Part shown: positions 1-64,000 of the stretch, piece after piece
How the letters are laid out: every line of letters starts with the position of its first letter
Numbering within the stretch: the stretch's first letter is position 1
DNA from: Bradyrhizobium cosmicum
GTDB taxonomy: Bacteria > Pseudomonadota > Alphaproteobacteria > Rhizobiales > Xanthobacteraceae
Reading direction: 5' to 3'
NCBI RefSeq assembly: GCF_007290395.2
Contig: NZ_CP041656.2
Location: 6,729,501 to 6,793,500 of the forward strand
DNA: 64,000 bases
The notes under the pieces: model-generated
Databases searched by the model: none
The model's input: only the letters and a program-made list of their open reading frames with translations
What the model was told of the DNA's origin: nothing
Position numbers and translations under genes: made by a program

Positions 1-1
1 G

Positions 2-652
2 GAGGTCGGCGCGGGCGAGCACACCGGCATCTTCCACGACCACAACGAGCCCGGCAGCCGCGGCGGCTTCTCGGTCTATGTCCCCGAATATTATTCGCCT
101 GACCGCGCCATGCCGCTGGTGATGGCGCTGCATGGCGGCAGCGGCAACGGCCGCGGTTTTCTCTGGAGCTGGCTGCGCGATGCGCGCAGTCTCGGCGCGA
201 TCCTGGTGGCGCCCACCGCGACCGGACCGACCTGGGCGCTGATGGGCGATGATGCCGACACGCCCAATCTCATGCGTATTCTCGAAACCGTCCGCAGCCG
301 CTGGACCATCGACGCCTCGCGCATGCTGCTGACCGGCATGAGCGACGGCGGCACGTTCAGCTACGTCAGCGGGCTCGACGGCGCCTCGCCCTTCAGCCAT
401 CTCGCACCGGTCGCGGCAACGTTCCATCCGCTGATGGCGGAGATGGCCGACGCCACGCGCCTGCAGGGCCTGCCCGTCTTCATCACCCACGGCAAGCTCG
501 ACTGGATGTTTCCGGTGCAGACCGCGCGGCAGACCCAGGCGGCGCTGTCGGCCGCCGGCGCCGACATCGTCTATCGCGAGATCGACGATCTCAGCCACAC
601 CTATCCGCGCGAGATCAATGCGGAGCTGGTGGCATGGCTGAACGGAGGATGA
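2..652 (+). CDS. alpha/beta-hydrolase (phospholipase/carboxylesterase-like), 5' end outside window
   Basis: The reading frame is open from the window edge, so the N-terminus is missing; 216 residues remain. The protein is a serine hydrolase of the carboxylesterase/PHB-depolymerase-like group. The visible signature is an oxyanion-hole HGG segment, a nucleophile elbow GMSDGG (GxSxG), an aspartate in HGKLDWMFPV and a histidine in DLSHTY near the C-terminus, i.e. the full Ser-Asp-His set in the expected order. The substrate cannot be read from sequence; a soluble esterase acting on small esters is the usual role. It ends 81 bases before the next gene, which has its own stress-type promoter. Confidence 0.75.
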   Translation, partial: EVGAGEHTGIFHDHNEPGSRGGFSVYVPEYYSPDRAMPLVMALHGGSGNGRGFLWSWLRDARSLGAILVAPTATGPTWALMGDDADTPNLMRILETVRSRWTIDASRMLLTGMSDGGTFSYVSGLDGASPFSHLAPVAATFHPLMAEMADATRLQGLPVFITHGKLDWMFPVQTARQTQAALSAAGADIVYREIDDLSHTYPREINAELVAWLNGG

Positions 653-684
653 ACGGGCCGTCCTTACCTGCGCCGCACTGCCGC

Positions 685-709
685 GGAACCATCGTTAGGG
701 GCCGACGTT
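685..709 (+). promoter_or_regulatory. candidate EcfG (general stress sigma) promoter
   Basis: GGAAC at 685-689 and CGTT at 706-709 are separated by exactly 16 bases, matching the alphaproteobacterial EcfG consensus GGAAC-N16/17-CGTT. A start of transcription around 715-717 would leave a short leader carrying the GGAGG ribosome site at 723-727 before the ATG at 734. The position and fit are seen directly; use by EcfG is inference. Confidence 0.65.
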
Positions 710-733
710 ATCGCCGGTCATTGGAGGTTAGCC

Positions 734-940
734 ATGCGGATGTTTCTGGGAATGATTTTGGGCGCGCTGCTGCTCGGCTGCGGCGTTTATGTCTACGACT
801 CCATGCAGACGTCGTCCGTTGCTAACGGTGAGGTCGCGACCAGCAATCGCACCATCGTGAACTGGGACGTCGCGAAGGCCGATTGGGATCTGCTGCGCGA
901 TCGCGCGCACAGGGACTGGGTGCGCATCTCGTCGAAGTAA
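734..940 (+). CDS. small single-pass membrane protein, putative stress-induced
   Basis: A 68-residue protein with one N-terminal hydrophobic segment (about residues 3-21), possibly a membrane anchor or uncleaved signal, followed by a hydrophilic tail ending WVRISSK. A strong GGAGG site lies 7 bases before the ATG. The gene is alone between an EcfG-type promoter (685-709) and a strong terminator (965-999), so it is probably monocistronic. I do not recognise a named family. Small membrane proteins are common in alphaproteobacterial general-stress regulons, which fits the promoter, but function is unknown. Confidence 0.75.
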   Translation: MRMFLGMILGALLLGCGVYVYDSMQTSSVANGEVATSNRTIVNWDVAKADWDLLRDRAHRDWVRISSK

Positions 941-964
941 TTCGATCGACAAATCCTGAACAGG

Positions 965-999
965 GCGCCGTCGCGGATCCGCGGCGGCGCTTTTGTCTT
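965..999 (+). terminator. Rho-independent terminator after the 68-aa gene
   Basis: A nearly perfect GC stem (left arm starts GCGCCG at 965, right arm ends CGGCGC at 990; one G-T wobble) is followed by TTTTGTCTT. It lies 25 bases past the stop at 940 and faces the convergent DsbA-like gene. Confidence 0.85.
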
Positions 1000-1022
1000 G
1001 ACTGCGAACGGCGCGGTACGCC

Positions 1023-1694
1023 TCAGTTCATCTTGGCCTTGCGGGCGTCGGCGATAACCTGCTCGAATTCCTTCATGCTGAGCACGCCCGGCACGCGGTA
1101 CTTCCCGACGATGAACGCCGGCGTGCCACGGAAGCCGAAGGCTTCGGCCTGCTCGTTGTTGCGCTTGAGGACGGCATCGATGTCGTTGGCGTGATCGGTC
1201 AGGTCACGCTTGAGGCGGTCCATGTCGACTCCGGCCGCCGCAAGCAGCTCGTTGATGCGTGGCTCGGTCAGACGCGAGCTGACGCCCATCATGGCGTCGT
1301 GGGCCTGATGGTACTTGTCCTGGAATTTGGCCGCGAGCGCGATCCGCGCGGCCGTGACCGAGACCGGCCCGAGGATCGGCCAATCCTTCATCACCAGCCT
1401 GACCTTGCCGTCGTCCTGGACGACCTGGCGCAACTCCGGCTCGAGCTTGCGGCAATAGGGGCAGTTGTAGTCGGACCATTCGATAATGCTGATGTTGCCG
1501 TCGGGATTACCGGCGACGGGAACGCCGGGATCGCGCAGCACTTTTGCTTCGGTCAACACTTCGTCATCGTCGGCGGCCGCACGTGCCAGCCTGATACTGC
1601 CCACCGCGAGAGCGCCCGCCCCGATCAGCGTCAACGCCCTGCGGCGCGTCGGCACAAGACCCTTATTCCTGAATCCAGCCATATCTCGTCCCAT
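1023..1694 (-). CDS. DsbA-family thiol oxidoreductase with Tat-like signal
   Basis: A 223-residue periplasmic thioredoxin-fold protein. The N-terminus has TRRRALTLIG followed by a hydrophobic stretch and an ARA cleavage-like site (around residue 40), resembling a twin-arginine signal. The active site CPYC follows EWSDYN, and the cis-proline loop is RGTPAF near the C-terminus, both typical of DsbA/DSBA-type oxidoreductases (the BdbD/ScsC-like group). It would introduce or shuffle disulfides in exported proteins. A second in-frame ATG at 1682 has a GGGACGAG stretch just before it and could be the true start. DsbB is encoded about 4 kb away at 5847-6386. Confidence 0.9.
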   Translation of the reverse strand: MGRDMAGFRNKGLVPTRRRALTLIGAGALAVGSIRLARAAADDDEVLTEAKVLRDPGVPVAGNPDGNISIIEWSDYNCPYCRKLEPELRQVVQDDGKVRLVMKDWPILGPVSVTAARIALAAKFQDKYHQAHDAMMGVSSRLTEPRINELLAAAGVDMDRLKRDLTDHANDIDAVLKRNNEQAEAFGFRGTPAFIVGKYRVPGVLSMKEFEQVIADARKAKMN

Positions 1695-1769
1695 TTCAGT
1701 CCCATCGCCAGAATTACGGCTCAGGACCAGGAATTGTTACGGTCTATATAGAGTGTCGCGGAGGTCATG

Positions 1770-2492
1770 TCATCGCACCAGCAGCGTGACCGCCAGCGGC
1801 ACCAGAAACGAGGTCACCAAGGCGTTCAGGCTCATGGCGATGCCGGAGAAAACGCCGGCGATCTCGTCGACCTGGAACGCACGCGCGGTACCGATTCCGT
1901 GCGCGGCAAGGCCAGCGGCAAAACCACGGGCGCGGTAATCGGTAACGCCGGTGCGGTTCATCAGGGGCGTGACGATGATCGCACCCATGATGCCGGTGAA
2001 TATGACCGCGACCGCTGCCAGCGAGGGATCCGCATGCAGCGATTCGGCGATTCCCATGGCAACGCCGGCCGTGACCGATTTCGGTGCCAGCGACAGCACC
2101 ACCTCGCGCGGCAGGCCGGCGAGCTCGGCCAGCAGCACGACCGACACCACGGCCGTGACCGATCCCGCGATCAGCGCCACCAGCATCGGCACGATGGATG
2201 ACACCACGCGCTTGCGGTTCTCGTAGAGGGGAACGGCGAGCGCAACGGTGGCGGGCCCCAGCAGGAAGTGCACGAACTGCGCCCCGGCGAAATAGGTGGT
2301 GTAGGAGGTGCCGGTCAAGAGCAGGAACGCGCCGATGATCCACATCGCATGCAGCACGGGATTGGCCAGCGGATGGCGACGCGTCCGCAGCGACACCGCG
2401 TCCGTGCTCGCATAGACCAGTAGCGTCACCGTCAGCCACAGCAGCGGCGACTGCGAGAGATAGACCCAGAGCGAGAATGGATTGTCGCTCAT
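1770..2492 (-). CDS. lrgB: LrgB family membrane protein (murein hydrolase export/anti-holin partner, or organic acid transport)
   Basis: A 240-residue protein of about 7 hydrophobic segments. LrgB/CidB hallmarks are visible: SLAPKSVTAGVAMGIAE and a later FTGIMGAIIVTP. LrgA/LrgB pairs are known in Gram-positives as holin/antiholin-like autolysis regulators and are also proposed as pyruvate or glycolate carriers (plant PLGG1 is an LrgAB fusion). The start at 2492 (MSDNPFSLW) is chosen because its ATG overlaps the lrgA stop as ATGA, a translational-coupling arrangement; a longer frame to 2732 only shadows lrgA. Expressed with lrgA, divergently from the TetR gene at 3083. Confidence 0.9.
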   Translation of the reverse strand: MSDNPFSLWVYLSQSPLLWLTVTLLVYASTDAVSLRTRRHPLANPVLHAMWIIGAFLLLTGTSYTTYFAGAQFVHFLLGPATVALAVPLYENRKRVVSSIVPMLVALIAGSVTAVVSVVLLAELAGLPREVVLSLAPKSVTAGVAMGIAESLHADPSLAAVAVIFTGIMGAIIVTPLMNRTGVTDYRARGFAAGLAAHGIGTARAFQVDEIAGVFSGIAMSLNALVTSFLVPLAVTLLVR

Positions 2493-2902
2493 CGCACATC
2501 CTGTTGCTTCATCAGGCGGCTGACGAGACGGAAGGTCAGCACGGTCGCGAGCAGCGTGACGACCACCGAGAGCGCGAGCACCAGGACAATGGCGATGCCG
2601 TGGGACGCGAGCAGGTCCAGCTTCTGCACCACACCGACGCCGGCCGGCACGAACAGCAGCGACAGATGCGCCAGCAGGCCTTTGCTTGCCGTCTCGACGC
2701 CGTTGTTGTCCAACGGCCCGAGTGCAAGCCACTTGAAGCGGTCGCGGACGAGCAGCAGGACCAGAAGCAGCAGCAGGCCGAGCACCGGGCCCGGCAGCGG
2801 CAGACCGAGGCCGCGCACGACGGCTTCGCCGATCAACTGGCAGAGCAGGATGAGGCCGAGGCTGGCAAGCATGACCGGCGCATCAAGAGATATGTCGGTC
2901 AT
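2489..2902 (-). CDS. lrgA: LrgA/CidA family holin-like membrane protein
   Basis: A 137-residue protein with four hydrophobic segments. The PxxPGPVLGLLLL segment and the LLFVPAGVGVVQ segment are characteristic of LrgA/YohJ/CidA. The start at 2902 (MTDISLDAPV) gives the usual family length; the longer frame to 3001 adds an Arg-rich, unconserved-looking leader. It overlaps lrgB by four bases (ATGA). The gene diverges from a TetR regulator with a palindrome between them, suggesting the repressor controls the pair. Confidence 0.88.
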   Translation of the reverse strand: MTDISLDAPVMLASLGLILLCQLIGEAVVRGLGLPLPGPVLGLLLLLVLLLVRDRFKWLALGPLDNNGVETASKGLLAHLSLLFVPAGVGVVQKLDLLASHGIAIVLVLALSVVVTLLATVLTFRLVSRLMKQQDVR

Positions 2903-3046
2903 GCTTGTCAATCGCCGCGCATCGCATGTCGTGCAGGCACTGCTACGGACTGGCCGTGCCGCGACAGGTCGCCTTCTGAACTTCGCAATGGCTGCGTGCA
3001 CTTTTCCGCCGTTTGATTTGCGTATCAGGCCTGCACCGCGCTAGCA

Positions 3047-3060
3047 ATACGGCACCGTAT
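3047..3060. promoter_or_regulatory. putative TetR operator palindrome between lrgA and the regulator gene
   Basis: ATACGG and CCGTAT form a perfect 6-bp inverted repeat with a 2-bp spacer, in the divergent intergenic region 23 bases before the TetR-family start codon. Symmetry, size and location are typical of TetR-family operators. Binding is inferred. Confidence 0.55.
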
Positions 3061-3082
3061 CAAGAGCCGGTGAGATTTTCTT

Positions 3083-3631
3083 ATGAGCGATGGCAAGGGC
3101 GACGTCTGGATCGAGGCAGGGTTTGGCGAACTCGCTCGCTCGGGGGTCGAGGGCGTGCGGGTCGAGGTGCTCGCCAAGAACCTCGGCGTCACCAAGGGCG
3201 GCTTCTACCGGCGCTTCGCCGATCGCGCCGCGCTGCTCGGCGCCATGCTGGACCGCTGGCGCGACGGGCGCGTGACGGCGATCGCACATCAGACGAGCCT
3301 CGACGGACAAGAGCCCCGCGAGCGGCTGAAGGCGGTGATCCAGCTCTACTCCGAGCGGCTGAATCCGGAGGGCATGGCGGTCGAGCTCGCGATCCGGCAA
3401 TGGGCCCGCTCGGACGAGAACGCCGCCGCGGCGGTGGCGAGCGTGGATGCGGCGCGGCTCAAGCACGTCGCCGAGCTCTATCGCGCGACCGGCCTTGCGG
3501 CCGAGGAGGCCGAGGCGCAGGCCTTTCTGTTCTACTGCTTCATCTTCGGCCAGAGCCTGCTGTTCGTCGAGCGCGGTCCGCGGAAGCGATCGCAGCTCGT
3601 GGCGAAATCGGCCGAGAAGCTGCTGGCTTAA
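3083..3631 (+). CDS. TetR/AcrR family transcriptional regulator
   Basis: A 182-residue regulator. The N-terminal helix-turn-helix is evident: EGVRVEVLAKNLGVTKGGFYRRFADRAALL at roughly residues 22-51, with the typical LGVTKGGFYRxF recognition helix. The C-terminal half (about 75-182) is the ligand and dimer domain, with no recognisable effector. It is transcribed away from lrgAB and has a palindrome just upstream, so autoregulation and repression of lrgAB are likely. This partner differs from the LytSR two-component control known for Gram-positive lrgAB. Confidence 0.88.
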   Translation: MSDGKGDVWIEAGFGELARSGVEGVRVEVLAKNLGVTKGGFYRRFADRAALLGAMLDRWRDGRVTAIAHQTSLDGQEPRERLKAVIQLYSERLNPEGMAVELAIRQWARSDENAAAAVASVDAARLKHVAELYRATGLAAEEAEAQAFLFYCFIFGQSLLFVERGPRKRSQLVAKSAEKLLA

Positions 3632-3633
3632 GC

Positions 3634-3660
3634 AAAATGGCCGGAGCTGTGCTCCGGCCA
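3634..3660 (-). terminator. terminator for the secreted-protein gene (minus strand), possibly bidirectional
   Basis: A perfect 10-bp stem (3638-3647 with 3651-3660, TGT loop) is followed on the minus strand by TTTTGC. It lies between the convergent TetR gene (stop at 3631) and the minus-strand gene ending at 3678, so it serves the latter and perhaps both. Confidence 0.75.
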
Positions 3661-3677
3661 TCGCATCAGGTCAAAGC

Positions 3678-4169
3678 TCAGGCGGCGCCCTTCAGCTTCT
3701 TGTTGCACTCGCTGTAATAGCCGCCGCCCTTCTCGATCCACTTCATGCCACCATTGCCGTTGGTGGTCTTGTTGGCGTTGTACTGGTCGACGCAGGTGTG
3801 GAGACGCGCCTTGCCGGCGGTCTCCTTGGCATATTTCGGATCGACCGCGTTCGGATAGATCGCGGGACCGGCCGGCAGGGTCGGGGCAGCAGCGGGAGCC
3901 GCCTCCTTCTTCGCCTGCTTCGGCTCGGCAGGAGCGGCGGGCGCAGCCGGAGCCGCCGCGGTCGGCGCAGCGGCAGGCGTCGCGTCCGCGCCGCACTGGG
4001 CCTTGCGGAAGTCATTCCACTTCGTGGTGCCGAGCGAGCCGTCCTTCTTGGCGGCCTGATATTTCGCGCTGCACTCCTGCGAGGTCAGCGCCTGCGCCGG
4101 CGCGCTCGCCACCAGCGCGGCAAAACCCGACAGCGCAACTGCACACAACAATCTGGATTGGATGGTCAT
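3678..4169 (-). CDS. secreted Ala/Pro-rich protein with cysteine-bearing repeats
   Basis: A 163-residue protein with a clear Sec signal (residues 1-28, cleavage near AQA-LT). The mature part begins with a segment TSQECSAKYQAAK ... WNDFRKAQC carrying two cysteines, then an Ala/Pro-rich linker (about 62-104), then a second domain with two cysteines (HTCVDQY ... YYSECNKKL). I know the ECSxKYQAAK...DFRxAxC unit as common in Bradyrhizobium exported proteins, but no function is established. It is probably periplasmic, with possible disulfides. Its transcript ends at the hairpin at 3638-3660. Confidence 0.8.
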   Translation of the reverse strand: MTIQSRLLCAVALSGFAALVASAPAQALTSQECSAKYQAAKKDGSLGTTKWNDFRKAQCGADATPAAAPTAAAPAAPAAPAEPKQAKKEAAPAAAPTLPAGPAIYPNAVDPKYAKETAGKARLHTCVDQYNANKTTNGNGGMKWIEKGGGYYSECNKKLKGAA

Positions 4170-4369
4170 CCCTGGGTCTCCTCCTTGGTCTTTCCCGACG
4201 GGAAGTGAAGGATTGCTATCCTAGCGTGCGGCAGGCCTGCGACAAGGAAGTGATGGCTGCTGCCGCCAAAATATAGTGATCGCGGCGTTCAGGTTATTCA
4301 TGTCGCGTTCAGCAACCCAAGCCGACGGTCCAAGCCCTTCGCAATTCTCGCAAGACAGAGTGCAACATC

Positions 4370-4660
4370 ATGACCTTCACGTCTCGCCTCGCCGCCGTCG
4401 CCATCGCCTCCCTGCTTGCCACCGGCGCCGCCTATGCACAGACCGCCGCGCCGGCCGCCAAGACCGACGCGGCAACCACCGCCGACAAGAAGGTAACGAA
4501 GGAACGCACGGCCGAATCGCTCGAGTGCTCCAAGCAGGCGGACGCGAAGGGACTGAAGGGCAAGGAGCGCAAGAAATTCCGCCGCGATTGCAAGAGGGAC
4601 GCGAAGGCCGGCACCACCGCGCCCGCCGCCCCCGCTGCGCCCGCCGCCGACAAGAAGTAA
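4370..4660 (+). CDS. PsiF-repeat secreted protein
   Basis: A 96-residue protein with an N-terminal signal (cleavage near AYA-QT, residue 23), an Ala-rich spacer, and one PsiF repeat: ECSKQADAKGLKGKERKKF followed by RRDCKRDAKA. The paired cysteines, LKGKERKxF core and basic tail match the phosphate-starvation-inducible PsiF repeat family. Its biochemical role is unknown. The start is the first ATG giving the signal peptide. An Ala/Pro tail ends AADKK. It diverges from the secreted-protein gene at 3678-4169. Confidence 0.85.
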   Translation: MTFTSRLAAVAIASLLATGAAYAQTAAPAAKTDAATTADKKVTKERTAESLECSKQADAKGLKGKERKKFRRDCKRDAKAGTTAPAAPAAPAADKK

Positions 4661-4760
4661 ATCCGTCACAGGCCGCTCGCGAACATCTGCGAAAGGCGCA
4701 CGCATTGCGGCATGACAAGCCTGCAATTGTGCGCCTCTCGCTGATTTGCGATAAGGTGGC

Positions 4761-5846
4761 GTGAAGCAGATCGCCGCCTCCCTGACTTTCGAATGGCCGA
4801 GCCGTGCCGAGATTTTGAGCACGGTGGAAACGCTCGTCATCGGTACCGCCGGCGGCCTCGCCTTTCTCGTCGCCGGCCTCCCCGGCGGACTGATCTCGGG
4901 CTCGATGATCGCGGTCGGGATCGCCGCGATCGCCGGACGCAAGCTCGCGCTGCCGCCAATCCTGACCCAGACCGTGCTGGTGCTGCTCGGCATTTCGTTA
5001 GGATCGGTCGTCTCGCGTCACCTGATCCAGCAGGTCAGCGCCTATCCCCTCACCATCGGCCTGCTCGCCCTCGCCACCTTCTGCTCGACCTTCGGCTCGA
5101 GCTATTACCTGCAGCGCATCCATGGCTGGGACCGCACCTCTGCCTTCCTCGCCGGCAGCCCCGGCGCGTTGTCGCAGATCACGATCCTGGCGGTCGAGCG
5201 CGGCGCCGACCTGCCGGGTATCGCGGTGGTGCAGACCATGCGCGTCATCATCCTCACCGCGGCGCTGCCGATGGTGCTGGCGTTCGCGGGCGTCGCGCCC
5301 TCCGCGGCCCCGTCGCTGACGACGGCGACCGCCTCGCCGCTCGACCTCCTGGCGCTCGTCGCGGCCTCGGTGGCAGCGGCACTCCTGCTGCGGCTGGTCA
5401 GGTTTCCGGCGAGCTGGATGTTCGGCGCGATGATCGCCTCCAGCGTGCTGCATGGCGCGGACTGGGTCGAGGGCGGCCTGCCGAACTGGGTGCGGGGCGT
5501 GGCGCTGATCGGCATCGGCGCGCTGATCGGCAGCCGTTTCGCGCGGATGCGGATCAAGACGCTCGCCGGTCACATCAACGCGGCGCTGGGCTCGTTTGCG
5601 GTGGCGATCGCCGTCTCCGCCGTCTTCGTCGGCATCGTGGCGCTCACCACGCAGGTGAAATTCTCCGACGTCGTCGTCGCCTTCGCGCCGGGCGCGATGG
5701 ACGCCATGCTGGCGCTGGCGCTGACCCTGCACATCGACCCGATCTTCGTCGGCGCCCATCATCTGTCGCGCTTCGTGTTCGTGATGATCGCGACGCCGGG
5801 CATCGTACACCTGTTCGGGCGCACGCAGGACGATGTGGACGACTAG
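4761..5846 (+). CDS. AbrB-family integral membrane protein (putative ammonia monooxygenase/AbrB-type)
   Basis: A 361-residue polytopic protein with about 10-11 hydrophobic segments in two similar halves. Segments such as GGLISGSMIAVG and GSPGALSQI in the first half, and ASWMFGAMIAS and APGAMDAMLAL in the second, are typical of the PF05145 AbrB family (named after an E. coli regulator of aidB, but membrane-embedded and probably a transporter). The start is a GTG at 4761; the next ATG would remove part of the first half. The stop directly abuts the convergent dsbB stop with no gap. Confidence 0.8.
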   Translation: MKQIAASLTFEWPSRAEILSTVETLVIGTAGGLAFLVAGLPGGLISGSMIAVGIAAIAGRKLALPPILTQTVLVLLGISLGSVVSRHLIQQVSAYPLTIGLLALATFCSTFGSSYYLQRIHGWDRTSAFLAGSPGALSQITILAVERGADLPGIAVVQTMRVIILTAALPMVLAFAGVAPSAAPSLTTATASPLDLLALVAASVAAALLLRLVRFPASWMFGAMIASSVLHGADWVEGGLPNWVRGVALIGIGALIGSRFARMRIKTLAGHINAALGSFAVAIAVSAVFVGIVALTTQVKFSDVVVAFAPGAMDAMLALALTLHIDPIFVGAHHLSRFVFVMIATPGIVHLFGRTQDDVDD

Positions 5847-6386
5847 CTAACGCTTCGCCGTCGCCGCAAATCCCCAGGCGGCGATCGCGGCCATCAGCAG
5901 CGAGATCAGCACGTTGTAGCCGGCGAGCGAGAGGCCGAGGAAGCGCCACTGCACCTCGTCGCAGCGCACCACCTTCACGGTATCGAGCTTCGACAGCAGG
6001 TCGGCGGCGCTACCGAGATTGACGACGGGGCCGGAGCAATCGGTCGGGCCCTTCCAGAGGCCCCATTCGACGCCGGAGTGATAGGTGCCGAGCCCGGCAT
6101 TGGCGAGCGTCGCCAGCGCGAGGATCGCGAGCCCCGCGAGCAGCAGCGGCCGCGGCGCACCGCTCCGCGCTGCAAGCACCACGAGCGCACCAAGCGGGAT
6201 CGCGAGGTAGTAGGCGTAGCGTTGCTCGAGGCAAAGCGGACAGGGCACGATCCCCAGCACGAGCTGGAAGAACCAGGCACCCGCGATGGTGGCTGCGGCG
6301 ATCAGCGTGACGAGAAGCGCGGCGGTCAGCGCGGGGCTCGTGGCCGCCGGTTTGAACGCAGGTATTGCGGCACTCTGGGTCGTCAC
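5847..6386 (-). CDS. dsbB: DsbB-type disulfide bond formation membrane protein
   Basis: A 179-residue, four-helix inner-membrane protein. The first periplasmic cysteine pair is CPLC (VPCPLCLEQRYAYY) and the second pair is in the periplasmic loop (DCSGPV ... VVRCDEV), as needed to pass electrons from DsbA to quinone. The E-x-R-x-A-Y-Y stretch after CPLC is also typical. It is the likely reoxidant for the DsbA-like protein at 1023-1694. A long Ala/Thr N-terminal tail precedes helix 1. Confidence 0.9.
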   Translation of the reverse strand: MTTQSAAIPAFKPAATSPALTAALLVTLIAAATIAGAWFFQLVLGIVPCPLCLEQRYAYYLAIPLGALVVLAARSGAPRPLLLAGLAILALATLANAGLGTYHSGVEWGLWKGPTDCSGPVVNLGSAADLLSKLDTVKVVRCDEVQWRFLGLSLAGYNVLISLLMAAIAAWGFAATAKR

Positions 6387-6473
6387 GGCAGCCTCTTCCG
6401 GTGGGTCGCTTCCCTAGCCTCTAACCCCGGCCCATGCGGCTGTCGAGAACGGCCGGGATCACTTTGGCGCGGG

Positions 6474-6501
6474 TTGACCCCGCTTTGCCCATGGCTATAG
6501 T
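6474..6501 (+). promoter_or_regulatory. housekeeping promoter of tRNA-Leu
   Basis: TTGACC at 6474-6479 and TATAGT at 6496-6501 are 16 bases apart, close to the alphaproteobacterial TTGAC...CTATAG consensus. It lies about 42 bases before the tRNA gene. Confidence 0.7.
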
Positions 6502-6542
6502 CCGCCGGCTTCGCGACGCCCGCTTTGGGGGGCCGACCGGAG

Positions 6543-6627
6543 GCCCCTGTGGCGGAACTGGTAGACGCGCTCGACTCAAAATCGAGTTCCGCAAGGAGTG
6601 CTGGTTCGATTCCGGCCAGGGGCACCA
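6543..6627 (+). tRNA. tRNA-Leu (anticodon CAA)
   Basis: An 85-base cloverleaf with encoded CCA. The acceptor arm GCCCCTG (6543-6549) pairs with CAGGGGC (6617-6623), followed by ACCA. The anticodon stem CTCGA/TCGAG holds the loop CTCAAAA with CAA at positions 34-36, reading UUG. A class-II variable arm follows, and the T arm contains GGTTCGATTCC. The last 16 bases (6612-6627) recur exactly at 13420-13435, marking it as an integration site. Confidence 0.95.
6612..6627 (+). repeat. attL-like 16-bp repeat (3' end of tRNA-Leu)
   Basis: CCGGCCAGGGGCACCA, the 3' end of the tRNA, is repeated exactly at 13420-13435. Direct repeats of a tRNA 3' end are the normal trace of tyrosine-recombinase integration. 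Confidence 0.75.
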
Positions 6628-7027
6628 GCCAAGAATTAAGCGTCTGATTTCTCTTACATAGTTATTGATTTAGTCCCACCCGACGCTTCGTGGGACACGC
6701 TTTTGTTCACGCTTTCACGTCGCGTGGCTGGATCAAATACAAGTATTTAATTTGTCTCCAAGAAGGGCTCCTCGCGAGTTTTAATATTAACAACGACATG
6801 CTTGGCTGCGACCGTTAAATGCGATCGATACAGCGCTCCCTAATCGATACAGCGCTTCCCTGCGAGTAAGTGGGAGCTCATGTCGACGTCGCCCCCGGAC
6901 TAATTAGCGGCCGCGGTTAACTAGGCTCCGAGGGAGTTATCAAGCCCGGCTGAGAACCGTGTAACTTCCAAGCCCAATCCCGCGGAAGATAAATAGACCT
7001 TAAATCTCGAATACTTAGGATTTAGAG
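6628..7027. other. gene-free left flank of the islet with a small tandem repeat
   Basis: About 400 bases of AT-richer sequence without a convincing gene. Two imperfect tandem copies of an 18-19 base unit (beginning ATCGATACAGCGCT) occupy 6824-6861. It probably holds the promoter for the HAD-UbiA gene. A degraded integrase could once have been here, but none can be read. Confidence 0.5.
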
Positions 7028-8491
7028 ATGTCCCGTATTTCGATGCTTTCATCTGACGACGTGACAGGCGTTCCTGGTAGACCTCTGGTCGTCGATCTGG
7101 ACGGTACACTAGTGCGGTCGGATCTTCTTATTGAAACTGCTTTTTTTGAACTCGCGCGGGATCCGCTGTCATTGTTTGCTATCTGCAGAACTTTGATGCG
7201 AGGCAAAGCGGCTCTTAAGCACCGCTTAGCGGAATCGGCAGAACTTGATCCTTCGGCTCTTCCCTACGACGAAATTGTGTTGGCCCGACTACGTCAGGCA
7301 ACGCTCGAAGGACGACCGGTCTACCTTGCGTCCGCAAGCAATCAACTTCTAGTTGCAGCGGTTGCTGATCACTTGGGAATGTTTTCAGGATGGTTCGCCT
7401 CGGATGAGAAGATAAACTTGACCGGGGCCGCGAAAGCGGAACGCCTCGTGACGGAGTTTAAGGAAGGAGGGTTTGACTATATCGGAAATGATCTTGCCGA
7501 TTTGCCTATTTGGGCCAAGGCTGGAAGAGCGATCGTCATCAGAGCTTCGAGTCCGGTGAAGCGCGCCCTTGCACAACATACGACAATAACAGAAGTTGAA
7601 TATTTGCCGCACGAACGGCCAGGCTGGCGTACGTGGTTAAAGCTGTTTCGCGTGCACCAGTATGCCAAGAATGCCTTGATCTTCGTTCCCTTCTTTCTAG
7701 CCCATCAGTTTTCTTTGCAATCTACGGCAGATGTCTTCCTTGCCGCCATCGCTTTTTCGCTCTGCGCATCGAGTGTTTACATCTTAAACGATCTCGCTGA
7801 TCTGCAGGCCGACCGACGGCATCCTACAAAGCGGAAGCGGCCGCTTGCGAGTGGTACGATATCTGTACTTGATGGCTTTGCTGCGATGCCGGCGCTATTC
7901 ACGATCTCCGTGCTGATAGCAACGATGGTTTCACTAAACTTTCTGGCTGTGATGCTTGGCTATTTTGCGCTGACCGTAGCTTACTCTTTCGTTTTGAAAA
8001 GAAAGATGCTTATCGACGTCATCGTATTGGCTATGCTCTACGTCGTTCGGCTCGTGGCAGGTGCGATCGCGGCCCAAGTAGTATTCTCCGAATGGCTCTT
8101 AGCCTTTTCAATGTTCTTCTTTATGGCATTGGCATTGATCAAGCGATACGTGGAACTCGCCGTGCGCGTCGACTCGGGATTGCCCGAGCCAGAAAATCGC
8201 AATTATAAGCTTAAGGATTTAGAAATTGTAGCGGGGCTTGCGGCCGCGGCGGGATTCAACGCTGTCACGGTATTTGCTCTCTATATATCGTCCGACACAG
8301 TACACTCACTATACCATCGTCCCCAGCTACTATGGTTAATCTGTCCGATATTGCTGTACTGGTTCAGCCGGGCGCTCATGATGGCCCACAGGCGGCATAT
8401 GGAGGACGATCCGATTGCTTTTGCACTGAGGGACAAGAATAGCATCATAGCCGGAGCCATTACTGCGTTGCTCATATTGGCCGCAATCTGA
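7028..8491 (+). CDS. HAD-UbiA fusion: prenyl-phosphate transferase (decaprenyl-phosphate phosphoribose synthase-like)
   Basis: A 487-residue two-domain protein. Residues about 20-200 form a HAD-type phosphatase domain with nucleophile motif DLDGTLVRSD and a later GNDLADLP acidic motif. Residues about 205-487 form a UbiA integral-membrane prenyltransferase with NDLADLQADRRHPTKRKRPLASG, i.e. the first Asp-rich motif NDxxDxxxD. This architecture is known for enzymes joining PRPP to decaprenyl phosphate, the first step to decaprenyl-phosphoryl-arabinose or ribose; the HAD part would remove the 5-phosphate. The adjoining gtrA overlaps by one base (TGATG). DprE1/DprE2 epimerase genes are absent from the window, so the pathway would need them elsewhere. 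Confidence 0.8.
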   Translation: MSRISMLSSDDVTGVPGRPLVVDLDGTLVRSDLLIETAFFELARDPLSLFAICRTLMRGKAALKHRLAESAELDPSALPYDEIVLARLRQATLEGRPVYLASASNQLLVAAVADHLGMFSGWFASDEKINLTGAAKAERLVTEFKEGGFDYIGNDLADLPIWAKAGRAIVIRASSPVKRALAQHTTITEVEYLPHERPGWRTWLKLFRVHQYAKNALIFVPFFLAHQFSLQSTADVFLAAIAFSLCASSVYILNDLADLQADRRHPTKRKRPLASGTISVLDGFAAMPALFTISVLIATMVSLNFLAVMLGYFALTVAYSFVLKRKMLIDVIVLAMLYVVRLVAGAIAAQVVFSEWLLAFSMFFFMALALIKRYVELAVRVDSGLPEPENRNYKLKDLEIVAGLAAAAGFNAVTVFALYISSDTVHSLYHRPQLLWLICPILLYWFSRALMMAHRRHMEDDPIAFALRDKNSIIAGAITALLILAAI

Positions 8492-8884
8492 TGGGTCTTG
8501 CCTTCCGGTACATTGTGTTCGCCATCGCGTCCACGCTGGCGAACCTTTTGCTCCAGGAGTGTGTTTTTCATATTTCGCCGATCATGCCTCTCGCTACATC
8601 AATGGCGGCAGGGACTGGCATAGGCTTTGTGATCAAGTATGTGCTTGATAAATACTGGATATTTCAAGACGAGTCGGCCGGCCATACCGAGGAAATCAAA
8701 AAAGATCATTCTCTACGGAGCTTTTAGTGTCGCAACCACGATAGTGTTTTGGGCAACCGAGATTATCTTCTGGCAGGTTTGGCAGTCGCCTGGCGCGAAA
8801 TATGGCGGGGCTATCGCTGGATTGACGCTCGGCTACACCGCAAAATACTTTCTTGACCGAGCTCTCGTATTCAACGGACGGTAG
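8491..8884 (+). pseudogene. gtrA-family flippase gene split by a frameshift in an A6 run
   Basis: GtrA-type proteins (about 120-130 residues, four helices) carry lipid-linked sugars across the membrane. Here the first half (MGLAFRYIVF ... KYVLDKYWIF) is in the frame starting at 8491 and ends early at 8727. The second half (ILYGAFSVATT ... KYFLDRALVF) continues one frame over, to 8884. Both halves end in the family's (N/K)YxLxxxxxF motif, so together they make a full protein. The shift point is a run of six A's at 8698-8703; one A fewer restores a single frame. It may be a real pseudogene, a sequencing error, or read through by slippage. Confidence 0.7.
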
Positions 8885-8924
8885 CAACGATGGAGCCCAC
8901 GGGTTGGGGACGTTTTCCGCGCCA

Positions 8925-10337
8925 TTAGACAGAAGTGCGTCCCCCCAACTTTCGCGGCTCAATTTTCCTTACACTTCCGAATGCCGTCTCATTGCTGAAC
9001 CAACCGTAGGCTGCCAAAAGGGCCAAGAGGGGTTCTACACCCGCGCGGAGATTCCATCTCACTAGGCCTGCAACAAAACCCGACGCCGCGGTTGTGGCTA
9101 CAACTATCAAGGCGACCCAAACCCAAGACGGTGTCCTATAGTTGGCCTTTAAGTTAGATAGAACAGTCTTACAAACGCCCAAAATGACCACGGCATGAAT
9201 CGCAGTCCAGGTAACAAATAGAGCTACGAGCGCGAGATTCCGCCTCAACAACTCCGCGATTACGCCAAAGACGCCCGCCTCGTCCCTAATTCTCAGCCAA
9301 GAAAAACCATCGGGGGTTTCGCCGAGGCCAAGGTAATAACCAAAAAGATGGTTGGCGCCTGGATTCAGGATTAAATTGAATGCGTCCGTGTACACCGAGT
9401 TGAAGGTGGCTAAGGGATGACCGGCTGCCAAGGCCAGAAACGCTGAAGGTCCCATTCGGCCAGTCGTGTCCAGCGGTAGTCCCAATATACGATCAGCGCG
9501 TAGTGCCAAATTTGTCGAGAGATCCGCATTGGATGCACCCAAGCCAAAATCACCAACGAACAACAATCTCAAGGTCATCCAGGAAATTGGGAACATGGCG
9601 TAAGCTAGAACAGTGGCACCTAGTATGGTTTTCCGGTCTGAGAATCGAGCAATCGAAAGATAAGCAGCTAATGCCAGCGGAACTAACAGACCTTGGGGCC
9701 GAATTGAAGATGCCAAACCGAAACTAGCAAAGCCTATGTAGATAAGGACTAGGAAATCTCGTTTAGAAGCGTCCTTCACAGCCTGGCATATCGCAAATGT
9801 TCCAATTGTGAGAAGCAGAGTGAACCATGTCTCGGTCACTAGAAGGTGGGGATTTAAAAGAGCACCAGGCATTACGAGCACGAAAAAGCCTGTCGCCACT
9901 GCTACAGTTGCGCTTCCGGTCAATCGGACGGCGGCGAGGAAGGTAGTAACAAGAATGATAAACTGAAGTGCGATTTGAAAACCGATTAGCAAATAGGGGC
10001 CGCCAATCGAATAGAGGATCGCGTGCTGTAGGAAATCGCCGGGCACACCCGAATTGAAAATTATACCTTCGAGTGAGTGCCGACTGGCTGCGAAGAGTTC
10101 GTTGAGTTTGGCAAGGCGGTCACTTGCGCGATCTCCGCGAATTACGGCGGCTGGGTCCGTTACATCAAACAAAAATAAGCCAGTATGGATGACGAAAAAA
10201 AGAATGACGATGAGAGCAAACCAGAGGCGAAGGCTGGCCGATAGATTTCTCAAACTATCCTCGCTGAACAACTTGGGGTTCGTAAGCTGGTGCCGGTCGG
10301 AGTTTGATCGGCCGGTTGTCCTTCGCGAACGCTCCAA
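8925..10337 (-). CDS. polytopic GT-C-like membrane protein (putative glycosyltransferase)
   Basis: A 470-residue protein with about 10-12 hydrophobic segments. After a long first loop (about residues 60-110) come repeated helices including VMPGALLNPHLLVTETWFTLL and a loop with SIRPQGLLVP. A T/SETxF...RPQG pattern in a polytopic protein resembles GT-C (PMT/ArnT-like) glycosyltransferases that use lipid-linked sugars, but I see no decisive catalytic motif. The frame begins at a TTG at 10337; the true start may lie inside the first 35 residues. It is convergent with gtrA inside the islet and could use the sugar-lipid made by the HAD-UbiA enzyme. Confidence 0.6.
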   Translation of the reverse strand: MERSRRTTGRSNSDRHQLTNPKLFSEDSLRNLSASLRLWFALIVILFFVIHTGLFLFDVTDPAAVIRGDRASDRLAKLNELFAASRHSLEGIIFNSGVPGDFLQHAILYSIGGPYLLIGFQIALQFIILVTTFLAAVRLTGSATVAVATGFFVLVMPGALLNPHLLVTETWFTLLLTIGTFAICQAVKDASKRDFLVLIYIGFASFGLASSIRPQGLLVPLALAAYLSIARFSDRKTILGATVLAYAMFPISWMTLRLLFVGDFGLGASNADLSTNLALRADRILGLPLDTTGRMGPSAFLALAAGHPLATFNSVYTDAFNLILNPGANHLFGYYLGLGETPDGFSWLRIRDEAGVFGVIAELLRRNLALVALFVTWTAIHAVVILGVCKTVLSNLKANYRTPSWVWVALIVVATTAASGFVAGLVRWNLRAGVEPLLALLAAYGWFSNETAFGSVRKIEPRKLGGRTSV

Positions 10338-11738
10338 TCAGTATCGGCTGCTCGCCGCCCAAGTACCAATTTCGAGCGCGGCACGGCGAGCCTGTTGAAC
10401 CGAGTTACGACCCTTCTGCCGCGTCCGCCTGTTGTTGTAGGAAAGCAGTTCCTGCCTCAGCTGCCGCCGCTCGCTGCGAGCTTCAAAAGGGCAGACCTAA
10501 TGTCCATCAGATTTCTTCCTGAAAGAATAAATGGTACCTCTGGTTCAATTGAGACGTCAAGCCGATGAAACCGAATCTTACAGTCGTGAAGCTCGCTGGC
10601 TGCTTACTATGCAGGGACAGCGTTAGCCGCTCGATTCCGGATCATCCGCGGTAGCAACGCCCAAAACCGGCCACTATCGTTCTGACTGGACCGCAAGGAG
10701 ACCGGGCAGCACCACTCTGCTTAAGAACAAACCGAAATTAAAACGGGTCCAGCGTTCTCTCTAAGGGACTGCGCTGTTTATCATTGAGAAGCCTGCAAAA
10801 GGGAATGGGGACAATCTATCGAGTCCATCCTGCCAATTCCAGGCGAGCCCCGGCACGAGGATGCACCAGCTTCTGCGACTCCAGCCGAACACCAGACGAC
10901 CGCGGATGACGCCAAGAGTAGACCCATCACTTCGATGCCAAAGCCTGCCGGATAGAAGACAGCTAAGCTCAGCAGGCACGGCTACCGTCCCAACCACTAG
11001 GCCCCCTCAGGCGACACAAACGACGTGGAAGGGACAAAGAACCACGAAAACAGCGATGGGTCGTCGCGCAGCGATCCTCGCCTGGCAGTCTTTGCGACCG
11101 TGGCACGGCTGCAGCCCCGTCATGCTTGATAAAAGTCCAGGGGCGACCTTTGCGAGCAAGCTGGCATTGCGCTCGTGTCTTAACGGACCTTGTAGCGGCC
11201 CTCAACCTTAGCTTACGCCTGCCCTGCGCCTGATCTCGGCGCCGATTGTCGTCGTCCTTGCGAGAGTGGCCGAGAGAGTCCTCGAGACTCGCAGATCGCC
11301 GGCGGATCAGGGGCGCCCCAAGCGTCCAATTGCAATAGCAGCTCCACTCCTGGCCGATCTCTGATCCCGTCGTCTGAACGTACCACGCGAACTGAAAGGA
11401 CGACGGCACGTTCGTTCAGGGCGTTGCTAATTGCTTTTTACCAAATCTGCATTTCGCGCGATGCGTCCAGATGCAGAAGAAGTCAATCCATCGGCGTTAT
11501 GCTGCAAAGAACCGAAATCGGGCTATGCTTCTGCTGAAAAATTATTCCCACCGCGATCGGCCAAAAGTCAGCCCGAGGTTGGTAGATTTTCCGAGATCTG
11601 GACTATCACGTAGTCAAGAAATCCGGAATTGAAAGCGAGGCCGATCGCGGCGATGCAGAATGCAAACTTAACGAAAGATCCCTTAGGACCGACGCTACTT
11701 TATCCGACTTTATAAGGACGGCACCCGAAGGGCAGACC
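10338..11738. other. 1.4 kb without a credible gene inside the islet
   Basis: Several open frames of 60-146 codons exist on both strands but overlap each other, are rich in Arg, Ser and Cys, and lack domains, hydrophobic segments or ribosome sites. I see no inverted repeats typical of an insertion sequence. It probably contains degraded coding sequence and the downstream region of the acyltransferase gene. Confidence 0.5.
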
Positions 11739-12818
11739 CTAAGCCGTAGCCTTTTTGGCTCGTAAGCCTCTAATGTTTCGGTCGAGAATCCTGCGTATGT
11801 TCTTGAGCATCGGGTTCTCAATCCAGCGGCTGATTAAGAGCCCGAGGAGATTGGAAGCCACGAGCGCAACGAGCACGAATACCAGACCGGTTGCGTACGA
11901 CGATACGGGCATCACTTTAGCCAACGCCGCAACGACGAATACATTAAAAATATACGTGCTGTACGATGCGTCGCCAAACTTTTCCGCCCATTTGGCGAAG
12001 ACGCCGCCCTCGCCGCCCTCACCGCTGCAAAGCATCACCACGCATGCGGCTGGAACCCACATCAGCAAATCAGTGGGGAAGGAGATATCATCAAGGCTTC
12101 TGATGCAAGCGTATGCGACACACATCAACCCAAACATGAAACATGCAACAATAAACGGATAAGGAATTCGCGGATTCGTCGCAAATAAACCGATGAAGAT
12201 ACCGATGACGAAGAGCAAAACGATATGTTCCGTGAAGAACAGCGCCGCCGTATGTGCAGGATTTCCAGGTCCGACAAAAAGCAAGTGCGACCCAACCAAG
12301 ATCACGAACACCGCGGTGATGAAGGAAACGCCTGCCCTCAACGGTAGCAACATTGCGACCGCGAAGACGGCATAGAAGAACATCTCATAGTTCAGCGTCC
12401 ATCCGACGCTCAATATTGGCTTCATGACACCGTGCGTCGCGTCAAAATACGGGACGAAAGCAAGGGATAGTCCGAGGTCGATAAACCGCCAATCTTTTGC
12501 AACGAGCGCCACAAAGATAAAGGCGCAAAAGGTCCCAATCCAATAGATCGGCAGGATACGCGTCAAGCGCCTCAGAAAGAATTCCTTGGCGTTCCCGAGG
12601 GTCCCAAAGCGGTCTCGATTCGTCCTGATCATAATAAAACCGCTGACGATGAAGAACACGACAACACCGAGATTACCGATGTTGTATCTGACGTCATCGA
12701 AGTACGAGGGCAGAACCCCGTTTCTAACTAATGGCCCGAGAGCGTGATCCAGAACAACCGCCGAGGCGGCTATTCCTCTCAACGCCTGAATATGGTGAAT
12801 TCGAACAGAAATTGACAA
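11739..12818 (-). CDS. acyltransferase family 3 (OafA-type O-acyltransferase)
   Basis: A 359-residue inner-membrane protein with about 10 helices, of the AT3 family that O-acetylates or acylates surface sugars. Family marks in order: HIQALRGIAASAVVLDHA (the R-H catalytic region), GVVVFFIVSGFIM, FFLRRLTRILPIYWI, and VGWTLNYEMFFY. There is no C-terminal SGNH domain. No ATG opens the frame: a TTG at 12818 is preceded by GAGG nine bases upstream and is preferred; another TTG at 12833 is possible. It is a plausible modifier of LPS O-antigen or capsule and fits the polysaccharide theme of the islet. Confidence 0.85.
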   Translation of the reverse strand: MSISVRIHHIQALRGIAASAVVLDHALGPLVRNGVLPSYFDDVRYNIGNLGVVVFFIVSGFIMIRTNRDRFGTLGNAKEFFLRRLTRILPIYWIGTFCAFIFVALVAKDWRFIDLGLSLAFVPYFDATHGVMKPILSVGWTLNYEMFFYAVFAVAMLLPLRAGVSFITAVFVILVGSHLLFVGPGNPAHTAALFFTEHIVLLFVIGIFIGLFATNPRIPYPFIVACFMFGLMCVAYACIRSLDDISFPTDLLMWVPAACVVMLCSGEGGEGGVFAKWAEKFGDASYSTYIFNVFVVAALAKVMPVSSYATGLVFVLVALVASNLLGLLISRWIENPMLKNIRRILDRNIRGLRAKKATA

Positions 12819-13419
12819 TGATAAAATCCTCAATAACCGAGGAAGTTAACAATCGGTATGAGACGCCGCAAGCTTGAGTGGCAATTAACTTGCTTATCTG
12901 TTGAATTTTTGAACCTGATTATAATCCCAAACTGGGCACGATGGTCGGACAATTCGCCTACTACTACGCCATTCTGACTGCGGTCCTGAAGTTTTCATGC
13001 GCTAACGTACGTCGGCGGTTGCGGTCGGTGAGGAGGGCATTTGTCGACAGAATTGATGTACAGAACATCTGTGAGCAGAGCGGCAATCCCGGGTTTTATT
13101 GTTAGCGATGCCGTTCAATTTCGGTCCGCTCAGCATGCGCTGGTGGCGGGGTTGCCCGCCGAACACGTTCAGAAGAAGCTTCTCGCGACCTCTTCTTCCC
13201 GAGCTGAAGGACTTTTCTCAGTACTCCCGGTCGATCATCCGCCTATCTCGCATTCGTCCGCTTCAATCTTGGCCAACCCGCGCTAGTTCGCCGCGTTGCG
13301 ATCAAGAGTCGAGGAAGGCTATGGCCGGAGCTATTCGTCGAACTCGCGGATACGGTGATATGGAAATCTCGAAAGTCCTACATTCCGCTAAGCGATTAAT
13401 ATGTTTCACTTATTGTTGC
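12819..13419. other. gene-free right part of the islet
   Basis: Six hundred bases without a convincing gene, AT-rich near 12840-12930, presumably holding the acyltransferase promoter. Short plus-strand frames at 13041-13590 are Arg/Ser-rich and cross the islet border, so they are unlikely to be genes. Confidence 0.5.
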
Positions 13420-13435
13420 CCGGCCAGGGGCACCA
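13420..13435 (+). repeat. attR-like 16-bp copy of the tRNA-Leu 3' end
   Basis: An exact copy of 6612-6627. Homology stops at once on both sides (the tRNA continues GCC, here CGC), as expected for a crossover core. Normal high-GC sequence begins just after. Confidence 0.75.
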
Positions 13436-13515
13436 CGCTTCGCCCTTCGGGCTTCGCGTGGCGCGGCCACGCCGAAGCCGGAAAGGCGAAGCGTGTCCGG
13501 CGAAGCCTCCTGGCG
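13436..13515. repeat. palindrome-rich intergenic element next to attR
   Basis: Short inverted and direct units built from GCTTCGCC / GGCGAAGC recur, with a CGCGTGGC...GCCACGCC pair. It looks like the Bradyrhizobium-type extragenic palindromic repeats. Confidence 0.5.
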
Positions 13516-13617
13516 AAGACGGACTGTTTCAGCAAAGCTCAATTTGCCCTCCCCTTCCAATCGTCACATCCCGCCTGTATAAACCGGTAGCTTCTTCCAT
13601 CATTCGAAGAGGCTCCT

Positions 13618-13920
13618 ATGAACGACCTGCACGCGTGGCTTTCAGAGCAGCACCACGGCCTGCGCACCTTCCGGACATTTCAGCAGAAGCTCGAGGCGCT
13701 CGGCCGGGACGATCCCGCCCAGCGCGGCCTGTGCCGCCTGCTCAGCGGGCTCGTCGGCAGCTATGTCGAGGCGTTTGACGAAGCCCCGCTGCCGGTCGAG
13801 GTCGCCGACGGCGCCTATCACCGCCTGCTGACGCTGGTCGAGAGCCTGGATCCACACGCCGACGCCCACCGCCGGCTCGCCGACATCAACCGTGTCGCGG
13901 CGAGCGAGCTCTGGCGCTGA
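13618..13920 (+). CDS. conserved hypothetical small acidic protein
   Basis: A 100-residue soluble protein, mostly helical by composition, starting MNDLHAWLSEQHHGL after a GAGG site (13610-13613). No signal peptide, membrane segment or metal-binding motif is visible. Codon use is normal for the chromosome, unlike the islet to its left, so it belongs to the resident genome. Function is not recognised. Confidence 0.65.
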   Translation: MNDLHAWLSEQHHGLRTFRTFQQKLEALGRDDPAQRGLCRLLSGLVGSYVEAFDEAPLPVEVADGAYHRLLTLVESLDPHADAHRRLADINRVAASELWR

Positions 13921-13989
13921 ACGGCAGGACAAGCAGGCTCAACTCGATTTTCAGGCAGCCGGAAAACACGCGGATTTAGCCTCGCGGCG

Positions 13990-14450
13990 CAAGGCGCCCG
14001 AGCTGTGTGCTTCTCGTGACGCCCCTTCCTTTGGAAAGGGCGCAGGGAAGACCGGGTGCCGGCTGGCACCCGCGGTCCACTGTGCGAAGGTTGCGCTACA
14101 AGAGGCTGCACAGCGGCATACAGGGCAGCCTGGACATCCCGGCCTTCCCTGCGCAGTGGGTTGACGGCTTATGACGAGCTCTCCCCGGGGAGCGTTGCAC
14201 TATTGCCCCCGTCGCCTTGCGGATGGCTGACGCTCGGACCCGGTCGGGCCGTCACGTCACCGCAAGACTTGGCGCACAGACCCCGGGCGCCAGGACGACA
14301 CGCTTTTGCCGTACGCGGAAAGCACCGGTCGTGCGCGCGCCGCTCAACCGCTCACGGGCCAGGCCCGCCCTGCGATTGCTTGCGCGCCGATGCGCTCCAC
14401 GTCCACCGCCACCCGGCCCGCGTATCGTGACGATCGCGAAACGCCCCTTA
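13990..14450. repeat. probable high-copy Bradyrhizobium intergenic repeat
   Basis: Overlapping open frames on both strands but no plausible protein. One frame encodes RAGKTGCRLAPAVHCAK-like text (SFGKGAGKTGCRLAPAV here), which I recall from many short, mis-annotated proteins in Bradyrhizobium genomes. It is therefore best read as a dispersed extragenic repeat. The repeat status is from memory and cannot be checked within this window. Confidence 0.4.
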
Positions 14451-14555
14451 TCCATGGGCCGGGATGGCGCAATGCATACGCTATTTCCGAATTTCGGTCA
14501 ATCGGAATTTTCAGTTGGGAGTCTTGTTCAGCCGTTCACGGTCTTTTCGGCCCGG

Positions 14556-15017
14556 CTACGACCGTCGCGCGTAGATCGTGTTCATCGTGTAGTCCTTGGC
14601 TGGACCCGACACGACATGACGGACGACGAACGTTCCATCCGGCAGGAAAATGTAAGCCGACTGATACTCATCGCGGCTGCAGAGATGACGCGCACGTCCG
14701 CACAGCGCGCCTCCGGACGATGCAGATAGAAAAATCTCGTGAAACAGCCGCGGCGGATCTTCCCTGAAGAAGACCTTGAATCCTCCGTCGCTACTGTTGA
14801 AGACGTATTCGCGTTCGGCCTGAACGATGGTGCCGTTCGCGAGCATCAGATGTGCCTGTTCGCGATAGGCCAACCGCCCCCTGTCCAGTGGCGTGAAGGT
14901 CGCGATACCCTGCATCGTCGCCTGGCTTTCGATGACCCGGTCGAGGGACCACGAGCCGATCAGCTTGTTCGTGACGTCCGATGCCTCACCCCAGCCGTCG
15001 ATCGTGGCTTCGTTCAT
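14556..15017 (-). CDS. DUF6314-like lipocalin-type small protein
   Basis: A 153-residue soluble protein. It has the pattern KLIGSWSLDRVIE near the N-terminus, a central beta-rich region with REYVF and an FHEIFL strand, HLCSRDEY, and a C-terminal GPAKDYTMNTIY...R, which matches my memory of DUF6314 proteins (a lipocalin-like barrel of about 140-150 residues). No signal peptide. Function unknown. It stands alone, convergent to the repeat region and divergent from the next plus-strand gene. Confidence 0.6.
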   Translation of the reverse strand: MNEATIDGWGEASDVTNKLIGSWSLDRVIESQATMQGIATFTPLDRGRLAYREQAHLMLANGTIVQAEREYVFNSSDGGFKVFFREDPPRLFHEIFLSASSGGALCGRARHLCSRDEYQSAYIFLPDGTFVVRHVVSGPAKDYTMNTIYARRS

Positions 15018-15153
15018 TATTCAGACCCGCACATTGCCAACCGGTCCAGCCTCCCCGGACCCGCAGCCGGGCGTTCGACTTCGGCAGGCTGATACCTATA
15101 TCCTACCACAACAGATGGTGAGGCAGCGAGCAGCTTGGATGGCCCGGAGACGC

Positions 15154-15369
15154 ATGACGGAAGCGGACGCCGACGACCTCCCCCGCTATTTCGTCTGGGT
15201 TCGGGGCCTCGAAGGCCCGGAGCCGCAGAAATGGATGGCGATGGATTTCGGCCTCGGTGACTGGAAGCGGCCGCTGGTGCTGGCCTTCCGGGCGCTGCCG
15301 GAGGACGAGCGGCATCTGTCGCTGTCGATGCTCGCCCGGCGCTATCCGCCGCCGCGGGTGGAGACATAG
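15154..15369 (+). CDS. hypothetical 71-aa protein
   Basis: A short protein starting MTEADADDLPRYFVWV and containing EPQKWMAMDFGLGDWKRPLVLAF, then ERHLSLSMLARRYPPP. The frame is open upstream as far as 14893, but this start gives a natural N-terminus; a start at 15117 is also possible. The Trp/Arg-rich, soluble-looking sequence has no domain I can name. Confidence 0.45.
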   Translation: MTEADADDLPRYFVWVRGLEGPEPQKWMAMDFGLGDWKRPLVLAFRALPEDERHLSLSMLARRYPPPRVET

Positions 15370-15400
15370 CGGCCGCTCGGCCATTGAAGCGAGCGCAGTC

Positions 15401-15796
15401 ATGAGCACAAACACGATGCGAACCATGTTTGCCGTGGCGCTCGCGCTCGGCGCGATCACCGGCGTTGCCGAAGCCATGCCGCTCGCTACGCCCGGTGCGA
15501 CCGCGAATGGCGATGTCATCGCCGTTGCAGGCGGTTGCGGCCGCGGCTGGCACCGTGGGCCCTACGGGGGCTGCCTCAGGAACTACGCCAACCCGGCCGC
15601 GCACGCTTGCCCGCGCGGCTACCATATCGGCCCGGCGGCGCCTGCCGCGGCAACGGCAGGTAACAGCCGGCCCCGAACGGACGCTGCGCAGCCGCAACGG
15701 CCTTGCAGCAAATCAGGACTCAAAGCCCGGCTTGCCCGGGCTTTTCTTTTGCCGAATGTGGCGGAGTTCATAGACGGCCGGGCGAGAGGGCCGTGA
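15401..15796 (+). CDS. small secreted GCGRGWHRG-type protein with a frameshifted C-terminus
   Basis: A signal peptide (residues 1-25, cleavage near AEA) is followed by GGCGRGWHRGPYGGC and HACPRGYHIGP, a cysteine/glycine-rich module I know from many Bradyrhizobium exported proteins, which usually end soon after in CRGNGR. Here that ending is present in another frame, stopping at TAA 15661-15663. In the reading frame itself the protein runs on to 15796 (131 aa), through a terminator hairpin at 15724-15750. One base missing near 15631-15640 explains this. The mature protein is probably periplasmic; function unknown. Confidence 0.6.
   Translation: MSTNTMRTMFAVALALGAITGVAEAMPLATPGATANGDVIAVAGGCGRGWHRGPYGGCLRNYANPAAHACPRGYHIGPAAPAAATAGNSRPRTDAAQPQRPCSKSGLKARLARAFLLPNVAEFIDGRARGP
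15724..15750 (+). terminator. Rho-independent terminator inside the run-on reading frame
   Basis: AGCCCGG (15724-15730) pairs with CCGGGCT (15736-15742), followed by TTTCTTTT. It lies beyond the expected natural stop at 15663 of the secreted-protein gene but inside its present open frame. Confidence 0.75.
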
Positions 15797-15892
15797 AATA
15801 CCTCCATTGATTCACGATGAAATCACGCATGAATTCCAAGGATGCGGCTCGGGCGGGCCGTAAGGCATCCACCACCATTTTCGGAGGAGTCC

Positions 15893-18649
15893 ATGACGCA
15901 CCAGGATGATGCGCTGCGTGGCGGTCCTGTAAAGCCGGACCATACGCACGATGATCCGGGGACCGCGGCGAATGCACCCGATGCACGGGCGCCGCGCAAG
16001 CTGGTGCTGTTCGCCGACGGCACGGGCAACGCGTTCACGACCCAGGAATCCAGCGTCTGGCGCCTCTACGAGGCACTCGATCATACCCAGCCCGACCAGA
16101 TCGCGTATTACATCAAGGGCGTCGGCACCGCCGGCTGGGCGCCGCTCGCGGCCCTCGACGGCGCCACCGGCATCGGCGTTCCCTCCAACGTCCGCAAGCT
16201 CTACCGCTTCCTGTGCTGGAACTGGCGTCCCGGCGACGAGATCTACATCTTCGGCTTCAGCCGCGGTGCCTTCACGGCACGCACGCTGGCATCGATGATC
16301 GCCAGCCAGGGGCTCGTGCCGGCCGAAATCAAGGGCGAGCCGGTCTCGCATGCCGAGATGGAGCGCAACGCCATGGCCGCGTGGCGGGAGTATCGCAGGA
16401 AATCGGTGGGCTATCGCAGCCTGCCGACGATCTGGATCGTTCGCTGGATCCGCGACTTGCTTCTCATCATCTACCATTTCGTTCGCATGCACCGCTCCTA
16501 TTGCACGGTCCGCAAGGCCATGGCCGGACGCAGGAACATCAAGATCGAATTTCTCGGGCTGTTCGACACGGTCGAAGCTTATGGCGTCCCCATCGAGGAG
16601 CTTCGCGTCGCGATCGACTGGGCAATCTGGCCGATCTCGTTCCGCAATCACCGGCCCTCGAAAGCGGTGAAGCACATCCGTCACGCGCTCGCGCTGGATG
16701 ACGAGCGCACCACCTTCCATCCGTTGCGGATCGACCAGAGCGATCTGGCGGCCGACCAGACGGTCAAGGAAGTGTGGTTCGCCGGCGTTCACTCCGATAT
16801 CGGCGGCGGATATCCGGAATCCACGCTGTCCTTCGTGCCACTGGTCTGGATGACGGAGCAACTCGAGGGCAGGCTTCGCTTCCAGGACGGCGAGATCGAG
16901 CACTTCAAGGAATATCAATCCGCGATCGGACCCATGCACGATTCGCGCAGCGGCGCCTCCGTGCTCTACCGCTACGGTCCGCGGCCAATTCTCGAAGGCG
17001 CTGCGAACGGCGGCAAGCCGGTGGTTCACTTCGCGGTGGTCGAACGCATGCTGTTCGGATGCGACGACTATGCGCCGATCATGCTGCCAGCGAACGCACG
17101 GGTGCTGATGCCCGACGGGGACATCAGGGAGCTCACCAATACCGACGCGCACCAGGCCATGCGCGACGCCTATGTGAGGAAGGCGAAGGGCCCGATAGGC
17201 CAGGAGGAATCCGACGCCTTCTCCGGGATGAAGGCGCCAGACGCGGACATGGCGAATCTCGCACGTGGCGCTGTGTGGTGGCGACGCGTGGCCTATTTCT
17301 CGCTTCTGATCATGACGGGCGTGATTGCCGCCTGGCCGTGGATCGCACATAAGGTCATCGATACGTCCGGCAAGACCCTGCGAGAATCCGTCAGCGACAT
17401 CGACTGGGGTTTCAGCGCAGTGCTCGGCTCCGTCGCGAACCTGCTCGAGAAAGTATTGCCCTCCTATGCAGAACCATGGCTCAATATCGCGCTCTATTAT
17501 CCGGTCGCAACCTCACTCGTCGTGCTCGTCACGTTGTGGGTCTGGAGCATCAACTCCTCGCTGCGTGACGGCATCAAGGAGCGCGCGCGTCTCGCCTGGT
17601 ACCGGCCGGAGCGCAAGGCGAGCGCAAAGAACCTCAGCCGGTTGAGCCCGTTGTTCAGGTTTGGCGGCTTGATGCAGCGAAATGCGCGGTGGATGAGCTT
17701 GCCGTTCACCAAGATCATCTTTCCCGTCGTCTCCATCATCGCCATCTACGCCGCGGTCCTGCTGATTGCCTCAAGCAGCTTCTTCACTTGGCGCGTCGCG
17801 ACCGGACAGGTTTGTCAGACCATGGAAACAAGAGCCGCAGAGGTGAGCAAAAAGGGAGCAGATGTCGCCACGAACATTCCGCCGGCCAGGCCCGTGGGCG
17901 ACAGCGCGCTTACCGCGACCGAGCTCTTCAACGTCAACCAATTCTGCTGGGCAAGCAGACTCGCCGTGGAGAAGGGCCGCAAATACCGGGTCTGGATCGA
18001 TATCGACCAGCGCTGGTTCGACCGCACAATTATGTCCGGCGCCAATGGATTCCAGACTTACGAAAACCACCACTATTTCGCTCTACCGACCCGGCGGCTG
18101 CTCGGAGCGGACTGGTTTCAGCCTGTTGTGCGCGTCGGCGAGAAGGGCCTTAACGATCAGCCGCTGCAGGCAGTGAACGTGATACCGGCAGATGAGCTAC
18201 CGCGCCGCATTGACCCGACCCTTCCCGAGAAAAAGGCTAAGGATGAGCCGAGTAACAGATTTCCCGTCCGCCTCGAGAGCACAGAGGAATCCAGCACGGA
18301 CGATGCGACCAAGCTAACGAAGCTCAAGGCTGATATCGCGAAGATGGGCACATTCGACGCGCTTCCGCCGGACGAGACAGCGCGCAAGGTCTGGGATAGG
18401 CAGCAACTTGCGGACCGGATAGTGGCCGAATTTGTCGCACCGGATTCCGGCGAGTTGTTCTTCTACGTCAACGACGCCGTGCAGATCGTCCCGGGCTTCC
18501 TGAAATGGCTGGTCCCCGCGAAATACGCCGACTATTTCGGGCCGAGCGAACAATACTACAAGAACAATAGCGGCACTGCGCGCATCGTCGTGCAGCGCCT
18601 GCCGAGCCCGCCGATGCCGCCGGAGAAGCCGGCTGCGGCGACGCAGTAG
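15893..18649 (+). CDS. DUF2235 (Tle1-like) alpha/beta-hydrolase with membrane segments
   Basis: A 918-residue protein. Residues about 30-380 form the DUF2235 hydrolase domain with LVLFADGTGNAF, nucleophile elbow GFSRGAFTAR and VWFAGVHSDIGGGYPES, i.e. the Ser-Asp-containing core shared with type VI secretion phospholipase effectors Tle1. Several hydrophobic segments follow (around residues 465-485, 535-555 and 610-635). The C-terminal 280 residues are soluble and unrecognised. The start at 15893 follows GGAGGAG; a frame open to 15842 lacks such a site. No VgrG, Hcp, PAAR or immunity gene is nearby, so a housekeeping membrane lipase is as likely as an effector. Confidence 0.8.
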   Translation: MTHQDDALRGGPVKPDHTHDDPGTAANAPDARAPRKLVLFADGTGNAFTTQESSVWRLYEALDHTQPDQIAYYIKGVGTAGWAPLAALDGATGIGVPSNVRKLYRFLCWNWRPGDEIYIFGFSRGAFTARTLASMIASQGLVPAEIKGEPVSHAEMERNAMAAWREYRRKSVGYRSLPTIWIVRWIRDLLLIIYHFVRMHRSYCTVRKAMAGRRNIKIEFLGLFDTVEAYGVPIEELRVAIDWAIWPISFRNHRPSKAVKHIRHALALDDERTTFHPLRIDQSDLAADQTVKEVWFAGVHSDIGGGYPESTLSFVPLVWMTEQLEGRLRFQDGEIEHFKEYQSAIGPMHDSRSGASVLYRYGPRPILEGAANGGKPVVHFAVVERMLFGCDDYAPIMLPANARVLMPDGDIRELTNTDAHQAMRDAYVRKAKGPIGQEESDAFSGMKAPDADMANLARGAVWWRRVAYFSLLIMTGVIAAWPWIAHKVIDTSGKTLRESVSDIDWGFSAVLGSVANLLEKVLPSYAEPWLNIALYYPVATSLVVLVTLWVWSINSSLRDGIKERARLAWYRPERKASAKNLSRLSPLFRFGGLMQRNARWMSLPFTKIIFPVVSIIAIYAAVLLIASSSFFTWRVATGQVCQTMETRAAEVSKKGADVATNIPPARPVGDSALTATELFNVNQFCWASRLAVEKGRKYRVWIDIDQRWFDRTIMSGANGFQTYENHHYFALPTRRLLGADWFQPVVRVGEKGLNDQPLQAVNVIPADELPRRIDPTLPEKKAKDEPSNRFPVRLESTEESSTDDATKLTKLKADIAKMGTFDALPPDETARKVWDRQQLADRIVAEFVAPDSGELFFYVNDAVQIVPGFLKWLVPAKYADYFGPSEQYYKNNSGTARIVVQRLPSPPMPPEKPAAATQ

Positions 18650-18765
18650 GCACCGCGTCCGGAGGCGCTGGGCCCGCTCATCGGCCCCCATGATTATGGG
18701 TGTCGTGGCGCTCGCGCTGCGGCTAAACTTGGTCCTGCGCCGCGGGGGACACGCGGTGCGGGACG

Positions 18766-19455
18766 ATGGACATGAGCGAACAGGACGAGATGGGTGAAGC
18801 CATCACCATCCTCCTCGTCGAGGACGACGCGCCGACCTGCTGGCGGCTCCAGGATGCGCTGGTCAAGGCCGGCTACGAGGTGCGCAGCGCAGGCACGCTC
18901 GGTGAGGCGCGCCAGGCCCTGAACGGCGGCGCGCCGCGCGTGCTGCTGACCGACCTGCGGCTGCCCGACGGCCACGGCATCGAGCTGATCCGCGAGACAA
19001 GGCGGCGCTTTCCCGACACCGAGATCATGGTGATCTCGGCGCTCGGCGACGAGGAAAGCGTGATCTCGGCGATCACGGTCGGCGCCACCGGCTATCTTCT
19101 GAAGGATGCCTTCCCGACCGACATCGCCACCACTGTGCGCGATCTGGTCGCCGGCCATTCGCCGATCTCGGCCTCGATCGCCCGTTTCATCGTGCGCAGA
19201 ACGCAAGGCGCGGCGCAGAACCCGGCCGATCCGCCGCCCGGCCCCGCGCTCAACACCGCACGACTCACGCCCCGCGAAATCGACATCCTCTGGGGCATCG
19301 CAAAAGGCTTCAGCTATGCCGAGATCGCGAGCCATCTCGGCCTGTCCAGGCAGACCGTGCCCGGCCACATCAAGAACATCTATCGCAAGCTCGAAGTGCA
19401 CACCCGCAGCGAAGCGGTGTTCGAGGCCGTGCAGCAGGGCTTGATCAGACTGTGA
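18766..19455 (+). CDS. NarL/FixJ-type response regulator
   Basis: A 229-residue two-domain regulator. The receiver domain (about 14-130) has acidic pocket EDD at 19-21, phospho-acceptor D63 in LLTDLRLPDG and K113 in GYLLKD. The LuxR-type HTH (about 165-229) reads LTPREIDILWGIAKGFSYAEIASHLGLSRQTV, with the usual GHIKNIYRKLEVHTRSEA end. Its stop overlaps the GTG start of the sensor kinase (GTGA), so both are made together and form a cognate pair. Confidence 0.9.
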   Translation: MDMSEQDEMGEAITILLVEDDAPTCWRLQDALVKAGYEVRSAGTLGEARQALNGGAPRVLLTDLRLPDGHGIELIRETRRRFPDTEIMVISALGDEESVISAITVGATGYLLKDAFPTDIATTVRDLVAGHSPISASIARFIVRRTQGAAQNPADPPPGPALNTARLTPREIDILWGIAKGFSYAEIASHLGLSRQTVPGHIKNIYRKLEVHTRSEAVFEAVQQGLIRL

Positions 19456-21368
19456 GCGAGATCGCGGCGAAGGCGAGCGGGCGGCGCCGGCGGCTTCTTT
19501 CGCGCCTGACGCCCTATCTGCTGCTCCAGGCACTGATCCTGATCGCCACGATCCTCGGGCTGCGACTGCTCCAGCCCAGCGACCCCGAGGACTTTGCCCT
19601 GAACGGATTTTCGCTCCGGGAGGACGGCGCGACGCGTCCCGTGTCGCTGCCGCATTTCACGTCATCGCGTTACTCGCTTGCCGATCCTCCGCTCTACGCC
19701 GGCACCTTCGCCTTTCACCACGGCGAAGCGGTGCCGGGATGGTCGGTGTTCCTGCCGCGCTTCAGCAATGCGGTGGAGGTCGCCGTCAACGGCGTCGTCG
19801 TGCTCGACTCCCGCCGCGATACCAACGCCAACCGGCCGGATCGCAACACGCCGCAGATCGCGGCCATTCCCGCCTCGCTGCTGCACGACGGCAGCAACGA
19901 GATCACGGTGCGGCTTTTCGTATGGGGCCCGTTGAAGGGCTTCCTCGACACCGTCTATGTCGGGCCGGACGCCGCCCTGCGCCCGGCGTTCGAGACCCGC
20001 ACGCTGCTGTTCGTCACGCTCCCGGTGGTGTTCTCGGCCTGGCAGTCGATCCTCGCCGTCATACTCGCCATCATGTGGCTGATGCGGCGGCGCGAGCCGG
20101 TTTACGGCGTGCTGGCGGCGGCGATGGTGCTCGGCGTGGTGCAGGCGTTCGTGCCGCCGCCGGTGCCGCCGGCCACCACGTCGCGGCTCGCCGCAGTGCT
20201 GCTGGCATCGGCGCCGACCGAAAGCGCGCTGATCGTCGTTTTCGCCCTGCTGTTCTTCGACTGGCGCTGGCCGCGCTATGGCGCGCTGCTGTTCCTGCCG
20301 GGCATCGTGGTGTTCGTGGTCGGACTGCTGGGCGGCCCGCCGCTGCCGCGCATTCTGTTCCTGGTTCTCGGTATCCCCATGGTGGGCATCTGCCTGCTGC
20401 TGATGGCCAGCATCGCGGCGACGGAGGTGGTGCGGAGGCACGACGCCGTGAGCCTCACGCTCGGCTGCGCCGTGACCATCGTGCTGACCTGCTGGATCCA
20501 CGACATGCTGTCGGTGTTCGAGATCGTGACCAACGAACGCACATTCGTCTCCCGCCTGTCCTATTCGGCGATGCTGGTCGCGATCGGCGCCGGCCTGACG
20601 TGGCGTTTCGCCCGCGCGCTGAACCAGGTCGACAGCTTTGCCGGCCAGCTCGTGACCCGCGTGCGCGAGACCGAGGAGCGGCTTAAGGCGAGTTTCGTGC
20701 GCGAGGAGGCGCGCGCCCGTGCCGCCGCGCTCGCCAACGAGCGCACGCGGTTGATGCGCGACCTGCATGACGGCCTTGGCGGCCAGCTCGTCAGCATCGT
20801 CGCACTCTCCGAGCGCGGCCAGGAGGGTGCCACCATCACGGACGCGGCGCGCGCCGCGCTGAAGGATCTGCGCCTCGTCATCGACTCCATGGACGACATC
20901 GGTGGCGACCTGATGCTCGCGCTCGGGTCCTGGCGCGAGCGCGCGGCGATGCAATTGCGGCCGCACGACATCGCGCTCGACTGGCGCGTGGCTACGCCGC
21001 AGGGCCTGCCGCTGCATCCGGAGCTGCGGCCATGGCACGTCATCCAGATCGTGCGCATTCTCGACGAGGCCGTGACCAATGCCGTCAAGCACGCGCAGGC
21101 ACGCAATATCGTCCTCAGCATCGAGACGCTCGACGATGGCCAGGGGCCGTACGGCGTGATCAGCGTCGCGGACGACGGCAAGGGCTTTGCGCTGGCCTGC
21201 AACGGCGAAGCCGCAAGCGCGAGCCAGACGACCCGGGGCCTGCGCAATATGAGAAGTCGCGCCGCGCGCTGCGGGGCAGTGCTCGATCTGAGATCGGATG
21301 CCTCGGGGACGCGGGTACGGCTGCAATTGCCGCAAATCTTCCCCGACAGCGACGCGGCCACCGGTTGA
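19452..21368 (+). CDS. DesK/NarX-type sensor histidine kinase with 7TM-DISM-like sensor
   Basis: A 638-residue membrane kinase. A first helix (about 22-42) is followed by a periplasmic beta-rich domain (about 45-180) resembling the 7TMR-DISM extracellular (carbohydrate-binding-like) domains, then seven hydrophobic segments (about 190-395), a coiled linker, and HisKA_3 dimerisation with H439 in RLMRDLHDGLGGQL. The HATPase domain has ILDEAVTNAVKHAQA (N box) and SVADDGKGFA (G1). It starts at GTG 19452 inside the regulator's stop codon. The signal is unknown; a sugar or lipid-like envelope cue is a guess from the sensor type. Confidence 0.9.
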   Translation: MSEIAAKASGRRRRLLSRLTPYLLLQALILIATILGLRLLQPSDPEDFALNGFSLREDGATRPVSLPHFTSSRYSLADPPLYAGTFAFHHGEAVPGWSVFLPRFSNAVEVAVNGVVVLDSRRDTNANRPDRNTPQIAAIPASLLHDGSNEITVRLFVWGPLKGFLDTVYVGPDAALRPAFETRTLLFVTLPVVFSAWQSILAVILAIMWLMRRREPVYGVLAAAMVLGVVQAFVPPPVPPATTSRLAAVLLASAPTESALIVVFALLFFDWRWPRYGALLFLPGIVVFVVGLLGGPPLPRILFLVLGIPMVGICLLLMASIAATEVVRRHDAVSLTLGCAVTIVLTCWIHDMLSVFEIVTNERTFVSRLSYSAMLVAIGAGLTWRFARALNQVDSFAGQLVTRVRETEERLKASFVREEARARAAALANERTRLMRDLHDGLGGQLVSIVALSERGQEGATITDAARAALKDLRLVIDSMDDIGGDLMLALGSWRERAAMQLRPHDIALDWRVATPQGLPLHPELRPWHVIQIVRILDEAVTNAVKHAQARNIVLSIETLDDGQGPYGVISVADDGKGFALACNGEAASASQTTRGLRNMRSRAARCGAVLDLRSDASGTRVRLQLPQIFPDSDAATG

Positions 21369-21505
21369 AAAGCCCCCTCTCCGAACGTGTGGGACGCACG
21401 GAGAGAGGGAACGGGCCGGATTTTTTGTCTGCGGAGGACGGGGGGTTCGTCCGCAAGTCATCCCTTTGCCCGAAGCAATGCAATCAACTCAATCGAACGA
21501 GACCG

Positions 21506-21799
21506 TCAGCGCCTGCCGACGCGATTGACGGGACCGCCGCGATTCATCGGCGTACCGGCCCGTACGCCGACGCCGGGCGCACCGACACCGGGCGTTGCGA
21601 CCGCTGCCGCGGCAACCGGCGCCACGGGTGCTGCAACCACCACCGCTGCGGTCGGCCGCACCACGCAGCCCTTGGGCACGCCGACCGTCTTGCAATAGAC
21701 CACCGCCTGCGCCGGACTCGTGCCCAGCGACACGACCGCCGCGCCCGCCAGCATCATCACCGTCAGCCCGGCGCTCAGCGCTCCCACTTTCTTCGACAT
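21506..21799 (-). CDS. small secreted protein with YCKTVGVPKGCVVRP motif
   Basis: A 97-residue exported protein: signal peptide (1-34, cleavage near AQA-VV), then VYCKTVGVPKGCVVRP with two cysteines, then an Ala/Val/Pro/Gly-rich tail ending VGRR. The YC-x-GVP-GC unit recurs in Bradyrhizobium secreted proteins of unknown role. The start at 21799 follows AGGAGAGC; the longer frame to 21895 has an unlikely leader. Likely periplasmic or cell-surface. Confidence 0.7.
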   Translation of the reverse strand: MSKKVGALSAGLTVMMLAGAAVVSLGTSPAQAVVYCKTVGVPKGCVVRPTAAVVVAAPVAPVAAAAVATPGVGAPGVGVRAGTPMNRGGPVNRVGRR

Positions 21800-22034
21800 C
21801 TTGCTCTCCTGCTTCCCGTTCGGCGTCCCGATGCAATTACCGGGTCTCGCAGCCGACGTGCAGCCTGAATGGCAAAAGACGGCGCGCGGATACATGCCAT
21901 GAAGATGGGGGTGCGGCGGCCTGGAGGGCGTGCCGATGCCATGATCATGGCATGGACCGGCCGCAGCACTCCGCGAGATGGTCCGGCCCGCTTGATCTCA
22001 AACGAGACCCCCGACGATCCCAAAGAGGTGCTTC

Positions 22035-22259
22035 ATGAAAACTTCGGTTCTTGCCGCGCTGCTGCTCGCCGCCGCTGCCCTGCCCGCCATGGCCCAATCC
22101 GGTCCGACTATGGAGGAGCAGATGGCCTGCCGCAGCGACGCCAGCAAATTCTGCGCCGAGCATGTCGGCAAGCCACCGCAGATGAATGCCTGCCTGCGCG
22201 AGAACAAGACCAAACTCTCCGACGGCTGCCGCAAGGTGGTGGAGTCGCGCGGGGGCTGA
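22035..22259 (+). CDS. small secreted cysteine-rich repeat protein
   Basis: A 74-residue protein with a signal peptide (1-21, cleavage AMA-QS) and one cysteine-rich GLG1-like repeat: MACRSDASKFCAEHVGK then MNACLRENKTKLSDGCRKV. The C-x(6)-FC...CL-x(9)-C spacing matches the Cys-rich repeat family found in Golgi protein GLG1 and many proteobacterial periplasmic proteins. The four cysteines would form two disulfides. Function unknown. An AAAGAGG site precedes the ATG. Confidence 0.75.
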   Translation: MKTSVLAALLLAAAALPAMAQSGPTMEEQMACRSDASKFCAEHVGKPPQMNACLRENKTKLSDGCRKVVESRGG

Positions 22260-22318
22260 GCCGGCAGCACAAATCTTGCAGGCACTCCGCGACATGAATG
22301 TCTTCGGAGTGCCCTTCA

Positions 22319-23899
22319 ATGTACGACACCATCATCGTGGGCGCCGGCTCGGCCGGCTGCGTCTTGGCCAACCGGCTATCGGCCGATCCGCATCGCAAGG
22401 TGCTGGTGCTGGAGGCGGGCCGGGCGGCACCGGTCGCCTCCGACATTCCGTCGGATTGGCCGACGATGTTCAACACGGCGGTGGACTGGAGCTATTACAC
22501 CGAGCCGCAAGCGGGCTGCCGCGGGCGCCGGATCTTCTGGCCGCGCGGCAAGATGGTCGGGGGCTCCGGCGCCATGAATGCGATGATCTATATCCGCGGC
22601 CTGCCCTCCGACTATGACGGCTGGGCGCAGGCGGGCTGCGACGGCTGGGCCTGGCGCGACGTGCTGCCAAAGCTCATCGCTTTCGAGAACAACGCGCGCT
22701 TCACCGACGATCCCTTTCACGGCACAAGCGGCCCGCTGTACGTTGGCGACGTTCCCCATGTCGACCCTCACGAGCTGAAATGGCTGGAGGCCGCGCAGGC
22801 CGCGGGGCTACCGCACAACCCCGATTTCAACGGTGTTACGCAAGAAGGCGCCGGCTTCTTCCAGTTCGTCATCAAGAACGGCGAGCGGTTCGGCACCGGC
22901 AAGACCTATTTGCGTCCGGCACTGGCGCGCACCAATCTCACGCTGAAGACGGGCGTGCACGTCACCCGCATCATCATCGAGCGTTCCCGTGCGGTCGGTG
23001 TCGAATATCTCGAGAACGGGCATCCGAAGAGCGCCTTCGCCACCAGCGAGGTGGTGCTCGCCTCCGGTGCCATCGGCTCGGCACAGCAGCTCCTGCTGTC
23101 GGGTGTCGGCCCCGCTGACGAATTGAACGAAGCCGGCGTGAATGTCGTGCACGAACTAGCCGGCGTCGGCAGGGACCTCCAGGATCACATCAACATTCCC
23201 ATCACCTTCTATACGAAGGAAAAGATAGGCGTCGGCGCCTGGACGGAGCAGAGTCTGGCCGCGAGCCTTGCCGAATGGGAAACCAGCCGCAGCGGTCCGC
23301 GCAGTTCGCCCTGGGTCGCGGCCGGCGCTCATGTGCGGAGCCGCCCCGACGTCGAGCCCGACCTTCAGCTCTACGGCGCAATCAGCCCCCATCGCGACTA
23401 TGTCCGCTTTCTATCGTCCAGGCCGGGCATCACCCTGCACGCGACATTGCAGCGGCCGAAAAGCCGCGGCCGGATCAAGCTGCGCTCGGCCGATCCGATC
23501 GAATATCCCGCGATCGACCCCTGCTATTTCAGCTCGGACATGACCGGCAACGACATCGCGACCATGATCGAGGGCGTGCGCATCAACCGCCGCATCGCCG
23601 CCCAGTCTCCGCTCAAGGAGATGATCGAAGGCGAGATCACGCCGAGCGCGGAAGCCGCGAGCGACAGCGAGATCGCCGATTATATTCGCGACCATTGCAC
23701 CACGCTCTACCACGCCGCCTCGACCTGCCGGATGGGCACGGATGATCTGGCCGTCGTCGATCCCAAACGGTTGCAGGTGCGCGGCATCGATGGCCTGCAT
23801 GTCGCCGACGCCTCGGTGATCCCGATCATGATCTCGGGGAACATCCAGACGCCGACAATCCTGATCGCCGAGTGCGCAGCCGCCGCGATTCTGGGCTAG
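22319..23899 (+). CDS. GMC family FAD-dependent oxidoreductase (choline/alcohol dehydrogenase-like)
   Basis: A 526-residue flavoprotein. The N-terminal dinucleotide motif is MYDTIIVGAGSAGCVLANRL, followed by GMC signature 1 around GKMVGGSGAMNAMIYIRG and signature 2 near VVLASGAIGSAQQLLLSGVGP. Near the C-terminus are YHAASTCRMG (catalytic His region) and SGNIQTPTILIAE. Family members oxidise choline, aliphatic alcohols or polyethylene glycol. No betB or betI neighbour is present, so the substrate is open. The start at 22319 has GGAG nine bases upstream and gives the standard N-terminus; an ATG at 22298 is the alternative. Confidence 0.9.
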   Translation: MYDTIIVGAGSAGCVLANRLSADPHRKVLVLEAGRAAPVASDIPSDWPTMFNTAVDWSYYTEPQAGCRGRRIFWPRGKMVGGSGAMNAMIYIRGLPSDYDGWAQAGCDGWAWRDVLPKLIAFENNARFTDDPFHGTSGPLYVGDVPHVDPHELKWLEAAQAAGLPHNPDFNGVTQEGAGFFQFVIKNGERFGTGKTYLRPALARTNLTLKTGVHVTRIIIERSRAVGVEYLENGHPKSAFATSEVVLASGAIGSAQQLLLSGVGPADELNEAGVNVVHELAGVGRDLQDHINIPITFYTKEKIGVGAWTEQSLAASLAEWETSRSGPRSSPWVAAGAHVRSRPDVEPDLQLYGAISPHRDYVRFLSSRPGITLHATLQRPKSRGRIKLRSADPIEYPAIDPCYFSSDMTGNDIATMIEGVRINRRIAAQSPLKEMIEGEITPSAEAASDSEIADYIRDHCTTLYHAASTCRMGTDDLAVVDPKRLQVRGIDGLHVADASVIPIMISGNIQTPTILIAECAAAAILG

Positions 23900-23902
23900 G
23901 CG

Positions 23903-24598
23903 TTAGTCGTCGTCAGAACCGAACAGCATGATCCGAGGGCCGCGCGAGCGGCCTGGGACATCGCGAGCGTCGGAATCTGCGCGGACGTTGCGCGCGACGT
24001 CGTCCCAATCGGTGCGATCGCGCATGCCGCGTTGCTCGCGGGACTCATAGCGGGAGCGCTCGGCCCAGCGTTCACGGCGATCGATCCGGCGCCGGTCGGA
24101 CGCGGCTCGTTTCACGTCCGAGTCCCTCGCCTTGGCATAGGCGTTTTCGGGTGGAGAGGGCGGCTCCGTCGAAGCCTGTTGCACGACGGGCTTTGCGTTT
24201 TGCGGCGGTGCCGCCGGTGCCGGCTTCGGCGGCTCGACTGCGGCGGCCTGCGAGGGCTGCGGCGCCGGTGGTTCAGCCGATGGCTGGGCATTGGCCTGAG
24301 TGGTCTGCGTCTCGGGCTTTGCCTCGGGCCCGGCGTCGTCCCGCGCCTGCGCTGGTGCAGCGATCACCGCGCCAAACGTTTGCGAGCCGGCGATATACTG
24401 CACGCGCTCGGACGGAGCGTTCGTCATCGCCGGCTTGGCGGCGACCTCGGCGCGCTGCGCCATCTTGCCGGTGTCCGGGCCCTGCTTGGGCGCGATCGGA
24501 TTCATGATGTTGCCGGCGACGATACCGCCGCCGAGACCAATGGCGATGGCGGCGACAATCGTTCCAGCACCGACGAAATAAGCTGTCGAGGCGCGCAT
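23903..24598 (-). CDS. membrane-anchored Pro/Ala-rich protein, putative stress-regulated
   Basis: A 231-residue protein with an N-terminal hydrophobic, Gly-rich helix (about 4-28), a long Pro/Ala/Gln-rich linker (about 70-150), and a strongly charged Arg/Asp-rich C-terminal third ending IMLFGSDDD. It is probably anchored in the inner membrane with the rest in the periplasm. No named domain. The ATG at 24598 follows GGGAGTGAG; the longer frame to 24757 overlaps the upstream gene. An EcfG-type promoter lies 27-52 bases upstream. Confidence 0.7.
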   Translation of the reverse strand: MRASTAYFVGAGTIVAAIAIGLGGGIVAGNIMNPIAPKQGPDTGKMAQRAEVAAKPAMTNAPSERVQYIAGSQTFGAVIAAPAQARDDAGPEAKPETQTTQANAQPSAEPPAPQPSQAAAVEPPKPAPAAPPQNAKPVVQQASTEPPSPPENAYAKARDSDVKRAASDRRRIDRRERWAERSRYESREQRGMRDRTDWDDVARNVRADSDARDVPGRSRGPRIMLFGSDDD

Positions 24599-24624
24599 TG
24601 GCTCACTCCCTGTTTGGAGCGAGC

Positions 24625-24650
24625 AACGCCTGAAGATTGCCGGATGTTCC
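24625..24650 (-). promoter_or_regulatory. candidate EcfG promoter for the Pro/Ala-rich protein gene
   Basis: On the minus strand GGAAC (24650-24646) and CGTT (24628-24625) are 17 bases apart, matching GGAAC-N16/17-CGTT. It lies in the 85-base gap after the upstream gene, giving a leader of about 20 bases with the ribosome site. Confidence 0.65.
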
Positions 24651-24683
24651 CGACGGCAGCCAGGTTCCCTGCGGGACCGCGCC

Positions 24684-25427
24684 TCAGATCTGCTGAGCGA
24701 CCTTTTCCAGCCCGATGATGCGGGCGAGCTTGCGCACTTCTTCCTTCTGGTCGTCACGCAGCTGGAACAGCAGCGGCATCGCCGCCGACTTCAACTGCTG
24801 GACCTCGTCGCAGTTCGGATCGATCGGCACGCCCGGCGCGTTCGGATTGGAGAGCTTGTTCGCCGAGATCTTGCGGACGACGTTGCGCAGCGCGGTCTCG
24901 ACCGAGGGCCAGTAATATTCCTGCGACGACGACAGTTTCAGTCGATCCCTGATGCCCGAGATCTGGACGTCGGACAGCAGCGAATAGTTTTTCTGCGGCT
25001 GCGGCTTGGCGGCGACTTTCGGCTTGGCGGGCGCTTCGACGACAGGAGCCTCCGCAGCGGCAGGCGCCTCATTCACACTTGCCTTGGGCATCGGGAAATC
25101 GGCCGGCGTGGCGGCGGCAAAGGCCTGGCGCAGCGGCTCGGTCAGCACCGGGGTCTGCGAAAGCTTGTCGGCCGATACCTGCACCACGGGCTCCATCGCG
25201 GCCGAGGCCAGTGCCAGCGTCGGAACCAGACGGTCGGCCTTGGCGGCGCGGTTGGTCGCGAGTGGGGACTTGGGCGAAGCCTGGGAGATCATCTCGGCGC
25301 TGACGCTGGGCACGCTGTCACGGCCGAGAATGGCGGTGGTGGCGGCACCGAGGACGAGGAAACAGGTCAGCACGACGATGGTGATGGCTTTGGACAAACG
25401 TCCCTCCGCGTCCGGCTTCAAGTCCAC
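24684..25427 (-). CDS. membrane-anchored hypothetical protein with helical C-terminal domain
   Basis: A 247-residue protein: cytoplasmic N-tail, one hydrophobic helix (about 15-34), a variable Ala/Pro/Lys-rich periplasmic linker (to about 147), and a helical domain (148-247) with KNYSLLSDVQISGIRDRLKL, SSSQEYYWPSVETAL and LLFQLRDDQKEEVRKLARIIGL. The two-part helical domain with conserved Tyr/Trp and DQKEEV recalls the Spy/CpxP-like heat-resistance fold, but this is only a resemblance. It precedes the gene at 23903-24598 on the same strand. Confidence 0.65.
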   Translation of the reverse strand: MDLKPDAEGRLSKAITIVVLTCFLVLGAATTAILGRDSVPSVSAEMISQASPKSPLATNRAAKADRLVPTLALASAAMEPVVQVSADKLSQTPVLTEPLRQAFAAATPADFPMPKASVNEAPAAAEAPVVEAPAKPKVAAKPQPQKNYSLLSDVQISGIRDRLKLSSSQEYYWPSVETALRNVVRKISANKLSNPNAPGVPIDPNCDEVQQLKSAAMPLLFQLRDDQKEEVRKLARIIGLEKVAQQI

Positions 25428-25529
25428 GTGATCACTGCCCGGAAACTGGGCGATAATTAAGGCTTAACCGTGCCATTGCGGCGGCAATCGCGCGGACTGC
25501 GGCGACACACCCAGAAAAACTCAGGAAAA

Positions 25530-25778
25530 TCAGGCAGCTAGTGCCAGATCGTAGGCGTCCTGGATGTCGGCGACGATCTCGGAGGCTTCCCAAACCGCGC
25601 GCGGCTCGACCGATTGCAGCGTCACCGTCCAGTTGCCGCCCCGGCGGGTGCGGGGAACGCTGAGGATGTCGAAACGCACGTTGCGGCAGAGCGGATGGCG
25701 GGCCAGCGCATGGGCTACGCGAACGCGGATTTCGTCGAGCGACGCCGCCGTCTTGGAGTTGAGATAATCGAAGTCCAT
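25530..25778 (-). CDS. conserved hypothetical 82-aa protein
   Basis: A short soluble protein, MDFDYLNSKTAASLDEIRVRV ... with LCRNVRFDILSVPRTRRGGNWTVTLQSVEP and an acidic, helical end (IVADIQDAYDLALAA). The alternating beta pattern around FDILSV and WTVTLQSV suggests a small alpha/beta fold. No family is recognised. It is a lone gene with its own ribosome site. Confidence 0.6.
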   Translation of the reverse strand: MDFDYLNSKTAASLDEIRVRVAHALARHPLCRNVRFDILSVPRTRRGGNWTVTLQSVEPRAVWEASEIVADIQDAYDLALAA

Positions 25779-25945
25779 CGCCGGTCCCCCTCCGTCCTGA
25801 TTGACGGCCGTAAGAGGGATTCTTGGCTTGCGTTGGTTAATCTGCCGTTAAGTGAGGCCGCCTGGAGGAGCGCTCGATTAACTGTGATCGCGATGACCGG
25901 GCCACGGCCTTCTCCGCATTTTTACGGGGAGAACGAGAGCGTTCC

Positions 25946-26911
25946 CTAGCGCCCGCCCGCCTCGCGATATTCCGCCAGCGTTCGCGCAACGAGATCATCG
26001 ACAGCGAGCACTTCGGTCACGCCCGATGCTGAATGTCCGCCGCTCCAGATATCGCGCCAGCGTTTTGGCCGGCTCTCGCGTGCGGCGACATCGATGTCCT
26101 TGCCGATGTCGATCGCGCCACGCGCCGGCAGATCATCGGGATCCAGGCCGGCAGCCACGATCGACGGCTTCAGCATGCTGGTCTGCAGGCCCGTGAATGC
26201 GGTGGTCAGCAGGATGTCGTCGGCAGTGCTCTCGACCAGCATCCGCTTGTGACGCTCGTCCGCCATGCTCTCGCGCGTGGCGATGAACTTCGTGCCCATG
26301 TAAGCGAGATCGCAGCCGAGCACTTCGGCGGCGTGCAGCGCGCGGCCATCGCTGATGCCGCCCGCGAGCACGATGATTCCGTCGTAGAACGCACGCACCG
26401 CGCGGACGAAGGCAAACGGATTGAGCCAGCCGGTCTGCCCGCCGGCGCCCGCGGTGAGCAGGACCAGCCCATCGGCGCCTGCCGCCGCCGCGCGCTCGGC
26501 GTGGCGGATCGATGCGACGTCGGCCAGCACCAGCGCGCCGGCGTCGTGCAACGGCTTCAAGACCGGCGCCGGCGAGCCGACCGAGGTGATGACGATCTCC
26601 GGTCTGTGCCGCAGCAGCACGGCGAGATCCTGTTCCAGCCGCGCATTGGAGCGGTGCACGATCAGGTTCGGACAGAGCGGCGCTGGCTCGCGGCCCGATT
26701 GATCCTCGTGCTGCCGCAGCCGCATGTCGATCTCGCTGAGCCACGACTCGAGTTGTTCCGTGCTGCGGCAATTCACGGTGGGGAAGCTGCCGATCACGCC
26801 GTTGCGACAGGCAGCGACCATGAGCTCGACGCCCGACACCAGAAACATCGGCGCCGCGATCAGCGACAGACCAAGACGATCGCGGAAACGTTGCAGTCTA
26901 TCCGACGTCAC
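25946..26911 (-). CDS. nitronate monooxygenase-like FMN enzyme
   Basis: A 321-residue TIM-barrel flavoprotein of the 2-nitropropane dioxygenase/NMO family. Marks in order: LIAAPMFLVSGVELMVAACRNG, then ITSVGSP, AGADGLVLLTAGAGGQTG and VLAGGISDGRAL (phosphate-binding), then YMGTKFIAT. It oxidises alkyl nitronates or related compounds with FMN and oxygen. The start is GTG at 26911, chosen because GGAGG lies seven bases upstream; the frame open to 27019 has no such site. It is divergent from the acyl-CoA ligase gene and a paralogue of the gene at 33520-34488. Confidence 0.85.
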   Translation of the reverse strand: MTSDRLQRFRDRLGLSLIAAPMFLVSGVELMVAACRNGVIGSFPTVNCRSTEQLESWLSEIDMRLRQHEDQSGREPAPLCPNLIVHRSNARLEQDLAVLLRHRPEIVITSVGSPAPVLKPLHDAGALVLADVASIRHAERAAAAGADGLVLLTAGAGGQTGWLNPFAFVRAVRAFYDGIIVLAGGISDGRALHAAEVLGCDLAYMGTKFIATRESMADERHKRMLVESTADDILLTTAFTGLQTSMLKPSIVAAGLDPDDLPARGAIDIGKDIDVAARESRPKRWRDIWSGGHSASGVTEVLAVDDLVARTLAEYREAGGR

Positions 26912-27035
26912 GCGAACCTCCCTGTCACCCTTGCGTACTCCGCGGGCTTTGTCGTTCCATCCCGCCGTCGCTGTGCTAGCGTTGCGCGCAAACATTGGCA
27001 CGACACAAGCCGATGACAAAGCAACGAGGAAACAT

Positions 27036-28598
27036 ATGTCCGATCCGCTCCACGCATCGTCCCCGAGTTGCGCGCAGACGCTACGGGCACTGTCGCGCTA
27101 TCCCGGCCGCACCGCCTTCGCCTGGCCCGGCGGATCGCTGAGCTATCAGGGCACCATCGACCTGATCGGACGCATCCAGTGCGTCTTCATGCGGCTCGGA
27201 TTGCAGCCCGGCGCACGCGTCGCCTTCCTCACGGCGAACCGCGCCGACACCTGGTGCGCCGGCGTCGCGGCGCAATTGTCACGACTCTGCATCACCTGGC
27301 TGCATCCGTTGGGTTCGCAGGCAGACCAGCTGTTCCAGCTGGAGGATTCCGAGGCCGAAGTTCTGGTGGTCGATGCGGCCGCCTTCCGCGATCGCGGCGG
27401 GGAGCTCGCCACGCAGGCGGGCCGGCTCAAGGCCGTCTTCACCATGGGACCGGCCGGCTATGGCGTCGACCTGTTGCAGGCCATCGAGGTCGGAGGCCAT
27501 GCCAGCGCGCAGTGCTTCGCCGGTCCCGACGATCTCTCCACGCTGAACTACACCGGCGGCACGACCGGCAAATCCAAGGGCGCGCTGCGTTATCACCGCG
27601 AAAATGCCGGAGCCGCCGCCGCGATCCTCGCCGACTTCGAAATCCCGGACGCCGCGCGCTATCTCACGGTCGCGCCGATCAGCCACGTCGCCGGCACGAA
27701 GGTGCTGCCGACCCTGATGCGCGGCGGCACCGTCCACATGCTGAAGGGGTTCGATCCCGAGGCCGTACTGACGACGATCGCACGCGAGCGCATCAACTTC
27801 ACGCTGTTCGTGCCGACCATGATCTATGTGCTGCTCGATCACCCCGCGTTGAGCAAGACTGATTTCTCCTCGCTCGAACTGGTGCTCTACGGCGCCTCCG
27901 CGATGTCGCCGAGCCGGCTGGTCGAGGGCATCGAGCGGATCGGGCCGGTGTTCTCACAGCTCTACGGCCAGACCGAATGCTATCCGGTCTCGGTGCTGCG
28001 CAAGGCGGACCACGATCCCAGGACGCCGGAGCTGTTCCTGTCCTGCGGCTTCCCGATCGCGGCCTGCGAAGTCCGGATCCTCGACGACAACGACGAGGAG
28101 GTGAAGACGGGCGAAGCCGGCGAGATCTGCGTGCGCGCCCCGCATGTGATGGCGGAATACTGGAAGCGGCCGGAGATCACCGCGGAGACGTTGAAGAACG
28201 GCTGGGTCCACACCGGCGACATCGCGCGCCGGGACGAGCGCGGTTACATGTTCATCCTCGACCGCAAGAAGGACATGATCGTCACCGGCGGCTTCAACAT
28301 CTTCCCGCGCGAGATCGAGGACGTGCTGTCGCAACACGCGGATGTCGCGATGGTCGCGGTCGTCGGCATCCCCGACGAGAAATGGGGCGAGGCTGTCACC
28401 GCCATCGTCGTGCCGCGCGAGGGCACAAGGCCCGATGCGGACGAGCTGATCAACCTCGTGAAGACCCGAAAAGGCTCTGCGCATGCGCCCAAGCAGATCC
28501 AGTTCGTCAAGCAACTTCCGATGACCGGCGTCGGCAAGGTCGACAAGAAGGTTTTGCGCGCGGGTTTCTGGAGCGGGCGGGACCGGATGGTGGGGTAA
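27036..28598 (+). CDS. AMP-dependent acyl-CoA synthetase/ligase
   Basis: A 520-residue adenylate-forming enzyme activating a carboxylic acid to its CoA ester. The P-loop-like motif is YTGGTTGKSKGAL, followed by YGQTE (A5), GWVHTGDIARRDERGYMFILDRKKD (A7-A8 hinge) and a C-terminal KVDKK with the catalytic Lys. It resembles medium-chain or aromatic acid ligases more than FadD at 43235-44920. The start at 27036 (MSDPLHASS) has a GAGGA site; the frame open to 26724 covers the divergent gene's start. The neighbouring NMO and thioesterase genes suggest catabolism of an unknown acid. Confidence 0.88.
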   Translation: MSDPLHASSPSCAQTLRALSRYPGRTAFAWPGGSLSYQGTIDLIGRIQCVFMRLGLQPGARVAFLTANRADTWCAGVAAQLSRLCITWLHPLGSQADQLFQLEDSEAEVLVVDAAAFRDRGGELATQAGRLKAVFTMGPAGYGVDLLQAIEVGGHASAQCFAGPDDLSTLNYTGGTTGKSKGALRYHRENAGAAAAILADFEIPDAARYLTVAPISHVAGTKVLPTLMRGGTVHMLKGFDPEAVLTTIARERINFTLFVPTMIYVLLDHPALSKTDFSSLELVLYGASAMSPSRLVEGIERIGPVFSQLYGQTECYPVSVLRKADHDPRTPELFLSCGFPIAACEVRILDDNDEEVKTGEAGEICVRAPHVMAEYWKRPEITAETLKNGWVHTGDIARRDERGYMFILDRKKDMIVTGGFNIFPREIEDVLSQHADVAMVAVVGIPDEKWGEAVTAIVVPREGTRPDADELINLVKTRKGSAHAPKQIQFVKQLPMTGVGKVDKKVLRAGFWSGRDRMVG

Positions 28599-28736
28599 CT
28601 CCCGGGATTTTACGGGTGCCGTTGTGGCCTCGGCGCCACAACGCGCCACAGAGTGCGCGCGGGCACTGCTCGCACAATTGCCGGCGAATCGAGGAATCAA
28701 CTAGAGCGATATCGGGGCTGGGAAGCGGAGAGTGAG

Positions 28737-28835
28737 ATGAGAGTCGCTTCCCTGGAAAGTGCAGTGGCCGCGGTCACGTTGATCACGGCGATCATTGTCG
28801 TGTTGTGGGAGATCAAGATCTTCTACGGCATCTGA
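28737..28835 (+). CDS. 32-aa single-helix membrane peptide
   Basis: A tiny open frame with an ATG at 28737 after a GGAG-containing leader. It encodes one hydrophobic helix (SAVAAVTLITAIIVVLWEI) with a charged N-terminus and IKIFYGI end. The helix and ribosome site make it a credible small protein, in a gap between the acyl-CoA ligase and the kinase operon. No homologue is known to me. Confidence 0.5.
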   Translation: MRVASLESAVAAVTLITAIIVVLWEIKIFYGI

Positions 28836-28962
28836 ACAGGCAGGATGCCTGCATCGAACAAGAGACCTCCAGGCAAGAAGAGGCTCGCGACCAAGCATCC
28901 CTTCCGCGGCGGCGGAAGCCTGCCTTTCAAGTGGGGTCGCGGATGCTTTCCGCGCTGGCCTT

Positions 28963-31017
28963 TCAGCCAAGCATCTGATCGAGGCGATCGCGAAGCTGAT
29001 CCTGGTGATAGGGCTTGGCCAGCCTCGGCAGATCGAGTTGAGACCCCTCGGGCAGCTCGGCATATCCGGTGGCCAGCAGAATCGGCAGTGACGGTCGCAA
29101 CTGACGCGAGGCGGCCGCGAGTTCGAGGCCGGTCATGCCGGGCATGACGTGGTCTGTCACCATGAGATCGATCGGCTGCTCGCTTCGAATGATATCGAGG
29201 GCGTGACGCGCCGAGTTGACGCCGATGACGCGATGACCAAGATCCTCGAGCATTTCCGTGGTCGACATCGCGATCAGCGGATCGTCGTCGACGAACAGGA
29301 TGACGGCGGATCGACCGGCCTGTTGCTGCACCGGCATCGGCACCTCCGCTTTCGGAAGCTGGGTGGCGACCGGGAGGATCAAGGTCGCCGTAGTGCCAAC
29401 TCCGACCTCACTGGAGAGCTGAAGGGCACCGCCGAGTTGCACGGCAAGACCATGCACCATCGAGAGGCCCAGTCCGGTTCCTTTGCCAAGGGGCTTGGAG
29501 GAAAAGAACGGCTCCACGGCCCGCTTCAACGTCTCCGACGACATGCCTGCGCCATTGTCGATCACGGATAGCGCCAGATAACGTCCAGGCGGCAGCCGCG
29601 CCTCTTCGTCCGCCTGATTGTCTCGAATACGGATTTCGATCGAACCTCCGTCGGGCATCGCGTCGCGCGCATTGATGGCGAGGTTCAGGATCGCGAGTTC
29701 AAGCTGGTTGGAATCGACTCGTGCCGGTGGCACGCGATCGGGAACGTCCAGACGCAGCTCGACCCGGGGACCGAGCGAGCGCTCGAGCAGGTCGCTCATC
29801 CCCCTGATCAACGTGCCGAGATCGACCGCTTCGGCCCGCAGATCCTGCTGGCGGGCGAACGCCAGCAGGCGTTGCGTCAACGAGGCGCCTCGTTCAGCGC
29901 CCTGCAACGCGCCGTCGATCAGCCGGCGCAGGCGCGGGTCGTCCGGAATACGTTTGCGCAACAGATCGAGATTGCCCATGACGGCCATCAACAGATTGTT
30001 GAAGTCGTGCGCAACGCCGCCGGTCAACTGGCCGATTGTCTCCATTTTCTGGGCCTGCCGCAATTGATCCTGGGCTTTTTCGCGCGCGGCAACCTCATTC
30101 ATCAGATCCGCGGTCCGTTGCTCGACGCGCTGCTCGAGCGTGGCCGTGAGCTCGGCCAGCGCAGTCCGCTCTGCAGCAAGCTGGGCCAGCAGGTTTTCAC
30201 GCTCGATCTCGGCGACCTTGCGCGCGGTGATGTCGGAGCACACCCCGACCAGGGATTGCACGCTGCCGTCTGGCCGAAAAACCGGCCGGGCCCTGATATC
30301 GACCCAGTGCTGGGAGCCGTCAGGCCAGATGTTTCGATATTCGATGCTGTAATCGCTACCGCTGGCGACGGCGCGGTCGAACACGGCCTGCCGTCTGGCG
30401 CGATCGTCCGGGTGCACTGAATCGACCAAATCCTGGTAGGAGAACTCCTGTTCGGATCGGCGCCCGAAGAAGAGCTTGCAGGTGTTCGAAGCTTCGAGCA
30501 TCAACGACGGGAGTTGCAGCTCCAGCGCGCCGAGCTGACCCGCGCTCAATGCCGTTTGCAGCAGGCCTTCGCTCTCGGTGAGGGTCTCCAGGATCGCGCG
30601 TGATTGGTACTGGCGGCGGCGCCCTCTGAGGGCAGATCCCACCACGCTCACCAGCGTGGTGGGGTGAAATGGACGCTCGATGAAGGTGACGTTGCCCAGC
30701 GCGAGACCGAGCCGCATGGCGTCGGGATTCCGCTCCGGCCCGCCGCCCTGGCGTGTCAGCAGCACGATCGGAAAGTCCGACCATGAGGGCTGTTCGTTCA
30801 GCCACCTGACCAGACCGCGCAAGTCGGCGGTCTTCACGGCTTCGTTGGCGATGATGGCGAGCCCCGCGCCGGCTGCCATCTCGCGCACGAGCGCATCGAG
30901 GTCGGTGCAGATGTCGGCGACGAACCCTGCTTCACGGATCAGGCTCGCGGCGACATTTGCGTCGCGGCCCGTCGGAGCAAGCACAACGGCACGTTCGGAC
31001 GTATCACCCGGCCTCAC
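28963..31017 (-). CDS. hybrid histidine kinase (pseudo-REC / PAS / HisKA / HATPase / REC)
   Basis: A 684-residue cytoplasmic kinase. The N-terminal 130 residues look like a receiver but lack a clear phospho-acceptor (LAIIANEAV where D would be). A PAS/PAC domain (about 150-270; WPDGSQHWVDIRARPV) is followed by a coiled coil, HisKA with H337 in GGVAHDFNNLL, HATPase (NLAINARDAM, VIDNGAGM, GTGLGLSMVHG), and a C-terminal receiver with D622 in MVTDHVMPG and K near LAKPYHQ. There is no membrane segment. Its ATG overlaps the stop of the KaiC-like gene (ATGA), so the two are co-expressed. Confidence 0.9.
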   Translation of the reverse strand: MRPGDTSERAVVLAPTGRDANVAASLIREAGFVADICTDLDALVREMAAGAGLAIIANEAVKTADLRGLVRWLNEQPSWSDFPIVLLTRQGGGPERNPDAMRLGLALGNVTFIERPFHPTTLVSVVGSALRGRRRQYQSRAILETLTESEGLLQTALSAGQLGALELQLPSLMLEASNTCKLFFGRRSEQEFSYQDLVDSVHPDDRARRQAVFDRAVASGSDYSIEYRNIWPDGSQHWVDIRARPVFRPDGSVQSLVGVCSDITARKVAEIERENLLAQLAAERTALAELTATLEQRVEQRTADLMNEVAAREKAQDQLRQAQKMETIGQLTGGVAHDFNNLLMAVMGNLDLLRKRIPDDPRLRRLIDGALQGAERGASLTQRLLAFARQQDLRAEAVDLGTLIRGMSDLLERSLGPRVELRLDVPDRVPPARVDSNQLELAILNLAINARDAMPDGGSIEIRIRDNQADEEARLPPGRYLALSVIDNGAGMSSETLKRAVEPFFSSKPLGKGTGLGLSMVHGLAVQLGGALQLSSEVGVGTTATLILPVATQLPKAEVPMPVQQQAGRSAVILFVDDDPLIAMSTTEMLEDLGHRVIGVNSARHALDIIRSEQPIDLMVTDHVMPGMTGLELAAASRQLRPSLPILLATGYAELPEGSQLDLPRLAKPYHQDQLRDRLDQMLG

Positions 31018-32513
31018 GCACCGGGCTCCCGCAGCAGAGGCCTGGTGTCGCCCATGTAGACAGGCACGCCGCGCAACACGCCCTGGAATTCCTCCAGCGG
31101 CTCACCTATGGCCAGACCGCGGCTGCTGATACGGAACTCGCGAATGGTCGATTCATGCTGGCCCATCCGCTTCTTGATCACGGATATCGCACGCCGCACG
31201 CTGCCGAGCGCTTCGAAATAGCGCAGCAGGATGACCGTATCGGCGAGATAGGTGACGTCGACCGGTGCCCTCATATCACCGACGAGGCCGTGCTGGGCCA
31301 CCGTCATGAATGTCGCGGCACCGCGGCGATTGAGGTACTGCAACAGCTCGTGCATGTGGAGGATGAGCGAGTTTTCCTCGGGCATGGCCGCCTGGTAGCC
31401 ATTGAGACTGTCGATCACGACGGCCTTGATCCCCTCCTCGTCCACCCGCTTGCGGACCATATGAGCGAATTCCCCGGGGGAGAGTTCGGCCGCATCAACT
31501 TGTTCGATCGCGAGACTGCCGCTCCGGCGCAGCGCGTCGAGATCGATTCCAATGCCCTTCATGCGCGAGAACAGCAGACCAAGCTCCTCGTCGAACACGA
31601 ACAGCGCCGCTTTCTCTCCCCGCGCCACCGCCGCGACGGCAAACACGATCGCGATGAGGGACTTGCCGGTACCGGAGGGGCCGAGAACGAGCGTGCTCGA
31701 ACCCGATTCCACACCACCTCCTAGCAACTGGTCGAAGCCTGCAATGCCGCTGGAAAACGTACTGCGCTGCAGGTCGGCGCGGTGCTCGGAAGCGACCAGC
31801 CTTGGAAACACGTTCAGGCCGCCGGTGGTGATGGTGGCATCGTGATAGCCGCCGCGAAACCTGGTGCCGCGATACTTGATGACGCGCACGCGGCGACGCT
31901 CCGCGCCATAGTCCGGAGCGAGCTCTTCGAGGCGCAGAACCGCATGCGCGACGCTGTGGACGGTCTTGTCGGCGACATCGGCCGTGAGATCGTCGAGCAG
32001 CATCACCGTGGTGTTGAACCTCGAGAAAAAGTGCTTGATGGCAAGGATCTGGCGGCGATACCGCAGCGAACTCTGGGCCAGAAGCCGGATTTCGGACAGA
32101 CTGTCGAGCACGACGCGGTGCGGCTTGATCCGATCGACTGCCTCGAAAATCTGCTTGGTCGTCTCGCCGAGCTCGAGATCGGAGGAGTAGAGAAGGCTCT
32201 GCTGCTGTTCGGAATCGAGCAGGCTCTCAGGGGGCAACAGTTCGAAGACAGTTATTCCGTCGTCCAGCGTCCAGCCGTGCGAAGCCGCACCATCTCGCAA
32301 CTCGCGCTCGGTCTCAGACAAGGTGATGTACAGGCATCGCTCGCCGGCCTTGGTGCCTTCGCGCAGGAATTGCAGCGCCACCGTCGTCTTGCCGGTGCCG
32401 GGCGCGCCTTCCACCAGGAAGACATGCCCGCGCGACAATCCACCGGACAGGATGTTGTCCAAGCCCCAAACACCGGTCTGGGCCCTTCCCGAAAATTCCT
32501 TAATCGAAGCCAT
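31014..32513 (-). CDS. KaiC-like double RecA/ATPase-domain protein
   Basis: A 499-residue tandem RecA-fold protein. Domain I: Walker A GAPGTGKTT (36-44), Walker B VVLDSLSE. Domain II: Walker A GPSGTGKS (278-285), catalytic DEE at 308-310, Walker B VVIDSLNG, and RAISVIKKRMGQHESTIREF, as in KaiC. Where cyanobacterial KaiC has EE in CI, this protein has LSETE; where it has the S431/T432 phosphosites, by-eye alignment gives T421/Y422. Thus ATPase and kinase properties probably differ from the clock protein. A ribosome site GAGGG precedes the ATG at 32513. No kaiA or kaiB is in the window. Known relatives in Rhodopseudomonas act in timing or stress responses. Confidence 0.88.
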   Translation of the reverse strand: MASIKEFSGRAQTGVWGLDNILSGGLSRGHVFLVEGAPGTGKTTVALQFLREGTKAGERCLYITLSETERELRDGAASHGWTLDDGITVFELLPPESLLDSEQQQSLLYSSDLELGETTKQIFEAVDRIKPHRVVLDSLSEIRLLAQSSLRYRRQILAIKHFFSRFNTTVMLLDDLTADVADKTVHSVAHAVLRLEELAPDYGAERRRVRVIKYRGTRFRGGYHDATITTGGLNVFPRLVASEHRADLQRSTFSSGIAGFDQLLGGGVESGSSTLVLGPSGTGKSLIAIVFAVAAVARGEKAALFVFDEELGLLFSRMKGIGIDLDALRRSGSLAIEQVDAAELSPGEFAHMVRKRVDEEGIKAVVIDSLNGYQAAMPEENSLILHMHELLQYLNRRGAATFMTVAQHGLVGDMRAPVDVTYLADTVILLRYFEALGSVRRAISVIKKRMGQHESTIREFRISSRGLAIGEPLEEFQGVLRGVPVYMGDTRPLLREPGA

Positions 32514-32535
32514 ATTTTCCCTCTAGGGGGAATAA

Positions 32536-32560
32536 AACCGGGAAGGGAACAATCGGTTCC
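32536..32560 (-). promoter_or_regulatory. candidate EcfG-type promoter of the KaiC-like/kinase operon
   Basis: On the minus strand GGAAC (32560-32556) is followed after 16 bases by GGTT (32539-32536), one mismatch from GGAAC-N16-CGTT, and 22 bases before the ATG. The same place contains the dyad GGAAC-N5-GTTCC, which could instead be an operator. Confidence 0.5.
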
Positions 32561-32678
32561 GGGCGGAGCCGTCACGATCCATGCAGGGCGGACAGAGGGC
32601 CATTTCCGAATGGCGGCCCGGCGATGTGGAACCGATCCAGCACCGCGCCGGCGAAGACGGCTGCCGACAGGAATGGCG

Positions 32679-33452
32679 CTATCGCTTCTCGATGACGAGG
32701 CTCTGCACTGCGCGGCCAAAGTAGCCCTGCCGATCCGCCAGCCGCGACATCGCGAGGCCCGCCCCGTCGGCGCCAATCCAGGATTCGCCGTCGAGCAGGA
32801 TCCACTCGCCGATCGGCTGGCGTGAAAAGTTCACGGTGAGGTCGGCGTTGATGTAGGTCCAGGCGTGGAAGTCGAGCGTCGAAGCCGTGCCGTTGGAGAA
32901 ATCGGCGGCGACCACGGCGCGCATCGCCTGCGAGAGCGCTTCGCCCTCGATCAGCGGGTGATCGACGCGAAACCAGATCGCGCCGGCACCGGCCTTGCCG
33001 AAGCGACCGCGCGCGGCGCGCATCGAAACCGATCGCACGAACGGACTGGTGGCGGCATGACCGTCCTCGACGAGCGAGTCCTCCGGCGAGGGCAGCGTCA
33101 CCGGCAACTCCGCGACGTCGTCGGGCAGACTCAAGGTCTGGCGCTTGATCTTCAGCACGGTGGCACCGACCACCTGCACGCCGTCGGCGAGCAGCTTGAT
33201 TTCACAGAGCTGAATCTTGCGGCCCTCGCGCAGGACCTTGGTCTCGATCGTGAGTGGCGCCACCGGGACCGGGCGCATCAGGTCGATAGTAACGCGCGCA
33301 ATGTTCATCGGCGCCGGAGTCGGAATGCGCTCGGCCGCCCAGGTCACCAGCGAGGCAGGCGCCGATCCGTGCTGCATGCGCCGGTCCCAGGGACCGGCGG
33401 CATCAGGGCTGGTGAGGACGTTGTTGCCGTCGACACGGTAGATGGCGGTCAT
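32679..33452 (-). CDS. double-hotdog acyl-CoA thioesterase-like protein
   Basis: A 257-residue protein of the TesB-like/4HBT_3 group: two hotdog halves with strands such as ARVTIDLMRPVPVAPLTIETKVLREGRKIQLCEIKLL in the first and TLDFHAWTYINADLTVNFSRQPIGEWILLDGESW in the second; the latter PxGEWxxLxxxS stretch is characteristic. It would hydrolyse acyl-CoA. The start at 33452 gives the normal N-terminus; the frame open to 33536 reads back over a palindrome. It lies after a nitronate monooxygenase gene on the same strand. Confidence 0.78.
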   Translation of the reverse strand: MTAIYRVDGNNVLTSPDAAGPWDRRMQHGSAPASLVTWAAERIPTPAPMNIARVTIDLMRPVPVAPLTIETKVLREGRKIQLCEIKLLADGVQVVGATVLKIKRQTLSLPDDVAELPVTLPSPEDSLVEDGHAATSPFVRSVSMRAARGRFGKAGAGAIWFRVDHPLIEGEALSQAMRAVVAADFSNGTASTLDFHAWTYINADLTVNFSRQPIGEWILLDGESWIGADGAGLAMSRLADRQGYFGRAVQSLVIEKR

Positions 33453-33480
33453 GTTTTGCTCGGTCTCCCGGCTGGCGTTC

Positions 33481-33511
33481 CCCCGGACGCAGCTCAGCAG
33501 CGCGTCCGGGA
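33481..33511. repeat. intergenic palindrome
   Basis: CCCGGACGC (33482-33490) pairs with GCGTCCGGG (33502-33510) around an 11-base loop, directly after the nitronate monooxygenase stop. There is no U-run, so it is a repeat or mRNA 3'-end hairpin rather than a classical terminator. Confidence 0.6.
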
Positions 33512-33519
33512 CACCTAGA

Positions 33520-34488
33520 CTACAACGGCGGATCAATCGCCTCGTCGTATTCCTTCTTGAAGCGCGCGATCAACTCTGCGGCCGGCACGACGCCGTCGAT
33601 GCTGCCGATGCCCTGGCCGCTGCCCCAGATCTCCTTCCAGGCCTTCGGCTTTGCGCGCTCGCCGGAGGCGTCGGTGCCGAAGTTCATCTTGGAAGGATCC
33701 GAGGTCGGGAGGTTCTCGGGGTCCATGCCGGCGGCGAGGATCGAGGGCTTCAAATAGTTGCCGTGTACGCCGGTGAAGAGGTTGGAGTAGACGATGTCGT
33801 CGGCCGTCGAGCCTGCAATCATCTCCTTGTACTTCTCGACCGCGTTCGCCTCCTTGGTGGCGATGAAGGCCGAGCCGATATAGGCGAAGTCGGCGCCAAG
33901 AACGCGCGCGGCGCGGATCGCCCTGCCGTTGCCGATGGCGCCGGACAGCGCGATCGGACCGTCGAACCACTTTCGTGTTTCAGCAACGAAAGCCAGCGGC
34001 GAGATGGTGCCGGCATGGCCGCCGGCGCCGGCCGCGACCAGGATCAGGCCGTCGGCGCCCTTCTCGATCGCCTTGTGCGCGAACTTCTGGTTGATCACGT
34101 CGTGGAAGACGATACCGCCCCAGCCATGCACCGCTTGGTTCAGCTCTTCGCGTGCGCCGAGCGAGGAGATGACCATCGGCACCTTGTACTTGGCGCAGAG
34201 CTGCATGTCGTGATCGAGCCGGTTGTTCGACTTGTGCACGATCTGGTTGACCGCGAACGGCGCCGACGGCTTGTCGGGATGGGCACGGTCGTAGGCCGCA
34301 AGCTCCTCGGTGATCCGCGCCAGCCACTCGTCGAGCAGCTCCGGCGGCCGCGCGTTCAGCGACGGGAACGAGCCGACCACACCCGCCTTGCACTGCGCGA
34401 TCACCAGATCGGGCACCGAGATGATGAAGAGCGGCGAGCCGATCACCGGGATCGACAGGCGCCCCTTGAACAAGGCAGGCATGGACAT
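33520..34488 (-). CDS. nitronate monooxygenase (2-nitropropane dioxygenase family)
   Basis: A 322-residue FMN TIM-barrel enzyme. N-terminal IPVIGSPLFIISVPDLVIAQCKAGVVGSFPS, then NQIVHKSNNRLDHD, ADGLILVAAGAGGHAG with the catalytic His region, IALSGAIGNGRAI, and YIGSAFIATKEA are in family order. It oxidises nitronates to carbonyl compounds and nitrite. It is a clear paralogue of the protein encoded at 25946-26911 (shared GSFP, AGAGG, FIAT and SxxADDI segments), and closer to the typical proteobacterial NMO. It is alone between palindromes at 33481-33511 and 34629-34665. Confidence 0.9.
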   Translation of the reverse strand: MSMPALFKGRLSIPVIGSPLFIISVPDLVIAQCKAGVVGSFPSLNARPPELLDEWLARITEELAAYDRAHPDKPSAPFAVNQIVHKSNNRLDHDMQLCAKYKVPMVISSLGAREELNQAVHGWGGIVFHDVINQKFAHKAIEKGADGLILVAAGAGGHAGTISPLAFVAETRKWFDGPIALSGAIGNGRAIRAARVLGADFAYIGSAFIATKEANAVEKYKEMIAGSTADDIVYSNLFTGVHGNYLKPSILAAGMDPENLPTSDPSKMNFGTDASGERAKPKAWKEIWGSGQGIGSIDGVVPAAELIARFKKEYDEAIDPPL

Positions 34489-34628
34489 AGCGGAGCGATC
34501 CTCTATTGGCGGTCAAATGGAAGTTGGGAGCCATACCAACAAGGCAATCTTTCCACTGTCAAGTATTGCGTTATGACGCCGTGGCAGAAGCCGTGACCGC
34601 AATTCCAAGGCGCGGAATACCTCTCCCG

Positions 34629-34665
34629 TCATTCCGGGCTCGCGCTTCGCGCGCCCCGGGAATGA
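34629..34665. repeat. intergenic palindrome after aspA
   Basis: TCATTCCGGG on the left and CCCGGGAATGA on the right flank a CGCGC-TTCG-CGCG hairpin. The long arms lie just past the aspA stop (minus strand). Confidence 0.65.
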
Positions 34666-34671
34666 TAGCGC

Positions 34672-36072
<1,401 letters not shown>

Positions 36073-36108
36073 GGGCGCTCCTTGTTGCTGGTGCGCGGCG
36101 TCATCGCT

Positions 36109-36636
36109 TCAGTTCTGGCACAGCGCGCTTGTCACGAAAGTGTCGGTGCGGCAGTCGTCCGGCTTTCGTTGCCTGCCCGGGATGAGAACCTTGGCCGAGC
36201 ATTTCTCTGCGGAATCGGCGTTCAGGCTCTTGCCTTCCTTATAGCCCTTGCTCTGGCAAAGCTGGTCGGCGGCCTGCTTGCAATCGGGCGCTCCGTTTGA
36301 CGACGCCGGACAGGCCATACGCCCCGATACCATGGTGGATGGCTTCGCCAGGCGCGACAGGTCGTTCATGGTCTCGCTCGGGCTTTTGATCGGCGGCAGG
36401 ATCGAGGGCAGCTTGTCGAACAGCTTGCCCATTTCGTTGATCAGCCCGGGATTTGCCTCGTGGACCGGCGGGGCGGGCGTCGAGGGCAGCGGCGCCTGCG
36501 GGCCCTGCTCCTGCACGCCGAGCGACGGCGGCGCGGATTGCGGCCATGCCGTCCCGCCGGCACCGAGCAGGAGCGAAAGCACCGCGAATATCAGCGTCCC
36601 CAGTCGCAGGACCGGACTGCCGGATCGAACCATCAT
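36109..36636 (-). CDS. secreted hypothetical protein with C-terminal cysteines
   Basis: A 175-residue protein with an N-terminal signal (about 1-33, AWPQ region), a Pro-rich segment, a helical middle (NEMGKLFDKLPSILPP), and a C-terminal domain with six cysteines (MACPASSNGAPDCKQAADQLCQSKGYKEG ... DDCRTDTFVTSALCQN). It is probably periplasmic and disulfide-bonded. No known family. It lies 48 bases after the DedA/YqaA-type gene on the same strand. Confidence 0.7.
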   Translation of the reverse strand: MMVRSGSPVLRLGTLIFAVLSLLLGAGGTAWPQSAPPSLGVQEQGPQAPLPSTPAPPVHEANPGLINEMGKLFDKLPSILPPIKSPSETMNDLSRLAKPSTMVSGRMACPASSNGAPDCKQAADQLCQSKGYKEGKSLNADSAEKCSAKVLIPGRQRKPDDCRTDTFVTSALCQN

Positions 36637-36684
36637 GACGGCAACCGTAGCCGAAGCGCGCGCCGCGGCAAAGCCGCAGCAGCG

Positions 36685-37266
36685 CTAGATCAACTTGATT
36701 GCAATGACGAAGCCCAGCACCAGCACGGCGGCGCCGAGCGCGACCCACAATCCGAGATGCTTCTCGATCCTGACCCGGATCCAGTCGCCATAGCGATTGA
36801 GCAGGATCGCCACGATGAAGAAACGTCCCCCGCGCGCAACGATCGAGCACAGGATGAACAGTCCGATATTGTAGCCGGCGAAACCCGAAGTGATGGTGAC
36901 GAGCTTGTAGGGGATCGGCGTCAGCCCCTTGAGCAGGATGATCACCGCGCCCCACTCCGCGTAGGAGGCGCGGAAAGCGTCGACCTTGTCGCCGAGGCCA
37001 TAGACCTGGATCAGCCAGTGGCCCACCGAGTCGAACAGCAGCGCGCCGATGGCATAGCCGAGCAGGCCGCCCACGACGGAGGTCGCGGTGCAGATTGCAG
37101 CATAGAGCCAGGCGCGCTGCGGGCGCGCCAGCGACATCGGAATCAGCATGACGTCCGGCGGGACCGGGAAGAAGGAGCTTTCAGCGAAAGCCACGGCGCC
37201 CATGATCCAGAGCGCGTAAGGCTTGTGAGCGGCGTCGATGCACCAGTCGTAGATACGTTTCAGCAT
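36685..37266 (-). CDS. YqaA/DedA (SNARE-associated/VTT) family membrane protein
   Basis: A 193-residue inner-membrane protein with five to six hydrophobic segments. It has AFAESSFFPVPPDVMLIPM (E-x-x-xPxPxD), a GLLGYAIGALL helix, and LLKGLTPIPYKLVTITSGFAGYN, all typical of the YqaA branch of the DedA/VTT superfamily; members are implicated in undecaprenyl phosphate or lipid flipping and membrane homeostasis. The start at 37266 (MLKRIYDW) is preferred over 37287. It forms a probable two-gene unit with the secreted protein downstream. Confidence 0.85.
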   Translation of the reverse strand: MLKRIYDWCIDAAHKPYALWIMGAVAFAESSFFPVPPDVMLIPMSLARPQRAWLYAAICTATSVVGGLLGYAIGALLFDSVGHWLIQVYGLGDKVDAFRASYAEWGAVIILLKGLTPIPYKLVTITSGFAGYNIGLFILCSIVARGGRFFIVAILLNRYGDWIRVRIEKHLGLWVALGAAVLVLGFVIAIKLI

Positions 37267-37332
37267 GGCGCCGCGATGAAGCACCATGGGGCGGATTTGT
37301 CCATCGCGAGTTTTGTGACGCTCTGGCGGCGC

Positions 37333-37737
37333 CTAGTGGCGTTTGCGCGCCACGCGGCCTTCGAGCGCGACAATTGGCCGCCTGGCGGCTACGCGCGGTG
37401 ACGCCACTTTGGGCAGCTTCATCGGCGTCTTCGGCAGCTTCTCGGCGATTCCGAGCATGTCTTCCCGCCGCGCCATCTCGCGCCAGACGTCTTCAGGGCG
37501 CACACCAGCCGAGGCCCAAAGCACAGTGAGATTGTAGAGCAGATCGGCACTTTCCCGAATCACGGCCTCGCTGTCGCCGTTGACGGCATCGATGACGACT
37601 TCGATCGCCTCCTCTGCCAGCTTCTTCGCCATCTTGGATGGGCCACGTTGAAACAGCCGGGCCGTACGCGATGTTGCCGGATCGAGATCTCTGGCCGCGA
37701 GCACAGCCAGATATAGCCGCTCAAGCGAATCACTCAT
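37333..37737 (-). CDS. hisE: HisE-like phosphoribosyl-ATP pyrophosphohydrolase
   Basis: A 134-residue MazG-like all-alpha hydrolase. The core RGPSKMAKKLAEEAIEVVIDAVNGDSEAVIRESADLLYNLTVLW carries the EExxE...ExxD metal site of PRA-PH. HisE is usually about 107 residues; here there is an extra basic, Arg/Pro-rich tail (about 110-134). No his genes are adjacent, so it may be a second hisE or a house-cleaning pyrophosphatase. The ATG at 37737 is preferred to a TTG at 37746. Confidence 0.8.
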   Translation of the reverse strand: MSDSLERLYLAVLAARDLDPATSRTARLFQRGPSKMAKKLAEEAIEVVIDAVNGDSEAVIRESADLLYNLTVLWASAGVRPEDVWREMARREDMLGIAEKLPKTPMKLPKVASPRVAARRPIVALEGRVARKRH

Positions 37738-37786
37738 GGTACTCAAAACTACTCTAAACCAATGGCGAGGGCGTTAACGCCCGACA

Positions 37787-37828
37787 ATAAAAGCAAAAAA
37801 CAGGCCGCCGCGGCAAGCGCGACGGCCC
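37787..37828 (-). terminator. Rho-independent terminator of the Gly/Tyr-rich protein gene
   Basis: On the minus strand a 10-bp stem (37827-37818 with 37812-37803, one G-T pair) is followed by a T-rich tract (TGTTTTTTGCTTTT). It lies 28 bases past the stop at 37856. Confidence 0.8.
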
Positions 37829-37855
37829 GTTATGGTCAAGATCAGCTGGCCGGAC

Positions 37856-38224
37856 TTAGTAGCAGGACCCGATGGAGCCCTGGCCGCCCTGCGCAGACTG
37901 GTAGGGGCCACCGCAACGGTGGAATGGGCGCGGGCCATAATAGGAGCCGCCGCCGTAATAGGCCGGGGCTTCATCGTAGTAGACGGGACCGCCGCCGTAG
38001 TAGGCCGGGGCATCATAGGCATAGGCGTCGCGGGTCGCGGCGATCGCAAGTCCGGTACCAATGGCGCCGGCGATTGCCGCGCCGGCAAAGGCCGCACCGC
38101 CGCCACCATGCCAATGACGGCCGCCTGCGTAAGAGGCAGTCGGGGCGGCCGCGGTCAGCGCCAGCACGGCGGCAGTAGCCATAACGGCCTTGCGGCCGGC
38201 AAATCTCGAAAATCGGTCAAACAT
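37856..38224 (-). CDS. secreted Gly/Tyr-rich protein
   Basis: A 122-residue protein with a signal peptide (about 1-33, cleavage near SYA-GG), GGRHWHGGGGAAF, a glycine-zipper-like hydrophobic stretch (AAIAGAIGTGLAIAA), and repeated PAYYGGG units, ending RCGGPYQSAQGGQGSIGSCY with two cysteines. It is probably cell-envelope or periplasmic. Similar Gly/Tyr-rich exported proteins are frequent in Bradyrhizobium; none has a proven role. It has its own terminator. Confidence 0.75.
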   Translation of the reverse strand: MFDRFSRFAGRKAVMATAAVLALTAAAPTASYAGGRHWHGGGGAAFAGAAIAGAIGTGLAIAATRDAYAYDAPAYYGGGPVYYDEAPAYYGGGSYYGPRPFHRCGGPYQSAQGGQGSIGSCY

Positions 38225-38451
38225 GTCCTGGACCCTCCTTGGGACCTCGAATGGTGCCTGACGACAGGCTCATGTCTTTCAAACACCCGCAGCCCATGTT
38301 GGGTTCCCCAACCCCAACACAAGCTGAACGGGGTTGCGTGATCGTGACGCAACCGCCGCTCATCCGCCGTTCATGTTGGCGCGCGCAGGCTCACCGCCGG
38401 CCGGCGCTGCGAGCGTCACAAAACCACAACAATGCGGGACCGGCGCAACTG

Positions 38452-39498
38452 ATGTCGGGATACAAGACGATCGTTCTTCGCGGCCTGCTGGGCCTTGCAA
38501 TCTCGCTTGCCGCACTGACGACGCGCGACGTCGTGGCGGCCGAGACCGCCGCCCCGTCCACCGCGATCCATTTCACGTTCGATCGTTCGATCGATGCGAG
38601 CATGGCGCCGTTCTTCCTTGCCGCAAAGGACGGCGGCTTCGGCACCGAGCGTCTCAACGTGACATTCAACATCGCGGCCGGATCACCGGAAACGCTTGCG
38701 CGCGTCGCCAAAGGCGACAGCGAGCTCGCGCTCGTCGACATCAACGAACTCATTCGCTTTCGCGGCAAGGACGATGCCGCACCGCTCAAGGCAGTGTTCG
38801 TGCTGTTCAACCGCGCGCCCTACGCCATCATCGCCCGCAGGAGTCGCGGCATCCATCTCCTGCCCGACCTCGACGGCAAGACTGTCGGCGTTGTCGACGG
38901 CGATCTGTCGATGCGGTTGTGGCCGGCGCTGGCGCAGCAGAACGGCATCAACACTCCAAACGTGAAATTCCACAAGATGAGCGCGGCAGTGCGCGAGCCG
39001 ATCCTGTCCGCGGGGCAGGTCGATGCCGTCGCCGGCTTCAGCTATCTCTCGGCGGTGAACCTGCGCGATCGCGGCGTACCCGGAGCGGATCTCGTCGTGC
39101 TGCGCTTTGCCGATTATGGCTGCGAGGCCTACGGCTTTGCCGTGGTGGCCAATCCCGCCTTCGCTGCGACCAAACCCGATGCGGTGAAGGGTTTTGTTCG
39201 CGCCTTGATCGCCGGCATCAATGCGAGCGTCAAAGAGCCGGCGCGCGCGGCAAACGAGGCCGCAGGCCGCATCGACGACGGCGACCGCGATCGGGAGCTT
39301 GAACGCCTGCGCACCGTGCTCGTCGACAACATCCTGACCGACGAGGTCAGGCGCAATGGCCTCGGCGGCGACCCGGCGCGCCTGGAGCGCTCGATCGACC
39401 AGATCGCGCAGGACTTCAAATTCCACAAGAAGCCGGCGGCGGGTGATATCTTCGACGACCGGTTCCTGCCGCCCGTCGCAAGGCGGCAGATCAACTGA
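38452..39498 (+). CDS. NMT1/ThiY-type ABC transporter substrate-binding protein
   Basis: A 348-residue periplasmic binding protein with a signal peptide (1-29, cleavage near VAA-ET). The mature part begins [31 protein letters not shown], then [27 protein letters not shown], the typical NMT1/SsuA start of sulfonate/nitrate/pyrimidine-type receptors, with the mid-segment [21 protein letters not shown]. No permease or ATPase of the matching importer is adjacent; the exporter NdvA follows 89 bases later but is unrelated in type. The ligand is unknown. Confidence 0.85.
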
Positions 39499-39587
39499 GC
39501 AAAACTACAGCTTCCGCTGTATCTCGCGGGCGATCCCTGATTAGAATATCGGCTCACCTCGTTCGATCCGCCCGAGTTCGCTACAGC

Positions 39588-41396
39588 ATGACCATTTTCA
39601 GCCTTTACACCCGCGTTCTCGAACTCCTCGGCAAGGAGGCACGACTGGGCTGGCTGCTGGCGTTTGCCAATCTGCTGCTGGCCGCCTCGCAGTTCGCCGA
39701 GCCCGTCCTGTTCGGCCGAATCGTCGACGTGCTCTCGGGCAAGACGGTCGCCGGGTCGAGTTCGGCCTGGCCATTCCTGCTGGCCTGGGTCGCGTTCGGG
39801 CTGTTCACCATCGGATGCAGCGCACTGGTGGCCCTGCAGGCCGACCGGCTCTCCCACCGTCAACGCCAGGCGGTGCTGACCGACTATTTCGAGCACATCC
39901 TGCAACTGCCGCTGACCTTCCACTCCGGCACCCATTCCGGCCGGCTGATGAAGGTGATGCTCAACGGTACCGACGCGTTGTGGCGGCTGTGGCTCGGCTT
40001 CTTCCGCGAGCATTTTGCCGCGATCCTGTCAGTCGTGGTGCTGCTGCCGCTGTCGCTTTACCTGAACTGGCGGCTCGCGGTCCTGCTGTTCGTGCTCTGC
40101 GTCGTCTTCACGGCGCTGACCACCTTCGTCGTGCGCAAGACCTTCGGCATGCAGATGCAGGTCGAGGAGCACTATAGCGAGCTCTCCGCCCGCGCTTCTG
40201 ACGCGCTCGGCAACGTCGCGCTGGTGCAGAGCTTCGTCCGCGTCGAATCCGAGGTGAAGGGGCTGCGCTCCGTCGCCGACGAGCTGCTGGCCGCGCAGAT
40301 GCCGGTGCTGTCGTGGTGGGCGCTCGTCACCGTGATCACGCGCGCCTCCACCACCATCACGGTGCTCGCGATCTTCTCGCTCGGCATCGCCCTCCACGAC
40401 CAGGGCCTCACATCGGTCGGCGAAATCGTGATGTTCGTGAGCTTCGCGACCATGCTGATCCAGAAGCTCGAGCAGGTCGTGAGCTTCATCAACAACGTGT
40501 TCATGGAAGCCCCGCGCCTGCGCGAGTTCTTCAACGTGCTCGATGCGGTGCCCGCGGTCCACGACCGCTCCGACGCGATCGACGCGGGCCGGCTCTCGGG
40601 CCTCGTGGAGTTCAACGACGTCACCTTCTCCTATGACGGCAAGCGGCCGGCGATCGAGGACCTCTCCTTCACAGCATTGCCCGGCCAGACCATCGCGCTG
40701 GTCGGCCCGACCGGTGCCGGCAAATCCACCGCGATCGCGCTGCTGCACCGTGCGTTCGACCCGCAGTCCGGCTTCATCAAGATCGACGGCATGGACGTGC
40801 GCGGCGTGACGCTGACCTCGCTGCGCCGGAACATCGGCGTCGTGTTCCAGGAAGCGCTCTTGTTCAACCGCTCGATCGAGGAGAATCTGCGCGTCGGCAA
40901 GCCGGATGCGACCGAGGCCGAGATGCGCAAGGCCGCGGAGCGCGCACAGGCACTCGAATTCATCGAGCGCAGCGGCGGCTTCCAGACCAACGCCGGCGAG
41001 CGCGGCCGCATGCTCTCCGGCGGCGAGCGGCAGCGGTTGTCGATCGCCCGCGCGCTGCTGAAGGACCCGCCGATCCTGATCCTGGACGAGGCCACCAGCG
41101 CGCTCGATGCGGTGACCGAGGCCAAGGTGAACGCCGCTCTCGACGAAGTGATGAAGGGCCGCACCACTTTCGTGATCGCCCACCGCCTCTCCACCATCCG
41201 CAATGCCACGCGGATCCTGGTATTCGAGAACGGGCGCGTGATCGAAAGCGGAACTTTCGATGAACTCGTCGCCAAAGCCGGCCATTTCGCCGAACTCGCG
41301 AAAGCCCAGTTCATGGTGCAGGAACAATCACAAGCGAATGCACGGGCCAGCGTGACGGCCGCCGAGGCTGCCGCGACAGCAGCCAAATCCCCATAG
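39588..41396 (+). CDS. ndvA: cyclic beta-1,2-glucan ABC exporter
   Basis: A 602-residue half-transporter with fused membrane (about 1-310, six helices) and ATPase domains. Walker [11 protein letters not shown]-loop [16 protein letters not shown], signature [16 protein letters not shown], Walker [13 protein letters not shown] and the H-loop AHRLSTI are all intact. The N-terminus [20 protein letters not shown] and overall sequence match NdvA/ChvA, which exports cyclic glucans to the periplasm, needed for osmoadaptation and plant infection. The cyclic glucan synthase gene (ndvB/ndvC) is not in the window. Confidence 0.92.
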
Positions 41397-41587
41397 CAAG
41401 TCCCCATGGCACCGTCGAAATTCGGCCTATTTCATCGCTGAATACCCGGCCGAACCCCCTGTTCTCGACGCACGAGCCGGTATAGGTTTGCGACGCCGCA
41501 AGCGGCGGCGCCGGATTTCAGAACCGAACATCAGATCACGAGAGCCGCCCGGGAACCGGCGGGTCTCCAAGGACCGGAAATCGGATA

Positions 41588-43042
41588 GTGCACTCCCTTC
41601 GCCCGCTGCTTCGCAAGTCCCTGTTCAATCTGTTTGCTGCGACCCTCGCATGTGCGGCACTGCTTGCGCCACGCGCGGCGAACGCCGAAGCGCTGCTCCT
41701 GATCGAAGCCGACAGCGGCAAGGTGTTGCAGGCGGATAACGCGACGATCCCGTGGTATCCGGCCTCGGTCACCAAGATCATGACCGCCTATGTGACACTA
41801 AAGGCGGTGAAGGACGGCAGGCTCACGCTCGACACGCTGCTCACGGTGTCGCCGACGGCCGCCTCGCAGTCGCCCTCGAAGATGGGATTCCGTCCGGGAA
41901 CACAGCTCACCGTCGACAACGCGCTGAAGATGATGATGGTCAAGTCGGCGAACGACATGGCCGTGGTGCTCGCCGAAGGCGTCGGCGGCTCGATCGACGG
42001 CTTCTCCGCGATGATGAACGACACCGCGCAGAGGCTCGGCATGACGCAGACGAGCTACGTCAATCCGAACGGACTGCCCGCCGACGGTCAGATCACCTCG
42101 GCGCGCGACCTCGGCATTCTCGCGCGCTCGTTCCTGCGCGACCTGCCGGAATACGAATACTTCGTGCACATCCCGGCGATCCGTTTCGGCAAGCGCGTCA
42201 CCGGCAATTTCAACAAGCTGATCGGCCGCTATCCCGGCGCCGACGGTTTCAAGACCGGCTTCATCTGCGCCTCCGGCTACAATCTCGTGGCGTCTGCCAC
42301 GCGCAATGGCCGCCGGCTGATCGCCGTGGTGCTCGGCGCCAGCTCCGGCACCGCACGCGCGGTGAAGGCGGCGCAATTGCTCGAGCGCGGCTTCAGCCAG
42401 GACAATCTCACCTGGCTCCGCCCCTCGCTGGGCACCGTCGACAAGCTGGTGCCGGTCGACGCCTCGCCGCCGAACCTGCGCGAGGACATGTGCGGCGGCC
42501 ATCGCAAACGGCCGGCGAGCGACGACGACGACGCCCTGATCGCGACCAATGGCGGCACCTCCGGGTCGGCCTCCGCCACCGGCGGCGAAGCCCAGGTGAC
42601 GTTCTTCACGGCCGGACTGCAGCCGCCCCTGATGAAGGCCTCCGAACTGATGGCGTCGGCTCCAGCGGCAGCCGAGCCCGTGCTGGTCTACACCGGCCCG
42701 ACCCGCACCGGCACCGCCCTGATCGCGGCGGTTGCGGCCGACGCCGACCAGCAAACGGTTGCGAAGCCGCGTGGCAAGAAGTCGCGCGTTGCCAAGAAGC
42801 CTGATGCCGCCGACAAGCCGAAAGACGCGGCGCCCAAGATCGCAGCCGCGAAGCCGGCGGCGGTGAAGCCTGAGCCGAAGGCCGACGCTAAACAGGCGGC
42901 CAAGCCGGCTGGCGCCAAGCATGCCGCAGCCAAGCCGGATGCAGCGGCGAAACCTGCGGCAAGCGCTGATCAGCCCGCCAAACCCGCCAAGCCCAAGGCC
43001 GCGACCAAGCCTGCCGCCGCCAAGCCGGCCAACAACAGTTAA
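41588..43042 (+). CDS. D-alanyl-D-alanine carboxypeptidase (low-molecular-weight PBP, peptidase S11)
   Basis: A 484-residue exported penicillin-binding protein. Signal peptide about 1-33 (cleavage near ANA-EA). The three active-site motifs are SVTK (60-63), SAN (120-122) and KTG (222-224), in the S11 order. It trims D-Ala from peptidoglycan stem peptides. After the catalytic domain a very long Ala/Lys/Pro-rich tail (about 390-484) follows, likely a disordered wall-binding region. The start is GTG 41588; no ATG gives a complete signal peptide. Confidence 0.9.
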   Translation: MHSLRPLLRKSLFNLFAATLACAALLAPRAANAEALLLIEADSGKVLQADNATIPWYPASVTKIMTAYVTLKAVKDGRLTLDTLLTVSPTAASQSPSKMGFRPGTQLTVDNALKMMMVKSANDMAVVLAEGVGGSIDGFSAMMNDTAQRLGMTQTSYVNPNGLPADGQITSARDLGILARSFLRDLPEYEYFVHIPAIRFGKRVTGNFNKLIGRYPGADGFKTGFICASGYNLVASATRNGRRLIAVVLGASSGTARAVKAAQLLERGFSQDNLTWLRPSLGTVDKLVPVDASPPNLREDMCGGHRKRPASDDDDALIATNGGTSGSASATGGEAQVTFFTAGLQPPLMKASELMASAPAAAEPVLVYTGPTRTGTALIAAVAADADQQTVAKPRGKKSRVAKKPDAADKPKDAAPKIAAAKPAAVKPEPKADAKQAAKPAGAKHAAAKPDAAAKPAASADQPAKPAKPKAATKPAAAKPANNS

Positions 43043-43234
43043 CGGCCCTCGGAATTAAACCGCAGCCTGCGCTTCGCACTTGCGGCAACGCGATTTGCGA
43101 CGATTCCAGTAGCCACTCCCCGGCCTTTGTCTTAAGCCTCCACGACTTGCCACCCGTTCCGGCAGGCTGGATACTGCCGGCAATGGGGCAAGCCCGAGAC
43201 ACAACGGGCTCTGGTGTAGGAGAGGGGAGTTTCC

Positions 43235-44920
43235 ATGGAGCGCATCTGGCTCAAGCAATATCCGCCCGGCGTGCCCGCTGATATCGATCCGGCGCAATAC
43301 GCATCGCTGGTCGACCTGCTGGAGGAGAGCTTTACCAAGTTCGCCGACCGCAAGGCGTTCATCTGCATGGACAAGTCGATCAGCTATCGCGACCTCGACC
43401 AGATGTCGCTGGCGCTCGCCGCCTATTTGCAGGGACGCGGCCTCCAGCGCGGCGCTCGCGTCGCGATCATGATGCCGAACGTGCTGCAGTACCCGGTTGC
43501 GACCGCCGCCGTGCTGCGCGCCGGATATGCGGTGGTCAACGTCAACCCGCTCTACACCCCGCGCGAGCTCGAGCATCAGCTCAAGGATTCCGGCGCCGAA
43601 GCCATCATCGTGCTGGAGAATTTTGCCCACACCGTCGAGCAGGTGATCGCGAAGACCGCGGTCAAGCATGTCGTCGTCGGCAGCATGGGCGACCTGCTCG
43701 GCTTCAAGGGCGTGATCGTCAATCTCGTCGTTCGCCGCGTCAAGAAGATGGTGCCGGCCTGGTCGCTGCCGGGGGCGGTCGCCTTCAACGATGCGGTGTC
43801 GGCCGGCCGCTCTCTGGCCTTCAACAAGCCGAAACTGTCGCCCGGCGACGTCGCCTTCCTGCAATATACCGGCGGCACCACCGGCGTCTCCAAGGGCGCC
43901 ACGCTGCTCCATCGCAACATCGTCGCCAACGTCTTGCAGAACGATGCCTGGCTGCAGCCGGCGCTCTCTGCGCCCCCGCATGTCGACCAGCTCATGATCG
44001 TCTGCGCGCTACCGCTCTATCACATCTTCGCGCTGACGGCCTGTTACCTGCTCGCGGTGCGCGCCGGCGGCTGCAATCTGCTGATCCCCAACCCGCGGGA
44101 TATTCCCGGCTTCGTCAAGGAGCTGGCGAAGTACCAGGTCAACAGCTTCCCGGCCGTCAACACGCTCTACAACGGCTTGATGCACCATCCCGACTTCAAG
44201 AAGCTGGATTTCTCCAAGCTGAAGATCTCCAACGGCGGCGGCATGGCCGTGCAGCGCCCCGTCGCCGAGCAGTGGAAAGCCGTGACCGGCTGCTTCATCG
44301 CCGAAGGCTACGGCTTGTCGGAGACCTCGCCGACACTGACCTGCAACCCGGCGAATGCGACCGAGTTCTCGGGATCCATCGGCATCCCCGTGCCTTCAAC
44401 TTACATCTCGATCCGCGACGACGACGGCAACGAGGTGCCGCTCGGCCAGCCCGGCGAGATCTGCGCCAAGGGCCCGCAGGTGATGTCGGGTTACTGGAAC
44501 AGGCCGGAGGATACCGCGAAGGTGATGACGGCGGACGGATATTTCCGCACCGGCGACATCGGCGTGATGGACGAGACCGGCTACACCAAGATCGTGGACC
44601 GCAAGAAGGACATGATCCTGGTCTCCGGCTTCAACGTCTATCCGAACGAGGTCGAGGAGGTGATCGCGAGCCAGCCGGGCGTGCTCGAATGCGCCGTGAT
44701 CGGCATCCCCGACTCCAAATCGGGCGAGGCGGTGAAGGCCTTCGTGGTCAAGAAGGACCCGAACCTCACGGCGGAGGACGTGGTCAAGTTCTGCCAGGAG
44801 CAACTCACCGGCTACAAGGTGCCCAAGCACATCGAATTCCGCACCGACCTGCCGAAGACCAATGTCGGCAAGATTCTGCGGCGGCAGCTCCGCGACGAGA
44901 AGAAGGCCGAGGCGGCGTAA
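43235..44920 (+). CDS. fadD: long-chain fatty acid-CoA ligase
   Basis: A 561-residue adenylating enzyme close in length and sequence to E. coli FadD. Motifs: FLQYTGGTTGVSKGAT (P-loop), GYGLSETSP (A5), YFRTGDIGVMDETGYTKIVDRKKDMI (A7-A8 with the FadD signature) and KTNVGKILRR with the catalytic Lys. It activates imported long-chain fatty acids for beta-oxidation or lipid synthesis at the inner membrane. AGGAGAGGGGAG precedes the ATG. A DUF924 protein and a peroxiredoxin gene follow on the same strand. Confidence 0.92.
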   Translation: MERIWLKQYPPGVPADIDPAQYASLVDLLEESFTKFADRKAFICMDKSISYRDLDQMSLALAAYLQGRGLQRGARVAIMMPNVLQYPVATAAVLRAGYAVVNVNPLYTPRELEHQLKDSGAEAIIVLENFAHTVEQVIAKTAVKHVVVGSMGDLLGFKGVIVNLVVRRVKKMVPAWSLPGAVAFNDAVSAGRSLAFNKPKLSPGDVAFLQYTGGTTGVSKGATLLHRNIVANVLQNDAWLQPALSAPPHVDQLMIVCALPLYHIFALTACYLLAVRAGGCNLLIPNPRDIPGFVKELAKYQVNSFPAVNTLYNGLMHHPDFKKLDFSKLKISNGGGMAVQRPVAEQWKAVTGCFIAEGYGLSETSPTLTCNPANATEFSGSIGIPVPSTYISIRDDDGNEVPLGQPGEICAKGPQVMSGYWNRPEDTAKVMTADGYFRTGDIGVMDETGYTKIVDRKKDMILVSGFNVYPNEVEEVIASQPGVLECAVIGIPDSKSGEAVKAFVVKKDPNLTAEDVVKFCQEQLTGYKVPKHIEFRTDLPKTNVGKILRRQLRDEKKAEAA

Positions 44921-44942
44921 GGCGTAAGGCAAGTCTCGGTTC

Positions 44943-45497
44943 ATGACTGACGCCGGTCACATCACGCCGGACGGCATTCTCGCCTTCTGGCGCGAGGCCG
45001 GCAGCGAGCGCTGGTACAAGCGCGACGACGCGTTCGACGCGCAGATCCGGCGCCGCTTTCTCGCGCTGTGGCAGACGGCGGCCGCCGGCGAGCTGGCATC
45101 ATGGGAAGACGATGACGACGGCGCGCTCGCGCTCGTCATCGTGCTCGACCAGTTTCCCCGCAACATGTTTCGCGGCACACCGCAGGCCTTTGCCAGCGAC
45201 GCGCTGGCGCGGGATGTCGCCCGCCGCGCTATCGGGCGCGGCACAGATCGCAGGATCGACCCTGTCCTGCTCGAATTCCTCTATATGCCCTTCATGCATT
45301 CCGAGCAGCTGCCCGACCAGCTGCACTGCGTGGCGCTGTTTCAGAACACCGACAATGCCGAGAACCTGAAATACGCGCGGGAGCATGCCGAGATCATCCG
45401 CCGGTTCGGCCGATTCCCTCACCGCAACCGCCTGCTTGGACGCGAGACCACAGAGGACGAGCAGGCTTTCCTCGACAATGGTGGTTTTGCGGGCTGA
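44943..45497 (+). CDS. DUF924 family protein
   Basis: A 184-residue soluble protein of DUF924. It has the expected order DGILAFWREAGSERWYKRDDAFD, then ALALVIVLDQFPRNMFRGTPQAFASD, and YMPFMHSEQL near the end. The family has a helical TPR-like fold with unknown biochemical role. The ATG lies 22 bases after the fadD stop, so it is probably in the same transcript. Confidence 0.85.
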   Translation: MTDAGHITPDGILAFWREAGSERWYKRDDAFDAQIRRRFLALWQTAAAGELASWEDDDDGALALVIVLDQFPRNMFRGTPQAFASDALARDVARRAIGRGTDRRIDPVLLEFLYMPFMHSEQLPDQLHCVALFQNTDNAENLKYAREHAEIIRRFGRFPHRNRLLGRETTEDEQAFLDNGGFAG

Positions 45498-45607
45498 TGA
45501 CGTCACGATAGGCGGCCCCCGGCCCTCGAGGCTTCTTTCCGCCGGCAATATTGTGCAGGCCCGCAGCACGGTCTACAAAGCGGGACCGAATTCCAGGGAG
45601 ACTGACG

Positions 45608-46093
45608 ATGGCGATCCAGATTGGCGAGAAGCTGCCCGAGGCGAAGTTCCGCGTGATGACGGCGGAAGGTCCGCAGGTGAAGACCACCGACGATATCTTC
45701 AAGGGCAAGAAGGTAGCGCTGTTCGCGGTGCCCGGCGCTTACACCGGCACCTGCCACAAGATGCATCTGCCGAGCATCTTCCTCAACGCCTACGCCATCA
45801 AGGACAAGGGCGTCGACACCATCGCCATCATTTCCGTCAACGACGCCTTCGTCATGAACGCCTGGAAGCGCGACACCGACCAGCGCGATGAGGCCGTCTT
45901 CCTCGCCGACGGCAATGCCGACTTCACCAAGGCCATCGGCATGGAGCTGGACGCCTCCGCCAACGGCCTCGGCATCCGCTCCAAGCGCTACTCGATGCTG
46001 GTCGAGGACGGCGTGGTGAAGAAGCTGAATCTCGAGGCGATGCCCGGCAAGGTCGAAGTGTCCGGCGGCGATACACTGCTGGGTCAGCTGTAA
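45608..46093 (+). CDS. peroxiredoxin (Prx5/glutaredoxin-dependent type)
   Basis: A 161-residue thioredoxin-fold peroxidase. The peroxidatic site is VPGAYTGTCHKMHLP (PGAxTxxC), with DAFVMNAWKRD and the Arg of LGIRSKRYSMLVEDG, as in atypical 2-Cys/1-Cys Prx5 enzymes. It reduces hydrogen peroxide and organic peroxides in the cytoplasm. The ATG at 45608 follows AGGGAGACTG; upstream in-frame Met codons lack a site. It is convergent with rnhA across a palindromic element. Confidence 0.9.
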   Translation: MAIQIGEKLPEAKFRVMTAEGPQVKTTDDIFKGKKVALFAVPGAYTGTCHKMHLPSIFLNAYAIKDKGVDTIAIISVNDAFVMNAWKRDTDQRDEAVFLADGNADFTKAIGMELDASANGLGIRSKRYSMLVEDGVVKKLNLEAMPGKVEVSGGDTLLGQL

Positions 46094-46121
46094 GGTTCGC
46101 CTCATCTCTACCCAAGGATGA

Positions 46122-46207
46122 CGTCATGCCCGGGCTTGTCCCGGGCATCCACGTTCTTGGTGGCGCGCGGCAACGCGTGGATGGCCGGGACAAGCCCGGC
46201 CATGACG
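46122..46207. repeat. 86-bp palindromic element, copy 1
   Basis: The element begins CGTCATGCCCGGG and ends CCCGGCCATGACG; each end is itself a hairpin around GGGCTTGTCC / GGGACAAGCC. Its reverse complement is nearly identical to the element at 61692-61774. It lies in the convergent gap between peroxiredoxin and rnhA. Confidence 0.8.
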
Positions 46208-46230
46208 AGTGGAGGGAGCGAGCTCCCTCG

Positions 46231-46695
46231 CTACTCGCTGATCCGAGTCTGCGTCCGCGCCATCGCGACGCCATCCCGCGCCAGTTGATCCGCGCGCTCG
46301 TTCTCGGGATGGCCGGCGTGGCCCTTGACCCAGTGCCAGCGCACCTCATGCGCCTTCAGCGCGGCGTCGAGGCGCTGCCATAGCTCGACATTCTTGACCG
46401 GCTTCTTGTCGGCGGTGCGCCAGCCGTTGCGCTTCCAGCCGTGAATCCAGCCGGTGATGCCCTGCCGCACATACTGGCTGTCGGTGTAGAGATCGACGGT
46501 GCACGGCTTCTTCAGCGCTTCCAGCGCGGAGATTGCCGCCATCAGCTCCATCTGGTTGTTGGTGGTGTGGCGCTCGCCGCCGTTCAGCTCTTTCTCCTTG
46601 TCGCCGAACTTCAGGATCGCACCCCAGCCGCCGGGCCCCGGATTTCCCGAGCAGGCGCCGTCGGTATAAATCGTCACAGTGGGACGCTCGCTCAC
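46231..46695 (-). CDS. rnhA: ribonuclease HI
   Basis: A 154-residue RNase H1 with DEDD catalytic residues: [16 protein letters not shown] (Asp), [10 protein letters not shown] (Glu), [11 protein letters not shown] (Asp) and a C-terminal Asp in [10 protein letters not shown], with a basic handle GWKRNGWRT. It removes RNA from RNA-DNA hybrids in replication and repair. Its ATG overlaps the thrB stop by four bases, giving a thrB-rnhA pair as in other Rhizobiales. Confidence 0.93.
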
Positions 46696-47675
46696 GCGAC
46701 CAGTCCTGACGGCATCAGCCCGTAGTCGCGCGCGCTGGAAACGCTCTGGTGGAAGCGCAGCTTGCGGACGTATTCGAGCGGATCCTTCGGCTTGACCAGC
46801 GCGCCCTCGGGCACGTTGAGCCAGTCGACCAGCCGCGTCAGCAGGAAGCGGATCGCGGCGCCGCGCGCCAGCAGCGGCAGCGCGGCCTGCTCGGCGTCAG
46901 TCAGCTTTCGCACCCGGCCGTAAGCATTGAGGAAGGCGCGCGCCTTGGTGACGTTGAAGGAATGATCCGGCTCGAAGCACCAGGCGTTGAGGCAGATCGC
47001 GACGTCATAGGCCAGCATGTCGTTGCAGGCAAAGGTGAAGTCGATGATGCCCGAAAGCTTGTCGCCGAGGAAGAAGACGTTGTCGTTGAAGAGATCGGCG
47101 TGGATCACGCCCTCGGGCAGATCGGTCGGCCAGATGCCGCTGGAGAGATGATCGAGCTCCTGGCCGAGAAACGCGCGCAGGCCCGGCTGCACCTCGTCGG
47201 CGCGATGTGACGCCGCATCGAACAGCGGCCGCCAGCCGGCGACCGAGAGCGCATTGGCGCGCTTGATCGCGAAATTGGCGCCGGCCAGATGCATCCTGGC
47301 CAGCCCTTCGCCGACGCCGGCACAATGGGCCGCGTTCGGCTTGCGCGGCCAGACGCCTTCGAGAAAGGTGATGATCACGGCCGGCCTGCCCGACAATTCG
47401 CGCAGCGCCTCGCCGTCCTTCGCCTTCACCGGCAGCGGGCAATTGACGCCGTGCTCGGCGAGGTGCGTCATCAGCGCGAGGAAGAACGGCAGATCGTTCT
47501 TCGCCACGCGCTTCTCGTAGAGCGTGAGGATGAACGATCCCGCGGTGGTGTGCAGCAGGAAGTTGGAATTCTCGACGCCCTCGGCGATGCCCTTGTAGGA
47601 GAGCAGGTCGCCGAGATCGTACTGCTTCAGGAAATCCGCAAGCTCGTCGGCGGCAACGTCAGTGTAGACCGCCAT
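46692..47675 (-). CDS. thrB: homoserine kinase (APH-fold type)
   Basis: A 327-residue kinase of the aminoglycoside-phosphotransferase fold used as homoserine kinase in alphaproteobacteria: [23 protein letters not shown] at the N-terminus, [12 protein letters not shown], catalytic [13 protein letters not shown] and [10 protein letters not shown] (the DFG-like metal motif). It phosphorylates L-homoserine for threonine synthesis. It lies six bases after ispH and overlaps rnhA, so an ispH-thrB-rnhA operon is likely. Confidence 0.9.
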
Positions 47676-47681
47676 GCCGAT

Positions 47682-48650
47682 TTACTCGGCGGCAGCTTCG
47701 GGGCGCACCTGGCGCGGCAGCGGGAAGAACTCGTTCTCTTCAGCGGCCGAGACCGTCTCCACATGCAGCGTGTAGCGCTCGGCGAACGCGTCCATGATCT
47801 CCTCGACGATCACTTCCGGCGCCGATGCGCCCGCAGTGATGCCAAGGCTCGAGATGTTGCTGAACCGTTCCCAGTCGAGATCGGCGGCGCGCTGCGCCAA
47901 CACCGCGATCTTGCAGCCTTCGCGCTCGGCAACCTCGCGCAGGCGCTGCGAGTTCGACGAATTGGGAGCGCCAACGACAATGAGCGCGTCCACCACCGGC
48001 GCAACCTTCTTCACCGCGAGCTGGCGGTTGGTGGTGGCGTAGCAGATGTCTTCCTTGTGCGGCCCGTTGATGTTCGGGAAGCGCTCCTTGAGCAGCGCCA
48101 CGATCTCCGCCGTGTCGTCGATCGACAGCGTGGTCTGGGTCACGAAGGCGAGGTTGTTCGGATCCTTCGGCGAGATCGTCTTGGCGTCCTCGGCGGTCTC
48201 GATCAGGGTCACGGCGCCGACCGGAAGCTGGCCGAGCGTGCCGACCACCTCGGGGTGATGGGAGTGGCCGATCAGGAAGATCTCGCGGCCGCGCTTGAAA
48301 TGGATCGCGGCCTCGCGGTGCACCTTGGTCACCAGCGGGCAGGTCGCATCCAGCGAAAACAGGTTGCGGGACGAGGCGTCGGCCGGGACGGACTTCGGCA
48401 CGCCATGGGCCGAGAACACCACCGGGGCGGTGGTATTTTCCGGGATTTCGGCGAGCTCCTCGACGAAGATCGCGCCCTTCTTCTTCAACCCGTCGACGAC
48501 GTATTTGTTGTGCACAATCTCGTGGCGAACATAGACGGGGGCGCCGTATTTATCGAGCGCCCTTTCCACGGTGTCGATCGCCCGGACCACCCCGGCGCAG
48601 AAGCCGCGGGGAGAACAAAGCACGATCTTGAGGTCTGGTTTAGCTGACAT
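47682..48650 (-). CDS. ispH: 4-hydroxy-3-methylbut-2-enyl diphosphate reductase (IspH/LytB)
   Basis: A 322-residue iron-sulfur enzyme, the last step of the MEP isoprenoid pathway. The three cluster cysteines are in [18 protein letters not shown] and [11 protein letters not shown], and [15 protein letters not shown] and [11 protein letters not shown] supply the substrate-binding residues. The start at 48650 (MSAKPDLK) is typical; a small upstream extension to 48674 is open. It is first in the ispH-thrB-rnhA group and divergent from trcR. Confidence 0.93.
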
Positions 48651-48796
48651 TGAGCGATCTCGGGACCGAATCACCTCGCCAAATGGGCGGGAAGCGGCCT
48701 TGGGATGAACAGGGCTTAGGTACGGGCTTACGGAGACTTCAGAGGGAATTGGGCCCCCTTTCGGGCGCTGTCAAGGCACTATCTATAGCAGAACCA

Positions 48797-48826
48797 TTGC
48801 GTGGCTACCCCCTCCGGGCTTATATA
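48797..48826 (+). promoter_or_regulatory. candidate promoter of trcR
   Basis: TTGCGT at 48797-48802 and TATATA at 48821-48826 are 18 bases apart, followed about 65 bases later by AAGGAG and the trcR ATG. Confidence 0.4.
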
Positions 48827-48903
48827 GCGCGAATTCCCAGTCATCGCTGATGACCACCGGCTTCGCCTCCAGAGGGGTGGGCGAAGCACAAAGGAGATTT
48901 GCC

Positions 48904-49599
48904 ATGAGCAACGCACCTCTGATGCCCAAGGCGACCGCCGTCTGGCTGCTCGACAACACCGCGCTGACCTTCGATCAGGTCGCCGACTTCACCAAGATGC
49001 ACCCCCTCGAGGTGCGCGCGATCGCCGACGGCGACGCCGCCCAGGGCATCAAGGGCATGGACCCCCTCTCCAACGGCCAGCTGACCCGCGAGGAGATCGA
49101 GAAGGGCGAGAAGAACCCTGACTACCGGCTCCGCCTGCAGGAGAGCAAGGTGGTGCTGCCGCCCCAGCCCAAGCGCAAGGGCCCGCGTTACACGCCGGTG
49201 TCGCGCCGCCACGAGCGCCCGAGCGCCATCCTCTGGCTGCTGCGCAGCCACCCGGAGCTCAAGGACGCCCAGGTCATGCGTCTGGTCGGCACCACCAAGA
49301 GCACGATCGCGAGTGTGCGGGACCGCACCCACTGGAACACCTCGCAGCTGACCCCGATCGACCCGGTCACCCTCGGTCTCTGCTCGCAGATCGAGCTCGA
49401 TTTCGAGGTCGCGCGCGCGGCCAAGGAGAAGCCGATCGACACGGCCTATGGCGGCGCCACCCTGCTGCCGGCTTCCGAGACCACCAAGAAGGATGAGTAC
49501 GAGCCGGCCGAACGCTCGAGCGACGACCTCAACGTCGACGCCGTGTTCGCCAAGCTCAAGACGCTCGGCGGCAAGAAGCACGAGGACGAGGAGGAATAA
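48904..49599 (+). CDS. trcR: TrcR/DUF1013 cell-cycle transcriptional regulator
   Basis: A 231-residue protein of DUF1013, found almost only in Alphaproteobacteria and known as the cell-cycle regulator TrcR. The N-terminus PLMPKATAVWLLDNTALTFDQVADFTKMHPLEV is the conserved HTH-like part; NGQLTREEIEKGEK and the central SAILWLLRSHPELKDAQVMRLVGTTKSTI (a second HTH) follow, ending in an acidic tail. The start at 48904 has AAGGAG upstream, and an excellent terminator follows. Confidence 0.88.
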   Translation: MSNAPLMPKATAVWLLDNTALTFDQVADFTKMHPLEVRAIADGDAAQGIKGMDPLSNGQLTREEIEKGEKNPDYRLRLQESKVVLPPQPKRKGPRYTPVSRRHERPSAILWLLRSHPELKDAQVMRLVGTTKSTIASVRDRTHWNTSQLTPIDPVTLGLCSQIELDFEVARAAKEKPIDTAYGGATLLPASETTKKDEYEPAERSSDDLNVDAVFAKLKTLGGKKHEDEEE

Positions 49600-49634
49600 G
49601 GCTCCTCTTCCGGTTTGCTATCCCAAGCAAACGA

Positions 49635-49669
49635 AACGCGGCAGGAAAACCTGCCGCGTTTTTGTTTTT
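49635..49669 (+). terminator. Rho-independent terminator of trcR
   Basis: An 11-bp perfect stem (AACGCGGCAGG 49635-49645, AAAA loop, CCTGCCGCGTT 49650-49660) followed by TTTGTTTTT. Confidence 0.95.
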
Positions 49670-49689
49670 GCTACCCCACCCTCGGCGTC

Positions 49690-49709
49690 GTCCCCGCGAA
49701 CGCGGGGAC
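49690..49709. repeat. short intergenic palindrome
   Basis: GTCCCCGCG-AA-CGCGGGGAC, a near-perfect inverted repeat just after the ompW stop. It resembles the CCCCGCG-type half of the element at 51001-51101. Confidence 0.6.
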
Positions 49710-49723
49710 CCATACCGGTGAGA

Positions 49724-50470
49724 TTAGAACTTGTAGGTCACGCCAGCGCCGACCAGCCAGGGATCGATATGCGCATTGCCGGTGACCGGCAGGCCACTGA
49801 CGATCGCGCTGTAGTCCGGACGCAGCCAGAGCTTCTTGACGTCGACGTTGAGACCCCAGTGCCGGTCGAGCATGTAGTCGAAGCCGAACTGCACGGCGCC
49901 GCCCCAGGCGTTGCTGACATGCAGATTCGTTGTGGTGGCAACGATCGCGGGCGGCCCGACGATGGCGGCCGGCGAATTGGCGGCGGAGTTGTTGAAGAAC
50001 ACCGTGTAGTTCACGCCGGCGCCGATATACGGCTTGAACGCGCCGAAATTGTCGAAGTGATATTGCAGGGTCAGCGTCGGCGGCAGCAGCGTGGTCTTGC
50101 CGATCGGCAGGTTCGCCAGCGAGCCGGTGCCGCTGATCGAATGCCGCGTCACGCCCAGGATCAATTCGGCCGCGATGTTCTTGGTGAAGAAATAGCTGAT
50201 GTCGAGCTCAGGCACGACCTGATCGCTGATCGACAGGCCGGAGTTCGGCGACGACAGCGAGGGCACACCGGCGACATTGACGCTCGAACCGCCCGCATCC
50301 GGCAAGACGCCGAGCACGCGCAGGCGCACCATCCACGGATTGAAGCTCTCAACCGGCGGCGGCGCCTTCTTGTAAACCGGCAAATCGGCAGCCTGCGCCG
50401 AGGCAAGAGCCCCCGCGAGCATCGCGCCAGCCGTCGCAAGCCGCGCCAGCGTTCCTATCTTTCCATTCAT
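49724..50470 (-). CDS. ompW: OmpW-family outer membrane protein
   Basis: A 248-residue eight-stranded beta-barrel with a signal peptide (1-28, cleavage near AQA-AD). Typical OmpW segments are MVRLRVLGVLPDAGG, YFFTKNIAAELILGVTRHS, FKPYIGAGVNYTVFF, and the C-terminal IDPWLVGAGVTYKF ending in Phe, as needed for outer-membrane insertion. It forms a small hydrophobic channel. The start at 50470 (MNGKIGTL) gives a complete signal peptide; the longer frame to 50512 does not improve it. Confidence 0.9.
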   Translation of the reverse strand: MNGKIGTLARLATAGAMLAGALASAQAADLPVYKKAPPPVESFNPWMVRLRVLGVLPDAGGSSVNVAGVPSLSSPNSGLSISDQVVPELDISYFFTKNIAAELILGVTRHSISGTGSLANLPIGKTTLLPPTLTLQYHFDNFGAFKPYIGAGVNYTVFFNNSAANSPAAIVGPPAIVATTTNLHVSNAWGGAVQFGFDYMLDRHWGLNVDVKKLWLRPDYSAIVSGLPVTGNAHIDPWLVGAGVTYKF

Positions 50471-50650
50471 TGAATTCCCCTTCAGCCACATGCGCGCGTC
50501 GTTGCGCGACATCAGGGTCAGAGCAGAAAGGGGGCGATGAAGGATTTGACGCCGATCAAATCAGGACTGAAGCGACACGATTTGGCTGCCGCGTTGCAGA
50601 TGTGTCACGAAACACGCGAACGAATGCGCAGGATAATACCGTAGCCGGCG

Positions 50651-50920
50651 TCAGGGCCGCTCGGGATGGTTCAGCATGTACTCGCCAAGATCGCGCTGGC
50701 GGCGGTCGGCGCGGGCCGTGGCGGCATTGCGCTGGACGTCACGATCCTTGCGGCAGGCCACGTATTCGGGCGTCCCCTGCGCATAGCCGCGGCTCTGGCA
50801 CACCGCATCGTCATCGTCTCCGCCCATCGCCACCGGCGTCTGGTAGCGCGCGGAGCAGGCGGAGAGAGCGATGGCGAGAGCTGCGACTGCGAGCAGGCGC
50901 GGCGCGGAGGCGAGTGGCAT
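50651..50920 (-). CDS. small lipoprotein
   Basis: An 89-residue protein with a hydrophobic leader and lipobox LSAC-S (cysteine at residue 22), then YQTPVAMGGDDDDAVCQSRGYAQGTPEYVACRKDRD and a basic helical tail. The C-x-SRGYxxGTxEYxxC unit is widespread in small rhizobial lipoproteins. It would be anchored by lipid, probably in the outer membrane. Function unknown. Confidence 0.8.
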   Translation of the reverse strand: MPLASAPRLLAVAALAIALSACSARYQTPVAMGGDDDDAVCQSRGYAQGTPEYVACRKDRDVQRNAATARADRRQRDLGEYMLNHPERP

Positions 50921-51000
50921 AGGAGGTCCCTTGTTGGCGGCCTCTGTTTAGCGCGGAATGAGGAGATTGTAAGTCCCTGGACACCGTTCCCCGCTCGCTG

Positions 51001-51101
51001 TCATTCCCCGCGAAGGCGGGGAATCCAGTACTCCGGGGCGGCCACTGGGTCACACAACTGCGGCCGCGGAGTACTGGATCATCCGCCTTCGCGGGTGACG
51101 A
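51001..51101. repeat. composite palindromic intergenic element
   Basis: Two hairpin halves: 51001-51035 (TCATTCCCCGCG...) and 51067-51101 (...GCGGGTGACGA) also pair with each other through CCAGTACTCCG / CGGAGTACTGG. It lies downstream of prpE. It resembles dispersed rhizobial palindromes. Confidence 0.65.
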
Positions 51102-51152
51102 CGGCTGAGGTCGGAGAGGCGTCGTCGCACCGCCTCGGGTTGACGCCTCGCG

Positions 51153-53075
51153 TCACACCCGCCCCTTCAGTGCGTCACCGATCTCGTCCAGCGCCTTGGG
51201 GTCCTCGATCGTGGCCGGCATGGTCCAGGTCTCGCCGTCGGCGATCTTCTTGATGGTGCCGCGCAGGATCTTGCCGGAGCGCGTCTTGGGCAGGCGGCCG
51301 ACGGTGATGGCGAGCTTGAAGGCCGCGACGGGGCCGAGCTTGTCGCGCACCAGTGCGACGATCTCCTTCTCGATCTCGGCGGGCGCACGCTTCACGCCGG
51401 CCTTGAGCACCAGGAAACCGCAGGGCACCTCGCCCTTGATCGCATCCTTGACGCCAAGCACGGCACATTCCGCGACATCGGGATGCGAGGCCAGAATCTC
51501 CTCCATGCCGCCGGTGGAGAGACGATGGCCGGCGACATTGATGATGTCGTCGGTGCGGCCCATGACGAAGACATATCCGTCCTCGTCCTTGTAGCCCGCG
51601 TCCGACGTCTTGTAGTAGCCAGGGAATTCGCTGAGATAGGATTCCTTGAAGCGTTCATCCTGATTCCACAGCGTGGGCAGGCAGCCCGGCGGCATCGGCA
51701 GCTTGATGACGATCGAGCCCATGGTGTTCGAGCCGACCGGCTTGGCCGCCTCATCCACCACATCGACCTGGTAGCCCGGCATCGGTACCGTCGGCGAGCC
51801 GTGCTTGACCGGAAGCAGGCCCAGGCCCACCGGATTGCCGGCGATGCACCAGCCGGTCTCGGTCTGCCACCAATGGTCGATCACCGGCACCTTCAACTGC
51901 TGCTCCGCCCATTCCACCGTCGGCGGATCGGCGCGTTCGCCGGCGAGGAACAGCGTGCGGAATTTCGACAGGTCATACTGCCGGATGAATTGTCCTTCCG
52001 GATCCTCTTTCCGGATCGCGCGGAACGCGGTCGGCGCGGTGAACAAGGCGACCGCCTTGTGCTCACTGATGACGCGCCAGAACGCGCCCGCGTCGGGCGT
52101 TCCGACCGGCTTGCCCTCGTACATGATCGAGGTCGCACCGTGCAGCAGCGGTCCGTAGATGATGTAGCTGTGCCCGACCACCCAACCGATGTCGGAGCCG
52201 CACCACCAGACCTCGCCGGGCTTGACGCCATAGAGGTTGAACATCGACCACTTCAACGCGACAAGATGGCCGCCATTGTCGCGCACCACGCCCTTGGGGA
52301 TGCCCGTGGTGCCCGACGTGTAGAGGATGTAGAGCGGATCGGTGGCGGCGACCGGCACGCAAGGGGCCTTCTTGTCGTCGTTCATCGCCTTGCGGCGCAG
52401 GCTCGCCCAATCGTAGTCGCGGCCGGGCGAGAGGTCGCAGACGAGCTGCGGACGCTGCAGCACGATGCAGGCCTTCGGCTTCACGCTCGCGAGCTTGATC
52501 GCCTCGTCGAGCAGCGGCTTGTACTGCACGATGCGACCGGGCTCGATGCCGCAGCTCGCGGACAGGATCAGTTTCGGCTGGGCATCGTCGATGCGGGTGG
52601 CGAGCTCCTTGGCGGCAAAGCCGCCGAACACCACGGAATGCACCGCGCCGATGCGCGCGCAGGCGAGCATGGCGACCACGGCTTCCGGCACCATCGGCAT
52701 GTAGAGGACGACGCGGTCGCCCTTGGCGACGCCGAAATCCTGCATGATGGCGGCAAGCGCCTGCACCTCGGCCAGCAGTTCGGCATAGGTGAGCCTGGTG
52801 ACCGAGCTGGTCAGCGGCGAATCGTGGATCAGCGCGACCTGGTCGGCGCGGCCGCGTTCGACGTGGCGGTCGAGCGCGTTGTAGCAGGTGTTGACCACGC
52901 CGCCGGTGAACCAGCGACCATAGACGCCCTGCGTGGCATCGAAGACCTTCTTCGGCGGCTCGATCCAGTCGATCTCCCTGGCCGCCTCGGCCCAAAACCC
53001 TTCCGGATCGGCCAGCGAGCGCGCGTGGACCTCGTGATAGAGACTCTTACCGTCGACGTTTCCCCGGACGTTCAT
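51153..53075 (-). CDS. prpE: propionyl-CoA synthetase
   Basis: A 640-residue acyl-CoA synthetase of the acetyl/propionyl-CoA type. It has ILYTSGTTGIPKGVVRDNGGH (P-loop), WWQTETGW (A5 with acid-specificity Trp), YVFVMGRTDDIINVAGHRLSTGGMEE (A8, PrpE-like) and RSGKILRGTIKKIADGE with the catalytic Lys. The IDWIEPPKKVFD N-terminus and RWFTGGVVNTCYNALDRHV are PrpE-like rather than Acs. It activates propionate (and acetate). No prp methylcitrate genes are near. Confidence 0.9.
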   Translation of the reverse strand: MNVRGNVDGKSLYHEVHARSLADPEGFWAEAAREIDWIEPPKKVFDATQGVYGRWFTGGVVNTCYNALDRHVERGRADQVALIHDSPLTSSVTRLTYAELLAEVQALAAIMQDFGVAKGDRVVLYMPMVPEAVVAMLACARIGAVHSVVFGGFAAKELATRIDDAQPKLILSASCGIEPGRIVQYKPLLDEAIKLASVKPKACIVLQRPQLVCDLSPGRDYDWASLRRKAMNDDKKAPCVPVAATDPLYILYTSGTTGIPKGVVRDNGGHLVALKWSMFNLYGVKPGEVWWCGSDIGWVVGHSYIIYGPLLHGATSIMYEGKPVGTPDAGAFWRVISEHKAVALFTAPTAFRAIRKEDPEGQFIRQYDLSKFRTLFLAGERADPPTVEWAEQQLKVPVIDHWWQTETGWCIAGNPVGLGLLPVKHGSPTVPMPGYQVDVVDEAAKPVGSNTMGSIVIKLPMPPGCLPTLWNQDERFKESYLSEFPGYYKTSDAGYKDEDGYVFVMGRTDDIINVAGHRLSTGGMEEILASHPDVAECAVLGVKDAIKGEVPCGFLVLKAGVKRAPAEIEKEIVALVRDKLGPVAAFKLAITVGRLPKTRSGKILRGTIKKIADGETWTMPATIEDPKALDEIGDALKGRV

Positions 53076-53298
53076 GCAAGCGCTCCCGTTTCCCTTATTT
53101 GCCTGGCCTTGACCTGACGGCAGGACAGGCGTCCCGCCATGACCCGGATCAAGTGCCGGCCTTGTTTGGGGGGTATTTTCCCGGGAACGGGCCGCTGTTC
53201 AAGCTGAAAAGGATGAGGCTTTTGGAGGAGTTCGCGGCTACCACCGTCTCGTGATGGCCCGGGCATGAGGAATTCTGGGAGAGGTGAGACCGCCGGCT

Positions 53299-54684
53299 CT
53301 ACCCGTCCAGCGCATTCAGCCGCTGCAGCCGATCCTGCATGACCTTCCTCAGATCATAGCCCGGCCGGCCGAAGCTGGCGTTCCGTGTCGTGAGGAAATC
53401 GCGCTGGGTCTTGCGCAGGTCACCAGCCGAGCGCTTGCCCGCGCTCTTCAACACGCGCTCATAGGTCTCGGCGATCTGGCGGTCGAGCACCCCGAGTTGC
53501 GGATCGGCGCAAATCACCTTCTCGACCTCGCGCCTGGCTGTGGCACAATCGAACGACGGGCCGCTGCCGGAAACCGCATTCAGCGGACGCAGTGGCTCAG
53601 TGCCGAATTTAGCGATTTCCGCAATCATGGCGCGGCGGCCATTGGCCGCGTTGTCGTTGCCGGGGTCGAGCCGCAGCGCCGTCTCGTAATCGGCAAGCGC
53701 CTTCCTGCGCTCGCCCATCTTCTTGTAGAGCACGGCGCGGTTGTTGTAGGTCTGCGCGAAATTCGGATCGAGCTTCAGCGCAGCCTCGTAGTCGTTGAGC
53801 GCCGCGCCGAGTTCGCCCTTGAGATGGTAGGAATCGCCACGGTTGGTGAAGAAGTTGGGCCGCGGCGCCAGCCGCAGGGCCTGATCGTAATCGGCAATCG
53901 CCTTGTCGTACTCGCCCATCGCGGCCAGCGACAGGCCGCGATTGTCGTAATATTCGGGCACCTTTGGATCGAGACGGATCGCCTCGCCGTCATCGGCGAC
54001 CGCCTTGTCGAGCTGGCCGAGCTTCTTGTAGGCGGCACCGCGATTGGTATAGCTGCGCGGCCGGTTTGGATCGAGCCGAAGCGCCTCGCTGAGATCGCGG
54101 ACCGCCTTCTCGTTGTCGCCGCCGAGATAATAGGTCACGCCGCGGTCGGACCAGGCCTGCGCATCATCCGGCTTCAGCTTGATCGCCTGGTCGTAATCGG
54201 CGAGTGCGCGGTCGAGACGGCGCTGATTGGTGTAGACGACCCCGCGCAGCTCGTAGGACTCGGCATCCTGCGGATCGAGCTCGATCGCCTTGCTGAGATC
54301 CGCCGCAGCGCGGTTGAGATCGCCGCCGGCCTCGCGCAGCAGGTCACCGCGCAGCCGCCAGGCCTTTGCATTCCTGCCGTCCAGTGCGATGGCCCGGTCG
54401 ATGTCCCGCAGCGCCTGCGTCAGACCGCCCGAGGTTCGCGCATTGGCGTCGGCGCGCACCAGCAGCGCGGCGGCGCGATCGGAGGACGGATTTGACGCCT
54501 GATCGATGATGGCGCCGCATGCCGGGATCAGTTCGGCGGGAGCAGCCTTGCTGCCCATCACGCAATCGACGCCGGCCGAGGCTGGGGCGACAAGAACGAG
54601 GCTGATCGCCGCGCCAAGCAGGACGGCGCGAAACGGGATTTTGGCAAACGGGGAGGTTGGCGCGGAAGAACGCGTACCGCACAT
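53299..54684 (-). CDS. exported TPR protein with C-terminal LprI-type domain
   Basis: A 461-residue protein with a signal peptide (about 1-36, ASA). About eight tetratricopeptide repeats follow (for example AYKKLGQLDKAVADDGEAIRLDP). The C-terminal 80 residues, PSFDCATARREVEKVICADPQLGVLDRQIAETYERVLK ... GYDLRKVMQDRLQRL, match the LprI/DUF1311 domain, a lysozyme-inhibitor-like fold with a disulfide. It probably acts in the periplasm as a binding scaffold. A paralogue with fewer repeats lies next to it (54848-55624). The start is the first in-frame ATG giving a signal peptide. Confidence 0.85.
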   Translation of the reverse strand: MCGTRSSAPTSPFAKIPFRAVLLGAAISLVLVAPASAGVDCVMGSKAAPAELIPACGAIIDQASNPSSDRAAALLVRADANARTSGGLTQALRDIDRAIALDGRNAKAWRLRGDLLREAGGDLNRAAADLSKAIELDPQDAESYELRGVVYTNQRRLDRALADYDQAIKLKPDDAQAWSDRGVTYYLGGDNEKAVRDLSEALRLDPNRPRSYTNRGAAYKKLGQLDKAVADDGEAIRLDPKVPEYYDNRGLSLAAMGEYDKAIADYDQALRLAPRPNFFTNRGDSYHLKGELGAALNDYEAALKLDPNFAQTYNNRAVLYKKMGERRKALADYETALRLDPGNDNAANGRRAMIAEIAKFGTEPLRPLNAVSGSGPSFDCATARREVEKVICADPQLGVLDRQIAETYERVLKSAGKRSAGDLRKTQRDFLTTRNASFGRPGYDLRKVMQDRLQRLNALDG

Positions 54685-54847
54685 GGCGTAAGGCTCCGTG
54701 ACGTCGGGTTTTCACCATTGTCGCGGCGGGCAAGGATCGGGTTCAATTCCACCCTGCTACGGACGAGAGGCGAACATCGCCGCTCTGGATTCTTGTTTTG
54801 ACGCGTTTTCTTCTCGCGAACCGGTATCCACTTCGCTCGAAAACGCT

Positions 54848-55624
54848 CTAGTAGCCGTCCGCCCCATTTAGTCGCTTCAATCGTTCCTGCATCGCCTTCT
54901 TCAGGTCGTACCCGGGCCGCCCATATCCAGCATTGCGGCGCGCGATGAAATCGTCCTGCTCGCGCTGGAGCGCCCTCGCCTGCCCCGCGTTCTGCGCTTC
55001 CCGGATCACGCGCGCATTCGATGCAAATATCTCGCGGTCGAGATCGGCGAGCTCCCGATTGCCGCAGATCGCCTTCTCCACGGCACGGGCCGTGGTCCGG
55101 CAATTGAAGCTCGGCTTGCCAGCCACCGCCATCTGCGCCCCGATCCGCTCCAGTTCGCGCGCCATCGCCTTGTGATTGGCCTTGGCCTTCTCGTGGTTCG
55201 GATCGATCTTCAGCGCCGCGCCGAAATCCTGCACGGCCTTCGGCTTGTCACCTTTCTTCAGCCAGAGTTCGCCGCGGGCGTTGAAGATGTCGGCAAGCGC
55301 AGGATCGAGCTGCAAGGCACGGCTGTCGTCGGCGATCGCGCGGTCGATCTGGTCGTGCCGCGCCAGCAGCGCACCGCGCGCGATCAGCGCCTTGATCAGG
55401 TCGGCCTTCGCCGTCTTCTCGTTGTCGATCACCTCTGCACAGGCGGAACTGGCCTTGTCCATGTCATCGGCAGAGGTCGCGGCGAGGCACGGCGCGATGT
55501 CGACCTGCGCGACGGCCGCCGGCTCGCCGCCGGTCGCGCCATAGACCGTGTCGTGGGCCGTGCTCAGCGAAAGCACCGAGAGCATCACAGCGCCCGACAC
55601 GTGAATGAGATTTTGAAAACGCAT
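54848..55624 (-). CDS. exported short TPR protein with LprI-type domain (paralogue of neighbour)
   Basis: A 258-residue protein with a signal peptide (about 1-29). It has two to three TPR units (DQIDRAIADDSRALQLDPA, GDKPKAVQDFGAALKIDPN) and the same C-terminal PSFNCRTTARAVEKAICGNRELADLDREIFASNARV ... GYGRPGYDLKKAMQERLKRL domain as the upstream-numbered neighbour. The shared end suggests duplication with change in TPR number. The start at 55624 gives the signal peptide; the frame continues to 55672. It diverges from the antiporter gene. Confidence 0.85.
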   Translation of the reverse strand: MRFQNLIHVSGAVMLSVLSLSTAHDTVYGATGGEPAAVAQVDIAPCLAATSADDMDKASSACAEVIDNEKTAKADLIKALIARGALLARHDQIDRAIADDSRALQLDPALADIFNARGELWLKKGDKPKAVQDFGAALKIDPNHEKAKANHKAMARELERIGAQMAVAGKPSFNCRTTARAVEKAICGNRELADLDREIFASNARVIREAQNAGQARALQREQDDFIARRNAGYGRPGYDLKKAMQERLKRLNGADGY

Positions 55625-55737
55625 GCTTGTGCAGTCGGAGCTCTTGCCTTGAGGCTTGCCTTGGGGCCGCACTATCCATCATACGGCCGGATTGGTGCTA
55701 GCTTGTGGCACAGCTCAAATCGGTTTCGGGGACTATC

Positions 55738-57282
55738 GTGTCGACATTCGAATGGATCATCGCGCTTCTGCTCGGCGCCGTTGCATTATCGGCGCTGGCG
55801 CGACGGATCAAGGTCCCCTACCCGACCTTTCTCGCCATCGGCGGCGCGCTGATCGCCTTCGTGCCGAACAGCCCGTCCTGGACGCTCGAACCCAACCTGG
55901 CATTGGCGCTTTTTGTCGCACCGGTGCTGCTGGATGCCGCCTTCGACACCTCGCTGCGGGACCTCCGCAACAACTGGGTTCCGGTCTCGACCCTGGTGGT
56001 GGCCGCGGTCGGCCTGACCACGGTCGGCGTCGCCTACGTCGCGCACCGGATGATGCCTGACATGCCCTGGGCTGCCGCGATCGCGCTCGGCGCCATCGTG
56101 GCGCCGCCGGATGCCGCAGCCGCGGTCGCGATCCTGAGCCAGGTCAAGCTGCCCCACCGCATGGTGAAGGTGCTGGAAGGCGAGAGCCTGCTCAATGACG
56201 CCAGCGCACTCCTGATCTATCGCATCGCCGTCGGCGCGGTCGTCATGGAGCATCTGAAATGGAGCGAGGTCGCGCCGACGATTGCGCTCGCGCTGGTCGG
56301 CAGCGTCCTCGCCGGTCTCCTGGCAGGACGCATCATCCCGCTGCTCATGGAACGCGTGAAGGAAGCGCCAAGCGCGATCATCGTACAGTTCGCCACCACC
56401 TTCATGGTCTGGATCGCCGCCGAGCATCTTGGCCTCTCCGGCATTCTCACCATCGTCGTCTACGCCATCACCATGGCGCGCACGGCGGGCGCGCGGATGC
56501 CGGCACGGCTCCGGGTGCCGTCCTTTGCGGTGTGGGAGACGATGGTGTTCGTGCTCAACGTGCTCGCCTTCATGCTGATCGGCATGCAGATGCGCCCGAT
56601 CTGGACACGGCTGGATGCCGACGTGCGCTGGGAGTATTGCGCGGCCGCAGGCTGGATCCTGCTCACGGTCGTCCTGGTCCGGCTGTTGTGGATCACCTTC
56701 TACCGCACCATACTCCGCGTGCTGATCGCACACGATATCTATCATCCGAAGGATCCCAAGGCGGTTGCCTCGCCCAAGGGCGGCCTCGTCATTTCCTGGT
56801 GCGGCATGCGCGGCCTCGTCACGCTCGCCACCGCTTTTGCCCTGCCCGAGAACTTTCCCTATCGCGACTTCATCGTCTTCGTCGCCTTCGCGGTGGTGCT
56901 TGGATCGCTGGTGATCCAGGGACTGACGCTGCGGCCGCTGATCCTTGCGTTCGGCCTCAAGGACGACGACCCCGTCGGGATCGAGGTCGCGCGGGCGCGC
57001 ACCGTCGCCTATCGCGCCGCGCTCGATGCCATCGAGGACGACCCGTCGGAGGAAGCCGAGATCCTGCGGCTCGAATATCGCGCCGTCCTGATGCAGGCGG
57101 ACGACGATCCGAACGGCGGCATCACCAGCGGCGAACTGCCCGCCGATCCCCTGCGCCGCCGCGCCATCGAGGCCGCGCGAAAATCGATCTTCGACCTGCG
57201 CGCGACCGAAGTGATCGGCGACGACGCGTTTCATCGGATCGAGGAAGAGCTCGATCGCGCCGAATTGAGCGCGGGCGGATGA
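55738..57282 (+). CDS. CPA1-type Na+/H+ antiporter
   Basis: A 514-residue cation/proton antiporter with about 12 helices and a C-terminal cytoplasmic domain (about 410-514). The exchange core has ALGAIVAPPDAAAAVAIL (the ND/DP-type motif) and LEGESLLNDASALLIYR, and GGLVISWCGMRGLVTLATAFALP is the NHE/NhaP helix. It expels Na+ or K+ in exchange for H+. The start is a GTG at 55738 with a GGGGA site nearby; another GTG at 55705 is possible. Confidence 0.88.
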   Translation: MSTFEWIIALLLGAVALSALARRIKVPYPTFLAIGGALIAFVPNSPSWTLEPNLALALFVAPVLLDAAFDTSLRDLRNNWVPVSTLVVAAVGLTTVGVAYVAHRMMPDMPWAAAIALGAIVAPPDAAAAVAILSQVKLPHRMVKVLEGESLLNDASALLIYRIAVGAVVMEHLKWSEVAPTIALALVGSVLAGLLAGRIIPLLMERVKEAPSAIIVQFATTFMVWIAAEHLGLSGILTIVVYAITMARTAGARMPARLRVPSFAVWETMVFVLNVLAFMLIGMQMRPIWTRLDADVRWEYCAAAGWILLTVVLVRLLWITFYRTILRVLIAHDIYHPKDPKAVASPKGGLVISWCGMRGLVTLATAFALPENFPYRDFIVFVAFAVVLGSLVIQGLTLRPLILAFGLKDDDPVGIEVARARTVAYRAALDAIEDDPSEEAEILRLEYRAVLMQADDDPNGGITSGELPADPLRRRAIEAARKSIFDLRATEVIGDDAFHRIEEELDRAELSAGG

Positions 57283-57348
57283 CGCTTTAAAGCGATAAAC
57301 TCCGCCGGCGGGTTTGAACCAAACGCCGTCTCCCCAGACTCATCCCTC

Positions 57349-58119
57349 ATGACGACATTGACTGACGACCGTCGTGTACGCGCGCGTGATGCGTCGCCTG
57401 CACGATATTTTTATCTCCATATGGCCCTGGCCTGTGCGGCCACCGCATTTCTTGGCTTTGCGCCGACCTATTGGATGCCGCTCGCCAGCCGGACGTTGTC
57501 CGCGAGCCCGGTGATCCATTTTCACGGATTTTTGTTCTTCACCTGGTCCCTCTATTTCGTGATCCAGACCTGGCTCGCGGCCTCGGGCCGCGCGGTCAAT
57601 CACCGCGCGCTTGGCATCGCCGGCGTCTCGCTCGCCACGGCGATGACGATCTTCGGCTTCCTCGCCTCTGTGACGTCGATGAAGCACGCGGCCGCGCTCG
57701 GGCAGACCGACGCAGGCATCGCCTTCTCGATCGTGCCGATGAGCGGCATCGCGTTCTTCGCAATGGTGTTCGTGCTCGCGATCATGAACACGCGCAGACC
57801 CGAGATTCACAAGCGCCTGATGCTGCTCGCCGCCGTCTCGATCCTCGATGCCGCGATCGCGCGCTGGTTTCTCACCTTCCTCGCGCCTCCCGGACCACCC
57901 GGCCCGCCGCCGGTGCCGGTGACCATCGCGCCGGCCGTCGTCGCCTCGCTCCTGCTCGTCGTCGCCATGGTGCGCGACTGGCGCACCGAAGGCCGCGTGC
58001 ATCCGGTCTACATCTACGGCACGCTCGCGCTGCTGGCGGTGAAGGTGTTGAACTGGCCGGTCAGCGAGACCGCGGCGTGGCATTCGTTCGCCGGCGGGAT
58101 TCTGGCGCTGGCGCAGTAG
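57349..58119 (+). CDS. hypothetical seven-helix membrane protein
   Basis: A 256-residue protein with about seven hydrophobic segments, starting MTTLTDDRRVRARDASPARYF. A conserved-looking HFHGFLFFTWSLYF segment and EIHKRLMLL lie in loops/helices; a His-rich HFHG and HKR pattern is typical of a widespread alpha/beta-proteobacterial membrane family without a known function. It follows the antiporter by 66 bases. No signal or domain further defines it. Confidence 0.7.
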   Translation: MTTLTDDRRVRARDASPARYFYLHMALACAATAFLGFAPTYWMPLASRTLSASPVIHFHGFLFFTWSLYFVIQTWLAASGRAVNHRALGIAGVSLATAMTIFGFLASVTSMKHAAALGQTDAGIAFSIVPMSGIAFFAMVFVLAIMNTRRPEIHKRLMLLAAVSILDAAIARWFLTFLAPPGPPGPPPVPVTIAPAVVASLLLVVAMVRDWRTEGRVHPVYIYGTLALLAVKVLNWPVSETAAWHSFAGGILALAQ

Positions 58120-58145
58120 GCGGCCGGAGCTTGTAAGTGACTATC

Positions 58146-58275
58146 CGTCACCCTGAGGCGGCCGCTTCTTCAGCGGCCCTCGAAGGGCGACGGCCCGGTT
58201 GTGTCGGGCCTGCTCATCCTTCGAGGCTCCCAGCGCAGTGCGATGCACTGCGCTACTCGCACCTCAGGATGACGG
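58146..58275. repeat. 130-bp palindromic intergenic element
   Basis: Ends CGTCACCCTGAGG and CCTCAGGATGACGG are complementary (with one mismatch), enclosing internal hairpins such as GCGCAGTG-CGATG-CACTGCGC. It sits between the convergent membrane-protein and SDR genes. Confidence 0.75.
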
Positions 58276-58291
58276 GGTTAGCTGACTTTCG

Positions 58292-59098
58292 CTACGCCCC
58301 CGCCTTGCATGTGATCCCGCCGTCCACCACCAGCTCGATCCCCGTCACATATTTCGATTCGTCCGATGCCAGGAACAGCGCTGCGTTGGCGACGTCCCAG
58401 GCCTCGCCCATGTGGCCCATCGGCACCTGCGCATCGCGCGCGCGCCACATCGCTTCGACGTCGCCCTTGGCATAGCTGTTGGCAAGACCCGCCGAGTGCT
58501 CCACCATCGGCGTCTTCATCAGGCCGGGCAGGATCGCATTCACGCGCACATGGCTCTTCGCGAACTCGACCGCAGTGGAGCGCGTCAGCTGGTTCATCGC
58601 CGCCTTGCTGGCGTTGTAGCTGACATAGGAGATCCCGACATGGCGGATCGAGGCGATCGAGGAGATGTTGATGATCGAACCGCCGCCCTGCTTCACCATC
58701 ACGGGGATGACATGCTTCATAGCGAGATAGGCGCTCTTGAGGTTGACGGTGAAGACGCGGTCCCAGCTCTCCTCGGCGACCTCGACCACGCTGCCCATCT
58801 CGGCGATGCCGACATTGTTGTCGAGCACGTCGATGCGGCCGTATGCCTTCAGGCACGCCGCGATCATCGCTTCGATCTCGCTTGCGCGCGAGACGTCCGC
58901 CGTGAACGCCGTCGCCTTGCCGCCTTCGCCGGTGATGATCTTCGCGGTCTCTTCGGCCGCAGGCCCATTGCGATCGACGCAAAACACCTGCGCGCCCTCG
59001 CGCGCGAAGGTCACCGCGGTCGCCTTGCCGTTGCCCCAGCCCGGGCCAATCGAGCCGGCGCCCACCACCATCGCCACCTTGCCCTTGAGCCGATCCAT
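58292..59098 (-). CDS. short-chain dehydrogenase/reductase
   Basis: A 268-residue SDR with a Rossmann fold. The cofactor motif is GAGSIGPGWGNGKA (an extended variant of TGxxxGxG), NNVG replaces the usual NNAG, and the catalytic set is NISS, then YVSYNASKAA (Tyr-x-x-x-Lys). The C-terminus LVVDGGIT is standard. It oxidises or reduces an alcohol or ketone with NAD(P). It lies 49 bases after the DUF1850 gene and may belong to the TRAP transporter transcript, suggesting its substrate is the imported compound. Confidence 0.88.
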   Translation of the reverse strand: MDRLKGKVAMVVGAGSIGPGWGNGKATAVTFAREGAQVFCVDRNGPAAEETAKIITGEGGKATAFTADVSRASEIEAMIAACLKAYGRIDVLDNNVGIAEMGSVVEVAEESWDRVFTVNLKSAYLAMKHVIPVMVKQGGGSIINISSIASIRHVGISYVSYNASKAAMNQLTRSTAVEFAKSHVRVNAILPGLMKTPMVEHSAGLANSYAKGDVEAMWRARDAQVPMGHMGEAWDVANAALFLASDESKYVTGIELVVDGGITCKAGA

Positions 59099-59147
59099 CG
59101 CGTGTCTCCCGTGTTGTTGTTTTGTCGTAGCTTGGACTGCATCCAGG

Positions 59148-59525
59148 CTACGGATCTCTGCAGACCTTCATCGTCGTGACGTTAGCACCGACGGGATGCC
59201 CGACAATCTCCGGTAGCGTCCGGCACTTCCCCTCATGGCACAACCGCCATTCCCCGGCCGCCCCGGAATTGCCCAGCACCACCTCCTGCATCGGGGCGCG
59301 CTGCGGCTGCCATTGAAACCAGCCGTCGACGAGGCGCGCCTCCGGCGGCGGCTCCATGCCAGGGCCGGTGCCCTTGACGCGGGCCTGCACCAGTTCGAGA
59401 CCGGCAGGGGTGACGCGCCAATCTTCCTGCCAGTCGACCTTCGCGATCGAATGCGTCCACACCAGCGTGAAGGCGGACAGCGCAAGCGCCTTCACGCCTC
59501 CGGCTGTTGCGAAGCAGAGGCTCAC
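59148..59525 (-). CDS. DUF1850 protein associated with TRAP-TAXI transporters
   Basis: A 125-residue protein with an N-terminal hydrophobic helix (about 5-25) and a periplasmic domain with TLVWTHSIAKVDWQEDWRVTP, GTGPGMEPPPEARLVDGWFQWQP and an LCHEGKC cysteine pair, the marks of DUF1850 (PF08905). This family is almost always next to fused TAXI-TRAP permeases. Its GTG start overlaps the permease stop (GTGA), so it is translationally coupled. Its exact role is not known. Confidence 0.85.
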   Translation of the reverse strand: MSLCFATAGGVKALALSAFTLVWTHSIAKVDWQEDWRVTPAGLELVQARVKGTGPGMEPPPEARLVDGWFQWQPQRAPMQEVVLGNSGAAGEWRLCHEGKCRTLPEIVGHPVGANVTTMKVCRDP

Positions 59526-61630
59526 GCGGCTTCGACGACGGCCGGCGGGCGCTGCCGCCATTGCCACAACACCAGCGCGGCGGCGAGCACGAAGCCCGCG
59601 GTGTCGCTGAAGGCGAATTCGCCGAGCAGGCACATCGCGGCGCCGAGCGCCACCAGACGTTCGAGCAGCGTCAGCCGCGTGAACAGGAAGCCGATCGCGA
59701 CCATGCCGAACAGCGCGATCGCCACCAGCGCCTTGAAGCTCGCCAGCGCCACCGCGCCGTAGAAGCCCAGCTTGGCCGCCATGGGATCTCCGGCCTGCAG
59801 CATCAGCGCCGGCGAATAGACGAAGATGAAGGGGATGACATAGCCCGCGAGCGCGATGCGCATCGCCTCCCAGCCGATCTTGTCCGGGTTCTCCTTGGCG
59901 ATCGGCGCCGCCGCGAGCGCAGCGAGCGCCACCGGCGGCGAGAGGTCGGCCATGATGCCGTAGTAGAATGCGAACATGTGGCTCGCGATCAGCGGCACGC
60001 CGAGCTTGGCCAGTGCAGGCGCTGCGAGCGCGGCGGTGATGATGTAGGTCGGGATGGTCGGAATGCCGGTGCCGAGCAGGATCGACAGCAGCATGGTCAT
60101 GATCAGTGCCAGGAACAGGCTCTTCTCGCCGAGCCCAATCACCCAGCCGCCGAAGATGGTGCCGACGCCGGTCTGCGACATCATGCCGATGATGACGCCG
60201 ACGATGGCGCAGGCCATGCCGACGGTGATCGCCGACTTCGCACTCTCTGCCAGCGCATCGCGACAATCGCGCAAGGCCTTGAACCCGCCGCGCACGAACG
60301 CCGTGATCACGATCAAACCGACGACGACGCTGGCGACCGGCACGATCTGCAGGCCGTCACGCGACAGCGCGGCGACGACGAGCGCAAGCCCGATCCAGAA
60401 GATGTAGCGGATCACGTTCGAGGAAGCGCCCGTCGTGATGGCGGTGCCGAGGATCAGCCCCACCGTCAGCGCGAGGCCCATGCTGCCGGCATAGAGCGGC
60501 GTGAAACCTTCGAACAGCATGTAGACGAGTGCTGCGAGTGGCAGTACGAGATACCAGCGCGTCACCAGCGCCTTCCAGGCGCTCGGGATCTCCGAGCGCT
60601 TCATTCCGACGAGGCCGTGCTTGCCGGCTTCCAGATGCACCATCCAGAAGGCAGACGCGAAATAGAGGATGGCGGGGATCGCCGCCGCCTTGACGATTTC
60701 CGAGTACTGGACGCCGAGCGTCTCCGCCATGATGAAGGCGACCGCGCCCATCACCGGCGGCATGATCTGTCCGCCCATCGACGCCGTCGCTTCGACGCCA
60801 GCCGCGAACGCGCGGCGGTAGCCGAACCGGATCATTAGCGGGATCGTGAACTGGCCGACGGTGACGACATTGGCGACGCCCGAGCCGGAGATCGTTCCCA
60901 TCATGCCCGAAGCAAACACCGCAACCTTGGCAGGTCCCCCGCGGGTACGGCCGAACAGGCCGAGCGAGACGTCGGTGAAGAGCTGGATCATGCCGGCGCG
61001 CTCCAGGAACGAGCCGAACAGGATGAACAGGAAGATGTAGGTCGCCGACACGTAAATCGGCACGCCGTAGAAACCTTCGGTGCCGAAGGACAGATGCGTG
61101 ACGATCTGGTCGAAATCATAGCCGCGATGGTTGAGCGGCGACGGCAGATATTGCCCGAAGAACCAGTAGAGCAGGCACGCGCCGCACATCAGCGGCAGCG
61201 CCGCGCCCATCAGCCGCCTTGTGCCCTCGAAGATCAGCACCGCCAGCAGCGTGCCGACCGCCAGATCGAGCTTGGTCGGATCGCCGTCGCGCGCGATCAG
61301 ATCGGCATAGAAGATCCACTGATAGATTCCGCAGAAGAAGCCGGCGCCGCCGATCACCCAGCCGAGCGCGCGGCCGGCGCCGCTCTTCGCGGTGAAATTG
61401 GCGATCAGGCCGAAGGTGAGCAGAACCAGGAAGCCGACATGGACGCCGCGCACCACCTGGCTCGGCAGATAGTTGAAGGCGGCGACATAGAGCTGGAAGG
61501 TCGCAAACGCGATGCCGATCCAATAGGCGAGACGGCCCCACCAGCCCGGGCCGAAACCTTCCGGAAAACCGTGCTCGAAATTGTCGAATTCGACCTTGAT
61601 GGGCTCTGCTGTGCCTTCAGCCTGCAACAT
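59522..61630 (-). CDS. TRAP transporter fused permease (4TM/12TM, TAXI type)
   Basis: A 702-residue membrane protein joining the small (DctQ-like, about first 180 residues) and large (DctM-like) TRAP subunits. Large-subunit segments such as MMGTISGSGVANVVTVGQFTIPLMIRFGYRR and GGQIMPPVMGAVAFIMAE, and later GTGIPTIPTYIITAALAAPAL, match the fused family TIGR02123. It imports an organic anion using a sodium gradient with the TAXI receptor encoded just upstream (61793-62740). The intervening gap holds an 83-bp palindromic element. Confidence 0.92.
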   Translation of the reverse strand: MLQAEGTAEPIKVEFDNFEHGFPEGFGPGWWGRLAYWIGIAFATFQLYVAAFNYLPSQVVRGVHVGFLVLLTFGLIANFTAKSGAGRALGWVIGGAGFFCGIYQWIFYADLIARDGDPTKLDLAVGTLLAVLIFEGTRRLMGAALPLMCGACLLYWFFGQYLPSPLNHRGYDFDQIVTHLSFGTEGFYGVPIYVSATYIFLFILFGSFLERAGMIQLFTDVSLGLFGRTRGGPAKVAVFASGMMGTISGSGVANVVTVGQFTIPLMIRFGYRRAFAAGVEATASMGGQIMPPVMGAVAFIMAETLGVQYSEIVKAAAIPAILYFASAFWMVHLEAGKHGLVGMKRSEIPSAWKALVTRWYLVLPLAALVYMLFEGFTPLYAGSMGLALTVGLILGTAITTGASSNVIRYIFWIGLALVVAALSRDGLQIVPVASVVVGLIVITAFVRGGFKALRDCRDALAESAKSAITVGMACAIVGVIIGMMSQTGVGTIFGGWVIGLGEKSLFLALIMTMLLSILLGTGIPTIPTYIITAALAAPALAKLGVPLIASHMFAFYYGIMADLSPPVALAALAAAPIAKENPDKIGWEAMRIALAGYVIPFIFVYSPALMLQAGDPMAAKLGFYGAVALASFKALVAIALFGMVAIGFLFTRLTLLERLVALGAAMCLLGEFAFSDTAGFVLAAALVLWQWRQRPPAVVEAA

Positions 61631-61691
61631 CGATAAGTCCCCGCGCCCATCGTCTGTGGCGCTTATAACATTGAGCCAATACTCACCACGC

Positions 61692-61774
61692 CGTCATGGT
61701 CGGGCTTGTCCCGGCCATCCACGACTACGGTGCCGCCAAGAACGTGGATGCCCGGGACAAGCCCGGGCATGACG
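61692..61774. repeat. 83-bp palindromic element, copy 2, between TAXI receptor and permease genes
   Basis: It begins CGTCATGGTCGGG and ends CCCGGGCATGACG. Its reverse complement matches 46122-46207 almost throughout: the first 39 bases are identical and the final 30 differ at one position, while the short centre differs. It is thus the same family in opposite orientation. Confidence 0.8.
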
Positions 61775-61792
61775 ACGTGGAGATAGCCGACC

Positions 61793-62740
61793 TTACTTGA
61801 TCAGCCCTTTTTCCTTGTAATAGCGGATCGCGCCGGGGTGTAGCGGAACCGGGCTGCCGGTGGCGGCCGTCTCGAGCTTGATCTCCTTGCCCGCGGCATG
61901 GGCATTCTGCAATTCCGGCAGCGACTCGAAGATCAGCTTGGTCATCTGGTAGGCGAGATCGTCCGACACCGTCGAGTTGGTCACGAGGTAGTTGACCACG
62001 GCCGCGGTCGGGACGTCCTTGTCCTGGCCGGTATAGGTGTTCGCGGGAATGATCGTCGAGATGAAGGGCGGACCGATCTTGTCGACGGTCTCCTTCGGCA
62101 CCGCGACCACCGTGATCGAGCTCGAGCTGGAGAGATCCTTCAGCGAGGCGACGCCAAGGCCGGCCGATTGCAGGGTCGCTCCCAGCTGGCGGTTCTTCAT
62201 GAGGTCGACCGATTCGGCGAACGGCAGATATTCGACCTTGCCGAGGTCCTTGTAAGTCATGCCGGCGGCCGCCAAGATCGCGCGGGAATTGAGCTCGGTG
62301 CCCGATTTGGGCGCGCCGACCGACAGGCTCTTGCCCTTGAGGTCCGCGAGCGTCTTGATGCCGGACTCGGCGGTCGCGACGATCTGAATGTAGTTCGGAT
62401 AGATCGCGCCGATGGTCCTGAGCTTGTCGAGCTTGGTCTTGAAGCCCGCCTCCTCGTCGCCCTCCCAGGCCGCTTTCAGCGAGTCGCCCAGCGTGAACGC
62501 CAGCTCGCCGCGGCCCTGCTGGAGCAGGATCAGGTTCTCGACCGACGCCTTGGTGGCCTGCACCTGCGTCTTCACGTTCGGAATCTTGTCGCCGTAGATC
62601 TTCCCGATCGCGACCCCGAGCGGGTAGTAGACGCCGGAGGTCCCCCCGGTCAGCACGTTGATGAAGGATTGCGCGTGCGCGCAAGGTGCCGACGCCGCCA
62701 GAGCAAGAGCCGCGGCCACGCCAAGAATCGTCCGTTTCAT
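61793..62740 (-). CDS. TAXI family TRAP transporter solute receptor
   Basis: A 315-residue periplasmic receptor with a signal peptide (1-23, cleavage near AHA-QS). The mature start FINVLTGGTSGVYYPLGVAIGKIYGD is the TAXI hallmark, followed by VQATKASVENLILLQQGRGELAFTLGDS and LADLKGKSLSVGAPKSGTELNSR, as in TIGR02122. Family ligands include glutamate, glutarate and related acids, but none can be assigned here. The start at 62740 (MKRTILG) gives a proper signal; the frame open to 62917 is Arg/Pro-rich. First gene of the transporter group. Confidence 0.92.
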   Translation of the reverse strand: MKRTILGVAAALALAASAPCAHAQSFINVLTGGTSGVYYPLGVAIGKIYGDKIPNVKTQVQATKASVENLILLQQGRGELAFTLGDSLKAAWEGDEEAGFKTKLDKLRTIGAIYPNYIQIVATAESGIKTLADLKGKSLSVGAPKSGTELNSRAILAAAGMTYKDLGKVEYLPFAESVDLMKNRQLGATLQSAGLGVASLKDLSSSSSITVVAVPKETVDKIGPPFISTIIPANTYTGQDKDVPTAAVVNYLVTNSTVSDDLAYQMTKLIFESLPELQNAHAAGKEIKLETAATGSPVPLHPGAIRYYKEKGLIK

Positions 62741-62921
62741 GATTTTGTACTCCCCAAACCGGCGGGGAAGTTGGCCGGATGAGAGGTGCGGGTCAACCCA
62801 TCCAAAAGACAAAACAGGACTGCAGTAAACGGCCGATCCGGCTCGACTTTTGGGAACCAGGCGGGGTGCGGCGAGGTGGCGCAGACACGGCATGGGCCGC
62901 CGCGCCGTCGCCGGCAAGCCC

Positions 62922-63401
62922 TCACTGGAACGTCATGTCCAGGCACTTGGAGATGTCGGAACCGAGGCCGGAGGAGATGGTGATGCAGCCGCGGATCTTC
63001 TGCGCGGCCATGTCGGCGGCCCAGATCGAGTAGCCGCCGGGGCCGAAGAACGAGTTGGTGTTCGGCGGCTCGGTCTCGGTCGCGTCGAAATCATACTTGC
63101 CGTCGGCCTCGAAGATGCGCGGCTTCTTGGTGCAGCCGCCGTCGGTCTGGACGTTGATGACTTCTTTGTTGTCGCGGGTCAGCGCCAGCGAGACCTGGCA
63201 GCGGAAATATTCCGAGGTCTTGGTGTTGAACAGATAAGTGTAGGACTTGCAGGTCGCGGTGTTCAGCTTGCCCGGAGCCAGGCCACGGCTGCACGAAATC
63301 CGCTGGTTGTGGCTGAGCTGATAGTCATCGGCCCGGGCGGCCGGCACCAGCGCCGTCAGCAGCAGCGCGGCAGTCCCGCAAACTTTCACGACATGGCTCA
63401 T
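62922..63401 (-). CDS. secreted hypothetical protein
   Basis: A 159-residue exported protein with a signal peptide (about 1-25, cleavage near ARA-DD). The mature domain has six cysteines in three likely pairs (ISCSRG, ATCKSY, FRCQVSL, GGCTKKP, RGCITI, SKCLDM) and a beta-rich pattern. No family recognised. Of two in-frame ATGs, 63401 is preferred because a GGTGGGGG ribosome site lies about 10 bases upstream; 63410 would be too close. Divergent from the next gene. Confidence 0.7.
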   Translation of the reverse strand: MSHVVKVCGTAALLLTALVPAARADDYQLSHNQRISCSRGLAPGKLNTATCKSYTYLFNTKTSEYFRCQVSLALTRDNKEVINVQTDGGCTKKPRIFEADGKYDFDATETEPPNTNSFFGPGGYSIWAADMAAQKIRGCITISSGLGSDISKCLDMTFQ

Positions 63402-63595
63402 TCGAATCATCCCCCACCAAGATTTTTGTCGAATTGCGTTCTAGACGGAAAGCGGAACATAGTCGCGCGGGGGCGAAGGGAAAATCACAAACTGCTGGCC
63501 AGGACGTGATGCGCTGCGGCGCTTTTGCGAATTGACCCGGAATTGCCGTTCGTGATTTGTTCAAGCCGGGCACCCCAATGACGGGGAGGATGGAT

Positions 63596-63913
63596 ATGGC
63601 ATTTTCAAAAAAGACATTTGCACTTGTTTCGATTGCACTCGCAGCCACGCTCGGCGCATTCGCCGCGCCCGCATGCGCGCAAGCTCCGGCAACGCCGTGG
63701 GAGCTCAAGCCCGACACGGGTTACGCCTATGACAAGGACGGCAAGACCCTGTCCTACAAGATGGGCACCAGCAATGCCGGTGAACTCCTGAAGGGCGCGA
63801 AGAAGGTGCCGAAGGGCACGTTGTTCTTCATCGGCCACAACGGACAGCTCTACATGCGCAGCGGCCCGTATCTCGAAGGCGACGGCAAGTTCAAGTTCGG
63901 GTCGGACCAATAG
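63596..63913 (+). CDS. small secreted hypothetical protein
   Basis: A 105-residue exported protein: signal peptide (about 1-30, cleavage near CAQA), then WELKPDTGYAYDKDGKTLSYKMGTSNAGELLKGA, VPKGTLFFIGHNGQLYMRSGPYLEGDGKFKFGSDQ. The mature part is basic and Gly/Tyr-rich, beta-like. The start at 63596 has GGGGAGG six bases upstream; other ATGs at 63557 and 63590 fit less well. I do not recognise the family. Confidence 0.7.
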   Translation: MAFSKKTFALVSIALAATLGAFAAPACAQAPATPWELKPDTGYAYDKDGKTLSYKMGTSNAGELLKGAKKVPKGTLFFIGHNGQLYMRSGPYLEGDGKFKFGSDQ

Positions 63914-64000
63914 GGCGGCGGAGTTGGCGGGGCGACAGCGCTGCCACACTCACGTGTCATCCTCCGCCTTGTGCGCTCTTGCGCACGGAGGCAGACGATC

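Follow-up and report, generated by a model that had tools for sequence, protein, structure and literature searches.

An integrase-deleted genomic islet with surface-polysaccharide genes at tRNA-Leu(CAA) of Bradyrhizobium cosmicum

Main finding

The stretch of Bradyrhizobium cosmicum DNA analysed here (64,000 nucleotides; the window) contains a real, integrase-deleted tRNA genomic islet of a known, ordinary kind. The islet at tRNA-Leu(CAA) was very probably inserted, as an element with a piece of an exopolysaccharide cluster, by a tyrosine integrase like that of an island in B. iriomotense SZCCT0346 (genome G083), after which the integrase was lost and the resolvase, gtrA and a neighbouring gene decayed. 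The parent type of the islet, the integrase stub and the signs of decay are new relative to the preliminary description of the locus. The features are as follows.

6543-6627, + strand: tRNA-Leu(CAA), intact, the insertion target (ARAGORN; Rfam RF00005 covers 6543-6624)
6612-6627, + strand: attL core, 16-bp repeat in the tRNA 3' end
6667-6741, no strand: left att arm; its alignment to the G083 island has 76 columns, with 64 identical and 1 gap
6707-6742, - strand: 3' remnant (stub) of a tyrosine integrase gene, comprising the final 11 codons and the stop (DNA match to G083)
7028-8491, + strand: HAD-UbiA fusion, 487 aa, DPPR-synthase-like prenyltransferase (NDLADLQAD and DLDGT motifs)
8491-8884, + strand: gtrA-family pseudogene with a frameshift near 8700 (the intact G042 homologue is PF04138 / NF037976)
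8925-10337, - strand: membrane protein, 470 aa, predicted GT-C glycosyltransferase fold
11078-11236, - strand: apparent serine recombinase (resolvase) relic with stops (E 3e-5 and 2e-6)
11522-11675, - strand: relic of a 439-462-aa gene found downstream in the G171 and G042 cassette
11739-12833, - strand: acyltransferase 3 family protein, 364 aa, ExoZ/OafA-like (PF01757; homologues)
13360-13419, no strand: right att arm, 46 of 60 positions identical to the right end of the G083 island
13420-13435, + strand: attR core, which repeats the 16 bp of the tRNA 3' end exactly and precedes native downstream sequence

Target tRNA, direct repeat and base composition

The core-to-core length of the islet was 6,808 bp. 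The 16-mer of the tRNA 3' end occurred in two exact copies within the 64-kb window, so that the perfect copy reported earlier at 13420-13435 is exact and has the tRNA's own as its only counterpart; three further sites resembled it with 3 mismatches each (5 matches in total). On the + strand of the window 11 recurring 16-mers were detected, corresponding to 6 independent repeats, and the att repeat was the sole pair less than 7 kb apart. The similarity to most of the listed relatives stopped at 6627 or within a few bases of it.

The G+C content was 0.50-0.57 in the islet compared with 0.60-0.70 outside (1-kb steps, bases 1-30000), falling from about 0.66 to 0.51 between the att copies. The third-position G+C values of the three intact islet genes, 0.52, 0.55 and 0.63, were lower than those of the nearest flank ORFs (dsbB, 13618-13920 and AbrB), 0.86, 0.87 and 0.91. 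Both results bear out the AT-richer content described previously. Six more flank ORFs, some of which overlap on opposite strands, had third-position values of 0.63-0.88.

Empty and occupied sites in relatives

To locate the site, 195 Bradyrhizobium genomes (source genome included) were searched with the dsbB-tRNA junction and the right flank. A right-flank match of any quality was present in 132 other genomes, and the sites were counted in the 58 relatives that matched best (E up to 5e-98). The right flank was 44-247 bp from the tRNA junction, i.e. the site was empty, in 40 of the 58, and other DNA of 6.5-189 kb separated the tRNA and the right flank in 12; in the remaining 6 the flanks were on different contigs (5) or opposite strands (1). 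Among the best 29 relatives whose loci were compared, the right flank was at most 1.5 kb from the tRNA in 21 and not in 8. With G182, which is 98% identical across the dsbB-tRNA junction query, the tRNA joins the window's right flank directly with a single repeat copy and 91% identity. The site was also empty in USDA110, and about 31 kb were present in USDA6 (G122).

According to the preliminary description, an empty site with one repeat copy or different cargo at the same tRNA would support an insertion, and identical, syntenic content across relatives would speak against it. The single-copy empty site was found, e.g. in G182, as was the different cargo, in 12 of the 58 relatives. No synteny of the islet DNA was seen elsewhere: parts of the islet were matched in 17 of 194 other genomes, with partial coverage and 64-84% identity only. 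The locus combines the features of a tRNA-associated genomic island: tRNA 3'-end insertion with direct repeats, deviant composition and an empty site. An integrase of its own, which such islands often but not necessarily have, is reduced to a stub.

Given the 12 other occupied sites among the 58 relatives, tRNA-Leu(CAA) is a recurrent docking site in Bradyrhizobium. Islands at tRNA genes have been published already, and so has a candidate island at trnL-CAA of B. japonicum USDA6, for which the genome paper gives the interval 1,473-1,503 kb (PMC3927601). The USDA6 island shares the insertion tRNA gene with the islet. In contrast to the islet, it is about 30 kb long and, by that paper's account of the region, has no terminal duplication (PMC3927601). 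No sequence common to the USDA6 island and the islet was detected. The tRNA of G002 and the native flank that belongs downstream of it are far apart and on opposite strands (G002:C1:9190836 and 985606), which suggests a chromosomal rearrangement through the tRNA-Leu(CAA) site.

Islet ends and the B. iriomotense island

The first 393 bp of the islet gave a single match among 194 other genomes, to G083 (84% over 76 columns, E 1.8e-15). The right end (13330-13440) matched the same genome with 83% identity (E 4.2e-17; 261 other genomes), and the only other right-end match among the 261 was 21 bp of G252 including the repeat, the 21-bp junction common to empty sites being left out of these results. 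As at most three candidate places per genome were scored in both searches, weaker end matches elsewhere may have been missed.

The two matching stretches of G083 form the termini of a 21-kb island located at the same tRNA (contig NZ_JAFCJZ010000012.1). An intact 367-aa tyrosine integrase (PF00589) is located at its left end, the 3' end facing tRNA-Leu(CAA). The left arm of the islet holds AGTCCCAC at 6672-6679 and the inverted GTGGGACA at 6690-6697, both of which are shared with the G083 island near the left core at matching offsets; the right arm holds AGTCCTAC at 13374-13381, and AGTCC(C/T)AC is common to both elements near the right core. AGTCCCAC, GTGGGACA and AGTCC(C/T)AC are candidate integrase arm sites.

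The G083 island thus resembles the islet in its tRNA, 16-bp core and homologous ends, and probably in the resolvase, an intact homologue of the islet relic being situated in the island. It differs in its size of 21 kb, its intact integrase and its cargo, which includes an ApeA-like gene. Besides the ends and the resolvase, the island gave no match to the islet, and therefore the ends and the resolvase relic are the grounds for inferring common descent. Attachment DNA of about 75 bp on one side and 60 bp on the other links an orphan islet to a named parent type. Among the 7 ORFs of the G083 island that were scanned, with integrase and resolvase present, no relaxase was recognised. The island also encodes ApeA-like (PF18862 and PF18739) and PDDEXK-family proteins (L064:3039-4424 and L064:9487-10581), which look like phage-defence genes.

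Integrase stub and mobility

The similarity of the islet to G083 ends after the last 11 integrase codons and the stop. The stub peptide LYLIQPRDVKA corresponds to MHLIEPRDAKA in the same position and frame as the end of the G083 integrase. Since the match at the protein level alone is insignificant (E 0.55 within the islet), the case for the stub rests on the DNA identity, the position and frame, and the matching right end. Judged from these, the tail end of a lost integrase seems to be still visible in the islet. The earlier statement that no integrase is visible holds for the whole gene, the islet having the 11-codon stub only, but has to be amended for the 3' stub.

The source genome had 6 PF00589 matches and the window none. 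A resident integrase able to act on the site was looked for and not recognised: all 6 proteins are encoded outside the window, and no relative of the G083 integrase was found in the source genome at E 1e-30. The islet, previously called immobile, is accordingly likely to be so in this strain; however, both att cores are intact, and hence a helper integrase might still excise it.

Relatives of the G083 integrase with 31-56% identity were present in 55 of 194 other genomes. A tRNA gene of one of several kinds lay within about 1.5 kb of the relative in 20 of the 30 loci compared, of which only G083 has tRNA-Leu(CAA) and two have tRNA-Leu(GAG). In a second set (29 of 80 loci from named genomes) a tRNA gene was present somewhere in 23 of the 29 loci; tRNA-Leu(CAA) adjoined the integrase in two records, that of G083 itself and L147, which is a MAG under the name Enhydrobacter aerosaccus.

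Cargo genes and related clusters

The HAD-UbiA protein was 75% and 72% identical to its homologues in B. centrolobii (G042) and Bradyrhizobium sp. CIAT3101 (G171), respectively. It passed the curated cut-off of the PRK08238-type model NF006088 over its full length (641 vs 351 bits, residues 18-487) and remained below those of the decaprenyl-phosphate phosphoribosyltransferase equivalogs NF008976-8 (149, 140 and 112 vs 234, 207 and 474 bits); it is similar to these equivalogs and is not filed under them. The frameshift of gtrA could be a sequencing error. The GT-C model of the 470-aa membrane protein resulted in Foldseek TM-scores of 0.34-0.46 (normalised by model; best seven rows), and the protein as modelled is of a predicted GT-C fold. 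Its protein cluster (98%) has 17 members and may include the source genome itself. At E 1e-60 the acyltransferase was found in 2 of 265 Bradyrhizobium genomes, namely the source genome and G004 (44% identity). The acyltransferase of Bradyrhizobium sp. A5 is 95% identical, and the corresponding 95%-identical protein cluster has 20 member sequences, which may include the source genome itself.

The claim that the islet carries only lipid-linked sugar and envelope genes does not give its full content: gtrA has a frameshift, and apparent resolvase and polysaccharide-cluster gene relics are present in 10340-11740. The glycosyltransferase and acyltransferase genes are thus separated by about 1.4 kb that lack an intact gene. 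The most likely role of the three intact genes would be to make a lipid-linked pentose and to transfer or acylate a surface-polysaccharide residue. The cargo may still alter LPS or capsule, as proposed in the preliminary description; surface polysaccharides are important to rhizobia living on plants. Due to the saturation of synonymous sites, the dN/dS of the cargo was uninformative (dS 3.2 or not computable in four window comparisons). Promoter-like sites numbered 5 compared with 4.5 in shuffles, and terminator-like sites 5 compared with 8.2.

In G042 and G171 the HAD-UbiA, gtrA and GT-C genes have the order and strands of the islet. The shared arrangement also covers the gene left as the 11522-11675 relic, and it adjoins Wzz-kinase and Wzx genes. 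In contrast to the islet, these genes are part of a larger Wzz/Wzx cluster, which lies on another contig than, or far from, the genomes' own tRNA-Leu(CAA), whereas the islet is at that tRNA. Neither G042 nor G171 has a relative of the acyltransferase at E 1e-60, and the methyltransferase of the related clusters was not found in the islet. The 439-aa protein of the G171 cassette (L083:12189-13505) had no Pfam, NCBIfam or PDB sequence match. A second UbiA-family gene of the source genome is located near an SDR and a FAD_binding_4 protein (L114, G000:C1:123000-142000), and the same 19 kb contain a sigma-54 gene and an LptA/LptD_N-type gene.

Other small inserts at the same tRNA

Inserts of 6.5 kb (G146) and 4.5 kb (G013, outside the 58 relatives) were found at tRNA-Leu(CAA), with att repeats, one exact and one with a mismatch. 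The two genomes had 42 PF00589 matches, none of them on the insert-bearing contigs; integrase-less inserts therefore recur at this tRNA, which has been used three times by inserts below 7 kb without an integrase gene. A search for an integrase stub in the two inserts gave best E values of 0.003 and 0.02, away from the tRNA end, and was unconvincing. Since the insert ends were alike by eye and of another type than those of the islet, tRNA-Leu(CAA) seems to serve at least two kinds of element.

Origin of the islet and alternatives

The shared ends, the integrase tail and the probable resolvase relic indicate that the islet is a relative of the G083 island that has decayed in part and lost its integrase by deletion. 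A G083-type tyrosine integrase would have recombined a circular element into the tRNA 3' end via the 16-bp core flanked by arm sites, and, judging from the anatomy, the tRNA would have been restored on the left side by the integration, with a 16-bp copy remaining on the right. The element, or its ancestor, would have carried the piece of exopolysaccharide cluster. From the relics it may be read that the integrase was later reduced to its last 11 codons, the resolvase decayed, and gtrA and the neighbouring gene broke, which would have left the HAD-UbiA enzyme, the GT-C glycosyltransferase and the acyltransferase intact. The islet is then a clean example of an island that loses its integrase and keeps both attachment ends.

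That the repeat arose by chance beside a native AT-rich region, with no insertion, is extremely improbable. Six independent 16-mers do recur in the G+C-rich window, but the empty sites in relatives refute this reading, and the composition step and the shared element ends also contradict it. It is very unlikely, too, that the islet never had its own integrase and was captured in trans as a bare cassette or formed by fusion of two pieces at the hotspot. The G146 and G013 inserts without a PF00589 match are in favour of such an origin, as is the cargo, which apart from the resolvase relic has no match to the B. iriomotense cargo; against it, an integrase 3' end at the expected end and an internal resolvase relic indicate that the element once carried these genes. 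Phage and plasmid origins were rejected: the islet had no match in 50,697 phage records, and of the 36 matching plasmid records, the 10 matches listed all hit the tRNA end of the query only.

Compatible with the insertion, although doubtful, is the possibility that the cargo is kept by selection for a surface-polysaccharide effect and is not a dying remnant. The three intact genes, the catalytic motifs in HAD-UbiA and the acyltransferase and glycosyltransferase protein clusters on record (which may include the source genome) are in favour of it; the frameshifted gtrA, the 1.4 kb lacking an intact gene and the missing methyltransferase speak against it. As for its class, the integrase-deleted islet resembles the cis-mobilizable elements (CIMEs) as outlined in PMC5704250, in which integration and transfer genes are lost and attL and attR are kept: its integrase is reduced to the stub, no relaxase or conjugation family was recognised among the three intact ORFs, and attL and attR are retained. 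As a class defined also by descent from an ICE or IME and by mobilization in cis or by a helper integrase, CIMEs may include the islet. It is rather unlikely that the islet is a dormant cis-mobilizable element, although with both cores and the paired AGTCCCAC arm sites intact an incoming G083-type island could excise and re-integrate it. If so, integrase-less cassettes would circulate through a shared tRNA-Leu(CAA) dock in Bradyrhizobium.
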